Assembly: GCF_000403785.1 (NCBI RefSeq)
Contig: NZ_APHJ01000035.1
Location: forward strand, 1-64,000
From: Gillisia sp. CAL575
GTDB taxonomy: Bacteria > Bacteroidota > Bacteroidia > Flavobacteriales > Flavobacteriaceae
DNA length: 64,000 nucleotides
Direction of reading: 5' to 3'
Both the position numbers and the translations under genes were made by a program. This document shows, piece after piece, positions 1-64,000 of this stretch. The number at the start of each line of letters is the position of its first letter. The stretch's first letter is position 1. The notes under the pieces were generated by a model that did no database searches, was not told the origin of the DNA, and worked only from the letters and a program-made list of their open reading frames with translations.

Positions 1-813
1 CATTTGCGGCTGCCCTGCCATTATATCCATGCCAGTAAGAGAAGAGGTTATAAATAATAGTATAGTTCCTAAGACAACCCAAATAGAGAATTGGGTAATT
101 CCAGCCAGAGAAGTTCCTATAATTTTTCCAAGCATTAGCTGGATAGGTTTTACTGAAGAAATTATAATTTCAATTATCCTATTAGTCTTTTCCTCAATAA
201 CGCTTCGCATTACCATATTCCCGTAAATAATAATAAACATCATAAGAAGATATCCTGCCGCACCTCCAAATATCATTTTAATATAGTTGGACATTTTTGA
301 AGTTCGTTTACCTTCAAAATTTTCTATTCGAATATCAACCTGAGCCTCTGCAGCTTTAATTTGCGAAATATCCAATCCACGAGAAATAAGCTCTCGAGTA
401 GTTAGATTTTCTGAAATTGTGCGTTCAATTTGCCTAAGAATGCCAATAGACGGAGCTTCCTTTCCAAAGAATCGAATAGATTTAGCGAGCTCAGCATTAT
501 TTTGAATGTTTGGAATATATAATACTCCGTAATACTCTTTTTCTTTAACTAATAGTTTTGCATCCTCTAAGGAAATAGAAGATACATCTACAAAATCTAT
601 TTCATCCTTATTTTCAAATTCCCCTTTAAATAGATCACTGTCATCTTTAACTGCAATAGTATGAGTTTCACTATTATTAAGCATACTTAAATAGGCGATC
701 AATGAGAACATTCCTACTAAAATTAGCGGACTCAAAAAGGTCATTACAATGAAAGTCTTGTTTCTTACCCTTGCCAGATACTCTCTTTGAATAATTAAAT
801 TGAGGTTATTCAT
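1..813 (-). CDS. ABC-2 type transporter permease (NatB-like), 3' part outside window
   Basis: Membrane subunit of an ABC-2 exporter, working with the ATPase encoded just upstream. Reading from ATG at 813 the frame stays open to the window edge (271 codons). It starts MNNLNLIIQREYLARVRNKT, has a first membrane helix at about residues 20-42, a long extracytoplasmic region, and then a second helix followed by the motif VIEEKTNRIIEIIISS, typical of NatB/YhaP-like permeases. Its start overlaps the ATPase stop by 8 bases, so the two are probably translationally coupled. The C-terminal helices lie beyond position 1. The family is clear; the substrate (Na+, drug or peptide) cannot be told. Confidence 0.88.
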   Translation of the reverse strand, partial: MNNLNLIIQREYLARVRNKTFIVMTFLSPLILVGMFSLIAYLSMLNNSETHTIAVKDDSDLFKGEFENKDEIDFVDVSSISLEDAKLLVKEKEYYGVLYIPNIQNNAELAKSIRFFGKEAPSIGILRQIERTISENLTTRELISRGLDISQIKAAEAQVDIRIENFEGKRTSKMSNYIKMIFGGAAGYLLMMFIIIYGNMVMRSVIEEKTNRIIEIIISSVKPIQLMLGKIIGTSLAGITQFSIWVVLGTILLFITSSLTGMDIMAGQPQM

Positions 814-1735
814 TTTTAGTAACGGTTTTAATAAAGATATCATTTACTGAAGGTACAACCTCAACGAAATGATTCACTCTAGATTTTGTAATTAAATATT
901 GTAAAAGATCATTTGGAGACTCATTTGGTTTAATCTGAATACTAAGTTTCAAATCGTCTGAAAGAGATTTAAACTGAGCTTTTCCTACTTTAAAATTGCT
1001 ATTTAATTCTGATAACAATTCACTTTCGTTGAATGGATTCATTCCAACTTCAAAAGTATTGGTCTTATGCGCTCTTTTAATATCATCTACTTTCCCATCC
1101 AGTAATTTATTCGACTCATGGATCAGTGCCATATAATCACACAACTCTTCTACACTTTCCATTCTATGGGTAGAAAACAAGATCGTAGCACCTTCATCAC
1201 GGAGTTGTAAAATCTCATTTTTAATTAGATCTGCATTTACAGGATCAAATCCACTGAAGGGTTCATCGAAGATCAATAATTTAGGACGGTGAAGCACAGT
1301 GATTACAAATTGCACTTTTTGAGCCATCCCTTTAGAAAGCTCTTGGATCTTTTTATCCCACCAATGTTTAATATCTAATTTAGTGAACCAATAATCCAAT
1401 TGCTCTTTAGCTTCAGCCTTGGTTAAACCCTTAAGTCTAGCAAGATAAAGGGCCTGCTCTCCAACTTTCATAGATTTGTAAAGACCGCGTTCCTCTGGCA
1501 AATATCCTATATGGGAAACATCATTGGGATGCAAAGGTTTTCCATCTAAATACACCACTCCACTATCGGGCATGGTTATTTGATTGATTATTCTTATAAA
1601 AGTGGTCTTTCCTGCACCATTTGGCCCTAGCAATCCGAAAATACTTTCCCTAGGAATATTGATGGATACATTATTAAGTGCTGTGAAATTTCCAAATTGT
1701 TTGCAAATATTTTCTGCAACCAGAAGATTGTCCAT
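806..1735 (-). CDS. ABC transporter ATP-binding protein (NatA-like)
   Basis: Cytoplasmic ATPase of the exporter whose permease follows. Walker A GPNGAGKT is at residues 37-44, the signature LSKGM at 133-137 and Walker B LLIFDE at 153-158, followed by a switch histidine (FSTHRM). Residues after about 225 form an extra C-terminal domain like the DUF4162 extension of NatA-type ATPases. The 309-residue length is normal for this subgroup. The start MDNLLVAENICKQFG is the natural one. The gene opens a two-gene operon read on the minus strand. Substrate unknown. Confidence 0.92.
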   Translation of the reverse strand: MDNLLVAENICKQFGNFTALNNVSINIPRESIFGLLGPNGAGKTTFIRIINQITMPDSGVVYLDGKPLHPNDVSHIGYLPEERGLYKSMKVGEQALYLARLKGLTKAEAKEQLDYWFTKLDIKHWWDKKIQELSKGMAQKVQFVITVLHRPKLLIFDEPFSGFDPVNADLIKNEILQLRDEGATILFSTHRMESVEELCDYMALIHESNKLLDGKVDDIKRAHKTNTFEVGMNPFNESELLSELNSNFKVGKAQFKSLSDDLKLSIQIKPNESPNDLLQYLITKSRVNHFVEVVPSVNDIFIKTVTKNE

Positions 1736-2148
1736 AAAAGTTTATTATCTCGTAAATATATTGAAATAGCGCAGAAATGCTTTTATATAGCTAAGATTTT
1801 ATTTTACTTTAAAGAATCAACTTTATGCAAATTCAATTTCCATTCAGTAATTCAAATTTCTACCTCCTCCCCAACCAAAAGTGTAATTATTGGATCTTCT
1901 CCGGTTACTAATAACAACATTCTGAAAGTTATAAAACAGCATGAATGCAATCTGAAGGATAATATGTTCCAAGCAACTGATCTCACTAAATCGAGAATCT
2001 TTTGAGGATCTTACAATTCTCCTAAAAACAAAAACCCACCCTTAAATGATATTAAGGATGGGAAAAAAATTGCTATGAAAAAGAAAAAGTATCACTAATT
2101 AGATTAGTGATACTCAAATATATAAAAATTATCTTAAAGTTTTCTTAA
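1736..2148. other. intergenic region, no convincing gene
   Basis: This 413-base gap holds the terminator of the dnaJ transcript at 2024-2062 and presumably the promoter of the ABC operon near its left end. An open frame across 1697-2005 on the plus strand overlaps the start of the ABC gene antisense and has no recognisable protein character, so I do not call it. Confidence 0.6.
2024..2062 (-). terminator. rho-independent terminator of the grpE-dnaJ operon
   Basis: Stem arms at 2035-2045 and 2052-2062 pair over 11 positions with one mismatch around a 6-base loop. Read on the minus strand it is followed by a T-rich run (complement of 2024-2034). It lies about 90 bases after the dnaJ stop. Confidence 0.75.
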
Positions 2149-3270
2149 TTATGAAAACATATCTTTTACCTTCTCGAAAAACGATTTGTCGCTTTTTTCT
2201 GGATTAGGCTGAAAATTTTCATCAGTTGCCATCTTCTCGAAAAATTCTTTTTGCTCTTTGTTTAAGACTTTTGGGGTCCAAACATTTACATGTACTAAAA
2301 GATCTCCTTTTCCGTAACCATTAATATTAGAGATCCCTTTACCACGGAGTCTCAATATTTTTCCAGACTGAACTCCTTCATCTATCTTAATTCGCACTTT
2401 TCCAGAAACTGTATCTATTTCTCTACTTGCTCCTAAAACAGCTTCAGAATAACTTATATAAAGATCATAATGCAAATTGTCTCCCTCACGTTGTAATGTT
2501 GGATGTGCTTTTTCTTCAATAGCAACTAAAAGATCTCCTGGAATACCATTCCCGGGAGCCTCATTTCCTTTATTTGAAACCTTTAATTGCATTCCATCTT
2601 CCACCCCTGCTGGGATTTTTATGGTTACAGTTTCTTCTTGAGATATTAGTCCGTGAGCATCTGCCTCTGCAGGCTTCTTATCTATAGTTTGACCAGCACC
2701 ACCACAAACTGTACAAGGAGATGCAGTTTGCATTCTTCCTAGAATTGTGTTAGTGATTCGGGTTACTTGTCCTGTTCCGCTACAAGTAGAACATGTTTTA
2801 TAAGTAGTTCCTTCTGCTTGGACTTTTCGCTTTACTTTTATCTTTTTCTCAGCACCGTTTGCGATCTCTTCCAGGGTTAAACTCACTCTAATACGTAAGT
2901 TACTTCCCTTTACTCGTCTTTGACCACCGCCACCGCCGAAACCACCAAAACCAGAGAAGCCGCCGCCACCGCCGCCAAATATATCACCAAATTGGCTGAA
3001 TATGTCATCCATATTCATTCCGCCGCCACCTCCGCCGCCAAAACCGCCGTCGAATGCTTGGTGACCAAAACGATCGTATTTAGCACGCTTATCGTCATTG
3101 CTAAGAATTTCATATGCTTCAGCAGCCTTTTTAAAAGACTCCTCTGCATTAGAATCTCCCGGATTTTTATCTGGGTGAAACTCTATAGCTTTCTTTCTGT
3201 AAGCCTTTTTTATTTCAGGCTTCGTTGCACTTTTGCTTAATCCTAATATTTCGTAATAATCCTCTTTCAT
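2149..3270 (-). CDS. dnaJ: chaperone DnaJ
   Basis: Hsp40 co-chaperone that delivers unfolded substrates to DnaK and stimulates its ATPase. The J domain has the HPD motif at residues 32-34. A Gly/Phe-rich linker spans about 74-118. The zinc region holds only two CxxCxGxG motifs (CSTCSGTG at 160-167 and CTVCGGAG at 186-193) instead of the usual four. The C-terminal substrate-binding domains follow (about 205-345), giving 373 residues. The two motifs present align with motifs II and III of the E. coli protein, which together bind one zinc; motifs I and IV are absent. It follows grpE with a 41-base gap, so the two are likely one transcript. Confidence 0.96.
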   Translation of the reverse strand: MKEDYYEILGLSKSATKPEIKKAYRKKAIEFHPDKNPGDSNAEESFKKAAEAYEILSNDDKRAKYDRFGHQAFDGGFGGGGGGGMNMDDIFSQFGDIFGGGGGGFSGFGGFGGGGGQRRVKGSNLRIRVSLTLEEIANGAEKKIKVKRKVQAEGTTYKTCSTCSGTGQVTRITNTILGRMQTASPCTVCGGAGQTIDKKPAEADAHGLISQEETVTIKIPAGVEDGMQLKVSNKGNEAPGNGIPGDLLVAIEEKAHPTLQREGDNLHYDLYISYSEAVLGASREIDTVSGKVRIKIDEGVQSGKILRLRGKGISNINGYGKGDLLVHVNVWTPKVLNKEQKEFFEKMATDENFQPNPEKSDKSFFEKVKDMFS

Positions 3271-3311
3271 TTCGTGATTTTGTAATTTTTAGTAGTGACG
3301 TTAGATATATC

Positions 3312-3887
3312 TTATTTTCCTGTCACCACTTTTGGATAGCGAATAATCTTTTCTCCAAGCATATATCCACGCTCTACCACATCTACTATCTTTCCTTTCA
3401 GTTTATCTGAAGGAGCTGGAATTTGAGTGATTGCCTCATGCATATCTGCATCAAAAACATCACCTTGCTTCACATTCATTGGCTCTAAACCTTTATTAAG
3501 CAAAGTCTCATTAAATTTGTTATAAATAAGCTCTACTCCTTTAAGTAAGTTTTTATCCTTAGCTTTTTTAATTTCGTTCATCGCTCTGTCAAAATCGTCT
3601 AAAACGGGTAACATAGCTGACATAACTTCTTGATTAGCGGTTTTGAATAATTCAATTCGCTCTTTAGAGGTGCGTCTTTTAAAATTTTCAAATTCAGCAA
3701 AAAGCCTTAAAAACTTATCTTTTTCCTTTTCAAGATCTGCTTTCAATTGATCATTCTCAGAAAGCTGCTCTCCATCTGCTCCAGCCTCTACTTCTTCAAT
3801 AGCATCATCTAGAAGTTCTTCTATATGATCTTTCACAGAATCCTTATTATTCTCTTCAGTATTATTGGTATCCTTATGTTTATCCAT
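3312..3887 (-). CDS. grpE: nucleotide exchange factor GrpE
   Basis: Exchange factor that releases ADP from DnaK. The acidic, poorly structured N-terminus (about residues 1-50) leads into a long coiled coil (ADLEKEKDKFLRLFAEFENF) and the C-terminal beta wing (YMLGEKIIRYPKVVTGK). I start at ATG 3887 (MDKHKDTNNT), giving 191 residues. An ATG at 3914 is also in frame but would add a non-conserved MHENKFCAT stretch lying in the promoter region. First gene of the grpE-dnaJ pair. Confidence 0.93.
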   Translation of the reverse strand: MDKHKDTNNTEENNKDSVKDHIEELLDDAIEEVEAGADGEQLSENDQLKADLEKEKDKFLRLFAEFENFKRRTSKERIELFKTANQEVMSAMLPVLDDFDRAMNEIKKAKDKNLLKGVELIYNKFNETLLNKGLEPMNVKQGDVFDADMHEAITQIPAPSDKLKGKIVDVVERGYMLGEKIIRYPKVVTGK

Positions 3888-4006
3888 CGTTGCGCAAAAT
3901 TTGTTTTCATGCAAAGGACAAATTTGTTGCCAATCCTATTAAAATGTCAAAATGTCACTTTAAAAAATTTAATATATAATTATGAAGGGGGTGTTAATTA
4001 GGTAGT

Positions 4007-4014
4007 TACTTTTG
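4007..4014 (+). promoter_or_regulatory. Bacteroidota minus-7 element (TACTTTTG)
   Basis: The octamer TACTTTTG fits the TAnnTTTG minus-7 consensus of the Bacteroidota primary sigma factor and lies 26 bases before the YceI gene start. No clear TTG minus-33 element at the expected spacing. Confidence 0.6.
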
Positions 4015-4039
4015 CACCTCATTAAAAATTACGTTTAAA

Positions 4040-4708
4040 ATGAAAAAAACAATTTTGAATATGTTTACAGTTGCTGCAATAGGATTGGCAGTTGTAGGAT
4101 GTAAAAACGAAAATAAAGAAGCTGAAACTACAGATGCTCAAGAAGTTGCAAATGCAACTATGGAAGCTGCTGTTTTTGAAGTGGACACTACAACCTCTGT
4201 AATTAACTGGAAAGGTGAAAAACCTACAGGAACTCACACAGGAACTATCAAGTTAACAGAAGGAACTTTTAAAGCTAATGATAGCGTTATTGAAAGTGGA
4301 ACTTTTGTAATTGATATGAAATCTATCTTGGTAACAGACCTTGAGGGAGATGATAAATTGAATCTTGAAAAGCACCTTACTGGAACTGTAGAAGGTAAAG
4401 AAGGAGATTTCTTTAATGTAACCAAGTATCCTACTGGAACTTTTGAAGTTACTGGAATTTCTGAGAAAGATGGAAAAACAATGTTACAAGGTAATCTTAC
4501 TTTAAAAGATGTTACTAAAAATGTTGAATTTCCGGTAACTATCAATATGAATGAAGACACTATGGAATTAACAAGTGAAAAATTTAATATCGATAGAACT
4601 AAATGGAATGTGAATTATGGTTCTAAATCTGTTTTTGACGGATTAGGAGATAAATTCATCAATGATGAGATTGAATTGATGATTGAAGTTAAAGCTAAGA
4701 AAGCTTAA
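4040..4708 (+). CDS. YceI family lipoprotein
   Basis: Predicted outer-membrane or periplasmic lipoprotein with a lipocalin-like YceI domain. The N-terminus MKKTILNMFTVAAIGLAVVG-C has a lipobox (VVGC) with the lipidated Cys at about residue 21. A short acidic linker precedes the YceI barrel, which runs from about residue 50 (TTTSVINWKGEKPTGTHTGT) to the end. Family members bind isoprenoid-like lipids; the ligand here is unknown. Monocistronic, with its own promoter-like element and a strong terminator. Confidence 0.9.
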   Translation: MKKTILNMFTVAAIGLAVVGCKNENKEAETTDAQEVANATMEAAVFEVDTTTSVINWKGEKPTGTHTGTIKLTEGTFKANDSVIESGTFVIDMKSILVTDLEGDDKLNLEKHLTGTVEGKEGDFFNVTKYPTGTFEVTGISEKDGKTMLQGNLTLKDVTKNVEFPVTINMNEDTMELTSEKFNIDRTKWNVNYGSKSVFDGLGDKFINDEIELMIEVKAKKA

Positions 4709-4724
4709 TTTCAATTAGATAATT

Positions 4725-4762
4725 AAAAAAAGAGGCTGCAAATTGCAGCCTCTTTTTTTTTT
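4725..4762 (+). terminator. bidirectional terminator
   Basis: Ten-base arms AGAGGCTGCA (4731-4740) and TGCAGCCTCT (4744-4753) are flanked by an A-run on the left and a run of ten T on the right. It can end the YceI transcript on the plus strand and the epimerase transcript on the minus strand, whose stop codon lies at 4761-4763. Confidence 0.9.
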
Positions 4763-5663
4763 ACAACAAGTCTTCCAAGGCTTTCGTCAAATTCTTGTAC
4801 TTAAACGAAAATCCTGTATTTTCTATTTTATCTGAACTTACTAATTGACTGGATAAAACTACAGTAGACATATCTCCCAGAGCTACTTTAAGAGCAATTG
4901 CAGGAACATTTGGTAACCATACATTTTTATCTAATTGCTTAGCAATACCCTCCATTAATTCACTATTTGTTACAGGATTAGGAGCCACACCATTATATAC
5001 ACCTACCAAATTCTTCTCCAGAATATGGATATATAAGTTTGCCAAATCTTCTATATGAATCCAGGATTGCCATTGTTTACCACTTCCAAATGCTGCGCCC
5101 AAATTAAAATCTGCTGGTTCTTTCATCTTCTGCAATGCTCCACCATCTTTTGCCAATACTAATCCTGTGCGCACTTTTGAAACTTTAATCTTCAATTCTT
5201 TAAATCTATCTGCTGCAGCTTCCCATTTCTCTACAACTTCTGTAAGGAAAGAATCATCTTTATTAGATTCCTCCTCCGTATATAGTTTTTGTAAAGAGCT
5301 CGGATAAATACCGATAGCACTTGCCGAAATAAACTGCGATACACTATTTTCAGAAGACTTTAAAGTGTTAAATATTAGTTTAGCAGTTTCCACTCTACTA
5401 TCTATTATCTCCTCTTTATAACTAGAAGTCCATCGTTTAGCGATACTCGCACCAGCCAGATGAATTATTGCATCTACATCTGTTATGCAATTAGCATCTA
5501 TTTCATTCTTGGAAGCATTCCAATAGAAACCCTTATAATTTGGTTTGTTTTCTATCTTATCCTTACTAGTAGTTAAGTAATTTACTTCAATTCCTTTTTT
5601 AATACATTTATTAGCGATGTTTGAACCCACTAATCCCGTAGCACCTGTTATTAAAACTCGCAT
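4761..5663 (-). CDS. TIGR01777-type NAD-dependent epimerase (YfcH-like)
   Basis: Short-chain dehydrogenase-fold protein of the sugar-nucleotide epimerase-like family. The N-terminal Rossmann motif is GATGLVGSNIA at residues 7-17, followed by the family stretch AIIHLAGASIAKRWTS and the C-terminal domain seen in YfcH/TIGR01777 proteins (VYNGVAPNPVTNSELM). 300 residues, the normal length. Substrate and partner are unknown. It may share a transcript with mnmD, which ends 64 bases upstream. Confidence 0.88.
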   Translation of the reverse strand: MRVLITGATGLVGSNIANKCIKKGIEVNYLTTSKDKIENKPNYKGFYWNASKNEIDANCITDVDAIIHLAGASIAKRWTSSYKEEIIDSRVETAKLIFNTLKSSENSVSQFISASAIGIYPSSLQKLYTEEESNKDDSFLTEVVEKWEAAADRFKELKIKVSKVRTGLVLAKDGGALQKMKEPADFNLGAAFGSGKQWQSWIHIEDLANLYIHILEKNLVGVYNGVAPNPVTNSELMEGIAKQLDKNVWLPNVPAIALKVALGDMSTVVLSSQLVSSDKIENTGFSFKYKNLTKALEDLL

Positions 5664-5727
5664 ATTTTTTTGTTTGAAGTTAATGGAGAACTTAGATGTA
5701 AGCTAACATTTTCACTAGGTTTAACAG

Positions 5728-6411
5728 CTATGCCACTATTTTTTTTGTCGCCCTTAACATTTCTCTCTTACCAGGAGGTCCTGGAAGGCGTTCTACTATA
5801 AATCCAACTTCTAACATAGCACGGCGAACGCTACCTTTTGCAGCGTAGGTTACTAAAACTCCATTATATTTTAGAGCTTCATACATTTTCTTAAAAATTT
5901 CCACAGACCAAAGTTCCGGTTGAACTCTTGCTCCAAAAGCATCAAAATAAACAAGATCATATAATTCATGATCCTCAATTTCTTGAAAGAATTTCTTCTG
6001 CTTTTTAAGGTTAAACTTCTCTGTAATTTTTATTTCCTTCTCCCATTCTGAAGTATGTATAGCTTTAAAAAAACTTTCAGCTTTCTGATCGTTAAGCACC
6101 TCAACAAAATTTAATTTCTCAACTTCTTCAGTTGCGACTGGGTAGGCTTCAACTCCCGTATAATTAATCTCAATATTTTGAGCAGAAGCTTCCTCCCAAG
6201 TAACCAATGCGTTGAGCCCAGTACCAAAACCAATTTCCAAGATACTGATCTCGGTTTTCTTGTTTTCATTAAAATAAGGAATTAATCCCGAATTAATAAA
6301 AACGTGTTTGGCTTCCTGTAAGGCTCCATGTTTAGAATGGTATTGCTCATTCCACTCCGGAATATGGATGGTTGAGGATCCATCTCCAGTAATTATTATC
6401 TCTCTTTTCAA
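5728..6411 (-). CDS. mnmD: tRNA (mnm5s2U34) methyltransferase MnmD
   Basis: SAM-dependent methyltransferase of the DUF752/MnmD family, which methylates 5-aminomethyl-2-thiouridine in the wobble position of tRNAs. It is the methyltransferase half of bacterial MnmC, here as a stand-alone protein of 227 residues. Seen: the family N-terminus EQYHSKHGALQEAKHVF, the SAM-binding ILEIGFGTGLNALVTW and the DLVYFDAFGARVQPELW motif. No ATG is available at the 5' end; the frame begins at TTG 6411, with an in-frame stop six codons further upstream, so TTG is the most likely start. Confidence 0.88.
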   Translation of the reverse strand: MKREIIITGDGSSTIHIPEWNEQYHSKHGALQEAKHVFINSGLIPYFNENKKTEISILEIGFGTGLNALVTWEEASAQNIEINYTGVEAYPVATEEVEKLNFVEVLNDQKAESFFKAIHTSEWEKEIKITEKFNLKKQKKFFQEIEDHELYDLVYFDAFGARVQPELWSVEIFKKMYEALKYNGVLVTYAAKGSVRRAMLEVGFIVERLPGPPGKREMLRATKKIVA

Positions 6412-6501
6412 ATCTTGTTCTATTTTCTAGCAAAATTACGGGAATTAAGCTGCTCTTGTGTGCTTTGATAGAATACTCCTAAAATATTATAAGCGGTTCG
6501 T

Positions 6502-9138
6502 TTAGCCCGCGAATATTGATTCTCCCCTAGATTCCTTTTCTTTTAATTCTTTTACAAGGTCCAAAGCATCAGGTACAACATCGCTACATAAAATTATTAA
6601 AGAACCATTACGAGCATGAGTAACAGCATGAATTATGGCGTCCCTTTCTGAAGGTATAATTATAATTTTCTTATTAGGATCTTTCTTTTTGATACCGTCT
6701 TCTAGCATTTTAATAAGTTCCTCTTCTGTTTTACCTCTTAGTTGCTTATCCTGTCTAATAATAATTTCATCAAACATATCAGCAGCAATAGCACCCATTT
6801 CATTATTATCTTCAATTCGTCTATCTCCAATACCTGCAATAATACCTACTTTCATTGTACATTCCAGTTTGTCTGTAAATTTTTTAAGGGCGCGCATTCC
6901 TGCGGGATTATGCGCATAATCTAATAAAATTTTAAAATTTTTGAACTCGAAAAGATTCAATCTTCCAGGGGTTTGGGAAGGAGAAGGAATAAATGTTTCT
7001 AAGCCTGCCTTCATATCTTCAATACTTATTCCTCTTACATTTGCTGCAATAACTGCTGCTAAAACGTTTTGAATCATGAAATCTGCTTTACCTCCATATG
7101 TTAAAGGAATTTCTTCTGCACGCATAATTCGCATCTTCCAGGCACCTCGACATAAGGTGACATATCCATTTTCATAAACGGCAGTAATACCACCCTTTCT
7201 TTGTAAAGCTTTAATTCTAGGATTCTCTTCATCCATAGAAAATAGTGCTAAATTACATGTTAAATCTCTTCGCATTTCATACACAAGATCATCATCTGCA
7301 TTAAGTATTGCATAACCATTTGGCAAAACGGTTTCTGGTAAAACACCTTTAACTTTTGCTAATTGCTCTATAGTATGAATTCCTTTTAGACCAAGATGAT
7401 CTGCCGCCACATTTGTTACTATTGCCACATCACATTTTGCAAAACCAAGACCTGCACGAAGCAATCCTCCTCTTGCACATTCTAACACGGCAAAATTAAC
7501 TGTAGGATCCCTCAACACAAATTCAGCACTAGAAGGACCTGTACAATCTCCATGCATTAAAAGTCTATTCTGGATATAAACTCCATCACTAGTCGTGTAT
7601 CCCACTCTAAAACCTCTTAATTTTGCCATGTGTGCTATTAATCTAGTCGTAGTTGTTTTTCCATTAGTTCCTGTAACTGCTACAATTGGAATTCTTCCCT
7701 TATTATCTGGATTAGGGAATAATTTATCAACCACAGGTGCAGCTACATTTCTAGCAAGTCCTGATGTTGGTGCTAAATGCATTCTAAACCCAGGTCCAGC
7801 ATTAACTTCCAAAACAGCACCACAGGTTTCAGATAATGGTTTGCTTATATCGGTGGTCATAATATCAATTCCGCAGATATCGAGATCTATTATTTTTGAA
7901 ATTCTCTCAGCCATAGAGACGTTTGCAGGATGTACAATATCTGTAATGTCTTCAGCTGTTCCACCTGTACTTAAATTTGCAGTATCTTTTAAAATAAGTT
8001 TTTCATCTTTTGGCAGCACCGAATTCAAAGTGTATCCGGCACCTTCAATAATCGTTTTTGTTAAGTTATTTATGGTAATTTGGGTGAGTACTTTTTCGTG
8101 ACCAAAACCTCTACGCGGGTCTCTATTTACGCGTATAATCAAATCTTCTATAGTAGATTCACCGTCTCCAATTACGTGAGCAGGAGTTCTTTTTGCGGCT
8201 GCAACCATCACATTATTGACCACCAATAATCTATAGTCTTCTCCTATAATATATCTCTCTATAATTACCCTGTTTGACACTTCTTGTGCCTCCTTAAATG
8301 CTCCTAAAGCCTCATTGTAATTATTTATATTTACCGTGATTCCTCTTCCATGATTTCCATCTATAGGTTTAATGACTAATGGATATCCTACATAACTACA
8401 TGCATTTTTCAAATTTTCCTCAATTGAAATAATATTTCCTTTAGGAACTGCAATTTCCGCTTGTTCTAATAAGTGCTTAGTATCTTCTTTATCGCATGCC
8501 AATTCAACTCCTATACTACTCGTTTCTGAAGTTACCGTTGCCTGAATTCTCTTTTGATTTGCTCCATATCCTAATTGGCATAAAGAATGTTTGTTTAGTC
8601 TAATCCAAGGAATTCCTCGACTTTCAGCTTCTTCAACTATGGAACCAGTACTCGGGCCCAATCTTTCAGACTCTCTTAATTCCCTCATATGCTGGATATC
8701 CGTGTCCATATTATAATCTTCCGCAGAAATCAACGCTTCACAAATTGCAACAGCAGTTTTTGCAGCGTAACGACCAACACTTTCCTCCATATATGAAAAA
8801 ACAACATTGTAAACCCCTTTTTCTCCATAGCCTCTGGTTCTTCCAAATCCAGTATCCATTCCTGCCAAGGTTTGTATTTCCAAAGCGATATGTTCAATAA
8901 TATGTCCCATCCAGGTACCTTCATCTAAACGCTCAAAAAAACCGCCTGGAGTTCCAACAGAACATCTATGGGAATACATGCTAGGCAACATCTTCTTTAG
9001 TCGATCTGAAAATCCCGTTATTTTATTGGATGGATATTCTTCCATTTTCTCTAAATCCAGAACCATAACTATTAATTTATGTCGGCGAACTGACCAGTAA
9101 TTTGGACCACGCATTGCATTTATTTCAAGAATTTTCAT
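6502..9138 (-). CDS. cphA: cyanophycin synthetase
   Basis: Makes multi-L-arginyl-poly-L-aspartate by ATP-dependent, alternate addition of Asp to the backbone and Arg to side chains. At 878 residues it has the full three-part architecture: an N-terminal domain (1 to about 160), an ATP-grasp domain (about 215-480, with PLVIKPIDGNHGRGITVN and CGAVLEVNAGPGFRMH) and a Mur-ligase-like domain with the P-loop GTNGKT starting at residue 490 and the downstream LLDYAHNPAGMRAL. Start MKILEINAMRGPNYWSVRRH matches other CphA proteins. The divergent neighbour is cyanophycinase, which supports the call. Confidence 0.96.
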   Translation of the reverse strand: MKILEINAMRGPNYWSVRRHKLIVMVLDLEKMEEYPSNKITGFSDRLKKMLPSMYSHRCSVGTPGGFFERLDEGTWMGHIIEHIALEIQTLAGMDTGFGRTRGYGEKGVYNVVFSYMEESVGRYAAKTAVAICEALISAEDYNMDTDIQHMRELRESERLGPSTGSIVEEAESRGIPWIRLNKHSLCQLGYGANQKRIQATVTSETSSIGVELACDKEDTKHLLEQAEIAVPKGNIISIEENLKNACSYVGYPLVIKPIDGNHGRGITVNINNYNEALGAFKEAQEVSNRVIIERYIIGEDYRLLVVNNVMVAAAKRTPAHVIGDGESTIEDLIIRVNRDPRRGFGHEKVLTQITINNLTKTIIEGAGYTLNSVLPKDEKLILKDTANLSTGGTAEDITDIVHPANVSMAERISKIIDLDICGIDIMTTDISKPLSETCGAVLEVNAGPGFRMHLAPTSGLARNVAAPVVDKLFPNPDNKGRIPIVAVTGTNGKTTTTRLIAHMAKLRGFRVGYTTSDGVYIQNRLLMHGDCTGPSSAEFVLRDPTVNFAVLECARGGLLRAGLGFAKCDVAIVTNVAADHLGLKGIHTIEQLAKVKGVLPETVLPNGYAILNADDDLVYEMRRDLTCNLALFSMDEENPRIKALQRKGGITAVYENGYVTLCRGAWKMRIMRAEEIPLTYGGKADFMIQNVLAAVIAANVRGISIEDMKAGLETFIPSPSQTPGRLNLFEFKNFKILLDYAHNPAGMRALKKFTDKLECTMKVGIIAGIGDRRIEDNNEMGAIAADMFDEIIIRQDKQLRGKTEEELIKMLEDGIKKKDPNKKIIIIPSERDAIIHAVTHARNGSLIILCSDVVPDALDLVKELKEKESRGESIFAG

Positions 9139-9221
9139 AGTTTCTGAATTGTTTAGTTTTTTCTCTGATTAGAAAGAAATGGAATTATGATTGTAATTTA
9201 TGTATAGGTAAAATATTAAAC

Positions 9222-9229
9222 TATTTTTG
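9222..9229 (+). promoter_or_regulatory. minus-7 element (TATTTTTG) of cphB
   Basis: TATTTTTG matches TAnnTTTG and lies 22 bases before the cyanophycinase ATG in the 113-base divergent gap with cphA. Confidence 0.55.
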
Positions 9230-9251
9230 CAGCAAAATTTAATTTTTAATT

Positions 9252-10106
9252 ATGATTAAAGGAACTTTAATTCCTATTGGTGGGAATGAAGATAAAGGAT
9301 TTCATAAGGCAGTTAGATTTCGGTTAGATTATATTAGCCAAGGAATTTTATCTCGTGTAGTTTTAGAAAGTGGTGGAAAAGATTCAAAAATTTTAGTAAT
9401 CACCACAGCATCTGGAGTTCCAGAAATAGTAGGCAAAAATTATATTGATGCATTTAATCTTTTGGGATGTCATAATATAGATACATTATTTATAAATTCT
9501 AAAGAGGAAGCTGATTTTAAAGAAAACCTTGAATTGTTAAAAAATGCCGATTGCATTATGTTTTCTGGTGGAAATCAATCTAAAATTACTACATATATAA
9601 AGAACACTCAATTTCACAAAGTTTTATTAGAGCGCTACCAGAATGAAAAAATTGTAGTAGCAGGAACGAGCGCAGGTGCAATGTGCATGTCCATGGAAAT
9701 GATCACGGGTGGAAGCAGTAAGGAATCATTTATTAAATCGGCTACTAAAATGCGTGAGGGAATGTCATTAATTCCAGAAATAATAATTGATACCCACTTC
9801 ATTCAAAGAGGACGATTCGGAAGATTATCTGAAGCCGTGGCACGTTATTACGATCGTATAGGAATTGGGCTGGCAGAAGACACCGGATTGATAATTAAAA
9901 ACGGAAACTATTGTGAAATTATTGGTTCGGGAATGGTCATCGTTTTTGACCCTGGAAAGCTTACGCACAACAACTACGATATCCTAAAAGATGGCACACC
10001 CCTTACTATGACCAATCTAATAACGCATGTACTTTCTTCTGGGGATCGCTTTGATATTGAGGAACGTAAAGTTAAAGTATTAAGTATCGAAGAACATATG
10101 CTATAA
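9252..10106 (+). CDS. cphB: cyanophycinase
   Basis: Serine exopeptidase of family S51 that cuts cyanophycin to beta-Asp-Arg dipeptides. The nucleophile motif GTSAGA places the catalytic serine at residue 140; the strand MFSGGNQSKI and the DTHFIQRGRFGRL stretch are family features. Full length at 284 residues with start MIKGTLIPIGGNEDKG. No signal peptide, so it acts in the cytoplasm. It is transcribed divergently from cphA and points towards the isoaspartyl peptidase gene. Confidence 0.95.
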   Translation: MIKGTLIPIGGNEDKGFHKAVRFRLDYISQGILSRVVLESGGKDSKILVITTASGVPEIVGKNYIDAFNLLGCHNIDTLFINSKEEADFKENLELLKNADCIMFSGGNQSKITTYIKNTQFHKVLLERYQNEKIVVAGTSAGAMCMSMEMITGGSSKESFIKSATKMREGMSLIPEIIIDTHFIQRGRFGRLSEAVARYYDRIGIGLAEDTGLIIKNGNYCEIIGSGMVIVFDPGKLTHNNYDILKDGTPLTMTNLITHVLSSGDRFDIEERKVKVLSIEEHML

Positions 10107-10215
10107 AGTATCCTGAATAGCGTATTTAATTGATAAAAATTTGATAAACTTAACTTTGTACCACTAGAAAAATATTAAACAGAATAATTTTATTTCATCG
10201 ATTAATTTTCAAAAA

Positions 10216-11148
10216 TTATTTATAAATAGCAATTTCCTCCAGTCCGCTGGAAGATTTACTTGCCCTGTACATACCTTCTGTATTAAAAGGCATAGAGATA
10301 TTGCCTTTTGCATCTACAGCGATTAAGCCACCATCTCCCCCAATTTCTAATATACGCTTATTTATCACTTCGTTACTTGCCTCCTCTAAAGACATGCCTT
10401 TATATTCCATTAAACAGGAAACATCATATGCCACAACCCCGCGTATAAAAAACTCGCCACTCCCAGTACAACTTACTGCACAAGTTTTGTTATTGGCATA
10501 ATTTCCAGAGCCAATCATTGGGCTATCACCAACTCGTCCCCATTTTTTATTAGTCATCCCTCCTGTGGAAGTAGCCGCTGCAATATTTCCTTCTTTATCA
10601 CAAGCAACCGCACCTACAGTTCCAAATTTAGAATCCTTTTTTACCGAATGATCTAATTGAAAATTATCACTCCCTTTTATATCCTGCCATTGATTATACC
10701 TAAGTTCATCATAAAAATAAGATTCAGGTTCTAATGAAAACCCGTTAATTTTGGCAAACCCTAATGCCCCATCGCCCGCTAAAAACACATGTTCACTTTT
10801 ATCCATTATGGTTCGTGCTAATGAAATTGGATTTGCTATTCCTGTTAATAAAGAAACTGCTCCTGCTTGTAATTTATTTCCTTCCATTATAGCCGCATCC
10901 ATTTCGTGGGTTCCTTCAGCCGTAAAAACACTTCCTTTTCCGGCATTGAATAACGGTGAGTTTTCAAGAATAATTACAGCTTTTTCAACAGCATCTACAG
11001 AACTTCCCCCTTTCTCTAAAACCTCATAACCTCCTATTAGAGCTGTTTTCAAAGCATCTCTATAGGCTGTTTCTTTTTCTTGAGTCATTTGACCTTTTAA
11101 AAGAGTTCCAGCTCCTCCATGAATTGCAATAGAAATAGTGTTTTTCAT
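10216..11148 (-). CDS. iaaA: isoaspartyl peptidase / plant-type L-asparaginase
   Basis: Ntn-hydrolase of the EcAIII/IaaA type that hydrolyses isoaspartyl dipeptides, including the beta-Asp-Arg released from cyanophycin. The precursor self-cleaves before the nucleophilic Thr at residue 177 (in SKFG-TVGAVA); HGGAG near the N-terminus and GTGGMT-like STGGMTNKKWGRVGDSP are family motifs. I start at ATG 11148 (MKNTISIAIHGGAG, 310 residues); an upstream TTG at 11157 is possible. Context makes it the last step of cyanophycin use. No signal peptide. Confidence 0.92.
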   Translation of the reverse strand: MKNTISIAIHGGAGTLLKGQMTQEKETAYRDALKTALIGGYEVLEKGGSSVDAVEKAVIILENSPLFNAGKGSVFTAEGTHEMDAAIMEGNKLQAGAVSLLTGIANPISLARTIMDKSEHVFLAGDGALGFAKINGFSLEPESYFYDELRYNQWQDIKGSDNFQLDHSVKKDSKFGTVGAVACDKEGNIAAATSTGGMTNKKWGRVGDSPMIGSGNYANNKTCAVSCTGSGEFFIRGVVAYDVSCLMEYKGMSLEEASNEVINKRILEIGGDGGLIAVDAKGNISMPFNTEGMYRASKSSSGLEEIAIYK

Positions 11149-11242
11149 TATAATCAATAATAATTAATTTTCCGTAACGTAAAATAATTTAGAAAATTCG
11201 ATGAATAATTAAAATAACTTATGGGTATTTTATTACTACATT

Positions 11243-11311
11243 TAAATAAGCTGGGTAAATATATTAAATCATAGGTATATTAATTAATTTAAAAATTACC
11301 CTTATTTATTT
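11243..11311. repeat. imperfect inverted repeat upstream of ilvE
   Basis: TAAATAAG-CT-GGGTAA near 11243-11258 is mirrored by TTACCC-TTATTTA near 11297-11309. It lies in the 301-base gap between iaaA and ilvE. It could be a leader structure or a binding site; nothing else identifiable was seen in this gap besides the ilvE promoter element. Confidence 0.4.
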
Positions 11312-11421
11312 AAAACTAGATTCAGCAGTTCAAGATAAATTTTGGTGAGGTTTATAGGCTTACAAAATAAACACTTGTTAAATTAATCAAACCCTCAACA
11401 ATTATTTTGTTTTAATTTAGG

Positions 11422-11429
11422 TAAATTTG
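11422..11429 (+). promoter_or_regulatory. minus-7 element (TAAATTTG) of ilvE
   Basis: TAAATTTG fits TAnnTTTG and lies 20 bases before the ilvE ATG. TTG at 11407-11409 is too close to be a standard minus-33 element. Confidence 0.6.
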
Positions 11430-11449
11430 CAAATACTAAAAAAAATATA

Positions 11450-12520
11450 ATGAAAAACGATGCAACCATCGATATTGATATAGAAAGAGCCCCTACCTCT
11501 AAAATAGATTCAATAGATTTTGAAAATTTAAAATTCGGGCACATTTTTACAGACCATATGATGACTTGTGATTATGCAGATGGATCTTGGCAGGCACCTA
11601 AGATAATGCCATACGGACCTATTTCGTTAGATCCCTCAGCGAAGGTTTTTCATTATGGGCAAGCAGTTTTTGAAGGAATGAAAGCCTTTAAAGACGACCA
11701 AGACCAGATTTGGCTGTTCAGACCAAAAGATAATTTTAAGCGAATCAATGTTTCTTCTAATAGAATGGCTATTCCCGAATTTCCGGAAAACTATTTTTTT
11801 GCTGCTTTAGAAGAACTTCTAAAAATGGATACAGATTGGATTAAAAAAGGATTTGGGAATTCTCTTTATATAAGACCTTTTGTAATTGCAACTGAGCCTG
11901 GAGTTTCAGCTTCACCAGGAACTAATTATAAATTTATGATTATTTGCTCTCCAGCAAAATCTTATTACAATGGAGAAGTGAGAGTGAAATTTTCTGAAAA
12001 CTATAGCCGAGCTGCAGATGGTGGTGTTGGGTTTGCTAAAGCTGCAGGAAATTATGGAGCACAATTCTTTCCTACCAATTTGGCCAAGGAAGAAGGATAC
12101 CAACAAATAATCTGGACAGATGCTAACACACATAGTTTCCTTGAAGAAGCTGGAACTATGAATATTTTCTTCAGAATAAATGATACTTTAGTTACCACTC
12201 CTACTAACGACAGAATTTTAGATGGTGTGACTAGAAAAAGTTTGATCACTCTAGCTGAAGAGAATAATATTAAAGTTGAAATAAGAAAAGTTCCTGTTCA
12301 AGAAATTTTAGATGCTGCGAAAGCTGGAACTTTAAAAGAGATCTTTGGAACTGGTACCGCGGCTACTGTTAACCCAATCTCAGGATTTGGCTATAAGGGT
12401 GATAAACATGAGTTACCAAACCTAACAGATTCTTATGCTACTTTCTTCAAAGATAAATTGATGAAAATTCAATATAATTTAGCTGAAGATAAGCATGGGT
12501 GGAGACATTTAGTGAAATAA
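11450..12520 (+). CDS. ilvE: branched-chain amino acid aminotransferase
   Basis: PLP-dependent class IV aminotransferase that converts 2-oxo acids to Leu, Ile and Val and the reverse. 356 residues, the longer form (class II BCAT). The family stretch FHYGQAVFEGMKAFKD is near residue 63, the PLP lysine lies in VGFAKAAGNYGAQF, and the phosphate-binding EIFGTGTAATVNP is near the end. Monocistronic, between its own minus-7 element and a strong terminator. Confidence 0.95.
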   Translation: MKNDATIDIDIERAPTSKIDSIDFENLKFGHIFTDHMMTCDYADGSWQAPKIMPYGPISLDPSAKVFHYGQAVFEGMKAFKDDQDQIWLFRPKDNFKRINVSSNRMAIPEFPENYFFAALEELLKMDTDWIKKGFGNSLYIRPFVIATEPGVSASPGTNYKFMIICSPAKSYYNGEVRVKFSENYSRAADGGVGFAKAAGNYGAQFFPTNLAKEEGYQQIIWTDANTHSFLEEAGTMNIFFRINDTLVTTPTNDRILDGVTRKSLITLAEENNIKVEIRKVPVQEILDAAKAGTLKEIFGTGTAATVNPISGFGYKGDKHELPNLTDSYATFFKDKLMKIQYNLAEDKHGWRHLVK

Positions 12521-12543
12521 ACTCTCTAACACTTATAAATATT

Positions 12544-12580
12544 AAAGAAGCCTTGAATTAATTTCAAGGCTTCTTTGTTT
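12544..12580 (+). terminator. terminator of ilvE
   Basis: Perfect 14-base arms at 12544-12557 and 12563-12576 (AAAGAAGCCTTGAA and its complement) with a 5-base loop, followed by TTTGTTT, 24 bases after the ilvE stop. Confidence 0.88.
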
Positions 12581-12668
12581 AATGGCTTAAAATAACTGTT
12601 TACTAAATCGGTTTACGAGGAATGTCATCCTCATCCGATAACTATAGCAATGACAATAAAAAAGAGTT

Positions 12669-12757
12669 GTCATTCTGAAGGAAACGTAGTGGACTGAAGA
12701 ATCTCAATAAAACAGAATCATTTTATCCAGAGATCTCTCCTAGCCCCGGGATGACAA
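12669..12757. repeat. intergenic imperfect inverted repeat, family copy 1
   Basis: Begins GTCATTCTGAAGGA, continues through GAATCTC and later GAGATCTCTCC, and ends GGGATGACAA. The outer ends are inverted complements (GTCATTC ... GGATGAC). Same family as copies near 12824, 13594, 24563, 26848 and 45413. Confidence 0.75.
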
Positions 12758-12823
12758 ACTACTTCACTTCCGCCCTAACAACTGTTATTATCCTGAAGAA
12801 CCGCCTTTAATTTTTATTGTTTC

Positions 12824-12898
12824 GTCAATCTGAACTTGTTTCAGCTTCTATTATTATGAAATATTGCTTTTTAGATCCTGAAATAAATTCAGGATGAC
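12824..12898. repeat. intergenic imperfect inverted repeat, family copy 2
   Basis: Begins GTCAATCTGAACTTGTTTCA and ends TCCTGAAATAAATTCAGGAT-GAC. Almost the same right half occurs at 45451-45477. The region 12581-12924 holds only these repeats and no gene. Confidence 0.75.
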
Positions 12899-12924
12899 GC
12901 AGATTATATTTAAAAAAACTTTAT

Positions 12925-13311
12925 TTACTTCTCCAGAATTTTCAAGATCTCAGGCTTAAAATAATTTGGTCCTTTCAACACCTTGCCATCTTCCCGGTAA
13001 ATAGGTTTTCCATTTTCCCCCAGCTTACTCATATTACTGCGCTGTATCTCTTCAAAAACTTCTTCAATTTTATGTTGCATCCCATGCTCTATAATGGTTC
13101 CACATAAAATATATAACATATCCCCCAAAGCATCAGCTACTTCTGTAAGATCATTATTATTTGCTGCTTCTAGGTATTCTTCATTTTCTTCTTTCATCAA
13201 ATTAAAACGAAGCATATTCTTTGCCTCTCCAAGATCTGCAATAGGTTTGTCGTTCATTCCCAATCCAAATGCGGTATGGAATTCTTGTACGGCTTCAATT
13301 CTTCTTTTCAT
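12925..13311 (-). CDS. MazG-like nucleoside triphosphate pyrophosphohydrolase family protein
   Basis: All-alpha NTP pyrophosphatase fold. The metal-binding motif EENEEYLEA near residue 38 and the second E..D motif LTEVADALGDMLYILCGTII near residues 53-72 match MazG/PRA-PH-like proteins. I start at ATG 13311 (MKRRIEAVQEFHTAFGLG, 128 residues), because the longer frame to 13374 would overlap the divergent gene's start and its promoter. The substrate, probably a damaged or excess nucleotide, is unknown. Confidence 0.85.
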   Translation of the reverse strand: MKRRIEAVQEFHTAFGLGMNDKPIADLGEAKNMLRFNLMKEENEEYLEAANNNDLTEVADALGDMLYILCGTIIEHGMQHKIEEVFEEIQRSNMSKLGENGKPIYREDGKVLKGPNYFKPEILKILEK

Positions 13312-13332
13312 TATAAATTGCGTTTTAAAAGT

Positions 13333-13340
13333 TAACTTTG
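13333..13340 (+). promoter_or_regulatory. minus-7 element (TAACTTTG)
   Basis: TAACTTTG matches TAnnTTTG, 16 bases before the small membrane protein gene at 13357. Confidence 0.55.
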
Positions 13341-13356
13341 CCCTAAAATAACAAAA

Positions 13357-13545
13357 ATGTTTAGTACCGGACAATGGATTTTCGCTGCAATATTTTTTCT
13401 CTCATTTGTAGTAGTAATAATCTTCAGCTATAGAAAAGATATTGCTATCCACAAAAAATATCATAAAGGCAGCTTATACGTACTGCTTGGTTTTCTTGCA
13501 TTCATTGGATTGCTGTTTGTAATAAAAGCATATTTGAAAAACTAA
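13357..13545 (+). CDS. small membrane protein, 62 aa
   Basis: Two predicted membrane helices: about residues 7-25 (WIFAAIFFLSFVVVIIFSY) and 40-57 (LYVLLGFLAFIGLLFVIKAY), joined by a basic loop RKDIAIHKKYHKGS. This looks like the small two-helix proteins common in flavobacterial genomes. I do not recognise a function. It is divergent from the MazG-like gene and has its own promoter-like element. Confidence 0.75.
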   Translation: MFSTGQWIFAAIFFLSFVVVIIFSYRKDIAIHKKYHKGSLYVLLGFLAFIGLLFVIKAYLKN

Positions 13546-13593
13546 TAGTAGTTAATTATATGTATACCCGTTTTCTGTCGTAAAAGTTCTATC

Positions 13594-13696
13594 GTCACCC
13601 TGAATTTACCTGCCCGGACCGTTCGGGCGGGTTTCAGGGCCTCAATATGTTAGTGGCTTACAGTGAAATGAGATTCTGAAACAAGTTAAGATTGAC
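13594..13696. repeat. intergenic repeat, family copy 3, with a nested GC-rich palindrome
   Basis: Outer ends GTCACCCTGAATTT and CTGAAACAAG...GAC belong to the repeat family. Inside the left arm lies a separate GC-rich unit at 13609-13631 (CCTGCCCG ... CGGGCGGG) that splits what would be CTGAATTT-TTCAGGG. A similar unit occurs at 62454-62486. Confidence 0.7.
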
Positions 13697-13738
13697 GTCA
13701 ATTTTCATTTTAGGATGATTTACTGACTTATAAACACT

Positions 13739-13775
13739 AAAAAGCCTCGATAAATTTTATTTATCGAGGCTTTTT
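13739..13775 (-). terminator. terminator of the dipeptidyl-peptidase III gene
   Basis: Perfect 16-base arms at 13739-13754 and 13760-13775 containing GCCTCGATAAA, with A-runs and T-runs on either side, 19 bases after the minus-strand gene's stop. It could also stop plus-strand transcription. Confidence 0.9.
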
Positions 13776-13793
13776 GAATTAAATACTTCTTGA

Positions 13794-15854
13794 TTACTCT
13801 ACAGTCTCAGCTACTTTCTCTTCCTTTTTTAAGAAGTGATAGTTCTTTGTATAGTCCATCATTTGCGATGCAAAATCTTTAGGCTGTGTAACCTTAATAG
13901 ATTTGATCTCGTTATTATCATCCATCTCTGGCACCAATACAGCATTTACAAATCCGCTGTAAGGAGGAGATTTGAACTGGGCATTTCTATCTAAAACTTC
14001 TTTATGAATTTCTTGATCTACTTTAACCCCGTAGTTCTCTACTAAATTCTTAGCAGCATCAAAATCACCTTCAGATTTAATTCTCTGAGATTCTTTTAAT
14101 AACTCTCCAAACAACTCACGTAAACGTTCATAATTCTTGATATCAAAATAGGTTTTACCATCTCTGGTCACCTTTTCAATAACTCCTTCTTCTTTCCCTT
14201 TTTCATAAACCCATGCGCTTACCCATTGTCTATTACGCATATGAGCTTCTTCTACATCGTCTCCTATGTTCAATCTTCTTAATTGGGTCATTAATCCATT
14301 TCTAATATACCCATCATAAGCAGCCTTCCCAGTCTTTTCCCAGCTGTCTGTTAATCCAAGTTCCTGAATTTTCGGATCCATTAAATAATAAAGACCAACA
14401 AGATCTGCTCTACCTTCTTCCATTGTAGAAGCATAGTTCTTTAAAGTCTCTTTAGTCTCTCCAACACCAGGATTCAATTGTCCAGATGCATGACCAACTA
14501 CTTCATGCAAAGCAGTATGTAATTTATCTGCATTCTGTCCATACCCTTCTTCTAATTCAACCTCTTCTTCATCATGAGCAAATTCTTGTAACACGCCTGT
14601 ACTTCCAGCATTATTGTAAGCTCCAATAATATTTCCTAGGGAAACAGATTTACTGCCATGCGCGGCTCTAATCCAGTTTGCATTTGGTAAGTTAACTCCA
14701 ATTGGGGTACTTGGGGAAGCATCTCCAGCCTCTCCAGCAACCATCACAGTTTTGTAAGTTACTCCAACCACAGATTTCTTTTTATGCTCTGGCATTAAAG
14801 GAGAATTATCCTCAAACCATTGTACATTGTCTTCTAAAACTTGCATTTTTTTAGACATTTCAAAATCCTTGATCTGTACTATACTTTCATAAGAACCTCT
14901 ATACCCTAATGGATCGTTGTAGACTTCAATAAAACTATTTATGTAATCTATATTTCCTTCTGTAGATTCTACCCACGCAACGTTATAGTCATCCCAGGTT
15001 TGAAGGTCTCCAGTTTGGTAATATTTTATTAGCAATCCTAATGCATTTCCTTGCGCCTCATTTTCGGCAACTCCTTTTGCTTTTTCTAACCACATAACTA
15101 TCTGGTCTATGGCATCTCCATACAATCCACCACTTTTCCATACTTTTTCAACTAGTTTACCATTTTCCTTAACCAAGGTGGAATTTAATCCGTAAGAGAG
15201 TGGCTTATCTTTATTAGGTGAAGATTTCTTTTTGTAAAAAGCTTCAGCTTCTGCAGCGGTTACATCTGGACCATAAAAATTGATCGCAGATCCTTCCAAT
15301 AATCCTTTACTAGGATCTAAGTTCACTTTTTTAGCATCTTTATCATTAAAGATTACCTCATAAGGCTCACCAGTAAGTTCAGTTTTAGTTTCAGCTAAAA
15401 GAGTATCAAAATATTCTTTACTGAATTCTGGTTTTATTTTATCGTTAGAATAATGATGATGGATTCCGTTAGAGAACCAAACTCTCTTTATATAAGTTTC
15501 AAAACCTTTCCAATCTGAGGCTTCTTTATCTCCACTATAATTAGCATAGATATTCTCTAAAGCGTCTCTAATTTCAAGATTGTGTCTATAATTCTGGTCC
15601 CACATAATATCACGACCACTTAATCCTGCTTGAGTTAAATAATAAACCAATTTTTGCTCTTTTAAGGTCAAGTCCTCAAATCCGGGAATTTGGTATCTCA
15701 AAACCTTAATATCACCAAATTCTTCAACATTATATTCGAAATCTGATTCCGCAGAAGATTCTACTTCTGTAACTGCTTTTTCCTTATTATCATCCTTACA
15801 CGAGAACAAAAGGGTAGCCATTAATAATAATGACAAAATGAATTTAAATTTCAT
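13794..15854 (-). CDS. dipeptidyl-peptidase III family (M49) lipoprotein
   Basis: Zinc peptidase that removes dipeptides from peptide N-termini. The M49 zinc motif HEVVGH lies at residues 450-455, and the third ligand is in the downstream EEGRADLVGLYYL. The N-terminus MKFKFILSLLLMATLLFSC is a lipoprotein signal (LLFSC), so it is exported. I start at ATG 15854 (686 residues); 25 upstream codons have no signal-peptide logic. A minus-7 element (CAAATGTA on the plus strand) lies at 15877-15884. Confidence 0.92.
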   Translation of the reverse strand: MKFKFILSLLLMATLLFSCKDDNKEKAVTEVESSAESDFEYNVEEFGDIKVLRYQIPGFEDLTLKEQKLVYYLTQAGLSGRDIMWDQNYRHNLEIRDALENIYANYSGDKEASDWKGFETYIKRVWFSNGIHHHYSNDKIKPEFSKEYFDTLLAETKTELTGEPYEVIFNDKDAKKVNLDPSKGLLEGSAINFYGPDVTAAEAEAFYKKKSSPNKDKPLSYGLNSTLVKENGKLVEKVWKSGGLYGDAIDQIVMWLEKAKGVAENEAQGNALGLLIKYYQTGDLQTWDDYNVAWVESTEGNIDYINSFIEVYNDPLGYRGSYESIVQIKDFEMSKKMQVLEDNVQWFEDNSPLMPEHKKKSVVGVTYKTVMVAGEAGDASPSTPIGVNLPNANWIRAAHGSKSVSLGNIIGAYNNAGSTGVLQEFAHDEEEVELEEGYGQNADKLHTALHEVVGHASGQLNPGVGETKETLKNYASTMEEGRADLVGLYYLMDPKIQELGLTDSWEKTGKAAYDGYIRNGLMTQLRRLNIGDDVEEAHMRNRQWVSAWVYEKGKEEGVIEKVTRDGKTYFDIKNYERLRELFGELLKESQRIKSEGDFDAAKNLVENYGVKVDQEIHKEVLDRNAQFKSPPYSGFVNAVLVPEMDDNNEIKSIKVTQPKDFASQMMDYTKNYHFLKKEEKVAETVE

Positions 15855-15876
15855 ATTTTTCTGTTTAATTTTCCTA

Positions 15877-15884
15877 CAAATGTA
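15877..15884 (-). promoter_or_regulatory. minus-7 element (TACATTTG) of the M49 peptidase gene
   Basis: Read on the minus strand the sequence is TACATTTG, 22 bases before the chosen ATG. It supports the shorter start, since it would lie inside the longer frame. Confidence 0.6.
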
Positions 15885-15947
15885 GTAATTAGCCGCTTGA
15901 TATTTAACTATATTAGCATTCTGAACCACATTAACACCGAATTTTAA

Positions 15948-17003
15948 ATGAAAATTTTAAAATATTTATTCTTTTTACTACTTATTATATTTATTGCAGG
16001 AGCTATTTATGTAGCCACAAAAGATGGAAATTATCAAGTTGAGGAGACTGCAATTATAAATGCGCCGGTTCCTGTGGTTTTTAATGAAGTAAATAATTTT
16101 AAGAATTGGGAGCAATGGGGCCCATGGATGGACGATTCAGAGGATATGATTATAGAGTACCCTGAAAACACAATTGGTCAAGGCGCGAGCTATTCTTGGA
16201 AAAGTGAAGAATTAGGTGATGGTTCTATAAAAAATGTAAAAGTAATTCCAGATTCTGGCATCGATCAAATCTTAATATTTAAATCTTCTTATGGCGAATC
16301 CAAAAGTGATGTTTATTGGAATTTTGTTGAAGTTGAAAAAGGCACTCAAGTAACATGGGGTATTAAAGGAAAACAAAGTTTTATGGAAAAACTAGCATTC
16401 ACTTTTATGAACGAGAACTTTTCTGAAATGATTCGACCTATGTACAAAGAAGGTCTAGAAAAATTGGATACTATTATACTTGATAAAATGAGTTCTTACT
16501 CTATTAATGTAGATGGAATTACAACCCATGGTGGAGGATTTTATATGTACACTACAACAGCTACCAAAATTTCTCAGATCCAAACTAAGATGCAACAAAT
16601 GTTTGCAGATGTTTCCTTATATATGGAGAAAAATAACATCTCTAGAATGGGGGATCCTTTTGTATTGTATAATAATTGGGATGAACAAAATAATTCTGCA
16701 ATCTATTCCACTGGGTTTTTTACACCAAGTTTAATTATTACTCCAGCAGAAAGTACTGTATTAAACGGAATGATGCCAGTACAAAAAGTGATAAAGACTA
16801 CTCTAAAAGGAGATTATATAAATCTGAAAGAAGCGTGGGAGGCTGCTTATAAGTATGCCCAAGAAAACGGTTTACCTGTAAATCCAGACAGCCCTGCTTT
16901 TGAGGTGTATTCTATAGGTCCGGATAAATCTCCAAGTCCTGCCAATTGGGTAACAGAGTTCTACATCCCACTTTTGGAAGCTGAAGAACAACCTATCTTA
17001 TAA
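15948..17003 (+). CDS. SRPBCC domain and GyrI-like effector-binding domain protein
   Basis: A single N-terminal membrane helix (residues 4-24, LKYLFFLLLIIFIAGAIYVA) anchors two domains. A SRPBCC/START-like lipid-binding fold spans about residues 25-175 (AIINAPVPVVFNEVNNFKNW), and a GyrI-like small-molecule-binding domain about 195-345 (ending NWVTEFYIPLLE). GyrI-like domains bind drugs or other ligands. 351 residues. The fluoride channel gene starts 16 bases downstream, so the two may be co-transcribed. Ligand unknown. Confidence 0.82.
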   Translation: MKILKYLFFLLLIIFIAGAIYVATKDGNYQVEETAIINAPVPVVFNEVNNFKNWEQWGPWMDDSEDMIIEYPENTIGQGASYSWKSEELGDGSIKNVKVIPDSGIDQILIFKSSYGESKSDVYWNFVEVEKGTQVTWGIKGKQSFMEKLAFTFMNENFSEMIRPMYKEGLEKLDTIILDKMSSYSINVDGITTHGGGFYMYTTTATKISQIQTKMQQMFADVSLYMEKNNISRMGDPFVLYNNWDEQNNSAIYSTGFFTPSLIITPAESTVLNGMMPVQKVIKTTLKGDYINLKEAWEAAYKYAQENGLPVNPDSPAFEVYSIGPDKSPSPANWVTEFYIPLLEAEEQPIL

Positions 17004-17019
17004 TATTTAGAATCTTTAA

Positions 17020-17391
17020 ATGAAAGCGATAGTAATGGTTTTTCTTGGTGGGGGTTTAGGGAGCGCATTACGTTTCTTAATCACTAGGGGACTAAACAAA
17101 TCGGCATTAGAGATTCCATTTGGCACTTTAGCGGTAAATATTATTGGGAGTCTTTTATTAGGACTAATTCTTGGGATCTCTCTAAAATCTGGAGCACTTT
17201 CTAATAACACCATGTTATTTCTCGCTACGGGTTTCTGTGGCGGATTCACGACTTTTTCTACCTTTTCTTTTGAAAATCAGGTGTTTCTAAGAACAGGAGA
17301 TTACACGAATTTTGCCATTTACACTCTTGGAAGTATACTGGCTGGCTTTGCAGCTATATTTGTAGGATTATATCTTTCTAAATTAGTCTAA
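17020..17391 (+). CDS. crcB: fluoride efflux channel Fluc/CrcB
   Basis: Small four-helix membrane protein forming a dual-topology dimer that exports fluoride. Key family motifs: GGGLGSALRFLI near residue 10, NIIGSLLLGLILG at about 47-59 (pore Asn) and GFCGGFTTFSTFSFE near 72 (Phe box and Na+ site region). 123 residues, the standard length. No fluoride riboswitch was recognised upstream. Its stop is one base away from that of the convergent DUF1684 gene. Confidence 0.93.
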   Translation: MKAIVMVFLGGGLGSALRFLITRGLNKSALEIPFGTLAVNIIGSLLLGLILGISLKSGALSNNTMLFLATGFCGGFTTFSTFSFENQVFLRTGDYTNFAIYTLGSILAGFAAIFVGLYLSKLV

Positions 17392-17392
17392 G

Positions 17393-17998
17393 TTATTTTT
17401 TATATGCTTTTACCCCCGCTGAAATTGCAACAGAAATATCATTTTCTAAAGGCGGAATAGGACAAGAATATTTCCCATTATAGGCGCAATAAGGATTGTA
17501 TGCTTTATTAAAGTTAAGTGTAATAGTTTTTCCGGTTGGGATCCTCAAATCTAAATATCTTCCTCCTCCATAACTAGTTTCTCCATTGGTAGCATCTGTA
17601 AATGGGATAAATAGATAATCTACATATTCTGTCTTTGTAATTAATTCCTGATTCTGATATATGTTCAACTTGAAAGATTGACCTTCCAATTCAAAATAAG
17701 CTTCCCCATATTTCACATAGATCGGCATTCTATCTGTTGTGGTAGGCATGGAAAAAGGAGATTCATAAGGTGTTCTTACAAATTCAGCTTCAATCACAAA
17801 TGTAGTATCAATCGCAAAAAACTCTAAGGCTTCAAATTTTTTAATATCTTCTGATGTTAATGGAGACTCTTCAGGATTCGCAAATTCCGCGTTTAAATGC
17901 TTCTGAAAAGCAACAATATCCTTCAGTTTTGAAGCATTCTGTGCAATAAGTAGAGAAGTATTCAGAAGCACAATTAATAAAAAGAGCAAGGGTTTCAT
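17393..17998 (-). CDS. DUF1684 domain secreted protein
   Basis: Signal peptide MKPLLFLLIVLLNTSLLIAQ, then a DUF1684 domain with its hallmark ending NPYCAYNGKYSCPIPPLEN near residues 168-186. 201 residues. Function of the domain is unknown. It is convergent with crcB, with no room for a separate terminator. Confidence 0.85.
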   Translation of the reverse strand: MKPLLFLLIVLLNTSLLIAQNASKLKDIVAFQKHLNAEFANPEESPLTSEDIKKFEALEFFAIDTTFVIEAEFVRTPYESPFSMPTTTDRMPIYVKYGEAYFELEGQSFKLNIYQNQELITKTEYVDYLFIPFTDATNGETSYGGGRYLDLRIPTGKTITLNFNKAYNPYCAYNGKYSCPIPPLENDISVAISAGVKAYKK

Positions 17999-18063
17999 CT
18001 TCTTGAGAATTAGAAAACAAAAATGAGGAATTTTATTGGAAATATACTTTCTGAACTTTTTAT

Positions 18064-18091
18064 AGATTTCAGATTTCAGATTTCAGATTTC
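18064..18091. repeat. four tandem copies of AGATTTC
   Basis: A 7-base unit repeated four times without change in the divergent gap between the DUF1684 gene and the MFS gene. It could slip during replication and change spacing in the MFS promoter region. Confidence 0.85.
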
Positions 18092-18175
18092 TAAAGATCA
18101 ATTCAAATAAATAATGCATTATTTTAAAAATTTTCTTTAGAAAAATTAACTAATTTTGAGCTCTAACCAACCTGA

Positions 18176-19393
18176 ATGTTTCAAAAAATATTTCGATCCT
18201 ATGTAGACTCCTTTAGCGATTTAAGGCGAGAGGTTTGGTTATTGGCGTTAATTACTTTTATTAACAGAGCTGGTACCATGGTGATCCCATTTCTGTCCTT
18301 ATACCTCACTAAAAATCGAGGCTTTTCTCTGGAAGAAGTTGGATGGATCCTTACTTTTTTTGGACTTGGATCTGTGACTGGATCTTGGTTAGGGGGTAAA
18401 TTAGTAGATAGTATAGGCCATTATAAAACAATGGCAGGAAGCTTACTTATATCTTCGGTGCTTTTCGTGCTTTTGCAATTCCCAAGCTCTTTTTGGGGAA
18501 TTTGCGGAGGAATTTTTTTGGTGATGACCGCTGCAGATATTTTTAGACCTGCTGTTTTTGTGGCAATTAGCGCTTATAGCAAACCTCAAAATAGAACGAG
18601 ATCTGTAACTTTAATTAGATTAGCAATTAACTTAGGTTTTTCTGCAGGACCTGCAATCGGCGGATTAATAATTGCCAGTGCAGGATATAGTGGTTTGTTT
18701 TGGGTAGATGGAATAACCTGTTTATTGGCAGGAATATTATTGCTTAAACTATTGCACCCTAAAAAAGCAGTGGAAAATATACGAGAGGTGAATTTGAGTC
18801 CGCAAGGAGTACTAAAAGACTTTCCTTATCTCATATTTATAGGTGCAATGGTTTTATTTGGTTTTATATTTCTACAATACTTCTCCACAATGCCATTGTT
18901 TTATGCACAAGAGCACGGACTCACAGAATTGGAAATAGGTGTTTTATTGGGCGTAAATGGATTCTTGATTTTCCTTTTTGAAATGCCTTTAATAAAATAT
19001 CTGGAAAACAAAAAGGTGTCAACAATTTTTCATGTAATAGTAGGCACCGCATTGGTAGGAGTAAGCTTTATTGCAATAAACCTAACTGGCTGGATAGGAG
19101 TATTACTAATCGGGATGCTTTTTATGACAATTGGAGAAATGATTGCATTTCCATTTTCAAATACATTTGCATTAACAAGAGCAGATAAAGGCAAACAAGG
19201 ATCTTATATGGCTTTATACAGTATTGCATTTTCATTAAGTCATATTTTTGGACATAACTCTGGAATGCAATTAATTAGCAAATTTGGATATTTCTTTACT
19301 TGGAATGTGATGATTATTTTAGCTGCTGTAGCTTGCGGGCTATTGATCTATCTTAGTTATTTATTAAAAAAAGAAACCACTACTATCATTTAG
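18176..19393 (+). CDS. MFS transporter (DHA1-like)
   Basis: Twelve-helix major facilitator. The family motif A region is GGKLVDSIGHYKTM (loop 2-3), and the two halves are joined by a loop near residues 195-215. 405 residues. This subtype resembles multidrug or sugar efflux MFS proteins of the MdtG/YfcJ kind. Substrate unknown. Its stop codon overlaps by 4 bases with the stop of the convergent hydrolase-like gene. Confidence 0.87.
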   Translation: MFQKIFRSYVDSFSDLRREVWLLALITFINRAGTMVIPFLSLYLTKNRGFSLEEVGWILTFFGLGSVTGSWLGGKLVDSIGHYKTMAGSLLISSVLFVLLQFPSSFWGICGGIFLVMTAADIFRPAVFVAISAYSKPQNRTRSVTLIRLAINLGFSAGPAIGGLIIASAGYSGLFWVDGITCLLAGILLLKLLHPKKAVENIREVNLSPQGVLKDFPYLIFIGAMVLFGFIFLQYFSTMPLFYAQEHGLTELEIGVLLGVNGFLIFLFEMPLIKYLENKKVSTIFHVIVGTALVGVSFIAINLTGWIGVLLIGMLFMTIGEMIAFPFSNTFALTRADKGKQGSYMALYSIAFSLSHIFGHNSGMQLISKFGYFFTWNVMIILAAVACGLLIYLSYLLKKETTTII

Positions 19394-20823
19394 TTTTCAA
19401 ATGGAAGATTATAATACTTAGATTCTCCCAGGTATTTTTTGATCAACTCATTGAACTCCGGACTTAATTTCAGATCCAAAGTTCCGGGGATTTCATACAA
19501 TTGCTCCAAATTATTATAGCCGGTCTTAAGAAGATCTTCTAGATAAAGCAAAGCAGTATAATAATCTCCGTCTTGAGCGCTTAAAGAAATTATTGAAAAA
19601 TAGCCTTCAGGATTTTCTTTATCAAAAACCGTCCGAAGTATCGAAATAAGGATCAAACCATCTATTCCTGCATTTGTGGCTTTCAATTCTTCAAACCTCT
19701 TTTTTGTGTAGGTCTGCAAATAGTTTTCTAACCTATTACCTACTTCAAGTTCCGCAACAATTTTAGATTTCTTAAGCGAATCTATTTCTTTAAATTGCTG
19801 CACCCACCAGCCAATATTTTCAAAATTGTTAGTATATAGATCATCTTCTAAGAGTATTGGGTACTGATATCTCAAATTCTGCTCTGTTATTTTTGCAGAA
19901 TTATATTGCGAGCGTTGTTCTTTATACAATGATTCTCTTCTAATTTCCTTCTGAAGGTCTCGAATTTCACTTTTTTTATCAAAATATTTATATTTATCTC
20001 GCATCAGTTCCAGCAATTCAAAGGCTTTATAAAAACTTAACTGCCTTCTCCAGCTTTCAGCAGTTTCTAATTCTGAAGCGAATAATCGATCAATTAATTC
20101 CACATCTTTAGTTTGACTACCGTCTAGCATTGCCTTTAAAGTAAAACTTCCCAAACCGTGTGAAATTAATTTAACTGAAGGCCAATTATTCTCATCGTCA
20201 TAATTATATATCAAAGGATTATAATCTATAATTTTATACAAATTAAAACTTTCATTCAAATTATTATAAGAATCGCTTTTATGACTTGCGAAGCCTACGA
20301 TACTTCGTTTTTTATTATTATCTACCAATAAATCCTTATTCAACCAGACATCTTCTACAACTAATACCCCTTTAATTTTTGGAAACACCACTGGCAAGGC
20401 ACTTGCTACAACCGCACCTTCATTTAAACCTGCAGTATACATCCTGTTTTCGTCAATTGGAAAATTTAGTAAAACACTCTCTACAAGCCTAGAACCAATT
20501 TCTAAATTGGCTAATAATGAATCTTTCTTAGAAATATTATTGGAAGCTACCAAAAGATATCCCTGATCTTCGGCAGCAGTGCTAAACAATCTCGCAACAT
20601 TAATTCCCCGGCCTTCATCATCAAAAATAAAAACTATAGGCCAGTCTTTGTCTGCAGAATAATTTCTAGGTAGATACATCGCAAAACTTTCTGCAATACT
20701 GTCACCAATAGGCAAACTATCTACAACTGCCCCTTTCCTAAGAGATAAATCTTGAGCAAAAAGTGATTGTGAGAAAATTAAGAGAAATAAAAGTATAGCG
20801 TATATAGGAAAAGTGATTTTCAT
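19390..20823 (-). CDS. secreted alpha/beta-hydrolase-like protein, probably not an active serine hydrolase
   Basis: Signal peptide at residues 1-23 (YAILLFLLIFSQSLFAQ). The first half resembles esterase-type alpha/beta hydrolases (AMYLPRNYSADKDWPIVFIFDDEGRG). At the place of the nucleophile elbow, after NRMYTAG, the sequence reads GLNEGA, so the GxSxG serine appears replaced. The second half is alpha-helical with charged segments like a repeat or TPR-type region (AQDGDYYTALLYLEDLLKTG). 477 residues. I do not recognise an exact family. Confidence 0.65.
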   Translation of the reverse strand: MKITFPIYAILLFLLIFSQSLFAQDLSLRKGAVVDSLPIGDSIAESFAMYLPRNYSADKDWPIVFIFDDEGRGINVARLFSTAAEDQGYLLVASNNISKKDSLLANLEIGSRLVESVLLNFPIDENRMYTAGLNEGAVVASALPVVFPKIKGVLVVEDVWLNKDLLVDNNKKRSIVGFASHKSDSYNNLNESFNLYKIIDYNPLIYNYDDENNWPSVKLISHGLGSFTLKAMLDGSQTKDVELIDRLFASELETAESWRRQLSFYKAFELLELMRDKYKYFDKKSEIRDLQKEIRRESLYKEQRSQYNSAKITEQNLRYQYPILLEDDLYTNNFENIGWWVQQFKEIDSLKKSKIVAELEVGNRLENYLQTYTKKRFEELKATNAGIDGLILISILRTVFDKENPEGYFSIISLSAQDGDYYTALLYLEDLLKTGYNNLEQLYEIPGTLDLKLSPEFNELIKKYLGESKYYNLPFEN

Positions 20824-20852
20824 ACTTCTAAAGTAGCAGAATTTATGGAATT

Positions 20853-20876
20853 AAAAAAGGCCACATTTCTGTGGCC
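20853..20876 (-). terminator. terminator of the DUF1328-like gene
   Basis: Arms GGCCACA (20859-20865) and TGTGGCC (20870-20876) with a 4-base loop; on the minus strand the hairpin is followed by TTTTTTAA. It lies 33 bases after the stop codon at 20909. Confidence 0.8.
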
Positions 20877-20908
20877 TAATACAAATTGTAGGGATTTATT
20901 GTTGGAGA

Positions 20909-21106
20909 TTATTTCTTAACTCGTTGTAATTTCACATCATTAGTGTCAGAAAAAAATGTTTTTGAAATTAATGATACTATTAATAAATCAGCAAAAATCA
21001 AAAACAATATTCTCACCACTTCAATTCCGAAGAAATTTAATCCTGCAAAGCCCAATAAACCGGTTACTATGGTCATTATAAGGAAATGTAAAGTATAGTT
21101 TTTCAT
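20909..21106 (-). CDS. DUF1328-like small membrane protein, 65 aa
   Basis: Two predicted helices: MTIVTGLLGFAGLNFFGIEV and VRILFLIFADLLIVSLIS. The pattern GLLGFAGL followed by a second helix rich in F/L/I resembles the DUF1328/YtjA family of small inner-membrane proteins. I start at ATG 21106 (MKNYTLHFLI); a longer frame from 21127 adds seven residues. The basic tail KLQRVKK is cytoplasmic. Function unknown. Confidence 0.7.
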   Translation of the reverse strand: MKNYTLHFLIMTIVTGLLGFAGLNFFGIEVVRILFLIFADLLIVSLISKTFFSDTNDVKLQRVKK

Positions 21107-21278
21107 GGTGTTTTTATTTTTTATCAAAGATAACTGCTTAGTAGTCGCACAATTACTAACTAAATTACAATTGAGATATATTTAACTTTAAAACACCTTT
21201 TTTTTCAACAAACCCCTTGTGTTTCAAGTGCTTAATTCTGGATATCACAAAAGATAATCTCATATTAAAATAAAATAG

Positions 21279-21286
21279 TACATTTG
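21279..21286 (+). promoter_or_regulatory. minus-7 element (TACATTTG) of the helicase gene
   Basis: TACATTTG matches TAnnTTTG and lies 86 bases before the helicase ATG, implying a 5' untranslated leader of about 80 bases, as is common for DEAD-box helicase genes with cold-dependent expression. Confidence 0.55.
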
Positions 21287-21372
21287 CAGCCGGTTGCCAC
21301 CTTCTCCAATAAGCAACATTTTACACATAGTCTGTCCAATTATTAATACAGGACGGCATTTATAATTCATAC

Positions 21373-22635
21373 ATGACATTTAACGATTTACAATTAACTG
21401 AGCCCTTATATAAGGCAGTTCAAAAAGTAGGATATACTACACCAACCCCAATACAATCCCAATCTATCCCGGCGATTTTAAAAGGAAGAGATATTTTAGG
21501 TTGTGCTCAAACAGGAACAGGAAAAACCGCAGCGTTCTCAATTCCAACAATTCAACTGTTAAACAGTAAGCTTCATAACGGAGGTGGTAAGACAACAATT
21601 AAGAGTCTTATCTTAACCCCAACCCGAGAACTTGCAATCCAAATTGGAGAAAGCTTGAGTGAATACGGTCAATTTAGTGATCTTAAACATCTCGTTATCT
21701 TTGGAGGTGTTAATCAAAACTCTCAAACCAGAGCCCTTAGAAATGGTGTGGATATTTTGGTAGCTACTCCGGGTAGATTATTAGATCTTATGGATCAAGG
21801 GTTTATTTCTCTTTCCAATATCGAGATCTTTACCTTAGATGAAGCAGATAGAATGCTAGATATGGGATTTGTTCACGATGTAAAAAAAGTGATCAAAAAA
21901 ATCCCTGCTAAAAGGCAAACCTTATTCTTTTCTGCTACTATGCCTAATTCTATTATAGATCTTGCAAATAGTATTTTGAATGATCCTTTAAAAGTTTCTG
22001 TAACTCCAGTTTCTTCTACTGCTGAAAGAATTGGTCAAGAAGTTTATTTCATAGATAAAACAAATAAAAAGAACTTATTAATAGATCTTTTACAAGGTTC
22101 TGAAGCAGATAGAGTTCTAGTTTTTACACGTACAAAACATGGCGCCAATAAAGTAGTGAAAGACCTTATAAAGGTAGGGATCAAAGCGGAAGCGATTCAC
22201 GGAAATAAAACTCAAAATGCTCGTCAAAAAGCACTGAAGAATTTTAAAGATAAGTCCACTCGAGTTTTGGTAGCAACAGATATTGCTGCCAGAGGAATAG
22301 ATATAGACGATCTTGCTTTGGTTATAAATTACGAAATTCCAAATATTGCCGAAACTTATGTTCATAGGATCGGACGAACAGGTAGAGCAGGTGCTAGTGG
22401 AAAAGCAATCTCTTTTTGTGATTTTGAGGAAAAAGCATACCTAAAAGATATTCAGAAATTAATAGACCAGAAGATACCTGTAATAGAAGATCATAAATAC
22501 CCTATGGAATTCTTTGAAATTCCAGAGAAGAAGCCACAACAGCGCAGACCTTCGAGAAATGGAAATTCTAGCAAAAAAAACACCTCCGGAGGAAACTCAT
22601 CTAAAAGGAATAATGTTGGGAGATCAAGAAGGTAA
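21373..22635 (+). CDS. DEAD-box ATP-dependent RNA helicase (RhlE-like)
   Basis: RNA helicase for ribosome assembly or RNA turnover. Q motif TTPTPIQSQSIP (residues 22-33), Walker A AQTGTGKT (45-52), PTRELA, DEAD box, SAT, ARGIDID and HRIGRTGRAG are all present. A low-complexity basic tail rich in R, S, N and K (about 383-420) follows the helicase core, as in RhlE-type proteins. 420 residues. The next gene's start overlaps its 3' end. Confidence 0.94.
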   Translation: MTFNDLQLTEPLYKAVQKVGYTTPTPIQSQSIPAILKGRDILGCAQTGTGKTAAFSIPTIQLLNSKLHNGGGKTTIKSLILTPTRELAIQIGESLSEYGQFSDLKHLVIFGGVNQNSQTRALRNGVDILVATPGRLLDLMDQGFISLSNIEIFTLDEADRMLDMGFVHDVKKVIKKIPAKRQTLFFSATMPNSIIDLANSILNDPLKVSVTPVSSTAERIGQEVYFIDKTNKKNLLIDLLQGSEADRVLVFTRTKHGANKVVKDLIKVGIKAEAIHGNKTQNARQKALKNFKDKSTRVLVATDIAARGIDIDDLALVINYEIPNIAETYVHRIGRTGRAGASGKAISFCDFEEKAYLKDIQKLIDQKIPVIEDHKYPMEFFEIPEKKPQQRRPSRNGNSSKKNTSGGNSSKRNNVGRSRR

Positions 22636-23524
22636 CAAAGGACATTCCGAAAGTTATTTTGGAGACTATAGAGACTTTTGGTGGAACCCTACGTTTATTG
22701 AGCTCACAGCAAAAAGACTAGAATTAAGCAAATATACTTCTATGCTAGATGTTGGCTGTGGTCAAGGTCACTGGACTAGGATCTTAGCTCCATTTCTTTC
22801 GCCTAATGCAGAAATCACCGCTGTAGATAGTGATGAAAGATGGTATTCCAAAAATGAAGAATTAGAAGGGCTTTTTGCAAAGTCTAATAATCCATTTGTA
22901 TTAACAAAAGGAAATGCTCAGCAATTACCTTTTGAGGATGATCAATTTGATCTGGTTACCTGCCAAACAGTATTAATTCATGTTCCTAAACCTCAACAGG
23001 CTTTAGAAGAAATGAAACGTGTACTGAAACCAGGCGGAACTTTGTTATGTGTAGAGCCTAATAATATTATCCAAAGTCTCACTAAAACCTCGCTTTCCAA
23101 AAACGATTCAATAGATGAAACTTTAGACCATATTAAATATAGATTGGTTATAGAAAAGGGCAAAAAAAACATGGGGCAAGGAGATAATTCTTTAGGAGAT
23201 CTTTTACCCGGAATGTTCGCATTGGCTGAGATGCATAATATTGAAGTTCGATTATCTGACAAAGCAATTGCTATGTATCCTCCTTATAGCACCAAGGAAC
23301 AAGTAGCAACTTTAAAGCAATGGATGACAGGGAGTTCTTGGAAATCGAATACTCAAAAGGATATCGATTTCTTTAGTGCTGCAGGAGAAGAATTTATGCC
23401 CTTTTATTTTGAATATCAAGAAAAATATGCCCGTAGAGACGATCATTTAATGGGTGCTTTGCAAAGGGAGCAATACCATGCTGCGGGAGGCTCCCTAATG
23501 TATCTTGTTAGTGGAACAAAATAA
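22613..23524 (+). CDS. class I SAM-dependent methyltransferase
   Basis: Methyltransferase with the SAM-binding motif MLDVGCGQGHWTRIL, acidic loop ITAVDSD and post-motif FDLVTCQTVLIHVPKPQQALEEM, followed by a helical C-terminal region. I start at ATG 22613 (MLGDQEGNKGHSESYFGDYR, 303 residues), which overlaps the helicase end by 23 bases; starts further up (22514, 22559) lie inside helicase sequence that translates to low-complexity residues. The overlap suggests coupling with the helicase. Substrate unknown. Confidence 0.82.
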   Translation: MLGDQEGNKGHSESYFGDYRDFWWNPTFIELTAKRLELSKYTSMLDVGCGQGHWTRILAPFLSPNAEITAVDSDERWYSKNEELEGLFAKSNNPFVLTKGNAQQLPFEDDQFDLVTCQTVLIHVPKPQQALEEMKRVLKPGGTLLCVEPNNIIQSLTKTSLSKNDSIDETLDHIKYRLVIEKGKKNMGQGDNSLGDLLPGMFALAEMHNIEVRLSDKAIAMYPPYSTKEQVATLKQWMTGSSWKSNTQKDIDFFSAAGEEFMPFYFEYQEKYARRDDHLMGALQREQYHAAGGSLMYLVSGTK

Positions 23525-23531
23525 AATTCTA

Positions 23532-23975
23532 TTATCCTCTTCTTTTAATAGGTCCTTGATCTACTACATTAGAGAGGATAATATGGGTTTTTGTCTCGCC
23601 GTAAGTGATTAGTTTATCTATGAACTCTTCTAAATGCGACTGATCATAAAGCACCACTTCCATAATAATGTTTTCGTTACCTGTAATTCGGTAACAATTT
23701 ATCACTTCCTTAAATTCCCTTACCTTTTCTAAAAACGGCTTCAACCTTCCCATAAAAGCACGTAAAGTTATCACAGCTTTTAACTGGTGTCCTGTTTTAT
23801 GGTAAGACACTTGTGCCTTATATCCTTTTATAATCCCACTATCTTCCATTTTTTTTACCCTTTCAGCAACCGCTGGAGAAGTAAGTCCAACATTTCTTCC
23901 AATTTCAGCAAATGACTGTCTTGCATTTTTTTGAAGAGATTCCAGTATTTGCCAGTTAACAGAGTCTATAGGCAT
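23532..23975 (-). CDS. Lrp/AsnC family transcriptional regulator
   Basis: An N-terminal winged helix (residues 5-60; LTSPAVAERVKKMEDSGII is the recognition region) is joined to a C-terminal RAM/AsnC ligand domain (65-140). 147 residues, the standard length. Members form dimers and octamers and respond to amino acids. It is convergent with the methyltransferase gene and divergent from the gene at 24102. Target and ligand not known. Confidence 0.92.
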   Translation of the reverse strand: MPIDSVNWQILESLQKNARQSFAEIGRNVGLTSPAVAERVKKMEDSGIIKGYKAQVSYHKTGHQLKAVITLRAFMGRLKPFLEKVREFKEVINCYRITGNENIIMEVVLYDQSHLEEFIDKLITYGETKTHIILSNVVDQGPIKRRG

Positions 23976-24101
23976 AATTAATCTTTTTAACTATTAAAAT
24001 AATTTTATTTAAAGCGAATGTACATATTTACTTTAAATTGAAAAGGAAAGTTCGTAGATATCTCAGTAATTTTATGGGTGTCTAAGAAAAATTATCTTAC
24101 T

Positions 24102-24497
24102 ATGAACTCCATTACTGGATCAGATTTTAGTTACTCACCTGTATATCGCCAAGCGATAGAGATCCTTAATATTTCTAGACTTATTTCCAATTATCTGGTT
24201 CAAGATTTAGCTGCATTAAAACAAAATGGAAAAGAAGATCAGGATATTTACTTCTCAGGAGATATCATTCAACAATCAATTTCATTAGTGCCAAATATTT
24301 TAAAAGCGGAAAGTGAACCATTTGCTGAAGAAAAACACAAGTATGCCGCTTCCGTTACCCGACTCACCAATTTACTTTACAAAAATTGTGACCGCTTAGA
24401 ACTCTCTAACAGCAACGGAAAAGAATTTCTTAGAATATTGAGAATTGAGTTGAAAAAATTCAGAAAATTACAACGAGTTTGGAAGTTGACCTTATAA
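24102..24497 (+). CDS. conserved hypothetical protein, 131 aa
   Basis: Soluble, mostly helical protein starting MNSITGSDFSYSPVYRQAIE with a basic C-terminus (LRIELKKFRKLQRVWKLTL). No signal peptide or membrane segment. It resembles small helical proteins of flavobacteria of unknown role. The frame is open from a GTG at 24078, but ATG 24102 is the more natural start. Divergent from the Lrp regulator, so it could be its target. Confidence 0.6.
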   Translation: MNSITGSDFSYSPVYRQAIEILNISRLISNYLVQDLAALKQNGKEDQDIYFSGDIIQQSISLVPNILKAESEPFAEEKHKYAASVTRLTNLLYKNCDRLELSNSNGKEFLRILRIELKKFRKLQRVWKLTL

Positions 24498-24562
24498 TTA
24501 TGGAACTGATTGTCCAGATTTGTAGCAATAATTACTTTTAACTAGCTATATTCAGATTTGTC

Positions 24563-24628
24563 GTCATGCTGAACTTGTTTCAGTATCTCAATAAGCTAGA
24601 GGAGACCCTGAAACAAGTTCAGAGTGAC
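24563..24628. repeat. intergenic inverted repeat, family copy 4
   Basis: GTCATGCTGAACTTGTTTCA at the left is mirrored by TGAAACAAGTTCAGAGTGAC at the right, a near-perfect palindrome of 66 bases with a short AT-rich centre. Confidence 0.8.
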
Positions 24629-24700
24629 TAGATGGCCAAGTGTCTAGCTGGCAAAACAATAGTTAGGCATCTATAGAATACTTCAATTAAAATATATTAT

Positions 24701-24742
24701 AACTTAAAAAACCCAATTCATATGAATTGGGTTTTTTAAGTT
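24701..24742 (+). terminator. strong terminator-like hairpin
   Basis: A perfect 20-base stem, arms 24701-24720 and 24723-24742, around a 2-base loop, containing ACCCAATTCA and T-runs or A-runs on both sides. It can end transcription from the plus-strand gene at 24102 and from icmF on the minus strand. Confidence 0.85.
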
Positions 24743-24838
24743 ATTTTTTTTTAAAATATTATCGGATTAAGTGATCCGCACGCTTTTCAATCCTAATTCT
24801 GCTAACAAGGATCCCGCTTTCGCTACGCACATCGGGAT

Positions 24839-24887
24839 AAGCGATTCGCACACATTTCAATAAAATTGAAATGTGTGCGAATCGCTT
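24839..24887. repeat. 22-bp perfect hairpin overlapping the icmF stop codon
   Basis: Arms 24839-24860 and 24866-24887 are perfect inverted complements (outer part AAGCGATTCGCACACATTTC) around TAAAA. The right arm covers two bases of the icmF stop codon at 24886-24888. A degraded version of the arm lies at 24770-24793 (AAGTGATCCGCACGC) and a smaller ATCCCG ... CGGGAT palindrome lies between them. There is no T-run, so it does not look like a simple terminator. Confidence 0.8.
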
Positions 24888-27800
24888 ACATGTTTCTTCT
24901 GTACTGTCCTCCTACCTCAAACATTGCTGAAGTGATCTGACCTAAAGAACAAACTTTAGTTGCATCCATTAAGACTTCAAATAAATTCTCGTTCTTAATA
25001 GCAGCTTCCTGAATCATCGCCAGTGCTTTTGCAGATTCTTCTCCAAAGGCTTTATGCAAATTCTTTAAAGTCGTGATTTGGTATTGTTTCTCATCTTCAG
25101 TTGCTCTAATAACCTCTCCTGGAGTAACCGTAGGAGAACCAGTAGAACTCAAGAAAGTATTCACGCCAATGATTGGAAATTCCCCATTGTGCTTCAAAGT
25201 CTCATAATACAAGCTTTCTTCCTGGATCTTACTACGTTGGTACATAGTTTCCATAGCACCAAGAACTCCACCTCTTTCTGTAATTCTATCGAATTCTAAA
25301 AGAACCGCTTCTTCTACAAGATCTGTTAATTCTTCTATGATAAACGCTCCCTGAATTGGATTCTCGTTCTTAGTAAGACCTAATTCTTTATTGATAATAA
25401 GTTGAATAGCCATCGCTCGTCTAACTGAGGCCTCTGTAGGCGTTGTAATAGCTTCATCGTAAGCATTTGTATGCAAGGAGTTACAATTATCATAGATAGC
25501 ATAGAGCGCCTGAAGCGTAGTTCTAATATCATTGAAATCTATTTCCTGTGCATGAAGTGAACGTCCAGAGGTCTGAATGTGATATTTCAGCATTTGAGCT
25601 CTTGAATTTGCACCGTATTTATGTTTCATGGCCTTTGCCCAGATCTTTCTGGCAACTCTACCAATTACTGCATATTCCGGATCTACTCCGTTAGAGAAAA
25701 AGAACGAAAGGTTTGGTCCAAATTTATTGATATCCATTCCACGGCTTAAGTAGTACTCTACATAAGTAAATCCGTTAGCCAAGGTTAATGCCAACTGAGT
25801 CACAGGATTTGCTCCTGCTTCTGCAATATGATATCCAGAAATAGAAACAGAATAAAAGTTTCTTACCTGCTCTTCAATAAAATATTCTTGTACATCTCCC
25901 ATCAATCTCAAGGCATATTCCGTAGAGAAGATACACGTATTTTGCGCCTGATCTTCTTTTAAAATATCTGCCTGTACAGTTCCTCGAACAACATTCAAGG
26001 TGTCTTTTTTGATCTTCGCATAAACATCTGCTGGAAGTACCAAGTCTCCAGTTACTCCTAACAGCATTAATCCTAAACCGTTATTTCCTTCTGGAAGCGG
26101 ACCTTGATATGCAGGGCGATCTAATTTTTTATCCTTATATATTTTCTTAATCTTCTCCTCTACTTCATCTTGAAGATCATTTTCTACTATATATTTTTCA
26201 CATTGCTGATCTATAGCAGCATTCATAAAGAATCCTAATAACATTGGAGCGGGACCATTGATGGTCATACTTACAGAAGTCATTGCATCTGCCAAGTCAA
26301 ATCCAGAATATAATTTCTTCGCATCATCCAGACAACAAATGGAAACACCTGCATTTCCTATTTTTCCATAGATATCTGGTCTAAAATCGGGATCATTCCC
26401 ATAAAGAGTCACAGAATCGAAAGCTGTAGAAAGTCTCTTTGCAGGCAATCCTGCACTTACATAATGAAAACGTCTGTTTGTTCTTTCCGGTCCACCTTCT
26501 CCTGCAAACATTCTGGTTGGATCTTCACCTGCTCTTTTAAAAGGATATAAACCCGCCGTGTAAGGAAACTCTCCCGGAACATTTTCTTGCAAACACCATT
26601 TTAAAATGTCTCCCCAAGCTTGATATTTAGGTAGGGAGATCTTAGGAATTTGAGAATGCGATAATGATTCAGTGTGCGTTTCAATTCTAATTTCCTTATC
26701 TCTTACTTTAAAAGAATATATCGGCTCTTTGTATTTATTTACTTTTTCATCCCAACCGGTGATGATCTCCCAATTGTAAGGATCAAGGTTCAATTTAACG
26801 CGATCGAATTCAGCAATTAAAAGTTTTATGAAATCCTGATTCTTATCGTCATTCTGAACTTGTTTCAGAATCTCATCAGAATCTAAACCATGCTTATCCA
26901 AGTATGACTTCTCGTCTTCGCTCGAAGTGACATCAGTCACAGACCCAATCGTTTTATAAATTCCATAAAGCTTTTGTGCGACCTCTTGTTGAGTGATGGC
27001 CGTTTCGTCATATTTTCTGTTATTCTCAGAAATTTCAGAAAGATATCTCACTCTGCTTGGAGGAATCACATAGATCTTTTCGCTCTTGTCTTCATTGATA
27101 TGAAAAGTGGAGGATAACGCAGCTTCCGTTTTTTCATCTACCTTATTCATCAACTTTCTGTAAAGGGTATTCATTCCCGGATCGTTGAACTGAGATGCAA
27201 TAGTTCCATATACAGGAAGCGTTTCAGGATCGTCATGCCAAAGGCCATGATTACGCTGATATTGTTTTTTTACATCGCGAAGTGCATCTAATGCTCCTCT
27301 TTTATCAAATTTGTTAATTGCCACGAGATCTGCAAAATCTAGCATGTCTATCTTCTCCAACTGCGTAGCCGCTCCAAATTCTGGAGTCATTACGTATAAT
27401 GAAGCATCAGAATGTTCTAAGATCTCGGTATCCGATTGTCCGATCCCTGAAGTTTCTAAAATTATAAGATCGAAAGCTGCTGCTTTAAGTACCTCAACTG
27501 CTTCAGAAACATATTTAGACAATGCTAAGTTGGACTGACGAGTTGCTAAGGAACGCATATAAACACGCTCGTTATTAATAGCATTCATACGGATCCTATC
27601 TCCTAATAAAGCGCCACCAGTTTTACGTTTTGAGGGATCTACAGAAATAATACCAATAGTTTTCTCAGGAAAATCAATTAAGAATCTTCTTACTAATTCA
27701 TCAACCAAGGATGATTTCCCAGATCCTCCAGTTCCGGTGATTCCAAGAACAGGAGTTTTCTTTCCATTAACTTCAATCTTACCAAAAGCCTTTTCAAAAT

Positions 27801-28341
27801 CTTCATGTCTGTTTTCAGCTAAAGAAATTAATCTTGCGATTGTATTAATATTTTTATCCTCTAAAAGGCTTTGAGTTTTATCAGCATTTTCTAATGCAGG
27901 AGTTGGTGTATCTGCAGTTTTAACAAGATCATTTATCATTCCTTGTAATCCCATTTCTCGCCCATCATCTGGAGCATAGATACGAGTTACACCATAATCC
28001 ATAAGTTCTTTGATCTCTGAAGGTAGGATCACTCCACCGCCACCACCAAAGATCTTTATATGCTCTGCTCCTTTTTCCTTAAGCAGATCGTACATATACT
28101 TAAAATACTCGTTATGTCCTCCTTGATAAGAAGTTAAAGCTATTGCATTCGCATCTTCCTGAATAGCGCAATTCACAACTTCTTCAACACTTCGGTCATG
28201 GCCTAAGTGAATTACTTCTACTCCTGTAGACTGAATGATACGGCGCATAATATTAATCGCTGCATCATGCCCATCAAAAAGTGAAGCTGCGGTTACTATT
28301 CTTACTTTGTTCTTAGGTATATATGGCGTTTGATCTTGCAT
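24886..28341 (-). CDS. icmF: fused acyl-CoA mutase with G-protein chaperone (IcmF-type)
   Basis: Coenzyme-B12-dependent carbon-skeleton mutase fused to its own GTPase chaperone. Domain order is the IcmF order: B12-binding domain (1-135, with FDGHD at residues 22-26), MeaI-like GTPase (about 150-420, P-loop GTGGSGKS at 202-209, DxxG-type [10 protein letters not shown] and NKFD), a linker, then the substrate-binding barrel (about 560-1151, [20 protein letters not shown]). IcmF isomerises isobutyryl- and butyryl-CoA or similar acyl-CoAs. At 1151 residues it is longer than the usual ~1,090; the extra part is an in-frame intergenic repeat at residues 471-498. Confidence 0.92.
26848..26931. repeat. 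intergenic-type repeat inserted in frame in icmF
   Basis: 84 bases (28 codons) beginning GTCATTCTGAACTTGTTTCA on the plus strand and ending CTTCGCTCGAAGTGAC, the same ends as the repeats in non-coding DNA. Translated on the minus strand it gives [11 protein letters not shown]...[10 protein letters not shown] in the linker between the GTPase and mutase domains. It keeps the frame open. Confidence 0.85.
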
Positions 28342-28655
28342 TGTTATTCTAAATTTTTAGAGCTGCAATTTACTAAATTCGTAATGAATTTCCCTTATTT
28401 GATCTATTTATCAGGAAATCTTAAAAAGAAAGAGCAGCTAAAAAATAATTAAAGGTTCTTCAACTTTTAATAAATTAATTGAATCTGAATAGAAATGCGA
28501 GATATAAACTAAATTTTTTATTGATAAATTCATTTCAAATTGTACTGAGACTTTCAGCTAATCTTTAACTTATTAAAACCATCCATAAGTTATAGTCATA
28601 AAAATGGAACATTAATTGCTACTTTTAAAAATTATAACCCTAATTTATATTTAAA
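28342..28655. other. intergenic region between icmF and the DUF4197 gene
   Basis: 314 AT-rich bases between divergent genes. No gene, RNA or clear consensus promoter was seen. TACTTTTA at 28620-28627, 29 bases before the DUF4197 ATG, is one base off the minus-7 consensus. No cobalamin riboswitch was recognised upstream of icmF. Confidence 0.5.
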
Positions 28656-29360
28656 ATGAAAAAATTATACATTCTATTTTTAGTGCCATTCTTCTTTGGA
28701 TGTGCAGAACTACAAAGCATAGCAACACAATTACCAGGAGGTGAATATGGAGTAACTAATACAGAAATTGCTTCGGGATTGAGACAAGCTTTAGATTTTG
28801 GAATAGACAAACAAGTTACCAAGCTTACAAAAGAGGATGGTTTTTTTAAAAATGAATTAGTTCGTATTGCACTTCCAGCAGAACTTCAAAAAGTAGATAA
28901 AACTTTGAGAGATGTAGGATTAGGATCTCTGGCAGATGAAGGTCTTAAAGTTTTAAATAGAGCTGCCGAAGATGCAGTAAAAGAAGCAACCCCAATTTTT
29001 GTGACCGCAGTAAAAGAGATCACTTTTACCGATGCCCGAAATATCTTACTTGGCAATAATACATCTGCCACTACTTATTTAAATCAGAGAACAGAAACTC
29101 AATTATATGCTAAATTCAATCCTGTGATCGCCAATTCTCTTAATAAAGTTGGAGCTACAGAAGTATGGACTAATATAATTAATAAGTACAATTCTATACC
29201 ACTTACTAATAAAGTAAATCCCGATCTTCCAGATTATGTAACCAATGAAGCATTAAAGGGTGTTTTTACTATGATCGCGATTGAAGAAAAGGATATTAGA
29301 AGCAATTTTGCCGCTAGAACTACAGATTTACTTAGAAAAGTCTTCGGTCTACAAGATTAA
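28656..29360 (+). CDS. DUF4197 lipoprotein
   Basis: Lipoprotein signal MKKLYILFLVPFFFGC with the lipidated Cys at residue 16. The rest (about 35-234) is a helical DUF4197 domain, with TNTEIASGLRQALDFGIDKQ at the start and the conserved ITFTDARNILLG in the middle. Function of the family is unknown; it is widespread in Gram-negative bacteria. Monocistronic, followed by an AT-rich hairpin. Confidence 0.88.
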   Translation: MKKLYILFLVPFFFGCAELQSIATQLPGGEYGVTNTEIASGLRQALDFGIDKQVTKLTKEDGFFKNELVRIALPAELQKVDKTLRDVGLGSLADEGLKVLNRAAEDAVKEATPIFVTAVKEITFTDARNILLGNNTSATTYLNQRTETQLYAKFNPVIANSLNKVGATEVWTNIINKYNSIPLTNKVNPDLPDYVTNEALKGVFTMIAIEEKDIRSNFAARTTDLLRKVFGLQD

Positions 29361-29387
29361 AATTTATAACAATTGGTTATAAATTTT
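29359..29387 (+). terminator. AT-rich hairpin after the DUF4197 gene
   Basis: Perfect 12-base arms AAAATTTATAAC (29359-29370) and GTTATAAATTTT (29376-29387). The left arm starts in the stop codon. A weak rho-independent terminator is plausible. Confidence 0.55.
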
Positions 29388-29434
29388 ACAATTACTTTAA
29401 CCTCAGCTTAGTACATATTAGCACAACGGGGGTT

Positions 29435-29442
29435 TACATTTG
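29435..29442 (+). promoter_or_regulatory. minus-7 element (TACATTTG)
   Basis: TACATTTG matches TAnnTTTG, 14 bases before the first possible ATG of the small gene at 29457. Confidence 0.6.
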
Positions 29443-29456
29443 CATTATAACCCTTT

Positions 29457-29642
29457 ATGATGATGGATATAATGTTTTTTAAGACAGAGGAAGAGCGCTT
29501 GTGTCAAAAGTATACAGCGCTTATGGATAAAGCATTTAAAACTGCTTTGTTTGATAAGGAAAAAAGCGATAAAATAAATGCACGTGCTAAAAAGATTTTA
29601 GAACAGCTTAAAAGGAAAAATTACAAGGGTTTAGACAAATAG
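29457..29642 (+). CDS. Lacal_2735-like small protein, 61 aa
   Basis: Short, highly charged helical protein starting MMMDIMFFKTEEERLCQKYTALMDKA, with K/E-rich repeats to the end. It resembles the Lacal_2735 family of small flavobacterial proteins (about 60 residues). Alternative ATGs at 29460 and 29466 are possible. It has its own promoter element, and its 3' end overlaps the convergent receptor gene by 22 bases. Function unknown. Confidence 0.7.
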   Translation: MMMDIMFFKTEEERLCQKYTALMDKAFKTALFDKEKSDKINARAKKILEQLKRKNYKGLDK

Positions 29643-30418
29643 TTTTGTAGTTCTTTAAAATATTTTAAAGCTTTTAATTGGCGTGAGCCATACCAACTAA
29701 AAAATTCCCCATTAACAATTTCTATACGGGCATTGGACGATGCTCGTATTTCTTTTATATGTTTTTGTTGAAAAGGAAAAGGCTCTGAAGACAGAAGGAT
29801 AAGATCTATATTATTACCCTTTAAAATATTTAGATCAATTTCAGGATATCTTCCTGCTGTTGCTTTTAAAATATTCTGCCAGCCATTCAATTCGAGCATA
29901 GAATTGATATAGGTATCTCCACCCACGACCATCCATGGTTTTCTCCAAATAAAGTAAGCTACTTTTAATTTTTTGGAAGATAAATTATGTTGGAAAAGAT
30001 TCTTTTTATTAGATAATTCAGAAATCAAAATATTTGCTGCTTTTTCCTTATCTAGTAACAAGCCATATTTTTTTATGAGATCTAAAGAATCAGAAAAAGT
30101 GATGACATCAGAAATATGAACTTGGCAGATTTTCTCCAAATCTTCGATCATCTCTAGGGTGTTTTCCTCTTTATTGCAAAGAATTAAATCTGGCTTAAGA
30201 GCACGGATTTTATCTAAATGAACTTTCTTAGTACCTCCGACAATAGTTCTATTCTTCTTTAAACCTTCAGGATGAACACAAAATTTTGTGATTCCTACCA
30301 GTTTTTCATCTACACCCAAATAAACAACTAACTCTGTTAGGCTGGGAACTAAAGATATAATTCTAGTAAATGGCTTTGAAGTATCAATGCCACGTCCTAG
30401 TTGATCTTTAACAATCAT
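29621..30418 (-). CDS. helical-backbone metal receptor / BtuF-like periplasmic-binding-fold protein
   Basis: ABC-type cobalamin or iron-siderophore binding-protein fold. It begins MIVKDQLGRGIDTSKPFTRI, then LVPSLTELVVYLGVDEKLVGIT and IRALKPDLILCNKEEN, the strand-helix pattern of BtuF/FhuD-like proteins. 265 residues and no signal peptide, so either it acts in the cytoplasm or export is unusual; many flavobacterial members look the same. No transporter genes are adjacent. It lies near the B12-dependent icmF, but a link is only inferred. Confidence 0.78.
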   Translation of the reverse strand: MIVKDQLGRGIDTSKPFTRIISLVPSLTELVVYLGVDEKLVGITKFCVHPEGLKKNRTIVGGTKKVHLDKIRALKPDLILCNKEENTLEMIEDLEKICQVHISDVITFSDSLDLIKKYGLLLDKEKAANILISELSNKKNLFQHNLSSKKLKVAYFIWRKPWMVVGGDTYINSMLELNGWQNILKATAGRYPEIDLNILKGNNIDLILLSSEPFPFQQKHIKEIRASSNARIEIVNGEFFSWYGSRQLKALKYFKELQNYLSKPL

Positions 30419-30429
30419 CTGGTTTAAAT

Positions 30430-31254
30430 TTAAGATAAGAGTGCCGCCATTTGAGCTGCCATTTCTCGCTGCATTACCTCAGCTTTGGCTGCAGCAATTT
30501 CAGCAAAATTTGATGTTTGAGATGCATAAATGATTGCCCTAGAGGAGTTCACCAAGAGACCAACATTTTTATTCATTCCGTATTTACACACTTCTTCCAA
30601 ACTTCCTCCCTGGGCTCCAACGCCTGGAACTAATAGAAAACTATCGGGAACAATTTTCCTGATCTCCAAAAGGAATTCTGCTTTTGTAGCACCTACTACA
30701 TACATAAGCCTATCTGAATTTTTATAAGTTTTAGATGTTTCCAGCACTTTTTTATATAATTCATGCCCATCACAGTCTAATGTTTGAAAATCGAATGCTC
30801 CTTGATTAGAGGTTAGCGCTAAAAGAATAGCATGCTTTTCTCTAAACTCCAAAAAAGGCTCTACAGAATCTCTCCCCATATAAGGAGCTACGGTTACAGA
30901 ATCGAAAGCCATTTCGTGAAAGAATGCCTTTGCATACATGCTGGATGTATTCCCAATATCCCCGCGCTTAGCATCGGCGATCGTAAAAATTTCAGGATAA
31001 TTAGTTTTAATATAATCAATAGTCTTATCTAAAGCTTTCCAGCCTTTTCTACCATGAGCTTCATAAAAAGCCACATTTGGCTTATAAGCAACTGCATATT
31101 TATGAGTGGCATCTACAATTGCTTTATTAAACGCAAAGATAGGATCCTCTTCGGTAAGTAAATAGGTAGGGATCTTATCTAGATCGGTGTCCAATCCTAC
31201 ACAAAGAAAAGATTGCTTTTTATGTATTTGAGCTATAAGGTCCTGAGTGGTCAT
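30430..31254 (-). CDS. pyrF: orotidine 5'-phosphate decarboxylase
   Basis: Last step of de novo UMP synthesis. Type 2 OMPDC of 274 residues with the catalytic motif [14 protein letters not shown], the N-terminal [14 protein letters not shown] and the phosphate-binding [11 protein letters not shown]. Start [16 protein letters not shown]. Eleven bases separate it from the receptor gene downstream, and prfA lies upstream on the same strand beyond a terminator. Confidence 0.95.
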
Positions 31255-31293
31255 AAAAAATCAGTATTATATTAATTGCAAAAATAACTATAT

Positions 31294-31316
31294 AAAAAAT
31301 CCCGCAAAGTGCGGGA
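31294..31316 (-). terminator. terminator of prfA
   Basis: Arms CCCGC (31301-31305) and GCGGG (31311-31315), loop AAAGT, then TTTTTT on the minus strand. It lies 17 bases after the prfA stop and upstream of pyrF, so prfA and pyrF are probably separate transcripts. Confidence 0.75.
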
Positions 31317-31332
31317 AATTTATTTTCAATAT

Positions 31333-32409
31333 TTAAAATGCGTCGCTGTTCTCCTTCAGCTTCTCGGTATTTTCTACCAACTGCAATTCATCTACTATTT
31401 TTTGAATATCTCCATTTATAATGTTAGAAAGGTCATATAAAGTTAAATTGATCCTGTGATCTGTAACTCTTCCTTGAGAATAATTATAAGTTCTAATTTT
31501 CGCACTCCTATCACCACTAGATACCATAGAGTTTCGCTTAGCAGAATCTGCTTCCAATTTCTTAGCTAATTCCATATCGTATAATCTGGAACGCAATACT
31601 CTAAATGCCTTTTCTTTATTCTTATGCTGTGATTTCTGATCCTGACATTGAGCAACTAATCCTGTTGGAATGTGCGTTAAACGAACGGCAGAATAGGTTG
31701 TATTTACAGACTGACCTCCAGGCCCTGAAGAACAGAAAAAATCTACCCTTACTTCCTTCGGATTGATCTCAACATCAAATTCCTCTGCTTCTGGCAATAC
31801 CATTACTGTTGCTGCCGAGGTATGCACACGCCCTTGAGTTTCTGTTTGAGGAACCCGTTGAACCCGGTGAACACCAGCTTCAAATTTTAAAGTTCCATAT
31901 ACATCTTCTCCAGAAATTTCAAAGATCATCTCTTTAAAACCTCCATTTGTACCTTCATTATAATCTACAATATTGCATTTCCAGCCACGACCATCTGCAT
32001 ATTTATTATACATCTTATAAAGATCGCCGGCGAAAATACTCGCTTCATCTCCACCTGCACCAGCTCTAATTTCCATAACCACGTTTTTAGCGTCTTCTGG
32101 ATCTTTTGGCACCAACATCATTCGTATCTTTTCGTCCAATTTCGGTAATTCCGACTTAGCTTCGTCCAGTTGGAGTTTAGCCATTTCTGTCATTTCCGCA
32201 TCACTACCATCAGCAATGATCTCTTCAGATTCTTTGACGTTCTCTTTAAGTTCTATATATTTTTCACGCACATCCATGAGTGCCTTCAAATCTTTATATT
32301 CCTTGTTCAATTCTACATAACGCTTCTGATCTGATATAATATCAGGCTGAATGATAAGATCATTCACTTCATCAAAGCGCTGCTTCACGATATTCAACTT
32401 CTCAATCAT
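31333..32409 (-). CDS. prfA: peptide chain release factor 1
   Basis: Reads UAA and UAG stop codons. The GGQ motif that triggers hydrolysis is at residues 231-233 ([20 protein letters not shown]). The codon-reading loop is [14 protein letters not shown], the RF1-type PxT rather than the RF2 SPF motif. 358 residues, standard length, with a coiled N-terminal domain. Confidence 0.96.
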
Positions 32410-32502
32410 AAACTTTTCTAATGATTTTTCGATGCAAATTTACATTAATTTCAGCAATTATATAGAGGGATATATTAAGTCTTCTAATGGATTTATACTT
32501 CT

Positions 32503-33207
32503 TTAAAGAAATCCGTAAGATTGCATCATTTCTTTATTCTTATCCATTCGGGAAAATTTAACCAAACATAATAAGCCTATAATATAAAATATTCTGTCTG
32601 GATAGTAAAATTCTTCAACGTTTAAATAATATGCCAAAAACCCAGAGATATCGGCTACTACAAAACCAAGCACTGCCAATAAAAAATAGAAAGAAGACTT
32701 ATTACTATATCTGTTGGAATATGAGAATCCAAGGATTACCATCAAAATCATAGCCATTCCATATAGATAAAACAAAAAGGTATGCCAGGAATCATCCCAT
32801 TTAGAATCAGCCATACCTATTAATAGATAGAGCATTACAATATTCATCCCTAACACTCCTACAAATAATCCTTTCTGAAATAAGTTAGCTTCTAAATCCC
32901 TAACATAGGGTCTAATATGCTTTATCAAAGATAAATAAGCTGCTATCACTAAGACAAAAGTCAACTTTTTAACCCAAGGTATTTCATATTTGAGCAGCAA
33001 AAAGTCTGACACTAAAAGCAGTAAAAATCCTATTATTAAAAATGGTTCTTGCCGGTTTGCTTTAATCAAAAAAATAAAAAATAAAACTGAAGTTCCAATA
33101 ATACGTAGCCACCTACTTTCTAACAATTCTAACTCATAGATCACGTAAAAGTTGGTAACTAATAAAATAGCACCAATTACAACTAGTAAAGTTTTAAAAT
33201 TTTTCAT
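32503..33207 (-). CDS. integral membrane protein (paralogue A of a tandem pair)
   Basis: 234 residues with about seven or eight predicted helices and very few charged residues between them (for example FLIIGFLLLLVSDFLLLKYE and VLGFVVADISGFLAYYLNVE). It aligns along its whole length with the upstream neighbour at 33362-34069. The pattern of a helix ending in SDF or SDL then LLKYE recalls YhhN-like proteins, but I am not sure of the family. No catalytic motif stands out. Function unknown. Confidence 0.75.
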   Translation of the reverse strand: MKNFKTLLVVIGAILLVTNFYVIYELELLESRWLRIIGTSVLFFIFLIKANRQEPFLIIGFLLLLVSDFLLLKYEIPWVKKLTFVLVIAAYLSLIKHIRPYVRDLEANLFQKGLFVGVLGMNIVMLYLLIGMADSKWDDSWHTFLFYLYGMAMILMVILGFSYSNRYSNKSSFYFLLAVLGFVVADISGFLAYYLNVEEFYYPDRIFYIIGLLCLVKFSRMDKNKEMMQSYGFL

Positions 33208-33361
33208 TCAATTGAAATACAAAGGCGGCAAGTATGATGCGAAATTAAAATTAAAATAACAGATAAGTTCATAAATCTATGAATTAATATAGAAATTCAA
33301 AAATAAATTTCTAGTGTTATCTTTACACAAGGATATTGTTTAATCTACGGGATAATATTTT

Positions 33362-34069
33362 TTATTTATCATTCAGGTGGCTCCTTGCGTCCATATTTTC
33401 TGTTCTTTCTAGAAACATAAACTTAAGCAAAAACGCTACTCCCAGAATATTAAAAACTATATCTACTAGGTAGAATTCAAAAAATCCTAGATTAAATGCA
33501 ATGAAATAAGTGAGGTCTGAAAACGCTAAACCTAAAACGGAACCTAAAAAGAAAATGGAGCGTCTATTTGCATATCTGTTACTAAATGAAACCGCCCCAG
33601 ATACACATATAATAACTGAAAATCCATATATATAAAATAGGAGGTCTGAGAAAGAATAAGACTGATCAGGAGGTATTAAATCTACTAAAACAAAAAGTAA
33701 AAAGATATTCATTCCAATTGCGATTGTAAAAACAATCTTCTGAAATAAATTGGTCTGTAATTGTCTTAGTCTATTAAAAACCAATCCCAATAATGATAGA
33801 AATATTCCAGTCCGAACTATAAAAATAAGGGCATTGAAAACTGGATGCTCATATTTTAAGAGCAACCCATCCGAAATTAATAAGAGCGTAAAAACTAAAA
33901 GTCCTCGCTTATTAAAATACCATGGAGAAATAAAAAGTAGGAAAAAAGAAAAAATAGTTGCAAATCTCACCCATCGGCCAACCGTTTCATCCAAATTAAT
34001 CACAACCATTAGGTTGATAGCTATAAAAACTAAAGTGAAAACAGGTATAAAATACTTAAATGGTTTCAT
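33362..34069 (-). CDS. integral membrane protein (paralogue B of a tandem pair)
   Basis: 235 residues, same helix layout as the next gene. Shared positions include VGRWVRF versus ESRWLRI near residue 32, LLLISDGLLLKYEHP versus LLLVSDFLLLKYEIP, LFYIYGFSVI versus LFYLYGMAMI, and SFSNRYANRRSIFFL versus SYSNRYSNKSSFYFL. The 154-base gap between the copies contains no gene. Tandem duplication followed by divergence is the likely origin. Confidence 0.75.
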   Translation of the reverse strand: MKPFKYFIPVFTLVFIAINLMVVINLDETVGRWVRFATIFSFFLLFISPWYFNKRGLLVFTLLLISDGLLLKYEHPVFNALIFIVRTGIFLSLLGLVFNRLRQLQTNLFQKIVFTIAIGMNIFLLFVLVDLIPPDQSYSFSDLLFYIYGFSVIICVSGAVSFSNRYANRRSIFFLGSVLGLAFSDLTYFIAFNLGFFEFYLVDIVFNILGVAFLLKFMFLERTENMDARSHLNDK

Positions 34070-34178
34070 ATAGCTTAGAAAAAAGATCTAAGTGAACATA
34101 ATAGCTCCACTTAAAGAAATTGATTTTACTGAATATAAATCAAATAACAGAGTGCTTATGTTAGCATACGATTAAATG

Positions 34179-35357
34179 TTAATAATCGAATTTCCCGTAC
34201 TCACTAGTTATTGTAAGAGATTTACCATTAGAAGCTTCAACTCTTCCAATAATTTTTGCTTCTACGTTAAAAGATTTTGAAATAGAAATGATTTTTTCAG
34301 CAATCTCTTCATTTACATAAAGTTCCATTCTATGCCCCATATTAAACACTTGGTACATTTCTTTCCAATCGGTTTTACTTTCTTTCTGAATTAATTTGAA
34401 CAAAGGTGGTGCTTCGAATAAATTATCTTTAATAATATGGAGATCTTTAACGAAGTGAAGTATTTTCGTTTGTGCTCCACCACTACAGTGAACCATCCCA
34501 TGAATATCAGAATTTGTAAACTGAGATAGAATTTCCTTGATAATAGGAGCATATGTTCTTGTTGGAGACAAGACTAATTTACCCGCATTTAAAGGAGCAT
34601 TTTCCACTGCTTCAGTTAGTTGCTTAGTGCCCGAATAAATTAGATCTTCAGGGATACTATTATCAAAACTCTCTGGATACTTTTCAACTAAGGTCTTAGA
34701 GAATACATCATGTCTGGCAGATGTAAGTCCGTTACTACCCATACCTCCATTATATTCATTCTCATAAGAAGCCTGACCAAAAGATGCCAATCCAACAATA
34801 ACATCGCCTGGTTTTATATTTGCATTATCTATTACATCACTTTTTTTCATTCTCGCCGTCACTGTAGAATCTACAATTATGGTTCTTACAAGATCACCAA
34901 CATCTGCAGTTTCCCCACCAGTAGAATGAATTTCAACCCCAAAACCTTTCAGGTCTTGAAGCAATTCTTCGGTTCCATTTATTATTGCTGAAATAACTTC
35001 TCCAGAAATAAGATTTTTATTTCTTCCAATAGTAGAAGATAGCATAATGTTATCTACTGCTCCCACGCAAAGAAGGTCATCAATGTTCATAATTAGTGCA
35101 TCTTGAGCGATCCCTTTCCATACAGAAAGATCTCCGGTTTCTTTCCAATACATATAAGCCAAAGAGGATTTTGTACCTGCGCCATCTGCATGCATAATAA
35201 GGCAGTAATCATCATCACCAGTAAGATAATCTGGAACAATCTTACAGAACGCCTGCGGAAATAATCCCTTATCTACATTTTTAATTGCATTGTGAACATC
35301 TTCTTTTCCTGCAGAAACACCTCTCCCAGCGTATCTTTTACTTATTTCTTGACTCAT
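34179..35357 (-). CDS. purM: phosphoribosylformylglycinamidine cyclo-ligase (AIR synthase)
   Basis: Makes aminoimidazole ribotide in purine synthesis. Recognised from RYAGRGVSAGKEDVHNAIK at the N-terminus, HADGAGTKSSLAYMYWKETG, ALIMNIDDLLCVGAVD and TGGETADVGDLV. At 392 residues it is longer than the ~345-residue E. coli enzyme, which is usual for Bacteroidota. ATG 35357 is preceded by AAGGAG, one of the few good ribosome-binding sites in the window. Confidence 0.92.
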   Translation of the reverse strand: MSQEISKRYAGRGVSAGKEDVHNAIKNVDKGLFPQAFCKIVPDYLTGDDDYCLIMHADGAGTKSSLAYMYWKETGDLSVWKGIAQDALIMNIDDLLCVGAVDNIMLSSTIGRNKNLISGEVISAIINGTEELLQDLKGFGVEIHSTGGETADVGDLVRTIIVDSTVTARMKKSDVIDNANIKPGDVIVGLASFGQASYENEYNGGMGSNGLTSARHDVFSKTLVEKYPESFDNSIPEDLIYSGTKQLTEAVENAPLNAGKLVLSPTRTYAPIIKEILSQFTNSDIHGMVHCSGGAQTKILHFVKDLHIIKDNLFEAPPLFKLIQKESKTDWKEMYQVFNMGHRMELYVNEEIAEKIISISKSFNVEAKIIGRVEASNGKSLTITSEYGKFDY

Positions 35358-35380
35358 GAAGCTCCTTTTTTATGAGATTG

Positions 35381-35388
35381 CAAAGATA
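35381..35388 (-). promoter_or_regulatory. minus-7 element (TATCTTTG) of purM
   Basis: CAAAGATA on the plus strand reads TATCTTTG on the minus strand, 23 bases before the purM ATG. Confidence 0.6.
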
Positions 35389-35439
35389 CATTCTTTTCAT
35401 TTTTTATAAGGAAGATTATATATTTTTAAATCTCGCTAC

Positions 35440-35487
35440 AAAACAAAACCGCCTCTCTAAGAATTAATAACATTCTTAGAGAGGCGG
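35440..35487 (-). terminator. terminator of glnA
   Basis: Perfect 16-base arms at 35449-35464 and 35472-35487 (CCGCCTCTCTAAGAAT and its complement), then TTTTGTTTTG on the minus strand, 23 bases after the glnA stop. Confidence 0.9.
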
Positions 35488-35510
35488 CTTCAATCCTAAA
35501 TTGTTTGATA

Positions 35511-37697
35511 CTATCGAGTAAACAACAACTCTCTATATTTTGTTAATGGCCAGATCTCATCGTCTACCAATAACTCTAACTTATCACAGTGATATCTTAT
35601 CTCTTCGAAAAATGGTTTCACATTATCACAATAAGCAAATGCTCTTTTCTCTGCATCTTCAATTACATTTGCTTTTTTACGAGCATCTGTCATTTTATTT
35701 ACATCAGCATTAATATGTTCAATATGTCCTGAGATCGCTTCAATAATTCCAACTTGTTCTTTGGAATGCTTTTTATAATCTTCCTCGAAAATTTCTTTTA
35801 ACCCACGAACGTTTTCTATTAAAACATTTTGATAACGAATAGAAGTTGGGATAACATGGTTTCTCGCAATATCACCCAAAATTCTTCCTTCTATCTGAAT
35901 TCTCATTGAGTAATCTTCCAATTCAATTTCGTGACGAGCTTCAACTTCTCTCTTATTCATCACTTTCATCTCCTTGTATAAGTCGATGGTTTGTTTTGAA
36001 ACCTTAGCTTTTAAAGCTTGAGGAGTTGTTTTATTATTACTTAAGCCACGTTTTTTAGCTTCATCCTGCCATGCATCTGCATATCCATCTCCTTCAAATC
36101 TAATTTTCTTAGATTTTTTAATGTAGTCTCTCAAGATATTGAAGATAGCATCATCTTTCTTCATTCCCTTATCTTTGATCAAGACATCTACACTTTTCTT
36201 GAAATCTTTAAGCTGCTTTGCAACTATCGTGTTTAAAACAGTCATTGCATTTGCACAGTTTGCCGTAGAACCCACTGCTCTAAACTCAAACTTATTTCCT
36301 GTAAAGGCGAATGGAGACGTTCTGTTTCTGTCTGTATTATCAAGTAAAATCTCTGGAATCTTACCAACAACATTTAACTTGAGGTCTGTTTTTTCCTGCG
36401 GAGATAGTTTCCCATCAGTTACTTTTTCTAGTTCATTTAAAACTTCTGTTAACTGACTTCCAATAAATGCTGAAATAATTGCTGGTGGCGCTTCGTTAGC
36501 TCCTAATCTATGATCGTTAGAGGCACTGGCAATAGTAGCTCTCAATAATTCTTCATGATCATGAACTGCTTTGATAGTATTAATAAAAAATGCTAAAAAC
36601 TGAAGGTTTTTCATTGGTGTACTACCTGGACTTAATAAGTTAGTTCCAGTATCGGTACTTAAAGACCAATTGTTATGCTTTCCACTACCGTTGATTCCTG
36701 CAAATGGTTTTTCGTGGAAAAGAACTTTAAAATTATGTCTTTCTCCAACTTTATCCATTACATCCATTAGTAATGAATTATGATCTACGGCAAGATTTGC
36801 TTCTTCGAAGATAGGAGCTAATTCAAACTGATTTGGAGCAACTTCATTATGTCTTGTTTTTACCGGGATACCCAATAACATACATTCAATTTCCAAATCT
36901 CTCATATAAGCTAAAGCTCTACTAGGAATAGATCCAAAATAATGATCATCTAATTGTTGTCCTTTTGCTGGGGAGTGCCCTAATAGGGTTCTTCCTGAAA
37001 GTTGTAAATCTGGTCTAGATGCGTATAATGCTGAATCTATTAAGAAATATTCCTGCTCCCATCCAAGAGTAGCAATAACTTTAGTCACATTCTTGTCAAA
37101 ATATTTACAAACTGCTGTTGAAGCCGAATCTACCGCTTGTAAGGCTCTTAAAAGTGGTGTTTTATAATCTAGTGCTTCTCCTGTATAAGAAACATAAACT
37201 GTTGGAATACACAAAGTTGTTCCATATATAAATGCTGGAGAAGTTGGATCCCAAGCAGTATAACCTCTGGCTTCAAAAGTATTTCTAATTCCACCATGCG
37301 GGAAACTAGAAGCATCTGGTTCCTGTTGAACTAATTGAGTCCCTCCAAATTTTTCAATAGCTAAACCGTCACCAATAGTTTCAAAGAAGGCATCGTGCTT
37401 CTCTGCCGTAGCACCTGTTAAAGGCTGAAACCAGTGAGTATAGTGAGTAACTCCTTTAGAAATAGCCCATTCTTTCATCCCGGTAGAAATATGATCTGCT
37501 ACACCTCTGCTAATTTTTGTTCCTTTGAGAGTGGCATCTCTTACACTTTGATAAGCTTCCTTAGTAAGGAATTGTCTCATCACCGTTTCGTTAAATACAT
37601 TTCTTCCAAAAAGCTCAGATCTACGATCTGTCTCTTCAATCTTTACTGGCTTTCTGCCTAATGTTTCTTTTAATGCCTGAAATCTTAAAATTGCCAT
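35511..37697 (-). CDS. glnA: glutamine synthetase type III
   Basis: ATP-dependent ammonia assimilation into glutamine. The 728-residue length and the N-terminus MAILRFQALKETLGRKPVKI with FGRNVFNETVMRQFL identify the GSIII (GlnN) class, not the 470-residue GSI. Catalytic-domain motifs include the HPHWFQP-like HYTHWFQPLTGATAEKHD, ATLGWEQEYFLID and KPFAGINGSGKHNNWSLST. No adenylylation-loop regulation is expected for this class. Monocistronic; a palindrome upstream may be a control site. Confidence 0.95.
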   Translation of the reverse strand: MAILRFQALKETLGRKPVKIEETDRRSELFGRNVFNETVMRQFLTKEAYQSVRDATLKGTKISRGVADHISTGMKEWAISKGVTHYTHWFQPLTGATAEKHDAFFETIGDGLAIEKFGGTQLVQQEPDASSFPHGGIRNTFEARGYTAWDPTSPAFIYGTTLCIPTVYVSYTGEALDYKTPLLRALQAVDSASTAVCKYFDKNVTKVIATLGWEQEYFLIDSALYASRPDLQLSGRTLLGHSPAKGQQLDDHYFGSIPSRALAYMRDLEIECMLLGIPVKTRHNEVAPNQFELAPIFEEANLAVDHNSLLMDVMDKVGERHNFKVLFHEKPFAGINGSGKHNNWSLSTDTGTNLLSPGSTPMKNLQFLAFFINTIKAVHDHEELLRATIASASNDHRLGANEAPPAIISAFIGSQLTEVLNELEKVTDGKLSPQEKTDLKLNVVGKIPEILLDNTDRNRTSPFAFTGNKFEFRAVGSTANCANAMTVLNTIVAKQLKDFKKSVDVLIKDKGMKKDDAIFNILRDYIKKSKKIRFEGDGYADAWQDEAKKRGLSNNKTTPQALKAKVSKQTIDLYKEMKVMNKREVEARHEIELEDYSMRIQIEGRILGDIARNHVIPTSIRYQNVLIENVRGLKEIFEEDYKKHSKEQVGIIEAISGHIEHINADVNKMTDARKKANVIEDAEKRAFAYCDNVKPFFEEIRYHCDKLELLVDDEIWPLTKYRELLFTR

Positions 37698-37727
37698 GTG
37701 GTGTCGTTTAATTTTAATTTATTACAA

Positions 37728-37735
37728 CAAAAATA
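37728..37735 (-). promoter_or_regulatory. minus-7 element (TATTTTTG) of glnA
   Basis: CAAAAATA on the plus strand is TATTTTTG on the minus strand, 31 bases before the glnA ATG. Confidence 0.6.
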
Positions 37736-37753
37736 TACTTTTTAAGATTACAC

Positions 37754-37770
37754 CCCCTAAATTTTAGGGG
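37754..37770. promoter_or_regulatory. palindrome CCCCTAAA-T-TTTAGGGG upstream of glnA
   Basis: Perfect 8-base arms with one central base. It begins 19 bases upstream of the glnA minus-7 element, covering the minus-33 region. This is where a repressor or activator dimer would act. No known operator is matched. Confidence 0.55.
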
Positions 37771-37808
37771 TAAAAATATTTATTTAACTTTTTTTAGGAT
37801 TTCAACCG

Positions 37809-38753
37809 CTATTTTAGAAAAGCTAAGCCAATAAAAATAACGTAGGCTACAAAGAGAATAATCCCTTTATATCTAGAAATACTATATCTCTTTGGAAGAA
37901 AAGCTAGAGGAATTAGAACGAAAGAAAAACCCAACATCCAAAAGATGTCGTTAGTAAGTAATTCTTCAGATTTTAAATAAATAGGTTGAATAAGCGCCGT
38001 AATCCCAAGGACCGAAGCAATATTAAATATATTGGAACCTATTAAATTCCCAAGCGAAATAGCTTTTTCTTGCTTTAGTGCAGCAATAACCGATGCTGCC
38101 AACTCTGGAACGCTGGTTCCTACGGCAATAATACTTACAGAGATCACCCTTTCACTTACTCCAATCATTTCAGCAAGATCTACGGCACCGCTTACTAACA
38201 GCTCTGAACCACCATAAAGTGCAACTCCACCAATTAATAACCAAATAATAATTTTAAAACCCGAAACAGCCTCCAAAGACTCGTCTACCCCTTCTACCTC
38301 TATTCTGTTTTTTCTAGCTCGCTGTATTAAGAATAGTACATAAATTATTATCCCAATCAATAACGCCGCCCCTTCTATTCTAGAGATATTACTTCCTGTA
38401 TACAAGAAGAAATATAGTGCAAAGGAAAAGAACATCATTATTGGCCAATTGAACTTGTAGAAATCCTTGTCTATAATTAAAGGTGAAATAATAGCAGTTA
38501 TACCTAATACTAAACCAATATTGGCAATATTAGACCCAATTACATTACCTAATGAAATATCTGAAAACCCTCCTAGAGCTGCTTGTAAACTTACCAGTAA
38601 TTCTGGAGCGGAAGTAGCAAAAGAAACTACAGTTAGTCCAATTATCATTTTAGATATATTGAATTTAAAAGATAAAGCCACAGAAGATCTCACTAAGAAC
38701 TCCCCTCCTACTACCAATAAAACAAACCCAATTAAAATGTAAACTATACTCAT
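37809..38753 (-). CDS. calcium/sodium antiporter (CaCA family, YrbG-like)
   Basis: Inner-membrane cation exchanger of 314 residues and ten helices. The two alpha-repeats are visible: VVSFATSAPELLVSLQAA with LGNVIGSNIANIGLVLG in the first half, and AVGTSVPELAASVIAA with LGNLIGSNIFNIASVLG in the second. These carry the ion-binding Glu and Asn residues. Monocistronic and divergent from the BlaI-type regulator. Confidence 0.93.
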   Translation of the reverse strand: MSIVYILIGFVLLVVGGEFLVRSSVALSFKFNISKMIIGLTVVSFATSAPELLVSLQAALGGFSDISLGNVIGSNIANIGLVLGITAIISPLIIDKDFYKFNWPIMMFFSFALYFFLYTGSNISRIEGAALLIGIIIYVLFLIQRARKNRIEVEGVDESLEAVSGFKIIIWLLIGGVALYGGSELLVSGAVDLAEMIGVSERVISVSIIAVGTSVPELAASVIAALKQEKAISLGNLIGSNIFNIASVLGITALIQPIYLKSEELLTNDIFWMLGFSFVLIPLAFLPKRYSISRYKGIILFVAYVIFIGLAFLK

Positions 38754-38847
38754 CTATTTCATTTTAATGCGAAGATAAAGAAAGTTATGAGTGAAGACCA
38801 ATTCATTTTTCAAACTACAAAAATAGGTTTACAACTATTTTTATCGT

Positions 38848-38872
38848 TATATTTGAATCAGACTTATATTTG
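38848..38872 (+). promoter_or_regulatory. tandem TATATTTG elements upstream of the blaI-like gene
   Basis: Two identical TATATTTG octamers at 38848-38855 and 38865-38872, 17 bases apart. Both fit the minus-7 consensus. The second is 19 bases before the ATG. BlaI proteins bind close to their own promoters, so one may also be part of an operator. Confidence 0.5.
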
Positions 38873-38891
38873 ATATTAAAAAAACAGGATT

Positions 38892-39254
38892 ATGGAGAAA
38901 TTAACCAATAAAGAAGAAGCGATCATGCATATTCTTTGGACGCTTGAAAAAGCTTTTGTTAAAGAAGTTAAAGCAGAACTTACAGAGGAAAACCTTCATT
39001 ATAACACTGTCTCCACTATTATTCGGAATTTGGAAGAGAAGGGATATGTTGCTCATAAGGCGTTCGGAAAGACACATCAATATTATCCAGCAGTTTCCAA
39101 AGAAACCTACAGGAAACAATTTATGAATACAGCTACTAAAAAATTCTTTGACAATTCTTATAAGAGTATGGTTTCATTTTTCGCAAAGGAAGAAAAAATT
39201 TCTGCGGAAGAATTACGTGAAATCTTGGCTATTATTGAAAAAAAGGAGAAGTAA
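38892..39254 (+). CDS. BlaI/MecI/CopY family repressor
   Basis: Winged-helix repressor of 120 residues: MEKLTNKEEAIMHILWTLEKAFVKEV, then the recognition helix in TVSTIIRNLEEKGYV (residues 36-50) and a C-terminal dimerisation region. In this family a membrane peptidase sensor encoded next door cuts or inactivates the repressor. The stop codon TAATG overlaps the start of the M56 gene by one base, so they are translationally coupled. Confidence 0.93.
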   Translation: MEKLTNKEEAIMHILWTLEKAFVKEVKAELTEENLHYNTVSTIIRNLEEKGYVAHKAFGKTHQYYPAVSKETYRKQFMNTATKKFFDNSYKSMVSFFAKEEKISAEELREILAIIEKKEK

Positions 39255-41251
39255 TGGAAACTTTAATTGTTTATATATTAAAAAGTGCTGGCTTACTAAG
39301 CAGCTTTTTTATTCTCTACATGCTCCTACTTAAAAATGACACATCTTTTACAGCAAATAGGAAATTTTTACTAGCAGGGATTGTTACTTCTATGGTTTTA
39401 CCATCAGTATACTTTACCAAAAAAATATTAATTAATGCTCCAGAAGTATTTTACAATTCGTCAGAAACCTCAAATTTTACAGTGATCTCAGAAACTACAA
39501 CTCAAGAATTTGATTGGTGGATGATCACTGGTATAATCTATTTAATAACAACAGGCTTCTTTTTACTTAGATTTTGCTTCAGAATTTTCCAGATCTTAAA
39601 ATTGGTCCACTTAAGTAAAATCAAAAAAGAAGGAAAGTTTAAAATTATTGAAACTCAAGATACTTCTGGCCCTTTTTCATTCTTCAGTTATATTTTTATA
39701 AATCAGAAGGATATAAATAAAGATGAGTTACAACTGATGCTAACTCATGAAAAGATTCATGCCAGGCAATTCCACTCTGTAGATATGATCTTATCCAATT
39801 TTATAACTGCAGTACTTTGGTTTAACCCCATAAGTTGGTATTATAAAAAATCTGTAGAGCAAAATCTGGAATACATTGCCGATCATGAAACAGCTAAGGC
39901 GTCAGGATGTCTACAACAATATCAACATGCGTTAGTAAGGGTTAGCACAAATCAATATCAAAACGTATTAGTAAATCATTTTTATCAATCATTCATCAAA
40001 AAACGAATACTTATGTTAAATAAGAAAACCTCTAGCCGCAGCAATATCTCTAAGATGAGCTTAATTTTCCCATTGCTATTAGCTTTCATGCTAACATTTA
40101 ATGTAAAAACAGAGGCACAGGTAAAAGCGAAAACTAAAGTTGTATTAAATGATGTTCAGTTTTATCCAGACGAACTGGCTTCTGTAAATATTACTAAAAA
40201 TTCCACTAAAGCAGAATTGGATGATTCTAGCAGAAAATTTAAAGAGCATGGAGTAGCACTTCAATTTAACAGGCTGAAATTTTCAAAAGATGGATTGCTA
40301 ACCCGAATCAATATCAAATACGAAATAGCCAAGACTGGTGATTCTGGAAACTTTAATAAAAATGGAGATATGCCGATTGATGATATTGAAATCACTTTAT
40401 CTGAAGATTTCAAAATAGAATTTCAATCTGCCAAAACTACGAATGATATTAAAGATTTAGTAATTGTAGCTGATTCTAGTAATGTTGTTTTCCACTCTGG
40501 TAAAACTCATGAAACTAAAACCTACAAACACAGCCTAGGAGATGTAACTATGGAGCGAATAATTATCACGAAGCCAAGCCAACTTAATCCAAAACAGTCA
40601 TTTTTTGTTGGAAATAAAGTTCAATATTATGCAACTGATGTAGATTCTATTAGCGGTATAGGACAAATTAGGAATGTGAAAACAAAAAATGGTAACAGAA
40701 TCACCTGGACAAGTTCTGATATGGATAGCGTTCATAATAAAAATATAATAATTAAAAAGGACAGTTTACTTATCAATTCTCATGATTCAAAAAACGTAAA
40801 ACTGAATTCTGGTCATAAAAACAACAAGCCTCTTTACATAGTAAATGGAGAGGTACAAGAAGATAACGGTAAGGTATCAAATATAAATCCTGATAATATC
40901 GAAAATGTATTTGTGCTTAAAAATGAATCTGCAATCAAAAACTATGGTGCTAAGGGAAAAGACGGAGTGGTTAAAATTAATACCAAGAACAATAAACTTT
41001 TCCGCATTAAAGCCACCTCAACTGATGCTGAATTAGAAGATCTTAAAAGAACTGTGGCTGGATCAACAAAATTTAAACTTTCTTTAGATGATTTAGTAAG
41101 AAACAAGAAGGGGCTTATCAGTAATATTTCTGTGAAATTTAGAAATAATTCTAGTAAAATGGTTTCAGGAAATTACTCAGAATCAGATGGAATATCCGAT
41201 ATTTATGTGGGTGAAAAAGTAAATGGTGGACTTATCATCTATTCCAACTAA
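39254..41251 (+). CDS. BlaR1-like M56 membrane metallopeptidase with TonB-plug-like tail
   Basis: Sensor-peptidase partner of the BlaI-like repressor. Helices at about residues 5-26, 38-54 and 88-112 surround the zinc motif HEKIH at 165-169, with the third ligand in YIADHETAKA, and a further helix near 270-287. The exposed C-terminal part contains PLYIVNGEVQEDNGKVSNIN ... VFVLKNESAIKNYGAKGKDGVVKI, which has the plug-domain pattern of SusC/TonB-dependent receptors. 665 residues, versus about 600 for BlaR1. No penicillin-binding domain was recognised, so the signal is probably not a beta-lactam. Confidence 0.87.
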   Translation: METLIVYILKSAGLLSSFFILYMLLLKNDTSFTANRKFLLAGIVTSMVLPSVYFTKKILINAPEVFYNSSETSNFTVISETTTQEFDWWMITGIIYLITTGFFLLRFCFRIFQILKLVHLSKIKKEGKFKIIETQDTSGPFSFFSYIFINQKDINKDELQLMLTHEKIHARQFHSVDMILSNFITAVLWFNPISWYYKKSVEQNLEYIADHETAKASGCLQQYQHALVRVSTNQYQNVLVNHFYQSFIKKRILMLNKKTSSRSNISKMSLIFPLLLAFMLTFNVKTEAQVKAKTKVVLNDVQFYPDELASVNITKNSTKAELDDSSRKFKEHGVALQFNRLKFSKDGLLTRINIKYEIAKTGDSGNFNKNGDMPIDDIEITLSEDFKIEFQSAKTTNDIKDLVIVADSSNVVFHSGKTHETKTYKHSLGDVTMERIIITKPSQLNPKQSFFVGNKVQYYATDVDSISGIGQIRNVKTKNGNRITWTSSDMDSVHNKNIIIKKDSLLINSHDSKNVKLNSGHKNNKPLYIVNGEVQEDNGKVSNINPDNIENVFVLKNESAIKNYGAKGKDGVVKINTKNNKLFRIKATSTDAELEDLKRTVAGSTKFKLSLDDLVRNKKGLISNISVKFRNNSSKMVSGNYSESDGISDIYVGEKVNGGLIIYSN

Positions 41252-41265
41252 TTAATTTTCAGAAA

Positions 41266-41814
41266 ATGCAGTCAGAATCAGATCTAGAAAAATTAAAATT
41301 TCCAATCGGAAAATTCATTAAACCAGAAACAATTTCAGAAAGTTCAATAAAGGATTATATTACAGATATTGAACAATTTCCCAATAGGCTGAATAAATTG
41401 GTGCCTTATCTTTCTGCAAGTGAACTAAATTATAGATACAGGCCGGAAGGATGGACCATTAAGCAAGTAGTGCATCACTGTGCAGATAGCCACATGAATA
41501 GCTTTATAAGATTTAAATTGTGCCTTACTGAAGAACTTCCTAGCATTAAACCTTATAATGAAAGTAAGTGGGCAGAATTACCAGATGCGGCTGAAGCAGA
41601 TATTTCAACTTCCTTAAAGCTTATTGAAGGTTTGCATGCAAGATGGACTGTGCTATTAAAATCCTTGAATGCATCAGATCTTAATAAAAAGTACATTCAT
41701 CCTGATAAAGAACAGCCTCTGAATCTTGCAGATAGCATTGCAATTTATTCTTGGCATTGCAATCATCATCTTGCGCATATTAAGCAAGCCTTGGAGAACA
41801 ATAAAGTAGACTAA
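41266..41814 (+). CDS. DinB/YfiT-family putative metal-dependent hydrolase
   Basis: Four-helix-bundle DinB-like protein of 182 residues. Metal-binding histidines fit VVHHCADSHMNSF (near residue 70) and SWHCNHHLAHI near 163-173. The YfiT/BstA group includes thiol-S-transferases that use bacillithiol or similar thiols. It lies 14 bases after the M56 gene and is probably in the same operon. Confidence 0.85.
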   Translation: MQSESDLEKLKFPIGKFIKPETISESSIKDYITDIEQFPNRLNKLVPYLSASELNYRYRPEGWTIKQVVHHCADSHMNSFIRFKLCLTEELPSIKPYNESKWAELPDAAEADISTSLKLIEGLHARWTVLLKSLNASDLNKKYIHPDKEQPLNLADSIAIYSWHCNHHLAHIKQALENNKVD

Positions 41815-41946
41815 ATAAATTGATTCATATTTTAAACTACTATTGAGATTTCTTATAAAATATGAAAGGATCACTAACAAGATTTAGATTGAGCATACAA
41901 ATCTTAAGGTTTATAGATTTATTAAGCCTAATTCCCTGATAATAAA

Positions 41947-41954
41947 TATCTTTG
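41947..41954 (+). promoter_or_regulatory. minus-7 element (TATCTTTG)
   Basis: TATCTTTG fits TAnnTTTG and lies 21 bases before the ATG of the 50-residue gene at 41976. Confidence 0.6.
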
Positions 41955-41975
41955 AGGAAAACCAACTCGAATTCT

Positions 41976-42128
41976 ATGAAGAATCACTTTTTTAAAACAT
42001 TGTCTAAGATTAACCAAAAGGTGCTGCCTAGCTATTCCAAAAAACGATTAGATCTTCAAAAAGCAAGTAAGATACAATTGGCAATAATTGGGTGGAAACT
42101 TTGGGTAACTAAAAAAGCATTGAATTAA
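41976..42128 (+). CDS. small conserved flavobacterial protein, 50 aa
   Basis: A short frame starting ATG at 41976, ending TAA at 42126-42128. The product begins MKNHFFKTLSKINQKVLPSY and ends KLWVTKKALN; it is basic, without a signal peptide. The pattern LSKINxxxLPSxSKKRLDLxKASKxQLAxIGWKxxVTKxALN is one I recall from small proteins in other flavobacterial genomes, sometimes mislabelled as SsrA-binding protein. A minus-7 element stands at the right distance. Function unknown. The remainder of 41815-42231 shows nothing else. Confidence 0.7.
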   Translation: MKNHFFKTLSKINQKVLPSYSKKRLDLQKASKIQLAIIGWKLWVTKKALN

Positions 42129-42231
42129 CTTCAGCAACGCGAGAATCTACTAGGAATTTATTACATAAAGGTTCCAGTAGATTATATTTTAAAAAACCAG
42201 CAAAGATAATTGCCCTGGAATCCCTATCATC

Positions 42232-42747
42232 TTAATACTTAAGCAAGGATTTTACAGCGTAAGAATTTAGTTTTTGTCTACCATTTAGAAATGACAGTTC
42301 AATTAAGAAATTACACTGTACAATCTCGGCTCCCATTTTTTTAACCAAATCACATGCAGCTCTTGCGGTACCACCCGTAGCTAAAACATCGTCATGCAGA
42401 ATGATACGTTCTCCTTTTTGGATTGCATCACAATGAATTTCTAAGGTATCTTTTCCGTATTCTAATTCATATACCTCCGAATAGGTTTCGGCAGGCAATT
42501 TCCCAGGTTTTCTAATAGGCACAAAACCTGCATTCAGTTTTTCTGCTAAGAGCATCCCAAATAAAAATCCGCGAGATTCTATACCTACTACCTTATCTAT
42601 TTTCTCATCACCGATAAGCGCTAAAAATTGAGCGACAGATTCTTTTATTGCTTCTGGACTTTGCAGAAGCGGAGTTATATCCTTGTATTGTATTCCTTCC
42701 TTAGGAAAATTAGGAATCTCACGAATATATTTGTTCAGATCTATCAT
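42232..42747 (-). CDS. apt: adenine phosphoribosyltransferase
   Basis: Salvages adenine to AMP with PRPP. 171 residues. Features: start MIDLNKYIREIPNFPKEGIQ with YKDITPLL, the VGIESRGFLFG motif, and the PRPP-binding site HDDVLATGGTARAA near residue 120. Single gene. Confidence 0.95.
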   Translation of the reverse strand: MIDLNKYIREIPNFPKEGIQYKDITPLLQSPEAIKESVAQFLALIGDEKIDKVVGIESRGFLFGMLLAEKLNAGFVPIRKPGKLPAETYSEVYELEYGKDTLEIHCDAIQKGERIILHDDVLATGGTARAACDLVKKMGAEIVQCNFLIELSFLNGRQKLNSYAVKSLLKY

Positions 42748-42925
42748 TAGGAAATTATTATAAACAGTTAAAAATACTCATAATATTTCAACTAATTCGT
42801 TTCGAACAAATTCAAATAGCTTAAAATTATAAAGGCGAAGGCTCTCTGAAATTTTAATTATATTGCTGACTAATTTTTATTATTATTATTCGCTTTTTCA
42901 GCAAGTAGCTTTTATCCAATTCTAT

Positions 42926-45316
42926 ATGATAATCCTTCCATTTAAAACCATTAAGATCAACTCCTTACTTTTAATCTTCTTAGTATCTCTAATATCTTTT
43001 CAGGGAATTGCCCAGACCAGCGAACTTTCCGTAGAAAAAATAATGCAAGATCCATCATGGATGGGTACCTTCCCTTCTAATATTAATTGGAGCGAGGATA
43101 GCAAGACGATTTATTTTGATTACAATCTTGCAAAAGATCCTTCAGATTCTATTTATAAGATTCAACTTTCTCAGCAAAGAACAATTTCAAATGTTTCTCT
43201 TCACGAACAATTAAGTAAAATTTCTTCTCGCGGAGATTATAATAAAGATCACTCCAAAAAGATCTTTGTAAAAGATGGAGATCTCATGCTGTTTTCAGCT
43301 AAAGAGAAGTCTACAAAAACATTAATATCCTTAGGAGAACCAATTTCGAATCCGAAATTCCAACAGAACGAAGATTTGATTGCTTTAGAATTGGAAGATA
43401 ATATATACCTCTACGATCTAAAAAAAGGAAGCCTGAAAAAACTGACTTCAATTAAGAAAGGCGATGATAAAACGAAAGACAATAAAGAATTATCTAAAAA
43501 AGAAGAATGGTTAGAAGATGACAATTTAGATCTACTAAGCGTGGTGTTAGAAAGAAAACAGAAAGAAGATTCTAGTAAGGCTTACCAAAGTAAAATTAAA
43601 AAAGAAGCTTTTATTTTCTATACGGGTAAAAGATCTGTTACCAATCTACAACTTTCACCAAATGCAAAATATGCTACTTTCAATCTTATTACCAGAGCAG
43701 AGAACAAGAACACGATAGTTCCAAATTATGTTGACGCTTCGGGTTATACTGTAGACCTTAACGCAAGATCCAAAGTAGGAGATGATATTACTAAGGTGGA
43801 ACTAGCAATTTATAATTTTGCAAAGGACACAGTGTATTTAGCAAAATCTGATGATCTCCCAGGAATCTCAGACCTTCCCGACTATGTGAGTGATTATCCA
43901 GATAAAGAATGGAAAAAAGAACCTAGGGACGTAATCGCGTGGGGAGCTTCTTTTTCTGCTAATGGTGAAAAAGCTCTAGTGAATGTACGTTCGCAAGATA
44001 ATAAAGATCGATGGATCACCCTTTTAGATCTAGAAAATGGAACTTTAAAAAACCTGGACAGACAACGTGATGAAGCTTGGATAAACGGTCCTGGAATCGG
44101 TTATTCTTATGGCGGAGGAACACTTGGTTGGCTGCCAGACAATAAACACATCTACTTCCAATCTGAAGAAACGGGCTATTCCCATTTATATTTACTGAAT
44201 ACAGAAAACGGAAAGAAAACAGTATTGACTTCTGGAGAATATGAAGTCTTCGATCCGCAGTTATCTAAAGATGAAAAAAGCTGGTTTTTAACTACTTCTG
44301 AAATTGATGCAGGAGAACGTCATTTTTATAAAATGCCAGTAATGGGTGGAAAAATGACTCAATTGACTTCGATGAGCGGAAATAATCAGGTAACTCTTTC
44401 TCCAGATGAAAAGCAGATGGCAATTTTGTACTCTTTTAGCAATCAGCCTTGGGAATTATACCTCAAAAAAACGGGAACCAATACTAAAGCGATTCAATTA
44501 ACTAAAGGTCAATCTGAAGCTTTTAGAGCTTACAATTGGAGAGCGCCAAATAGAATAAAGGTTAAAGCTACAGATGGGGCAATGGTTCCTGCCAGATTGT
44601 ATAAACCAAAAGATGATGTGAAAAATGGGGCTGCTGTGATCTTTGTTCATGGAGCAGGATATCTACAGAATGCCCATAATTGGTGGTCTTCTTATTTTAG
44701 AGAATATATGTTCCATAACTTGTTGACAGATCTAGGATACACCGTTTTGGATATGGATTATCGAGGAAGTGCTGGGTATGGAAGAGATTGGAGAACCGGG
44801 ATCTATAGGCACATGGGAGGAAAAGACTTATCTGATAATGTAGATGGAGCTAAGTTTTTAATTGAAGAACACGGGATTGATAAGGAGAAGATAGGAATCT
44901 ACGGAGGGAGTTATGGTGGATTCATCACATTAATGGCAATGTTCAATGAAAGTGACACTTTTAAATCTGGAGCAGCATTAAGATCTGTAACAGATTGGGC
45001 ACACTATAATGATGGTTATACTTCCAATATTTTAAACACTCCGGTAGAGGATCCAATAGCTTATAGACGTTCTTCTCCTATTTATTTTGCTGAAGGTTTA
45101 AAAGGTAATTTATTGATCGCACATGGGATGGTAGATACTAATGTTCATTTCCAAGATGTAGTTAGACTTGCTCAGCGATTAATAGAGTTGAAAAAAGACA
45201 ATTGGGAAATGGCTCTTTACCCTGTAGAAAGCCACGGTTTTGTAGAGCCAAGTAGCTGGACCGATGAGTATAAAAGAATTTTAAAGCTCTTTAATAACAC
45301 CTTGTTAGCGAAGTAA
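42926..45316 (+). CDS. S9 family prolyl oligopeptidase-like peptidase (DPP IV type)
   Basis: Secreted serine peptidase. A signal peptide (INSLLLIFLVSLISFQGIAQ) is followed by a beta-propeller (about 30-530) and an alpha/beta-hydrolase domain (about 540-796) with the nucleophile in GGSYGG (Ser near 662), Asp in HGMVDTNVHF and His in ESHGFVEPSSW. I start at ATG 42926; the frame also contains ATG 42863, which would put 21 extra residues before the signal. It likely cuts dipeptides in the periplasm. Confidence 0.9.
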   Translation: MIILPFKTIKINSLLLIFLVSLISFQGIAQTSELSVEKIMQDPSWMGTFPSNINWSEDSKTIYFDYNLAKDPSDSIYKIQLSQQRTISNVSLHEQLSKISSRGDYNKDHSKKIFVKDGDLMLFSAKEKSTKTLISLGEPISNPKFQQNEDLIALELEDNIYLYDLKKGSLKKLTSIKKGDDKTKDNKELSKKEEWLEDDNLDLLSVVLERKQKEDSSKAYQSKIKKEAFIFYTGKRSVTNLQLSPNAKYATFNLITRAENKNTIVPNYVDASGYTVDLNARSKVGDDITKVELAIYNFAKDTVYLAKSDDLPGISDLPDYVSDYPDKEWKKEPRDVIAWGASFSANGEKALVNVRSQDNKDRWITLLDLENGTLKNLDRQRDEAWINGPGIGYSYGGGTLGWLPDNKHIYFQSEETGYSHLYLLNTENGKKTVLTSGEYEVFDPQLSKDEKSWFLTTSEIDAGERHFYKMPVMGGKMTQLTSMSGNNQVTLSPDEKQMAILYSFSNQPWELYLKKTGTNTKAIQLTKGQSEAFRAYNWRAPNRIKVKATDGAMVPARLYKPKDDVKNGAAVIFVHGAGYLQNAHNWWSSYFREYMFHNLLTDLGYTVLDMDYRGSAGYGRDWRTGIYRHMGGKDLSDNVDGAKFLIEEHGIDKEKIGIYGGSYGGFITLMAMFNESDTFKSGAALRSVTDWAHYNDGYTSNILNTPVEDPIAYRRSSPIYFAEGLKGNLLIAHGMVDTNVHFQDVVRLAQRLIELKKDNWEMALYPVESHGFVEPSSWTDEYKRILKLFNNTLLAK

Positions 45317-45851
45317 AAGCATTATAATAAGCTCTCGCCTCCACTCGGTTGCAATTGGGGCGAGGTGATTTTCATTTTTTAAAATTCCGTAAATTGAGAT
45401 AATGAATGGTTAGCGTAAAGCTGAACTTGTTTCAGCTTCTATATAACTTTTAGATCCTGAAATAAATTCAGGATGACGATTCTTCAAATGTTTAGGATTA
45501 TAAAAGCTTTTTAATAAGCTCTCAACTTGTTCCGAGACCTATCTGGATATTATTTTAATTATGTCAGTCTGAGCCTCTCGAAGACTCTCATAGAATCAAA
45601 AACCCATATTTGTCATCCTGAGCAATAGCGAAGGATCTCAATGAACTGATTAATCTTCTAATTTAGAAATCCTCTTTTCTTCGGAATTACAAAAAAATCG
45701 CTCTGTCAGCCTGAGCCTGTGGAAGACTCTTGCCAAATATATTGGATACTTCGACACGCTCAGTGTGACAACATCTTAACTTTAAATTCCTGATAACACT
45801 AATAAGGTTTGGCTTAGAATAGCGAAAAACCTCTGAGAATAGTAAAACATC
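45317..45851. repeat. repeat-rich intergenic region (several copies of the inverted-repeat family)
   Basis: 535 bases without a gene. 45413-45477 is a copy with the right end TCCTGAAATAAATTCAGGAT-GAC. Related ends follow at 45563 (GTCAGTCTGAGCCTCTCGAAG), 45612 (GTCATCCTGAGCAATAGCGA), 45704 (GTCAGCCTGAGCCTGTGGAA) and 45750-45769 (TTCGACACGCTCAGTGTGAC). A weak CTCGCC ... GGCGAG hairpin at 45334-45364 may end the S9 peptidase transcript. Confidence 0.75.
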
Positions 45852-47252
45852 TTATTTTGAAGTTTCCAAAGATTCCTTCTTATTAAGCTCCATTCTTCTA
45901 AAATAGTCTTTTGCTGCTTTTAAAACTTTTGGAGCAAGGATCAATGTAGAGATCATTGTTGGAATTGCCATCAAAGCAAAGAATCCGTCAATTAAATTAA
46001 TCATCATACTCAAAGTAGTAGTTGCACCCATCAGAATACTTAAAATATAAAAGTAATTGTAGTAATGTTTCTTATCTGCTCCTATCAAAAATGAAAGACA
46101 TTTTGTTCCGTAGTAAGAATAAGAGAATAAAGATGAAATACTGAAAAATGCGATACAGATTAACAAGATATAATTTCCGTAGAAAGGCATAGCATCATTA
46201 AAAGCAGCTGCGGTTAGACTCACCCCGTTCTGTTCTGAAGTTTGCCAAACCCCAGTTACTAAAATCGCTAAGGCAGTAAGTGTGCAAACCACCAAAGTAT
46301 CTATAGCTGGTCCTAACATAGCAACGAGACCTTCTCTAATTGGTTCGTTTGTCTTAGCTGCTCCATGTGCCATTGGTGCTGTTCCAATACCCGCCTCATT
46401 AGAAAAAGCTCCACGCCGAATACCTAAAATTATTAGTCCGCCTAAAACACCTCCTAAAAATGAATCACCAGTAAAATTATCTGCAGCAAAAGCATCAGTA
46501 AATATCAAGCCAAAATAATAAGGTACTTGATCTGAATTCACAAATAAGATTATAAGTACAGATATAAAATACATTACCACCATCAAAGGCACTAATTTAG
46601 AAACCGTTTTACTAATTCTGGAAAGACCTCCAAAGATCACCACAGAGGTTATAGCTACTAAAATAAATCCAATTATCAAATTAGAACTAAGACCTACTTC
46701 TACTCCATTTGGTTCTAGAAGAATGAAATTAATAGCCTGTGTTAACTGATTCACATTAAAAACAGGAAGTGCTCCTACCAATCCAGCAACACTAAACATC
46801 ACCGCCAAAGCTTTCCATTTCTTACCTAATCCTTCCATTATAAAATACATAGGCCCTCCCTGGATATTACCATCTGTATCTTTCCCACGATACATAACCG
46901 CTAAACTATTAGTGAAAAATTTAGTTGCCATCCCAATAATAGCGCTTACCCACATCCAGAAAATAGCTCCTGGTCCACCAATAGCAATTGCCACAGCAAC
47001 TCCAGCAATATTACCCATTCCAACAGTTGCAGATAATGCTGTAGATAATGCCTGAAAGTGACTTATTTCTCCAGGATCGTCTGGATTATCATATTTCCCT
47101 CTTAATACTTGTAAGGCATGACCTAAATATCTAAAAGGGAGAAATTTTGAGATAACCAGCAGATAAAAACCACCACCAATCAGTAAAATTAAAAGAGGAA
47201 GTCCCCATACAAAAGAGGCAAAATCGGCAATAAATTGATCTATTTGAGTCAT
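45852..47252 (-). CDS. alanine/glycine:cation symporter (AGCS family)
   Basis: Na+- or H+-coupled amino-acid importer of 466 residues with ten or eleven helices. Family signatures: LSATVGMGNIAGVAVAIAIGGPGAIFWMW near residues 71-99 and RGAFSNEAGIGTAPMAHGAA near 280-299. The cytoplasmic tail is short and charged. Single gene. Confidence 0.93.
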   Translation of the reverse strand: MTQIDQFIADFASFVWGLPLLILLIGGGFYLLVISKFLPFRYLGHALQVLRGKYDNPDDPGEISHFQALSTALSATVGMGNIAGVAVAIAIGGPGAIFWMWVSAIIGMATKFFTNSLAVMYRGKDTDGNIQGGPMYFIMEGLGKKWKALAVMFSVAGLVGALPVFNVNQLTQAINFILLEPNGVEVGLSSNLIIGFILVAITSVVIFGGLSRISKTVSKLVPLMVVMYFISVLIILFVNSDQVPYYFGLIFTDAFAADNFTGDSFLGGVLGGLIILGIRRGAFSNEAGIGTAPMAHGAAKTNEPIREGLVAMLGPAIDTLVVCTLTALAILVTGVWQTSEQNGVSLTAAAFNDAMPFYGNYILLICIAFFSISSLFSYSYYGTKCLSFLIGADKKHYYNYFYILSILMGATTTLSMMINLIDGFFALMAIPTMISTLILAPKVLKAAKDYFRRMELNKKESLETSK

Positions 47253-47694
47253 AAGAAAATAAAGTGCTTAGCTTAAAAGAGTGGAAAAATAATATAATTT
47301 GGATGAAGGTAAAAAGATAATCCATTTTAACAGATTATTTTATCGGAATCATTCTATATAAATATTAATAAGCCTGAATCTGATTTCAATTTAACTTATA
47401 CAAAAATGAACATTGCAAAACTTCCCATATTTAATACGTGAAATTGATTGCAGTAAGTAAACACCTATGGGCAGATTAAATTTTAAGAAATGTTAAGAAT
47501 TATTTAGGTTTAATCAATAAATAGACATCATTAAAGAATTTGAAATTATATTTTAGTTATCAATTTAAACCGATGTAAACCTGATAATTACATTAAATTA
47601 TTATATTTATGCCTCATAAAGAATTGTGAAATTTTAACCTTGTTTTTAACAACCTACTTAGACTTTACATAAATTTATCTAAAATTTTTATAAA
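47253..47694. other. intergenic region, no gene seen
   Basis: 442 AT-rich bases between divergent genes. No RNA gene, repeat or consensus minus-7 element was found; TATATTTATG near 47604 is close to the consensus. The promoter of the RsbQ-kinase operon should be here. Confidence 0.5.
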
Positions 47695-48516
47695 ATGAGC
47701 TCCACTCAAAAGATTTCAGCGGTACAAAGGAATAATGTCAAGGTTGTTGGTAATGGAACTCAACCCATACTATTTGCTCATGGATATGGCTGCGACCAAA
47801 ATATGTGGCGTTATGTATATCCGGAATTTGAAGAAAACTATAAAGTTATACTTTTCGATCATGTGGGTGCTGGTCATTCCGATCATAATTCCTATTCTAA
47901 AGAAAAATATGACAATCTTTTAGGCTATGCAGAAGACATTTTGGAAATCTGCGAAGAGCTGGACTTAAAAGATGTGATTCTTATAAGTCATTCTGTAAGT
48001 TCTATGATAGCTGCCCTTGCTGCAAATCTAGAGCCTTCAAGATTTGCTAATTTAATAATGATAGGCCCGTCTGCCAGATATATTAATGATGAAGGTTATG
48101 TTGGTGGTTTTAATAAAGAAGATATAGACGATCTAATGGAGGCTTTAGATAGCAATTATTTAGGCTGGGCTGCTAATATAGCTCCTGTAATAATGGGGAA
48201 TCCAGATAAGCCAGAATTAGGTGAAGAATTATCAAATAGTTTTTGCCGAACCAATCCAGAGATCGCAAAACATTTTGCCAGAGTTACTTTTCTATCAGAC
48301 AATCGTAAGGACTTAAAATCTGTAACAGTACCAACTTTGGTATTACAGTGTTCCCAAGATATTATAGCTCCTGTAGAAGTTGGCCAATATGTACACGATA
48401 ATCTTCAGAATTCTGAATTTCAGATCCTAAATGCAACCGGACATTGCCCCAATCTTAGTGCGCCGGAAGAAACTACTTTTGCAATAAAGAAATATCTTGC
48501 AAGCACAACTTCATGA
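47695..48516 (+). CDS. RsbQ-like alpha/beta hydrolase
   Basis: Close relative of Bacillus RsbQ, the hydrolase needed for energy-stress signalling, and of the plant KAI2/D14 receptors. Catalytic triad Ser100 (SHSVSS), Asp222 (CSQDIIAP) and His250 (TGHCPNL). FAHGYGCDQNMWRYV, LFDHVGAGHSDHNSY and FLSDNRKDL align directly with RsbQ. 273 residues, no signal peptide. The stop overlaps the kinase start by 4 bases (ATGA), so it is co-produced with its presumed partner. Its natural substrate is unknown in every organism. Confidence 0.93.
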   Translation: MSSTQKISAVQRNNVKVVGNGTQPILFAHGYGCDQNMWRYVYPEFEENYKVILFDHVGAGHSDHNSYSKEKYDNLLGYAEDILEICEELDLKDVILISHSVSSMIAALAANLEPSRFANLIMIGPSARYINDEGYVGGFNKEDIDDLMEALDSNYLGWAANIAPVIMGNPDKPELGEELSNSFCRTNPEIAKHFARVTFLSDNRKDLKSVTVPTLVLQCSQDIIAPVEVGQYVHDNLQNSEFQILNATGHCPNLSAPEETTFAIKKYLASTTS

Positions 48517-50552
48517 GTATAACAAATAAGGATAAAAACCCTAAAGGGAGAATTACTGAAACTGCAGAGGAATTATATGAAAATGCTCCTTGCGGTTATG
48601 TTTCGTTTCTAACGGATGGAACTATCTATAATTTAAATACAACCTTACTTTCTTGGCTAAACTTCACTAAAGAGGAGGTGATCTATCTAAAAAAATTCCC
48701 CGACCTTTTTAAAATTGGCGGACAGATTTTCTTTGAAACTCATTTCTTTCCCTTGATTAGAATGCAAGGCTTTATTCAGGAAATCAATTTTGATATTGTA
48801 AGAAAAGACCGCAGTTCTTTTCCCGGTCTTATTAATGTAATTGAAATTCCGGCCAAAGGTTTAAACCCAATAACCTACAGAGCAACTATATTTGATATTA
48901 CAGATCGTAAGAAATACGAGAAAGAATTAATTGCTGCCAAAAAGAAAGCAGAAGAAGATTCTCATGCTAAGGCAGAATTTTTATCTACCATAAGTCATGA
49001 AATAAGAACTCCACTACATGCCATTTTAGGTATTGGCAACTTATTAAGTAAAACTCACCTTAACGAGGATCAAAAAGAATATGCAAAAATCTTACTGCTT
49101 TCTTCCGAAAACCTTCTAGGACTGGTAAATAATTTGCTTGATCTAAGTAAAATTGAAGCTCAAAAGGTAAAACTAGAAATGCGAGATTTCAATATTAATA
49201 ATATGGTGAAAATGCTGCAGCAAACTTTTAGAGTGAAGGCTGCAGAAAAGAATATTGAATTGTTGGTAGAAATGGACGAGAATGTCCCACAAGAGCTAAC
49301 AGGAGATCCAATAAAGTTATCCCAAATACTCACCAACCTTATTGGGAATGCCATAAAGTTCACCAAAACAGGATCTGTATCTATTATTATTGAACAACTA
49401 GAAACAGAAAAAAATAATTCACTTCTATCATTTAGAGTATGTGATACGGGAATTGGGATTCCGCAAGATAAGTTAGAAGCTATTTTTCAGGAATTTTCTC
49501 AGGCGAGTTATGATGTTAATCTGGAATATGGTGGCACAGGACTTGGTCTTACTATAAGTCAAAAACTGCTTCATTTGCACCATTCAGAAATGAAAGTGCA
49601 AAGTATAGAAGGACAAGGTGCCGAATTTAGTTTTGAGATTTGGTACAAGGTTAATAATAATTTTTCGTCTGCAAAGGAAAAAATAATTAGCAACGAGGAT
49701 AAAGAAATATTAAAATCGTCTCGAGTTTTGGTTGTAGACGATAATCCAGCTAATATCTATATTACTTCTCAGTTTCTAAATAATTGGAATTTAGAAAATG
49801 AATCGGCTAAAAGTGGTAGAGAAGCATTAAATATGCTGAAAAATAAGCACTACGACCTTATTTTGCTGGATTTACACATGCCTAAATTAAATGGATATAA
49901 AACTGCTAAGGAAATTCGTGCTTTAAATATTTCCAAGCAACCAATTCTAATAGCCTTATCTGCTTCAGAAAGAGGAGAGATAAACTATAAACTACAAAAG
50001 GCAGGATTCCAAGATCACGTTCCGAAACCCTTTCAACCGGAAAAATTACTAGAAACGCTAGTGTATTATTTACATAATCCTAATAATATAGGTAAGGAGA
50101 ATTTTATAGAGGTCGAAGAGGAGACAAGAGAGGAAATTGAAGAGATTGAAATCAAAAATAAGCCTTCAGAAACTCAACAACTAAAGAACACAACTTTTGA
50201 TGTGTCAAAGTTTGTGAAAATGGCTAATAATAATCCTATTTATATAGATAAATTTATCAAAAGCACCTTAGATGCACTTATTATCTATGAGCAAGAATTC
50301 TTGGAAGCTGTAGATGCTAAGAGTGCGGAAATGCTTGGGAATCTTATCCACAAAAGCACTATGTCTGTTTTCTATATTCAGGCAGATAAGCTTAGTATAC
50401 TTATGGAAGAAGTTAAAACCTTGATTGAGAAAAATGTTGCATCAACAGAAGTTCTTCAGAAGAAATCTAAAGCTTGCTCCAGAGAATTTCATAAAATCAT
50501 TAAAGGTTTACAAGAAATAAAAGCTGAAGAGATCCTAGCTCTTACAGATTAA
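48513..50552 (+). CDS. PAS-domain hybrid histidine kinase (HisKA-HATPase-REC-HPt)
   Basis: Cytoplasmic hybrid kinase of 679 residues with no membrane helix. PAS domain at about 15-130, containing FETHFFPLIRMQGFIQEINF; kinase core with phosphorylatable His162 (TISHEIRTPLHA), N box NLIGNAIKFTK, G1 DTGIGIP and G2 GGTGLGLT; receiver at about 403-525 with Asp409, Asp410 and phospho-acceptor Asp453; and a C-terminal HPt-like domain with His613 (NLIHKSTMSV). The PAS is of the kind found in RsbP, the phosphatase partner of RsbQ. No DNA-binding output was seen, so the phosphoryl group should pass to a separate regulator. Confidence 0.9.
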   Translation: MSITNKDKNPKGRITETAEELYENAPCGYVSFLTDGTIYNLNTTLLSWLNFTKEEVIYLKKFPDLFKIGGQIFFETHFFPLIRMQGFIQEINFDIVRKDRSSFPGLINVIEIPAKGLNPITYRATIFDITDRKKYEKELIAAKKKAEEDSHAKAEFLSTISHEIRTPLHAILGIGNLLSKTHLNEDQKEYAKILLLSSENLLGLVNNLLDLSKIEAQKVKLEMRDFNINNMVKMLQQTFRVKAAEKNIELLVEMDENVPQELTGDPIKLSQILTNLIGNAIKFTKTGSVSIIIEQLETEKNNSLLSFRVCDTGIGIPQDKLEAIFQEFSQASYDVNLEYGGTGLGLTISQKLLHLHHSEMKVQSIEGQGAEFSFEIWYKVNNNFSSAKEKIISNEDKEILKSSRVLVVDDNPANIYITSQFLNNWNLENESAKSGREALNMLKNKHYDLILLDLHMPKLNGYKTAKEIRALNISKQPILIALSASERGEINYKLQKAGFQDHVPKPFQPEKLLETLVYYLHNPNNIGKENFIEVEEETREEIEEIEIKNKPSETQQLKNTTFDVSKFVKMANNNPIYIDKFIKSTLDALIIYEQEFLEAVDAKSAEMLGNLIHKSTMSVFYIQADKLSILMEEVKTLIEKNVASTEVLQKKSKACSREFHKIIKGLQEIKAEEILALTD

Positions 50553-50715
50553 TATTACGTTTTCCTTGTCAAAATTTAGCTTTCCTCAAGAAATCAAGAA
50601 AAAAAAACGCAAATACATTATTAATCTCGGTATTAAAGCAAATTTTAATCCAATTATATGAATAAAAGAAAACTACTATATTTACTATAGCTATAACCTA
50701 TCAATCAAACAATTA

Positions 50716-51126
50716 ATGTCTAATACTATTTGTTATATAAGTAATGCGAGTGAATATTTAGTTGAAAAAGATATTAATGAACTTTTTGATAAAGTAACTG
50801 CATTTAATAATTCCAGAGGAATTAAAGGTATTTTGCTTTATAGTTCAGGGAATTTCTTTCAAATTTTGGAGGGTAATAAGGAAACTATTAATGACCTATT
50901 TTATAATCGAATAAAATTAGATCCAAGACACAGCAATATTTTTGTTGTTATAGAAAAGCAATATCCGAGTTCAGTCTTTAATGAATATAGTAGTAAATTC
51001 AACACGGTTAAGAATTCTGCAGACCTGAAAAAGATCATTTCCTATTTAGAGAACAATAAATATAACTCCACACACGAAAAATTGAAACGCCTTCTCGGTC
51101 CATTTTTATTTTCTATGGAAGATTAG
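50716..51126 (+). CDS. BLUF-domain blue-light receptor
   Basis: Short single-domain flavin photoreceptor of 136 residues. The flavin-switch residues are present: Tyr7 (CYISNAS), Asn31/Asn32 (FNNSRGIKGILLY) and Gln49 (GNFFQILEG). The usual Trp and Met of the FxxWxM segment appear replaced by Tyr91 and Ser93 (VFNEYSSKF). A C-terminal helical cap (about 100-136) is the likely output region. It starts 163 bases after the hybrid kinase on the same strand; a functional link is possible but not shown. Confidence 0.87.
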   Translation: MSNTICYISNASEYLVEKDINELFDKVTAFNNSRGIKGILLYSSGNFFQILEGNKETINDLFYNRIKLDPRHSNIFVVIEKQYPSSVFNEYSSKFNTVKNSADLKKIISYLENNKYNSTHEKLKRLLGPFLFSMED

Positions 51127-51431
51127 TTTTCCTTCATTTTTTCAATAATAATTTCTTCCGAATATTTCAAATATTAAACCCGCAGCATTTACTAGATCTT
51201 AAATGGTGATTTTAAAGTAGAAGCATCTGTGCACACAACTGCTATATATTTAATTGAACCTACTTATTCTTTATCTCAAAGTCTTTCTCTCAAACTATTT
51301 ATTGCCGAGATATGATTTAGCATTTGGAAAACTAGATTAAAACCAGATAAAATTTTCTAATTATAGTAAACTTTTGAATTTTATTAACCAGAAAAAATAT
51401 CTTTGCAACTTAATAAAGAAGAGCAACAAGG
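51127..51431. other. intergenic region before the antiporter gene
   Basis: 305 bases with no gene seen. The only recognisable element is the promoter at 51374-51405. Confidence 0.5.
51374..51405 (+). promoter_or_regulatory. Bacteroidota promoter: TTG, 21-base spacer, TATCTTTG
   Basis: TTG at 51374-51376 and TATCTTTG at 51398-51405 give both minus-33 and minus-7 elements at a permitted spacing. It lies 26 bases before the antiporter ATG and is the best complete promoter in the window. Confidence 0.7.
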
Positions 51432-52898
51432 ATGAATTTAACGATTGAAAATATTTTATTGGTTGGCTCTTTATTACTTCTTATCAGTATTTTTGCTGGT
51501 AAGACTTCTTATAAATTTGGTGTCCCAACCTTATTACTCTTCTTAGCAATTGGAATGTTGGCAGGCTCTGATGGTATTGGAGGTATCCGTTTTGACGATC
51601 CAAAACTCGCTCAATTTATTGGAATTGTTTCCCTTAACTTCATCCTATTTTCAGGTGGACTAGACACCAATTGGTCTTCTGTTAAACCCATTCTTTGGGA
51701 AGGAATCGCATTATCTACTTTAGGGGTATTATTTACCGCAATCTCTCTTGGAACATTTGTATGGTATGTAACGGACTTTACAATTTATGAAAGTCTGCTT
51801 TTGGGCTCTATAGTATCTTCTACAGATGCTGCAGCAGTATTTTCAATTCTTCGGTCCAAAAGTCTTGCTTTAAAAACTAATTTGAGACCAACTTTAGAGC
51901 TAGAAAGCGGAAGTAATGATCCGATGGCTTATGTACTAACTATTGCATTTTTAACTTTAGTAATACATCAAGATCAAAGTTTTGTCTCTATAATTCCGTT
52001 ATTTCTTCAGCAAATGATTTTGGGTGGAGTCGCAGGTTTCGGTTTTGGAGTGATTAGTAAGTACATAATAAATAAAATAAAACTAGATTTTGAAGGGCTT
52101 TATCCCGTTCTAGTAATTGCCTTGATGTTTACTACATTTTCTGCCACCGACTTTGTTGGTGGTAATGGGTTTCTTGCAATTTATATTTGTGCAGTTTACT
52201 TAGGAAATCAGAACTTGATACACAAAAAAACCATTTTAAAAATGTTTGATGGTTTAGCTTGGTTAATGCAAATTGTATTATTCCTTACTTTAGGATTACT
52301 CGTTTTTCCTTCTCAAATTGTTCCATATTTAGGAATTGGAGTACTTATTTCAGTATTCTTAATAATGGTTGCAAGACCTATCGGAGTATTTCTTAGTCTT
52401 ATATTTTTCAAAATGAAAATGAGAAGAAGATTCTATATTTCGTGGGTTGGCTTGCGTGGCGCAGTTCCTATCGTATTTGCAACCTATCCGCTTTTAGCAG
52501 GAATTGATAAAGCGAATATGATTTTCAACATCGTATTCTTTATATCTGTTACCTCTATACTAATTCAAGGAACTACACTTGCCGTTGTAGCCAAATGGTT
52601 AAATGTAGGATTACCCGAGAAAGCAAAGGAATTAACAGCAACAGATTTACTTTTGGCAGAAAACCCTAAAGCAGAGATGAAAGAACTCTTAATTACTTCT
52701 GACTGCTTTGCAGTAGACAAGAAAATTGTGGAGTTGGGTTTCCCCAAGAATGCAATTATAGCAATGATTAAAAGAGATGAAAGCTATATAATTCCAAACG
52801 GACTTACAAAAATCGAATCACAAGACAGCTTAATTGTGCTTGCAGACAGACCTGAAATTTTTGATGAAGTATATAAAACGCTTAAAACAAAATCCTAA
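51432..52898 (+). CDS. potassium/proton antiporter (CPA1 family, NhaP2/CvrA-like)
   Basis: Twelve-helix cation/H+ exchanger with a cytoplasmic TrkA-C-type regulatory domain. Membrane part at residues 5-395, with SIVSSTDAAAVFSILRSK, the ion-site ELESGSNDPMAYV and WVGLRGAVPIVFATYPL. Domain at about 405-488 (FAVDKKIVELGFPKNAIIAM). 488 residues. It likely exports K+ in exchange for protons and fits next to the mechanosensitive channel as an osmotic function. Confidence 0.91.
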   Translation: MNLTIENILLVGSLLLLISIFAGKTSYKFGVPTLLLFLAIGMLAGSDGIGGIRFDDPKLAQFIGIVSLNFILFSGGLDTNWSSVKPILWEGIALSTLGVLFTAISLGTFVWYVTDFTIYESLLLGSIVSSTDAAAVFSILRSKSLALKTNLRPTLELESGSNDPMAYVLTIAFLTLVIHQDQSFVSIIPLFLQQMILGGVAGFGFGVISKYIINKIKLDFEGLYPVLVIALMFTTFSATDFVGGNGFLAIYICAVYLGNQNLIHKKTILKMFDGLAWLMQIVLFLTLGLLVFPSQIVPYLGIGVLISVFLIMVARPIGVFLSLIFFKMKMRRRFYISWVGLRGAVPIVFATYPLLAGIDKANMIFNIVFFISVTSILIQGTTLAVVAKWLNVGLPEKAKELTATDLLLAENPKAEMKELLITSDCFAVDKKIVELGFPKNAIIAMIKRDESYIIPNGLTKIESQDSLIVLADRPEIFDEVYKTLKTKS

Positions 52899-52958
52899 TA
52901 GAGATCAACTTTAAATCTATCTACAATTTTTTAGATAACTAATTTAAGAATACATTCT

Positions 52959-54050
52959 TTAAACAGGTTCCTTATCTTTTTTCATAACTATAGTTCTATA
53001 TGGATAAGGAATTTCTATGCTTTCCCTATCAAATCGTTTTTTGATACTTTCTAGTACTGCAGTTTTAAGTTCAAAGCAATCACTGAAACTTTCTCCCCAG
53101 GCCCAGGCACGTATGCTTATCGAAAAATCATTTAAAGAAATAACTGCTGTTTTAACCATTGGGTCACCATTTTCTTTGGCGAAAAGTGACCTATTATCTA
53201 AAATAAGAGGATGATTTTCACATTCTTCCTGCATTATTTTTTTAGCCAAATCAATATCACTATCGTAAGAAATTCCTATTTCTATTCGCTCACAACATTT
53301 GAGTTCCCCCATATCGTAATTAATCAGCTTTTCTTTATTGATAATGGAATTAGGGATTACGATCATCTTATTTTCGAAATTTCTAATCACCGTATGGCGC
53401 AATGTTATGTCGGTTACATTTCCAATCATAGTATCTGTAACTTTTACCAGGTCGCCTACTTTAAAAGGTTTAAATGATATAATAAAAACGCCTCCAATTA
53501 GATTTGCCAAGGCTTCCTGAGAGGCAACCCCAATAACTATAGCTAAAACCCCTGCTCCCCCCAGAGCTGTTTGTGCTACTCCTCTTAAAGAAGGAAATAT
53601 TAATAATCCAAGAATGATTCCCACAAAATAAATAACTACTACAAAAACATAGCGTAAAAATTTAAAACTAGTAGGATCATTTTTATTTGTGATCTTATTT
53701 TCTATACTTTTTTTGAACCAAATATTTGTACTTGCAGCAGCTACTATGGTCACAATAGTTATTACTCCTAAATAGAGAACAATTTCAAATTTCTTTATAA
53801 TTATGGCGTCTTTGTCTCTTTCAACAAAAACAAAGCTTAATGCTATTAAGCCTAAAATAAGCCAAAGGGTATTAACTATTCTACTTACAAGATTTATCGT
53901 TGTTGGTTTTTCTCGAGGAAATCTTTCATGTTCTTTTTTGAGCAACCATCTGTGTAATATTCTGGTTAGTAATCGCAATAACAGAACAACTACCACAACC
54001 CCTATTACCCAAATGATATCTGTTTTGTAGTTGATAAAAAGATCTTTCAT
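52959..54050 (-). CDS. MscS-family mechanosensitive ion channel
   Basis: Small-conductance channel that releases solutes under hypo-osmotic stress. 363 residues: four N-terminal helices to about residue 185, the pore helix TALGGAGVLAIVIGVASQEALANLIGG at about 160-186, and the beta domain with FKVGDLVKVTDTMIGNVTDI and RNFENKMIVIPNSII, then the alpha/beta cytoplasmic vestibule. Convergent with the antiporter gene. Confidence 0.92.
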   Translation of the reverse strand: MKDLFINYKTDIIWVIGVVVVVLLLRLLTRILHRWLLKKEHERFPREKPTTINLVSRIVNTLWLILGLIALSFVFVERDKDAIIIKKFEIVLYLGVITIVTIVAAASTNIWFKKSIENKITNKNDPTSFKFLRYVFVVVIYFVGIILGLLIFPSLRGVAQTALGGAGVLAIVIGVASQEALANLIGGVFIISFKPFKVGDLVKVTDTMIGNVTDITLRHTVIRNFENKMIVIPNSIINKEKLINYDMGELKCCERIEIGISYDSDIDLAKKIMQEECENHPLILDNRSLFAKENGDPMVKTAVISLNDFSISIRAWAWGESFSDCFELKTAVLESIKKRFDRESIEIPYPYRTIVMKKDKEPV

Positions 54051-54375
54051 AATTGTACTGAAATATTAATTCTAATAATCTGTAATAGGTTCCTCAATGT
54101 AAACTTAGTTTTACAAGTTATACATTACAACCTAAATAGAATCGCTAAATATTAAATTATAAGCAATTAGGAGGAGTTGTATGAAAATCATCTATTTCTA
54201 CATCTGCTATCCCTATAAGAGGTAAAGACAATCTCCTGAATTTCTCTTTAGGAAGAAAAACAGATTCTTTATCTGTAGTCTTTCTCTGCTTGTTAGAAGT
54301 GTATTTTGTATCACAACAAGGAAATTTGCTACATATTTATTGAAGCATCGTATTACAAATGCTTCAACTAAAATT
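54051..54375. other. intergenic region with a possible ORF remnant
   Basis: 325 bases. On the minus strand a frame from 54336 to 54157 is open for 59 codons but has no ATG, GTG or TTG at its upstream end; the codons read like a protein (ESVFLPKEKFRRLSLPL, then a TAA). It may be a gene remnant. A weak hairpin GAAGCAT ... ATGCTTC at 54342-54365 follows the methyltransferase stop. Confidence 0.35.
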
Positions 54376-55053
54376 CTAAAAGATTTTATAAAGTGTAGTC
54401 ACTATAAGCCCTTTGTTGTCCTTTGGGATAATAGACAACAGTTGTTTCTCTTCTTTTATAATTAAATTAAATGGCGCAACTAATAAATTTATACCACTTC
54501 TTTTTTTTAGCCTAATTCCTTGACCTGAAATGATCTCTTTATTGGGTATAAAAGCACCATCAGGTAAATGTTCTGTTAGAATAACATATTTATAATTCTT
54601 CAGTTTACTAACTATATTCTTTACCTCAGCATTAGATAAGTGTTGCAATACTTGTCTTAAGATCACACAATCCCCAGAAGGCAAATTATCTACTGCAATA
54701 TCCAAACATCGGAATTCTAAATTATCATCCTTAAATTTTGCTTTGTTATGTTCTATAAGTTTTGCTACTATATCTACTGCAACATAGTTTTTGGTATGTC
54801 TAACCAATTCTTTCCCTACATTAAAATCTCCACATCCCAAATCACAAACCCTGAGGGGACTTTTGAAAGAGGCTAAAAATGATCTTAAAACTTCTATATA
54901 TGGATTAACTACCTCAGGATCGTGAGACCCTAAACCTGAATAAAAGTCAGAATTTCCGCTTCCCCAAAGTTTCATTTCATAAACCTGCTCCATAGCATCT
55001 TTCGTGGGCCAAGGATTTTTTATTGTTTTAGTTTTATTTTCTTTTTTCTTCAT
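54376..55053 (-). CDS. class I SAM-dependent methyltransferase
   Basis: Small-molecule methyltransferase of 225 residues: SAM motif VCDLGCGDFNVGKELV, YVAVDIVAKLIEHN, and DNLPSGDCVILRQVLQHLSNAEV. A lysine-rich N-terminus (MKKKENKTKTIKN) precedes the fold. Such proteins sit in glycan or natural-product islands, but no partner is seen here. The first codons and the upstream region recur at 57005 and beyond, so the 5' end has been duplicated. Confidence 0.8.
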   Translation of the reverse strand: MKKKENKTKTIKNPWPTKDAMEQVYEMKLWGSGNSDFYSGLGSHDPEVVNPYIEVLRSFLASFKSPLRVCDLGCGDFNVGKELVRHTKNYVAVDIVAKLIEHNKAKFKDDNLEFRCLDIAVDNLPSGDCVILRQVLQHLSNAEVKNIVSKLKNYKYVILTEHLPDGAFIPNKEIISGQGIRLKKRSGINLLVAPFNLIIKEEKQLLSIIPKDNKGLIVTTLYKIF

Positions 55054-55245
55054 AAAGGGCTATTGGTCTACAGCAACTATAAGATTATAGTTTTAAATGT
55101 AAATTCGAACAAACCTACAACTTATAGGGTATAACCTATATTAAAAACTAACAACTCATAAATGATAAACATTTTTGCAACTTTGATCACCAATAAATAG
55201 CGAGAATCCTATCTTAAAATGCAATTTTTTCAAAATAAATAGTTC
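55041..55245. repeat. direct repeat A, left copy
   Basis: Covers the first four codons of the methyltransferase gene (minus strand) and about 190 bases upstream. It matches 57005-57215. Within it 55060-55085 is identical to 57026-57051 (26 bases), and 55108-55149 matches 57082-57123 with one difference in 42 bases. A further short similar block lies at 55261-55320 (compare 56950-57004). No gene is seen in 55054-55392. Confidence 0.85.
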
Positions 55246-55392
55246 AAGTTTGAAAAATAAAAATTCTGAATGTCCTAGCTTTTAGAATTCAGCTAATTTT
55301 ATAAGATCAATGTTTTTTATTCCAAGCTGGTTTGAGACGAATATATTTTAGTCTAATTTTATAAGCAGTGCAGGTAATTAAAAATCATAATT

Positions 55393-56832
55393 ATGAAAAA
55401 TATCTTTTTTATTATTTTCTCAATTAGCATAATCAGTAATTGCTTTGCTCAAAAGGAAACCGAAATCCTGTCAGAAATAAATGCCATTGAAAATGGCCTT
55501 GTTAAAAATGTTCAAATAAAAGGAGATTCAATTCAGAGATTTAATATCCAGAAAAGAATGGATTATTATAAAGTTCCTGGAGTGAGTATTGCTATTGTTG
55601 AAAACGGAAAAATAAAATGGGCAAAAGGTTATGGTTATGCTAATACCGAAAGCGGAAACAAAGTGGATTTTAATACTCTCTTCCAGGCTGGGTCCATAAG
55701 TAAACCTGTGGCTGCTTTGTCTGCTTTAAAACTATTGGAGAATGATAGTTTAGAATTAAATAAAGATGTCAACTATTATTTAAAAAATTGGCAGATTCCT
55801 GAAAATAAATTCACTAAAACTGAAAAAGTAACACTCGAAAGACTATTGACCCATACCGCAGGAGTGACAGTTCATGGTTTTCCAGGTTACCAACAAACTG
55901 ATAATTTCCCCGACATAATTGATGTTTTAAATGGTAATGGAAACACAGAAAAAATAGTCGTCGACACTATACCTGGAAGCATTTGGCGATATTCTGGAGG
56001 TGGTTATACCCTAATGGAGAAAGTTGTAGAGGATGTTAGTGGGCAATCTTTCGAGGAATATATGTCTAAAAACATTCTGCTTCCTATAGGGATGAAAAAT
56101 AGCACCTATCAACAACCTATAACTAAAGAGTTTGAAAGCAACATTAGTGCTGCCTATGACGAAAATGGTGAATTAATAAAAGGCTTATGGCATAATTACC
56201 CGGAACAGGCAGCTGCAGGTTTATGGACAACCCCATCAGATTTAGCATTGTATTGTATAGAAATACAAGATATCTTAAAAGGAAAAAAAGATGGAGTTCT
56301 CACAAAAGAAACCATAGAAAGAATGCTCACAAAACATAAAAATAATTGGGGACTTGGACCTTCATTACAATCTGAAAAAGATTCCTTAATATTTGCTCAT
56401 GGCGGAAAAAATGCAGGCTTCACTAACGATATGCTTGCCTATGCTTATCGAGGTGATGCAGTAATAGTAATGACGAATGCTGATAATGGAGGCAAGTTAA
56501 TATCAGAAATCAAAAATGCAGTTTCCAAATATTATAATTGGTCAATAAGCCAATTTAAAACAGTTGAAGTTATTGAATTGTCTGAAACTGCTTTAAAGCC
56601 TTTTACGGGGAAATATGAATTTAAACAGCAAAATATAATTCTAGAAGTTAAATTAAAAGGGAATAATCTTTTTATACCCAATTCACCTATCGGTGATTTA
56701 AACCTTATTCCTTTAACAGAAAAACAATTTATTGATTTAGAAAGTGGCACAGTCATAGAGTTTATAGTTGATGAAGAAGACAAAGGATTTATTGTTGACA
56801 ATAGCTTTACATTAATTAAAATAGAAGAATAG
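55393..56832 (+). CDS. secreted serine hydrolase (class C beta-lactamase family)
   Basis: Exported penicillin-binding-protein/class C beta-lactamase-fold hydrolase of 479 residues. Signal peptide KNIFFIIFSISIISNCFAQ. Active-site SISK near residue 107 (FQAGSISKPVAAL), YSG motif in WRYSGGGYTLMEKV and HGG in LIFAHGGKNAGF. A beta-rich C-terminal domain of about 85 residues follows (FTGKYEFKQQNIILEVKLKG), as in many esterase or D-aminopeptidase-type members. Substrate unknown; beta-lactam resistance should not be assumed. It sits alone between two direct repeats. Confidence 0.88.
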   Translation: MKNIFFIIFSISIISNCFAQKETEILSEINAIENGLVKNVQIKGDSIQRFNIQKRMDYYKVPGVSIAIVENGKIKWAKGYGYANTESGNKVDFNTLFQAGSISKPVAALSALKLLENDSLELNKDVNYYLKNWQIPENKFTKTEKVTLERLLTHTAGVTVHGFPGYQQTDNFPDIIDVLNGNGNTEKIVVDTIPGSIWRYSGGGYTLMEKVVEDVSGQSFEEYMSKNILLPIGMKNSTYQQPITKEFESNISAAYDENGELIKGLWHNYPEQAAAGLWTTPSDLALYCIEIQDILKGKKDGVLTKETIERMLTKHKNNWGLGPSLQSEKDSLIFAHGGKNAGFTNDMLAYAYRGDAVIVMTNADNGGKLISEIKNAVSKYYNWSISQFKTVEVIELSETALKPFTGKYEFKQQNIILEVKLKGNNLFIPNSPIGDLNLIPLTEKQFIDLESGTVIEFIVDEEDKGFIVDNSFTLIKIEE

Positions 56833-57004
56833 GTATCACAAGAAAGTCTATTATCAATTGCCCGGGCTCAGTCTTACTAAGGAAATCTGTAGTATTTTCC
56901 AAAGCTTCATTTTCCTTTTGCTTATAGAAATAAGCTAGGTTTGTGAATAGAAAATTCTAGGTGCCCTATCTTTCTAGAATTCAACGCAATTTATGTAATT
57001 AATA

Positions 57005-57215
57005 CTTTTTTCTTCATAAAACAAGCTATTGGTCTACAGCAACTATAAGATCATAATTAGTTATTCAAATTCTAATATTCTAACAAACCTACAACTTATA
57101 GGGTATAACTTATATTAAAAACTCACAACTCAAAATTAAATAAGATCTTACAAATTTTGTTACCAGCAAATAGCAAGCAATTGAGTTTAAAGTGATATTT
57201 TACAAAAAAATAAGA
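57005..57215. repeat. direct repeat A, right copy
   Basis: Second copy of the 55041-55245 sequence, in the same orientation. It still contains TTTTTTCTTCAT, the complement of the first codons of the methyltransferase gene, but no methyltransferase gene follows on the left. It therefore looks like a duplicated gene end. It now lies 51 bases before the McrB-like gene and may provide its promoter. 56833-57265 contains no gene. Confidence 0.85.
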
Positions 57216-57265
57216 AGTTTTACATATTAAATCTATTGCTAAATTAACATAGAAGAAAACAGAGA

Positions 57266-59530
57266 ATGGCTGATAAAAATTTTACTTGGGTTAAAACTCA
57301 TGGAGAAATAACAGATTACCTTAAAACCAAAGAAAACTCTCAGATTGAATTAATTGAGCTATTAAAATCAATTGGTATTACACCTTTTAATGATAAAGAT
57401 CAACCAGGAGATCAATTTATAGAACTAGAAGAAATCGATCCTTTTACATTCTTTTGCTATATATATAAATATGGCGGTCGAAAAAGGCTATACTATTTAA
57501 AGGAAATAGCAAAAAAAATAAATGCTTCAATTCCTTCAGACGAAAAAGGAATTCCTTCTGCACAAGCTCAACAAGTATGGTTATTCCCATATAAATATAA
57601 TAGAGAAAACAAGGAGATTTCTAGATTATGGTCATTCTTTTTTAAAGCATTAAATAATACCTTGGTTAATGCTGATTTTGAAGACGTATTAACCATTAAA
57701 TGTGTAGGTAAGACTAAACTAACAGAAGCTCTATTTTATATTGACCCGGTTAGGTATTTTCCAATTAATGGTCCAACAGCACAATACATTACCAAATTCT
57801 TAAATATTAATCCAAAATTTAATTCATTTTCAGAATACACCTCTCTCCTAAATGAGATCAGGTCCAAAACAGACATTCCTTTTTATGAATTATCATATGT
57901 AGCATGGGAATGGACTGACAAAATGAAAACATCCTTAAAGAAATCAAAATCGTATTCAGAGCAATTAATAAATTTTTTAGATCAAGCAAAAACAGATAAT
58001 CTTAAAACGAAACATTTTGATGATGAATATAACGGGACCAAAGTAAAAGTGAGTTTCGGTCAAGGTATGAGTGCTCGTATTCCTTGGATTTCTTTTCTTA
58101 AAAAACCATTTACAACGAGTGAAGGAATTTACCCTGTTTATTTATTTTATAAGAATATAGACAAACTTGTTTTAGCATACGGGGTTAGTGAAACAAACAA
58201 ACCTCAAATAGAATGGAAAATAAATAACCCAATAAAAATAAAAGATCATTTCAGAGACAATTCTCTAGATAAACCCGACAGGTACGGAGATTCATTTGTT
58301 TTCAAAATTTATAACACCAATAATCTTCCTGATAAGGATATATTAGATAGTGATTTAAATGAAATTATTCAACAATATTTATCTATTAATATGGATGGTA
58401 ATAAGAAAATAAAAGCAGCAGCTGATTTCAACCTCTCTCTTTTCCACGAAGATTGTGTAATCTCAGGGTTAAAATATTCAACAAAATTAATCACAAGATA
58501 TATTTCTTCCCTGACCACTAAACCATTTGTACTATTAAGTGGTTTATCGGGTTCAGGAAAAACAAAATTAGCACAATGTTTTGCCCAATGGATATGTGAA
58601 GAAGAAAAGCAATACTGTATTGTTCCGGTAGGTGCAGATTGGACTAATAGAGAACCTTTACTTGGCTACGTAAATGCATTGGATAATAACGAATATATAC
58701 TTCCAGAAAATGGAGCTTTAGAACTTATTATAAGAGCAAACAAAGATCAGGATAAACCATACTTTCTTATCCTGGATGAAATGAACTTAAGTCATGTAGA
58801 GCGTTATTTTGCTGACTTTTTAAGTGTAATGGAATCTATAGACAATTTTAAATTACATTCCGATCGAGACAATGAAAAATCAGGCGTTCCACATGAATTC
58901 GCATGGCCCAAAAACTTTTTTGTAGTGGGTACAGTTAATATAGATGAAACTACTTATATGTTTAGTCCTAAAGTGCTAGATAGAGCCAATGTAATTGAGT
59001 TTAGGGTTGATGAAACGGAGATTGAAAGTTTTTTGATGGAAGGAAAAGAAATAACCTCTATTGCAAAAATGGGAGCTGAAATGGGCAATTCATTTGTTGA
59101 AATTGCTAAAAACAGCACTAATAATAATGACTTCACTCAATTGAATTTAGAGTTATTAAATTTCTTTAAAGAATTACAAAAGCTGGGAGCAGAATTTGGA
59201 TATAGAACTGCTTCGGAAATTCAAACCTTGTTTTCGAAAATTGATTTAGTAAATCCATCCTATTCAACAAAAGAAAATGAAAAAATAGACATTGCTATTA
59301 TGCAAAAGCTATTACCCAAACTGCATGGATCCCGAAGGAAATTACTAAAAACGTTAAACCTATTGGCTCAAAAATGTTTAGAAAAAGAGCAAAATATAAT
59401 TTTTGATGAAAGAGGAGTTTACAAAATTGAAGAAGAAAATGAGATTAAATATAGTTTGTCTTTTGAGAAAATAGCTAGAATGTATAAAAATGCTATAGAA
59501 AACGGATTTGCAAGCTATGCGGAAGCTTAA
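57266..59530 (+). CDS. McrB-like AAA+ NTPase of a McrBC-type restriction system
   Basis: Motor subunit of a modification-dependent or otherwise McrBC-like defence system. Residues 1 to about 230 form an N-terminal domain I cannot name (FPINGPTAQYITKFLNINPK). Then comes a MrcB_N-like (DUF3578) domain at about 245-370 (VKVSFGQGMSARIPWISFLK) and the AAA+ motor with Walker A GLSGSGKT at 426-433, Walker B ILDEMNLSHVERYFADFLS (Asp504-Glu505) and VGTVNIDETTYMFSPKVLDR, all typical of McrB. 754 residues. The partner nuclease gene overlaps its end. Confidence 0.9.
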   Translation: MADKNFTWVKTHGEITDYLKTKENSQIELIELLKSIGITPFNDKDQPGDQFIELEEIDPFTFFCYIYKYGGRKRLYYLKEIAKKINASIPSDEKGIPSAQAQQVWLFPYKYNRENKEISRLWSFFFKALNNTLVNADFEDVLTIKCVGKTKLTEALFYIDPVRYFPINGPTAQYITKFLNINPKFNSFSEYTSLLNEIRSKTDIPFYELSYVAWEWTDKMKTSLKKSKSYSEQLINFLDQAKTDNLKTKHFDDEYNGTKVKVSFGQGMSARIPWISFLKKPFTTSEGIYPVYLFYKNIDKLVLAYGVSETNKPQIEWKINNPIKIKDHFRDNSLDKPDRYGDSFVFKIYNTNNLPDKDILDSDLNEIIQQYLSINMDGNKKIKAAADFNLSLFHEDCVISGLKYSTKLITRYISSLTTKPFVLLSGLSGSGKTKLAQCFAQWICEEEKQYCIVPVGADWTNREPLLGYVNALDNNEYILPENGALELIIRANKDQDKPYFLILDEMNLSHVERYFADFLSVMESIDNFKLHSDRDNEKSGVPHEFAWPKNFFVVGTVNIDETTYMFSPKVLDRANVIEFRVDETEIESFLMEGKEITSIAKMGAEMGNSFVEIAKNSTNNNDFTQLNLELLNFFKELQKLGAEFGYRTASEIQTLFSKIDLVNPSYSTKENEKIDIAIMQKLLPKLHGSRRKLLKTLNLLAQKCLEKEQNIIFDERGVYKIEEENEIKYSLSFEKIARMYKNAIENGFASYAEA

Positions 59531-61745
59531 AATACATTTAGGACATATAGTTAAAGAGTTAGATATTGAGTTATATGCAATAATTCCTGACACTCTTTTT
59601 AAACTTTCAGATGCGGCCGAAAATAATGAAGCCGAACATCAAATTATTGAGGGCTGTTATTATCAATATAAATTAACAAAAGGTTATAGCCTACAAAACA
59701 GTGAAGTAATAGAAGTGTCCAACTTTAATCCTTCTGAAGGAAGAATTAGTCCAAATATTTATGTTGGCACTTTAACTATTCCAATTTTTGAAAATGGAAT
59801 TGAAAGAGGAGATTTCAAATTAGAAGTTCAGTCAATTAAAACATCTTACCGAAAAGATTATAGATTTATGTTAGAATCTATAACTAAACACGCTACAGAT
59901 TTAATTTTACAAACAAATTCCCCTGTAAATCAAACTCTAGAAATAGATTTTGATACCGACTCTAAAACACTTTATCAGCAATTCTGTTTTGTTAAATCAA
60001 TTATTGATACAGAAGATTTTGAGGTTGCAATCCATCAAATTATAAAGGGACCTGTAACTACTTGGACTACTAAAACTGAAAATAAAGATGTTAGAAGTTT
60101 AAAAAAATTAAACAGTCGAGCGGTAAGAAATCTTATTCATTCACAAAATAGAGTAAAGCTTCCATCCAATCATCAACTTAGAAATTTCGGTATTGATTCC
60201 ATCGCAATAAAAATAGGTGCAACGATAAATGAAGAAACCACAGATACACCAGAAAACAGATTTATAAAATATGTGCTAGAATCATTTTTATTCTTTTGTG
60301 AAGAGATTCAGTTAAAAAGTAAAAATGGTTCAAGACTCCATAAAGAAGCACAATCCGTTTCAAACAAATTGGAAGCCCATCTACAGCACAATCTATTTAA
60401 GGAGGTTTCTAGATCTACAACCATAAAACTGAATAGTCCTATTTTACAAAAAAAAGCTGGCTATAGAGAAGTTTTCAAAAATTGGCTGATGTTTGATCTA
60501 GCGGCAAAATTAATTTGGGAAGGTGGAGAAGATATTTATGCAGGAGGAAGTAAAAATATTGCTAAACTTTATGAGTATTGGTTATTCTTTAAATTATTAG
60601 AAGCTGTTAAAGAGACTTTTAGCATTCAATCTGAAGAGTATAAAAAGCTAATTAATAAAACTAATGACAAACTAGGTTTACAACTTAAGGAAGGTAGACA
60701 AATTGCATTAAATGGGTCATACCAATCGAAAGAAAGAGAGTTGTCTATTCAGTTTTGTTACAATAAAACCTTTGGTAAAAACCATGATTTATCCGTTGAA
60801 GGTAGTTGGACGTTGCAAATGGACCCGGACTATACACTTTCTATTTGGCCAAAGCATTTAGATATAAAGGTGGCTGAAAAGACAGAACAAATAGTGCACA
60901 TTCATTTTGATGCAAAATATAAAGTCAAAGACAAAAAGAACAACTCTAATTTTAAAAATGAAGATGTTTTTAAAATGCATGCATATAAGGATGCGATAAG
61001 AAGAACTGGTGGCGCATACATTTTATATCCCGGAACAGATGAAAAGCCAACTAATTTTCAGGGATTTCATGAAATTTTACCAGGTTTAGGTGCATTTTCA
61101 ATTAGACCATCAGAAGAAAATAGTGGTATAAATCATCTTATTAATTTTATTACCGAAATCAAAAATCACTTTCTTAATAGGGCTACACAAAGAGAAAATA
61201 TTGCCACAAAAACTTATTCAATTACGAAAGACGGAAAATCTGATTCATTAAATGAGCCAATACCTGAATACTTTAATAATGAAAAATTAATTCCAGATGA
61301 AACCTTTGTTTTGGTTGGATTTGCAAAGAATAAGCAAAATCTAGATTGGTATAAAGAAAAAGGACTTTATAATTTTAGGATGAATGATGAAACCGGCTCT
61401 CTAATATTCAAAAATGATGTTGTAAACGCTAAGTTTTTATTAATCAGAGAAAGTGGCAATTCAGAAGCGACACACCTATTTAAAATAAAATCCGGGATAA
61501 GAGTATTTTCAAAAGAAAAATTAGAAGATTTGGGTCTTGAAAATGCTAAAAAAGAACATTATTTAGTTTGTGAATTCGTGAATGAAAATAGTGATATGAA
61601 AGAATTTATTGATGTCCAATGGAATTTCAAAGAATTGGATGAGTATAAGGCAACTGTTTTAGGTAAAAACATAAGGTCAGCCGCAGGTCTTCCTTTTACC
61701 ACTACTCTTACTAAATTAATGAAGGCAAAAAAAATTAAGCAATGA
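59517..61745 (+). CDS. McrC-like DUF2357 / PD-(D/E)XK nuclease subunit
   Basis: Nuclease partner of the McrB-like ATPase. The N-terminal part (about 1-330) shows the DUF2357 pattern: ISPNIYVGTLTIPIF, then TPENRFIKYVLESFLFFCEE. The C-terminal part has the KLYEYWLFFKLLEAV motif and a PD-(D/E)XK-type active site with Asp465-x-Lys467 (HIHFDAKYKV). A further beta-rich segment (about 585-740) follows. I start at ATG 59517 (MRKLKIHLGHIVKELD, 742 residues), overlapping the first gene by 14 bases; TTG 59508 is also possible. No methyltransferase accompanies the pair. Confidence 0.88.
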   Translation: MRKLKIHLGHIVKELDIELYAIIPDTLFKLSDAAENNEAEHQIIEGCYYQYKLTKGYSLQNSEVIEVSNFNPSEGRISPNIYVGTLTIPIFENGIERGDFKLEVQSIKTSYRKDYRFMLESITKHATDLILQTNSPVNQTLEIDFDTDSKTLYQQFCFVKSIIDTEDFEVAIHQIIKGPVTTWTTKTENKDVRSLKKLNSRAVRNLIHSQNRVKLPSNHQLRNFGIDSIAIKIGATINEETTDTPENRFIKYVLESFLFFCEEIQLKSKNGSRLHKEAQSVSNKLEAHLQHNLFKEVSRSTTIKLNSPILQKKAGYREVFKNWLMFDLAAKLIWEGGEDIYAGGSKNIAKLYEYWLFFKLLEAVKETFSIQSEEYKKLINKTNDKLGLQLKEGRQIALNGSYQSKERELSIQFCYNKTFGKNHDLSVEGSWTLQMDPDYTLSIWPKHLDIKVAEKTEQIVHIHFDAKYKVKDKKNNSNFKNEDVFKMHAYKDAIRRTGGAYILYPGTDEKPTNFQGFHEILPGLGAFSIRPSEENSGINHLINFITEIKNHFLNRATQRENIATKTYSITKDGKSDSLNEPIPEYFNNEKLIPDETFVLVGFAKNKQNLDWYKEKGLYNFRMNDETGSLIFKNDVVNAKFLLIRESGNSEATHLFKIKSGIRVFSKEKLEDLGLENAKKEHYLVCEFVNENSDMKEFIDVQWNFKELDEYKATVLGKNIRSAAGLPFTTTLTKLMKAKKIKQ

Positions 61746-62129
61746 AAGTTTTTTCTGCCCAAGGTCTTCAGAAGAACTGTAGATTACAACTCAAAAAGTA
61801 TATCTCAATAAATCGATGAACTGTTTAATTTTTAAGAAGCATTTATACTCAACAATCTCTCCTTAGTCAACCCATTGCCATACCTTAATGGCATTTATAA
61901 TTTTAAGTTGAAGTTTTATTTACTAGTAAATGATTGAAATTCAGCAATTACACATCTTTAAATGAAACTACAAAGGGAACGCTGAAAATTTTGGGCGGTA
62001 CAACTACAACTAAAGAATCCACGAAGGATTACCTGCGGTGATCCCTCAAAGCTCCGCTTTGAAAATAGGAAAGGAGAAAAATCATTTACGAGCAAGCTCG
62101 ACAGATTTTTCTCCTTTCCTATTTATTCG
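61746..62129. other. intergenic region between the restriction genes and tRNA-Arg
   Basis: 384 bases without a protein gene. TGCCAT-ACCTTA-ATGGCA at 61876-61893, followed by an AT-rich stretch, could be a weak terminator for the McrBC-like operon. A small CAAAGC ... GCTTTG hairpin lies at 62047-62061 and a large hairpin at 62063-62124. Confidence 0.5.
62063..62124. repeat. 21-bp perfect hairpin beside tRNA-Arg
   Basis: Arms 62063-62083 and 62104-62124 are exact inverted complements (core AGGAAAGGAGAAAAATC) with a 20-base loop that itself holds GAGC-AA-GCTC. Its right end is 5 bases from the 3' end of the tRNA. On the minus strand it could end the tRNA transcript; there is a short T-run within the arm but none after it. 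Confidence 0.8.
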
Positions 62130-62203
62130 TGACCGCGAAGGGATTCAAACCCCCAACCCTCAGAGCCGAAATCTGATGCGCTATTCAGTTGCGCCACGCG
62201 GCC
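62130..62203 (-). tRNA. tRNA-Arg (anticodon TCG)
   Basis: Read on the minus strand from 62203 to 62130. The acceptor stem GGCCGCG pairs with CGCGGTC (one G-T), the D arm holds AACTGAATAGCGC, the anticodon stem is TCAGA/TCTGA with loop TTTCGGC (anticodon TCG, reading CGA), and the T arm holds GGTTTGAATCCC. No CCA is encoded. The 5' end overlaps the GIY-YIG reading frame. Confidence 0.92.
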
Positions 62204-62438
62204 TAATATTTAATTTTCGCCATCTTCTTCCAGCCGCAGATTTTAAGTATTTCTCTCTTTCTCTAACAGCAATTCTAGAACCAAATGACTCAATATTTAC
62301 AACCTCCCAGGGAATAAAAGCCTTGGTTGATTGGTTTTTCCTGTTATTATGCTCGAGTAAACGTCGGTTAATTTCCTCAGTCATCCCAATATAATAACGA
62401 TCAAATTTTAAACTATATATAATATATACTAAGAACAT
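62181..62438 (-). CDS. GIY-YIG domain protein, overlapping tRNA-Arg
   Basis: 85-residue single-domain GIY-YIG nuclease-like protein. Start MFLVYIIYSLKFDRYYIGMT carries the VYI and YYIG motifs, followed by INRRLLEHN (catalytic Arg region) and REREKYLKSAAGRRWRK. Its last eight codons (IRPRGATE and stop) run into the tRNA gene by 23 bases. I start at ATG 62438; the frame extends to 62489 through the GC-rich palindrome without a good start. Either a small DNA-binding nuclease or a decaying mobile relic. Confidence 0.7.
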   Translation of the reverse strand: MFLVYIIYSLKFDRYYIGMTEEINRRLLEHNNRKNQSTKAFIPWEVVNIESFGSRIAVREREKYLKSAAGRRWRKLNIRPRGATE

Positions 62439-62440
62439 CA

Positions 62441-62495
62441 ATTCAATCTGCGCCCCGCCCGTACCGATAAGGCACGTTCGGGCGGGCACGCGGCC
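62441..62495 (-). repeat. degenerate tRNA-5'-like fragment split by a GC-rich palindrome
   Basis: On the minus strand GGCCGCGTG (62495-62487) is followed by a palindromic block (CCCGCCCG at 62454-62461 and CGGGCGGG at 62479-62486) and then GGCGCAGATTGAAT (62454-62441). Without the block this reads like the first ~23 bases of the tRNA-Arg gene (GGCCGCGTGGCGCAACTGAAT). It lies just upstream of the GIY-YIG start, so the ORF is bracketed by tRNA sequence. Confidence 0.55.
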
Positions 62496-62536
62496 AATTC
62501 AATTATCAATGACCAATGATCAATGATCATTGCTTA

Positions 62537-62992
62537 TTATTTATTGCTTAATTCTCTCTTAACGATCATGGAGATTGTTTTCCCATCTGCTTTTCCCGCT
62601 AATTCTCCAGAAGCCATTCCCATCACTTTCCCCATATCCTTCATTCCTGATGCTCCGGTCTTAGCAATGATATCTTTTACTTTTTGTTCTATTTCTGCTT
62701 CGCTTAACTGAGCTGGTAAAAATTGCTCGATCACTGCAGCTTGATCCAATTCTGGTTGTGCCAGATCTTCTCTATTTTGTTCTTTATAAATCGTAGCGCT
62801 GTCCTTACGTTGTTTCACTAATTTCTGTAACAACTTCAGTTCTGCATCTTCAGAGATTTCCTCTTTAGACCCATTCTCTGTTTGCGCCAATAATATCCCA
62901 CTTTTAATGGCACGAAGGGCCTCTAATTTAACCGCGTCTTTAGCACGCATTGCAGCCTTCAATTCGGTCATTACCTGGTCCTGTAAACTCAT
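62537..62992 (-). CDS. yqeY: GatB/YqeY domain protein
   Basis: Helical YqeY-family protein of 151 residues resembling the C-terminal domain of the GatB amidotransferase subunit. Seen: MSLQDQVMTELKAAMRAKDAVKLEALRAIK, EQFLPAQLSEAEIEQKVKDI and MGKVMGMASGELAGKADGKTIS. Probably a tRNA-related function. It follows ftsZ, an order I recall from other flavobacterial genomes, but a terminator separates the two. Confidence 0.93.
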   Translation of the reverse strand: MSLQDQVMTELKAAMRAKDAVKLEALRAIKSGILLAQTENGSKEEISEDAELKLLQKLVKQRKDSATIYKEQNREDLAQPELDQAAVIEQFLPAQLSEAEIEQKVKDIIAKTGASGMKDMGKVMGMASGELAGKADGKTISMIVKRELSNK

Positions 62993-63024
62993 AATAAGTG
63001 TATTAATTAAGACTGCGAATATAA

Positions 63025-63062
63025 AAATAAAACCTGAAATTCGTGGGGGAATTTCAGGTTAA
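63025..63062 (-). terminator. terminator of ftsZ
   Basis: Perfect 12-base arms AACCTGAAATTC (63033-63044) and GAATTTCAGGTT (63051-63062), loop GTGGGG, then TTTTATTTTTAT on the minus strand, 20 bases after the ftsZ stop. Confidence 0.9.
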
Positions 63063-63082
63063 TTGTTAAGGTAAATTTAAGC

Positions 63083-64000
63083 TTAGTCTACGTTATCGTG
63101 CAGAAATGAATTATTACTTCTAAACTTAAGATCGTCATTATTGCCTCCCAAAGTTGTTCTGGAAAGTTTCTCTTCTTCTTTTCTGGAATTGTCTAAATCT
63201 ATGCCTGCACGTTTATATGCGGGTTGCTTTTCAATTTCATCTATTTGAGCAGCATTGCTTCTAAATTTATAGTTGAATTCTTTCATTTTCGCTCTTCTCT
63301 CTGCAGCTCTTTCTATTAAGCCTTCAGAAATAGGATTGTCAAAAGGATCGTTATCGTGATCAGATAAATTTTTCTGTGCAGGTTCAGGTGCCACTGTCTT
63401 TTTTTCAAATACAATATGCTCTTCTTCCTCTTCTACTTTTTTCTGAACAGGTTTCGACTTTTTAAGCATTTGCTCCACTTCCATATAATCATCCAGACTA
63501 TAACGCTTTTCTCCTGTAGAAGAATTTTCTGTAACTGGAATAATCTCAATTGGCTCATTCACCTCCATATCCTTGGTCTCATCATTAAGGTCATGGATAA
63601 TTCTCTGATTTTTAGGCTTTTCAGCTTCAAAGGATCCTTGAGGCTTTTCAACAGCCTTAGGTTCTTCTCTAGTTTGCTCTTGTTTCGGATTTATAGGAAA
63701 ATCAAAAGTGAACATAAACTGATCTTCAGCTTCTTCTTCTAGTTTTTCTCTTTCCTGCTTCTCTAGTTTATTTATTTTGGCTGAAGTGTCTGTAATTATA
63801 AAATCATCTTCTTTATAAGTCACTTCCTCATATTCCACATCCATGATTCTTGCACTCGGCGGAGTACGCAAATCTTCATTTACTTCAGGAGCCTTAAAAT
63901 CATCCTCTTCCTCTAAAGTATGAACGATCTTTTGCTCTTTTTCTTCTACTGGTTCTTCTTCAGTAAAAGCAGGTCTTTGAAATCTATTTTGACCAAAATT
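63083..64000 (-). CDS. ftsZ: cell division protein FtsZ, C-terminal part only
   Basis: The frame is open to the window edge (305 codons visible). It encodes the long, acidic, Glu/Lys-rich C-terminal linker of FtsZ and the conserved tail KFRSNNSFLHDNVD, with the SRTTLGGNNDD motif before it, as in flavobacterial FtsZ. The GTPase domain lies beyond position 64000. The linker here is at least about 280 residues, much longer than in E. coli, which is usual for flavobacteria. The conserved end contacts FtsA or other membrane anchors. Confidence 0.9.
   Translation of the reverse strand, partial: NFGQNRFQRPAFTEEEPVEEKEQKIVHTLEEEDDFKAPEVNEDLRTPPSARIMDVEYEEVTYKEDDFIITDTSAKINKLEKQEREKLEEEAEDQFMFTFDFPINPKQEQTREEPKAVEKPQGSFEAEKPKNQRIIHDLNDETKDMEVNEPIEIIPVTENSSTGEKRYSLDDYMEVEQMLKKSKPVQKKVEEEEEHIVFEKKTVAPEPAQKNLSDHDNDPFDNPISEGLIERAAERRAKMKEFNYKFRSNAAQIDEIEKQPAYKRAGIDLDNSRKEEEKLSRTTLGGNNDDLKFRSNNSFLHDNVD

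Follow-up and report, generated by a model that had tools for sequence, protein, structure and literature searches.

An RsbQ-type hydrolase gene overlapping the gene of a hybrid histidine kinase with an RsbP-type PAS domain in Gillisia sp. CAL575: a further example of the RsbQ/RsbP-PAS module

The stretch of DNA analysed here (the window, 64,000 nucleotides) comes from Gillisia sp. CAL575, a member of the Flavobacteriaceae, and is part of contig C34 in a genome of 3.64 Mb. On its forward strand lie two overlapping genes, the first of which (47695..48516, +) encodes an RsbQ-type alpha/beta hydrolase of 273 aa that matches Abhydrolase_1 (E 5.3e-20). Its best solved relative is Bacillus subtilis RsbQ, 1wom (E 7.9e-89, query residues 8-269), followed by Olei00960 and then by KAI2/D14 chains, the KAI2 group reaching about 1e-61; the other alpha/beta hydrolases listed score 6e-20 or weaker, and the window hydrolase is thus closer to RsbQ. 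Among the best 80 of 262 RsbQ relatives, the closest named ones belong to G. hiemivivida (L015, 89%) and to a Flavobacterium-labelled metagenome-assembled genome (L014, 89%). The catalytic triad is complete and made of the nucleophile Ser100 (codon at 47992..47994, +), Asp222 (48358..48360, +) and His250 (48442..48444, +), each of them conserved in 108/108 aligned RsbQ relatives (108 of 110 loci, without L149 and L050). The stop codon of the hydrolase and the start codon of the kinase share the four bases ATGA (48513..48516, +). An earlier note on this DNA had described both open reading frames, their coordinates, the 4-base overlap and the triad S100/D222/H250, and all of these are confirmed, the residue numbering being exact.

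The second gene (48513..50552, +) encodes a hybrid histidine kinase of 679 aa with the architecture PAS-HisKA-HATPase_c-REC-(probable HPt). The RsbP-type PAS domain covers residues about 20-131 (48570..48905, +), contains C27, Q71, F73, H77, P80, E90 and P104, and carries a DIT motif at 128-130. It is followed by HisKA with the phospho-acceptor His162 (48966..49160, +), HATPase_c (49302..49640, +) and a receiver domain with Asp453 (49725..50060, +). These three domains score above the Pfam cut-offs, while PAS_9 falls narrowly below its own (26.4 vs 27.0 bits). With a maximal 19-residue Kyte-Doolittle mean of 1.23, the kinase looks soluble by hydropathy, so that the soluble kinase with PAS, HisKA, HATPase and receiver proposed earlier is borne out. 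Pfam detects no SpoIIE/PPM domain in it, and it therefore does not fit the RsbP sigma-B energy-stress pathway, in which a PPM phosphatase acts on RsbV. The weakest of the domain calls is the C-terminal one, a probable HPt with His613 (50193..50549, +). Pfam finds no Hpt at the C-terminus of the kinase with E values up to 1, and only sub-threshold matches in 2/5 relatives scanned. However, a tail homologous to the C-terminus of the window kinase is present in 32 of the 97 PAS partners described below, and the candidate phospho-histidine is kept in 30 of these 32. The HPt claimed by the earlier note is thus backed by a conserved tail and histidine in relatives, but not by Pfam on the window itself.

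The bipartite RsbQ/RsbP-PAS module was described in 45 pairs by Nadezhdin, Brody and Price (2011), with a PPM phosphatase, a histidine or hybrid kinase, or a diguanylate cyclase as output, the kinase types being found in Gram-negative bacteria (PMC3183031). That the window pair is a further example of this module is well supported: an RsbQ homologue lies directly upstream, the RsbP-type PAS is the most N-terminal domain and its residues are conserved. Hybrid kinases are among the outputs published, three kinases of that study having a C-terminal receiver; the window adds the DIT motif and the probable HPt. A shared input module with a phosphorelay output, as first proposed from the sequence, therefore holds, but the replacement of the phosphatase by a kinase is no novelty, since kinase and hybrid-kinase outputs had already been described in 2011 (PMC3183031). 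The B. subtilis RsbQ-RsbP pair has the same hydrolase, PAS type and gene order, but a PPM phosphatase where the window has a hybrid kinase with a receiver, and no sigma-B pathway is implied here. The stress or hormone-like circuit suggested at first had homology as its sole basis, and the energy-stress assumption is termed unsupported by the authors of the 2011 study (PMC3183031). More recently, an eLife paper of 2025 cited the module and presented an AF2 complex of 2RsbP/2RsbQ in which RsbQ sits between PAS and linker (PMC12143880). The host belongs to the Bacteroidota; in the main text of PMC3183031, its species figure and supplements apart, neither “bacteroidetes” nor “flavobacter” occurs. 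Within the open full-text literature, a scope that most subscription papers fall outside, no paper joins RsbQ, Bacteroidetes and hydrolase.

At the ten characteristic PAS positions, RsbP C10, L13, L48, Q53, F55, C56, Y59, P62, E72 and P86, the window has C, V, F, Q, F, F, H, P, E and P respectively, so that 6/10 are identical, and the change of Y59 to His remains within the published HY class. The B. subtilis RsbP letters used in this alignment fit the published ones at 10/10 of the numbered residues. Judged by this alignment, the window PAS retains the function-linked residues of the 2011 study, identically or by class. They include the equivalent of F55, whose exchange for alanine in RsbP abolished both RsbQ binding and signalling (PMC3183031). 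Among the 97 PAS partners, Cys at position 10 and His at position 59 are each found in 89, P62 and E72 each in 96, and P86 in 83. An AF2 model of residues 1-150, made without the hydrolase, shows a single PAS fold (pLDDT 86.1) with residues 1-16 disordered. Its long helix F-alpha (68-85) runs through P80, which corresponds to P62 of RsbP, a residue that the 2011 authors could not place structurally (PMC3183031). Among solved structures, the model comes closest to LOV and haem-PAS domains, including FixL; profile searches recognised no RsbP-type PAS there, with one partial match at E<=0.001. A haem or LOV-type PAS was considered, but no cofactor is claimed: the model is FixL/LOV-like, and 5/5 alignments shown, out of 47 matches listed, end before F-alpha.

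The C-terminal motif of the window PAS is FDITD. DIT is found in 19/97 partners, the window included, and DMT in two more, while the text of the 2011 paper gives the motif as absent from all RsbP-PAS sequences of that study (PMC3183031); coupling in the window may thus differ from that in RsbP. In its looser form D[ILMV][TSA], the motif is present in 32/79 kinases vs 0/15 phosphatases, and kinase members may, as we infer from these sequences, use the common PAS-to-helix coupling. In the published class, a coiled coil of 21 residues or more links the PAS to the output domain (PMC3183031). In the model, a helix at 130-149 points to HisKA, which starts at 152, and reaches the modelled end. Counted from the Arg that follows the motif, the phospho-His is 30 residues away in 30/32 HPt hybrids. 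Across the 71 kinases measured, this distance takes the values 30, 37, 44 or 51, in heptad steps, in 46, a number inflated by near relatives, and falls outside the heptad series (61, 64, 43) in the other 25.

How constant is the pairing? An RsbP-type PAS protein lies immediately 3′ of RsbQ on the same strand at 97/110 distinct loci. This set combines the loci from family, phylum and genus searches with named genome loci, of which the best 80 of 262 relatives were kept and which lean to close relatives. In 395 Bacteroidota genomes sampled without regard to the partner, 20/24 RsbQ loci have a PAS neighbour. Adjacency at 97/110 loci is far beyond chance, and these two counts answer the earlier call for a check of conserved coupling across genomes in the affirmative. 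RsbQ itself (E<=1e-50) is patchy, occurring in 13/249 genomes of the family, 22/395 of the phylum sample and 5/16 of the genus, with the window's own genome in each. In the 97 pairs, the gap is within 30 bp in 94, 44 being touching or overlapping and 20 having the -4 overlap; the script took the starts nearest to the RsbQ stop, and these lengths are thus biased downwards. One partner counted among the 97, in Christiangramia echinicola (L030:5820-6110), ends after 96 aa inside the PAS and may belong to a broken or frameshifted kinase gene. The 13 exceptions are nine Hymenobacteraceae-type loci with a small STAS-fold protein, two RsbQ orphans without a partner (L138 and L147), a locus that ends with its contig (L149), and L148, where an 827-aa open reading frame without RsbP-type PAS match (L148:3792-6275 of the oriented locus) adjoins a divergent RsbQ of about 39% identity.

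The converse search, with a profile of 41 RsbQ-linked PAS domains against the 395 Bacteroidota genomes, yields 32 matches at E<=1e-20, of which 20 adjoin RsbQ. The top 20 (at least 111 bits) are 19 of these 20 plus G348, where the PAS lies at a contig start and RsbQ at the end of another contig of the same genome. The remaining adjacent match, in G605, scores 99.5 bits, under three unlinked matches (105 to 110.9 bits). Eleven matches are unlinked, in open frames of 511-2544 aa. The profile (A2) contains the window and L021 (=G382), so these two match by construction. As for the wider neighbourhood, no recurring DNA-binding regulator is seen among the first 30 neighbour families listed (common to at least three of the 110 loci), and the idea of a conserved third gene was dropped, such a regulator not being prominent there. 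Within the genus, the neighbours vary: L151 has no further homologue of the window genes, L150 has an alanine/sodium symporter and L152 has the peptidase neighbour of the window.

The outputs of the 97 partners, assigned by profiles built in this analysis, are diverse. HisKA-HATPase-REC-HPt is found in 32, two of which are Myxococcota (L043, L054), followed by HisKA-HATPase (23), phosphatases (15), HATPase-REC (12), HATPase only (5), HisKA only (4), HisKA-HATPase-REC (2) and proteins with two receivers (2), two being unassigned. Placed on an RsbQ tree of 107/110 rows (L149, L050 and L030 left out), the output labels require 17 changes vs 61.8 in shuffles: the outputs cluster on the tree, yet have been exchanged repeatedly. 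By eye, the sequences around four non-hybrid kinases without a receiver (L033, L037, L127, L136) have a free-standing receiver-like protein in common.

The nine STAS-type loci (L053, L055, L064, L065, L069, L076, L077, L085, L093) belong to Rufibacter, Sabulibacter, Pontibacter and Adhaeribacter. There, RsbQ is followed by a small protein of 97 to 151 aa after a gap of 6 to 171 bp (mechanical starts), with no PAS protein. No Pfam family matches in the two members scanned, and 28 columns are invariant when 8 of the 9 are aligned. The AF2 model of the L069 partner (pLDDT 90.2; two of the five models are poor, at 69 and 61) matches SpoIIAA 1h4y (E 7.4e-5) and RsbS 6jhk (E 3.7e-4, TM 0.67 by query), and the small partner is accordingly predicted to have a STAS fold like that of SpoIIAA/RsbS. 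Relatives of this STAS-like domain occur in 9/295 genomes of the class, with multiple free copies in two of them. Other Pontibacter and Adhaeribacter loci (L031, L060, L073, L091, L035) have the PAS-kinase type, and the STAS-paired RsbQ set is separated from the rest of the tree by a branch with weak support (61%). The STAS-like domain is also found C-terminally in kinase-like proteins of 510-967/973 aa in Bacteroidota (L172, L173, L174, L175), the gene for the one in L172 lying some 4 kb 3′ of an RsbQ-PAS-kinase pair.

The two genes very probably act together as a sensor. The mechanism that we favour, with somewhat better than even confidence, is that this two-gene RsbQ/RsbP-PAS module drives a phosphorelay, with the hydrolase as a receptor docked on the kinase PAS. 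What is observed here comprises the gene pair with its unbroken triad, the recurrence of the pairing across loci, the signature residues of the PAS and the spacing of the linker. The RsbQ-type hydrolase would dock on the outward-facing side of F-alpha, in the F73/H77 region; direct contact with the PAS and the need for the triad are both taken from B. subtilis work and would apply here by analogy. A small molecule bound or slowly turned over in the Ser-Asp-His pocket would alter this contact, and the change would travel from the PAS beta-sheet via the DIT motif and a short helical connection to the HisKA dimer. Autophosphorylation of His162 would be altered in turn, the phosphate presumably moving to Asp453, then His613 and finally a response regulator. 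Which way the effect runs, that the receptor is the hydrolase and not the PAS, and this phosphate path are inferred. Against the model, we count the departures from RsbP at L48 (Phe), C56 (Phe) and L13 (Val), the DIT motif, the weak Pfam signal for the HPt, the 25 kinases outside the heptad series and the absence of a recurring DNA-binding regulator from the 30 neighbour families listed.

Could the hydrolase instead feed the PAS? In Model 1 of 2011, which the version in the earlier note resembles, it produces a small molecule, or releases a cofactor, for the PAS cleft, and the PAS is the sensor. The triad kept in 108/108 relatives, the null phenotype of B. subtilis active-site mutants (PMC3183031) and the closeness of the PAS model to LOV and haem PAS folds, which bind ligands, all speak for such a delivery, as does G124, a Gly as in RsbQ/DAD2 where KAI2 has Ser, in a geometry tied to PMSF reactivity (PMC3548789). 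Yet RsbP, according to the text of the 2011 study, yielded no cofactor or ligand (PMC3183031), and the nine loci above keep a triad-intact hydrolase next to a PAS-less STAS-fold partner, hence without any PAS cleft. This last arrangement speaks for a receptor role of the hydrolase itself, which is Model 2 of 2011, rather than for product delivery; the support that it brings is new and slender, and amounts to a hint. Sensing of a hydrolase product by the PAS, one of the two published models, is rather unlikely in our view, the STAS-fold partner leaning mildly towards the hydrolase as sensor. If functional, the STAS-fold pairing would help to decide which half of the module senses. A broader version, in which RsbQ serves generally as an intracellular small-molecule receptor like D14/KAI2, the hydrolase being the sensor and its signal being read by RsbP-type PAS domains in most lineages and by a free STAS-fold protein without a PAS in Hymenobacteraceae, is tentative and less likely than not.

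That hydrolase and kinase are mere co-transcribed neighbours without functional contact is very improbable. The RsbQ orphans L138 and L147 and the unrelated 827-aa frame beside the RsbQ of L148 would agree with it, but 97/110 loci (including the best 80 of 262 relatives) are paired across Bacteroidota, Pseudomonadota, Actinomycetota, Acidobacteriota, Spirochaetota, Myxococcota and Ignavibacteriota, the flanking genes vary while the pairing stays, and the residues required for RsbQ binding are conserved. Very improbable, too, is a light or redox input through the gene that follows. This gene (50716-51126, +), which encodes a stand-alone BLUF blue-light receptor (BLUF E 1.2e-21), starts only 163 bp downstream of the kinase. 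However, there is no BLUF at the other loci examined (flanks of 1.5 to 5 kb, some ending at contig ends), and BLUF is commoner in the genus than RsbQ, being present in 16/16 genomes, with four copies in the window's own, against 5/16. Light sensing by BLUF is rejected on these grounds, and the neighbour is probably incidental.

The RsbQ-PAS module shares its receptor fold with the plant strigolactone and karrikin receptors: KAI2/D14 have the same hydrolase fold, triad and cap as the window hydrolase, but act in plants without a PAS partner, and the window has Gly vs Ser in KAI2 at the PMSF-inertness position. In LuxP-LuxQ, an analogy drawn in PMC3183031, a separate small-molecule-binding protein is read by the PAS domains of a hybrid kinase; LuxP is periplasmic and not a hydrolase, and the likeness is by analogy only. 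In the compact and translationally overlapping kinase version, autophosphorylation in the presence or absence of the hydrolase offers a straightforward biochemical assay. As to where the two proteins might touch, a PAS-contact patch on the RsbQ lid was considered, N154, G157, P188 and I190 being conserved in the PAS-paired set and relaxed in the STAS-paired one, with N154/G157 relaxed also in three orphan RsbQs. The patch was dropped, since 0 to 7 columns of this kind are lost in control groups and the KAI2-like 6atx keeps N154, P188 and I190; G157, which is Ala in 6atx, remains as a weak candidate for PAS contact.
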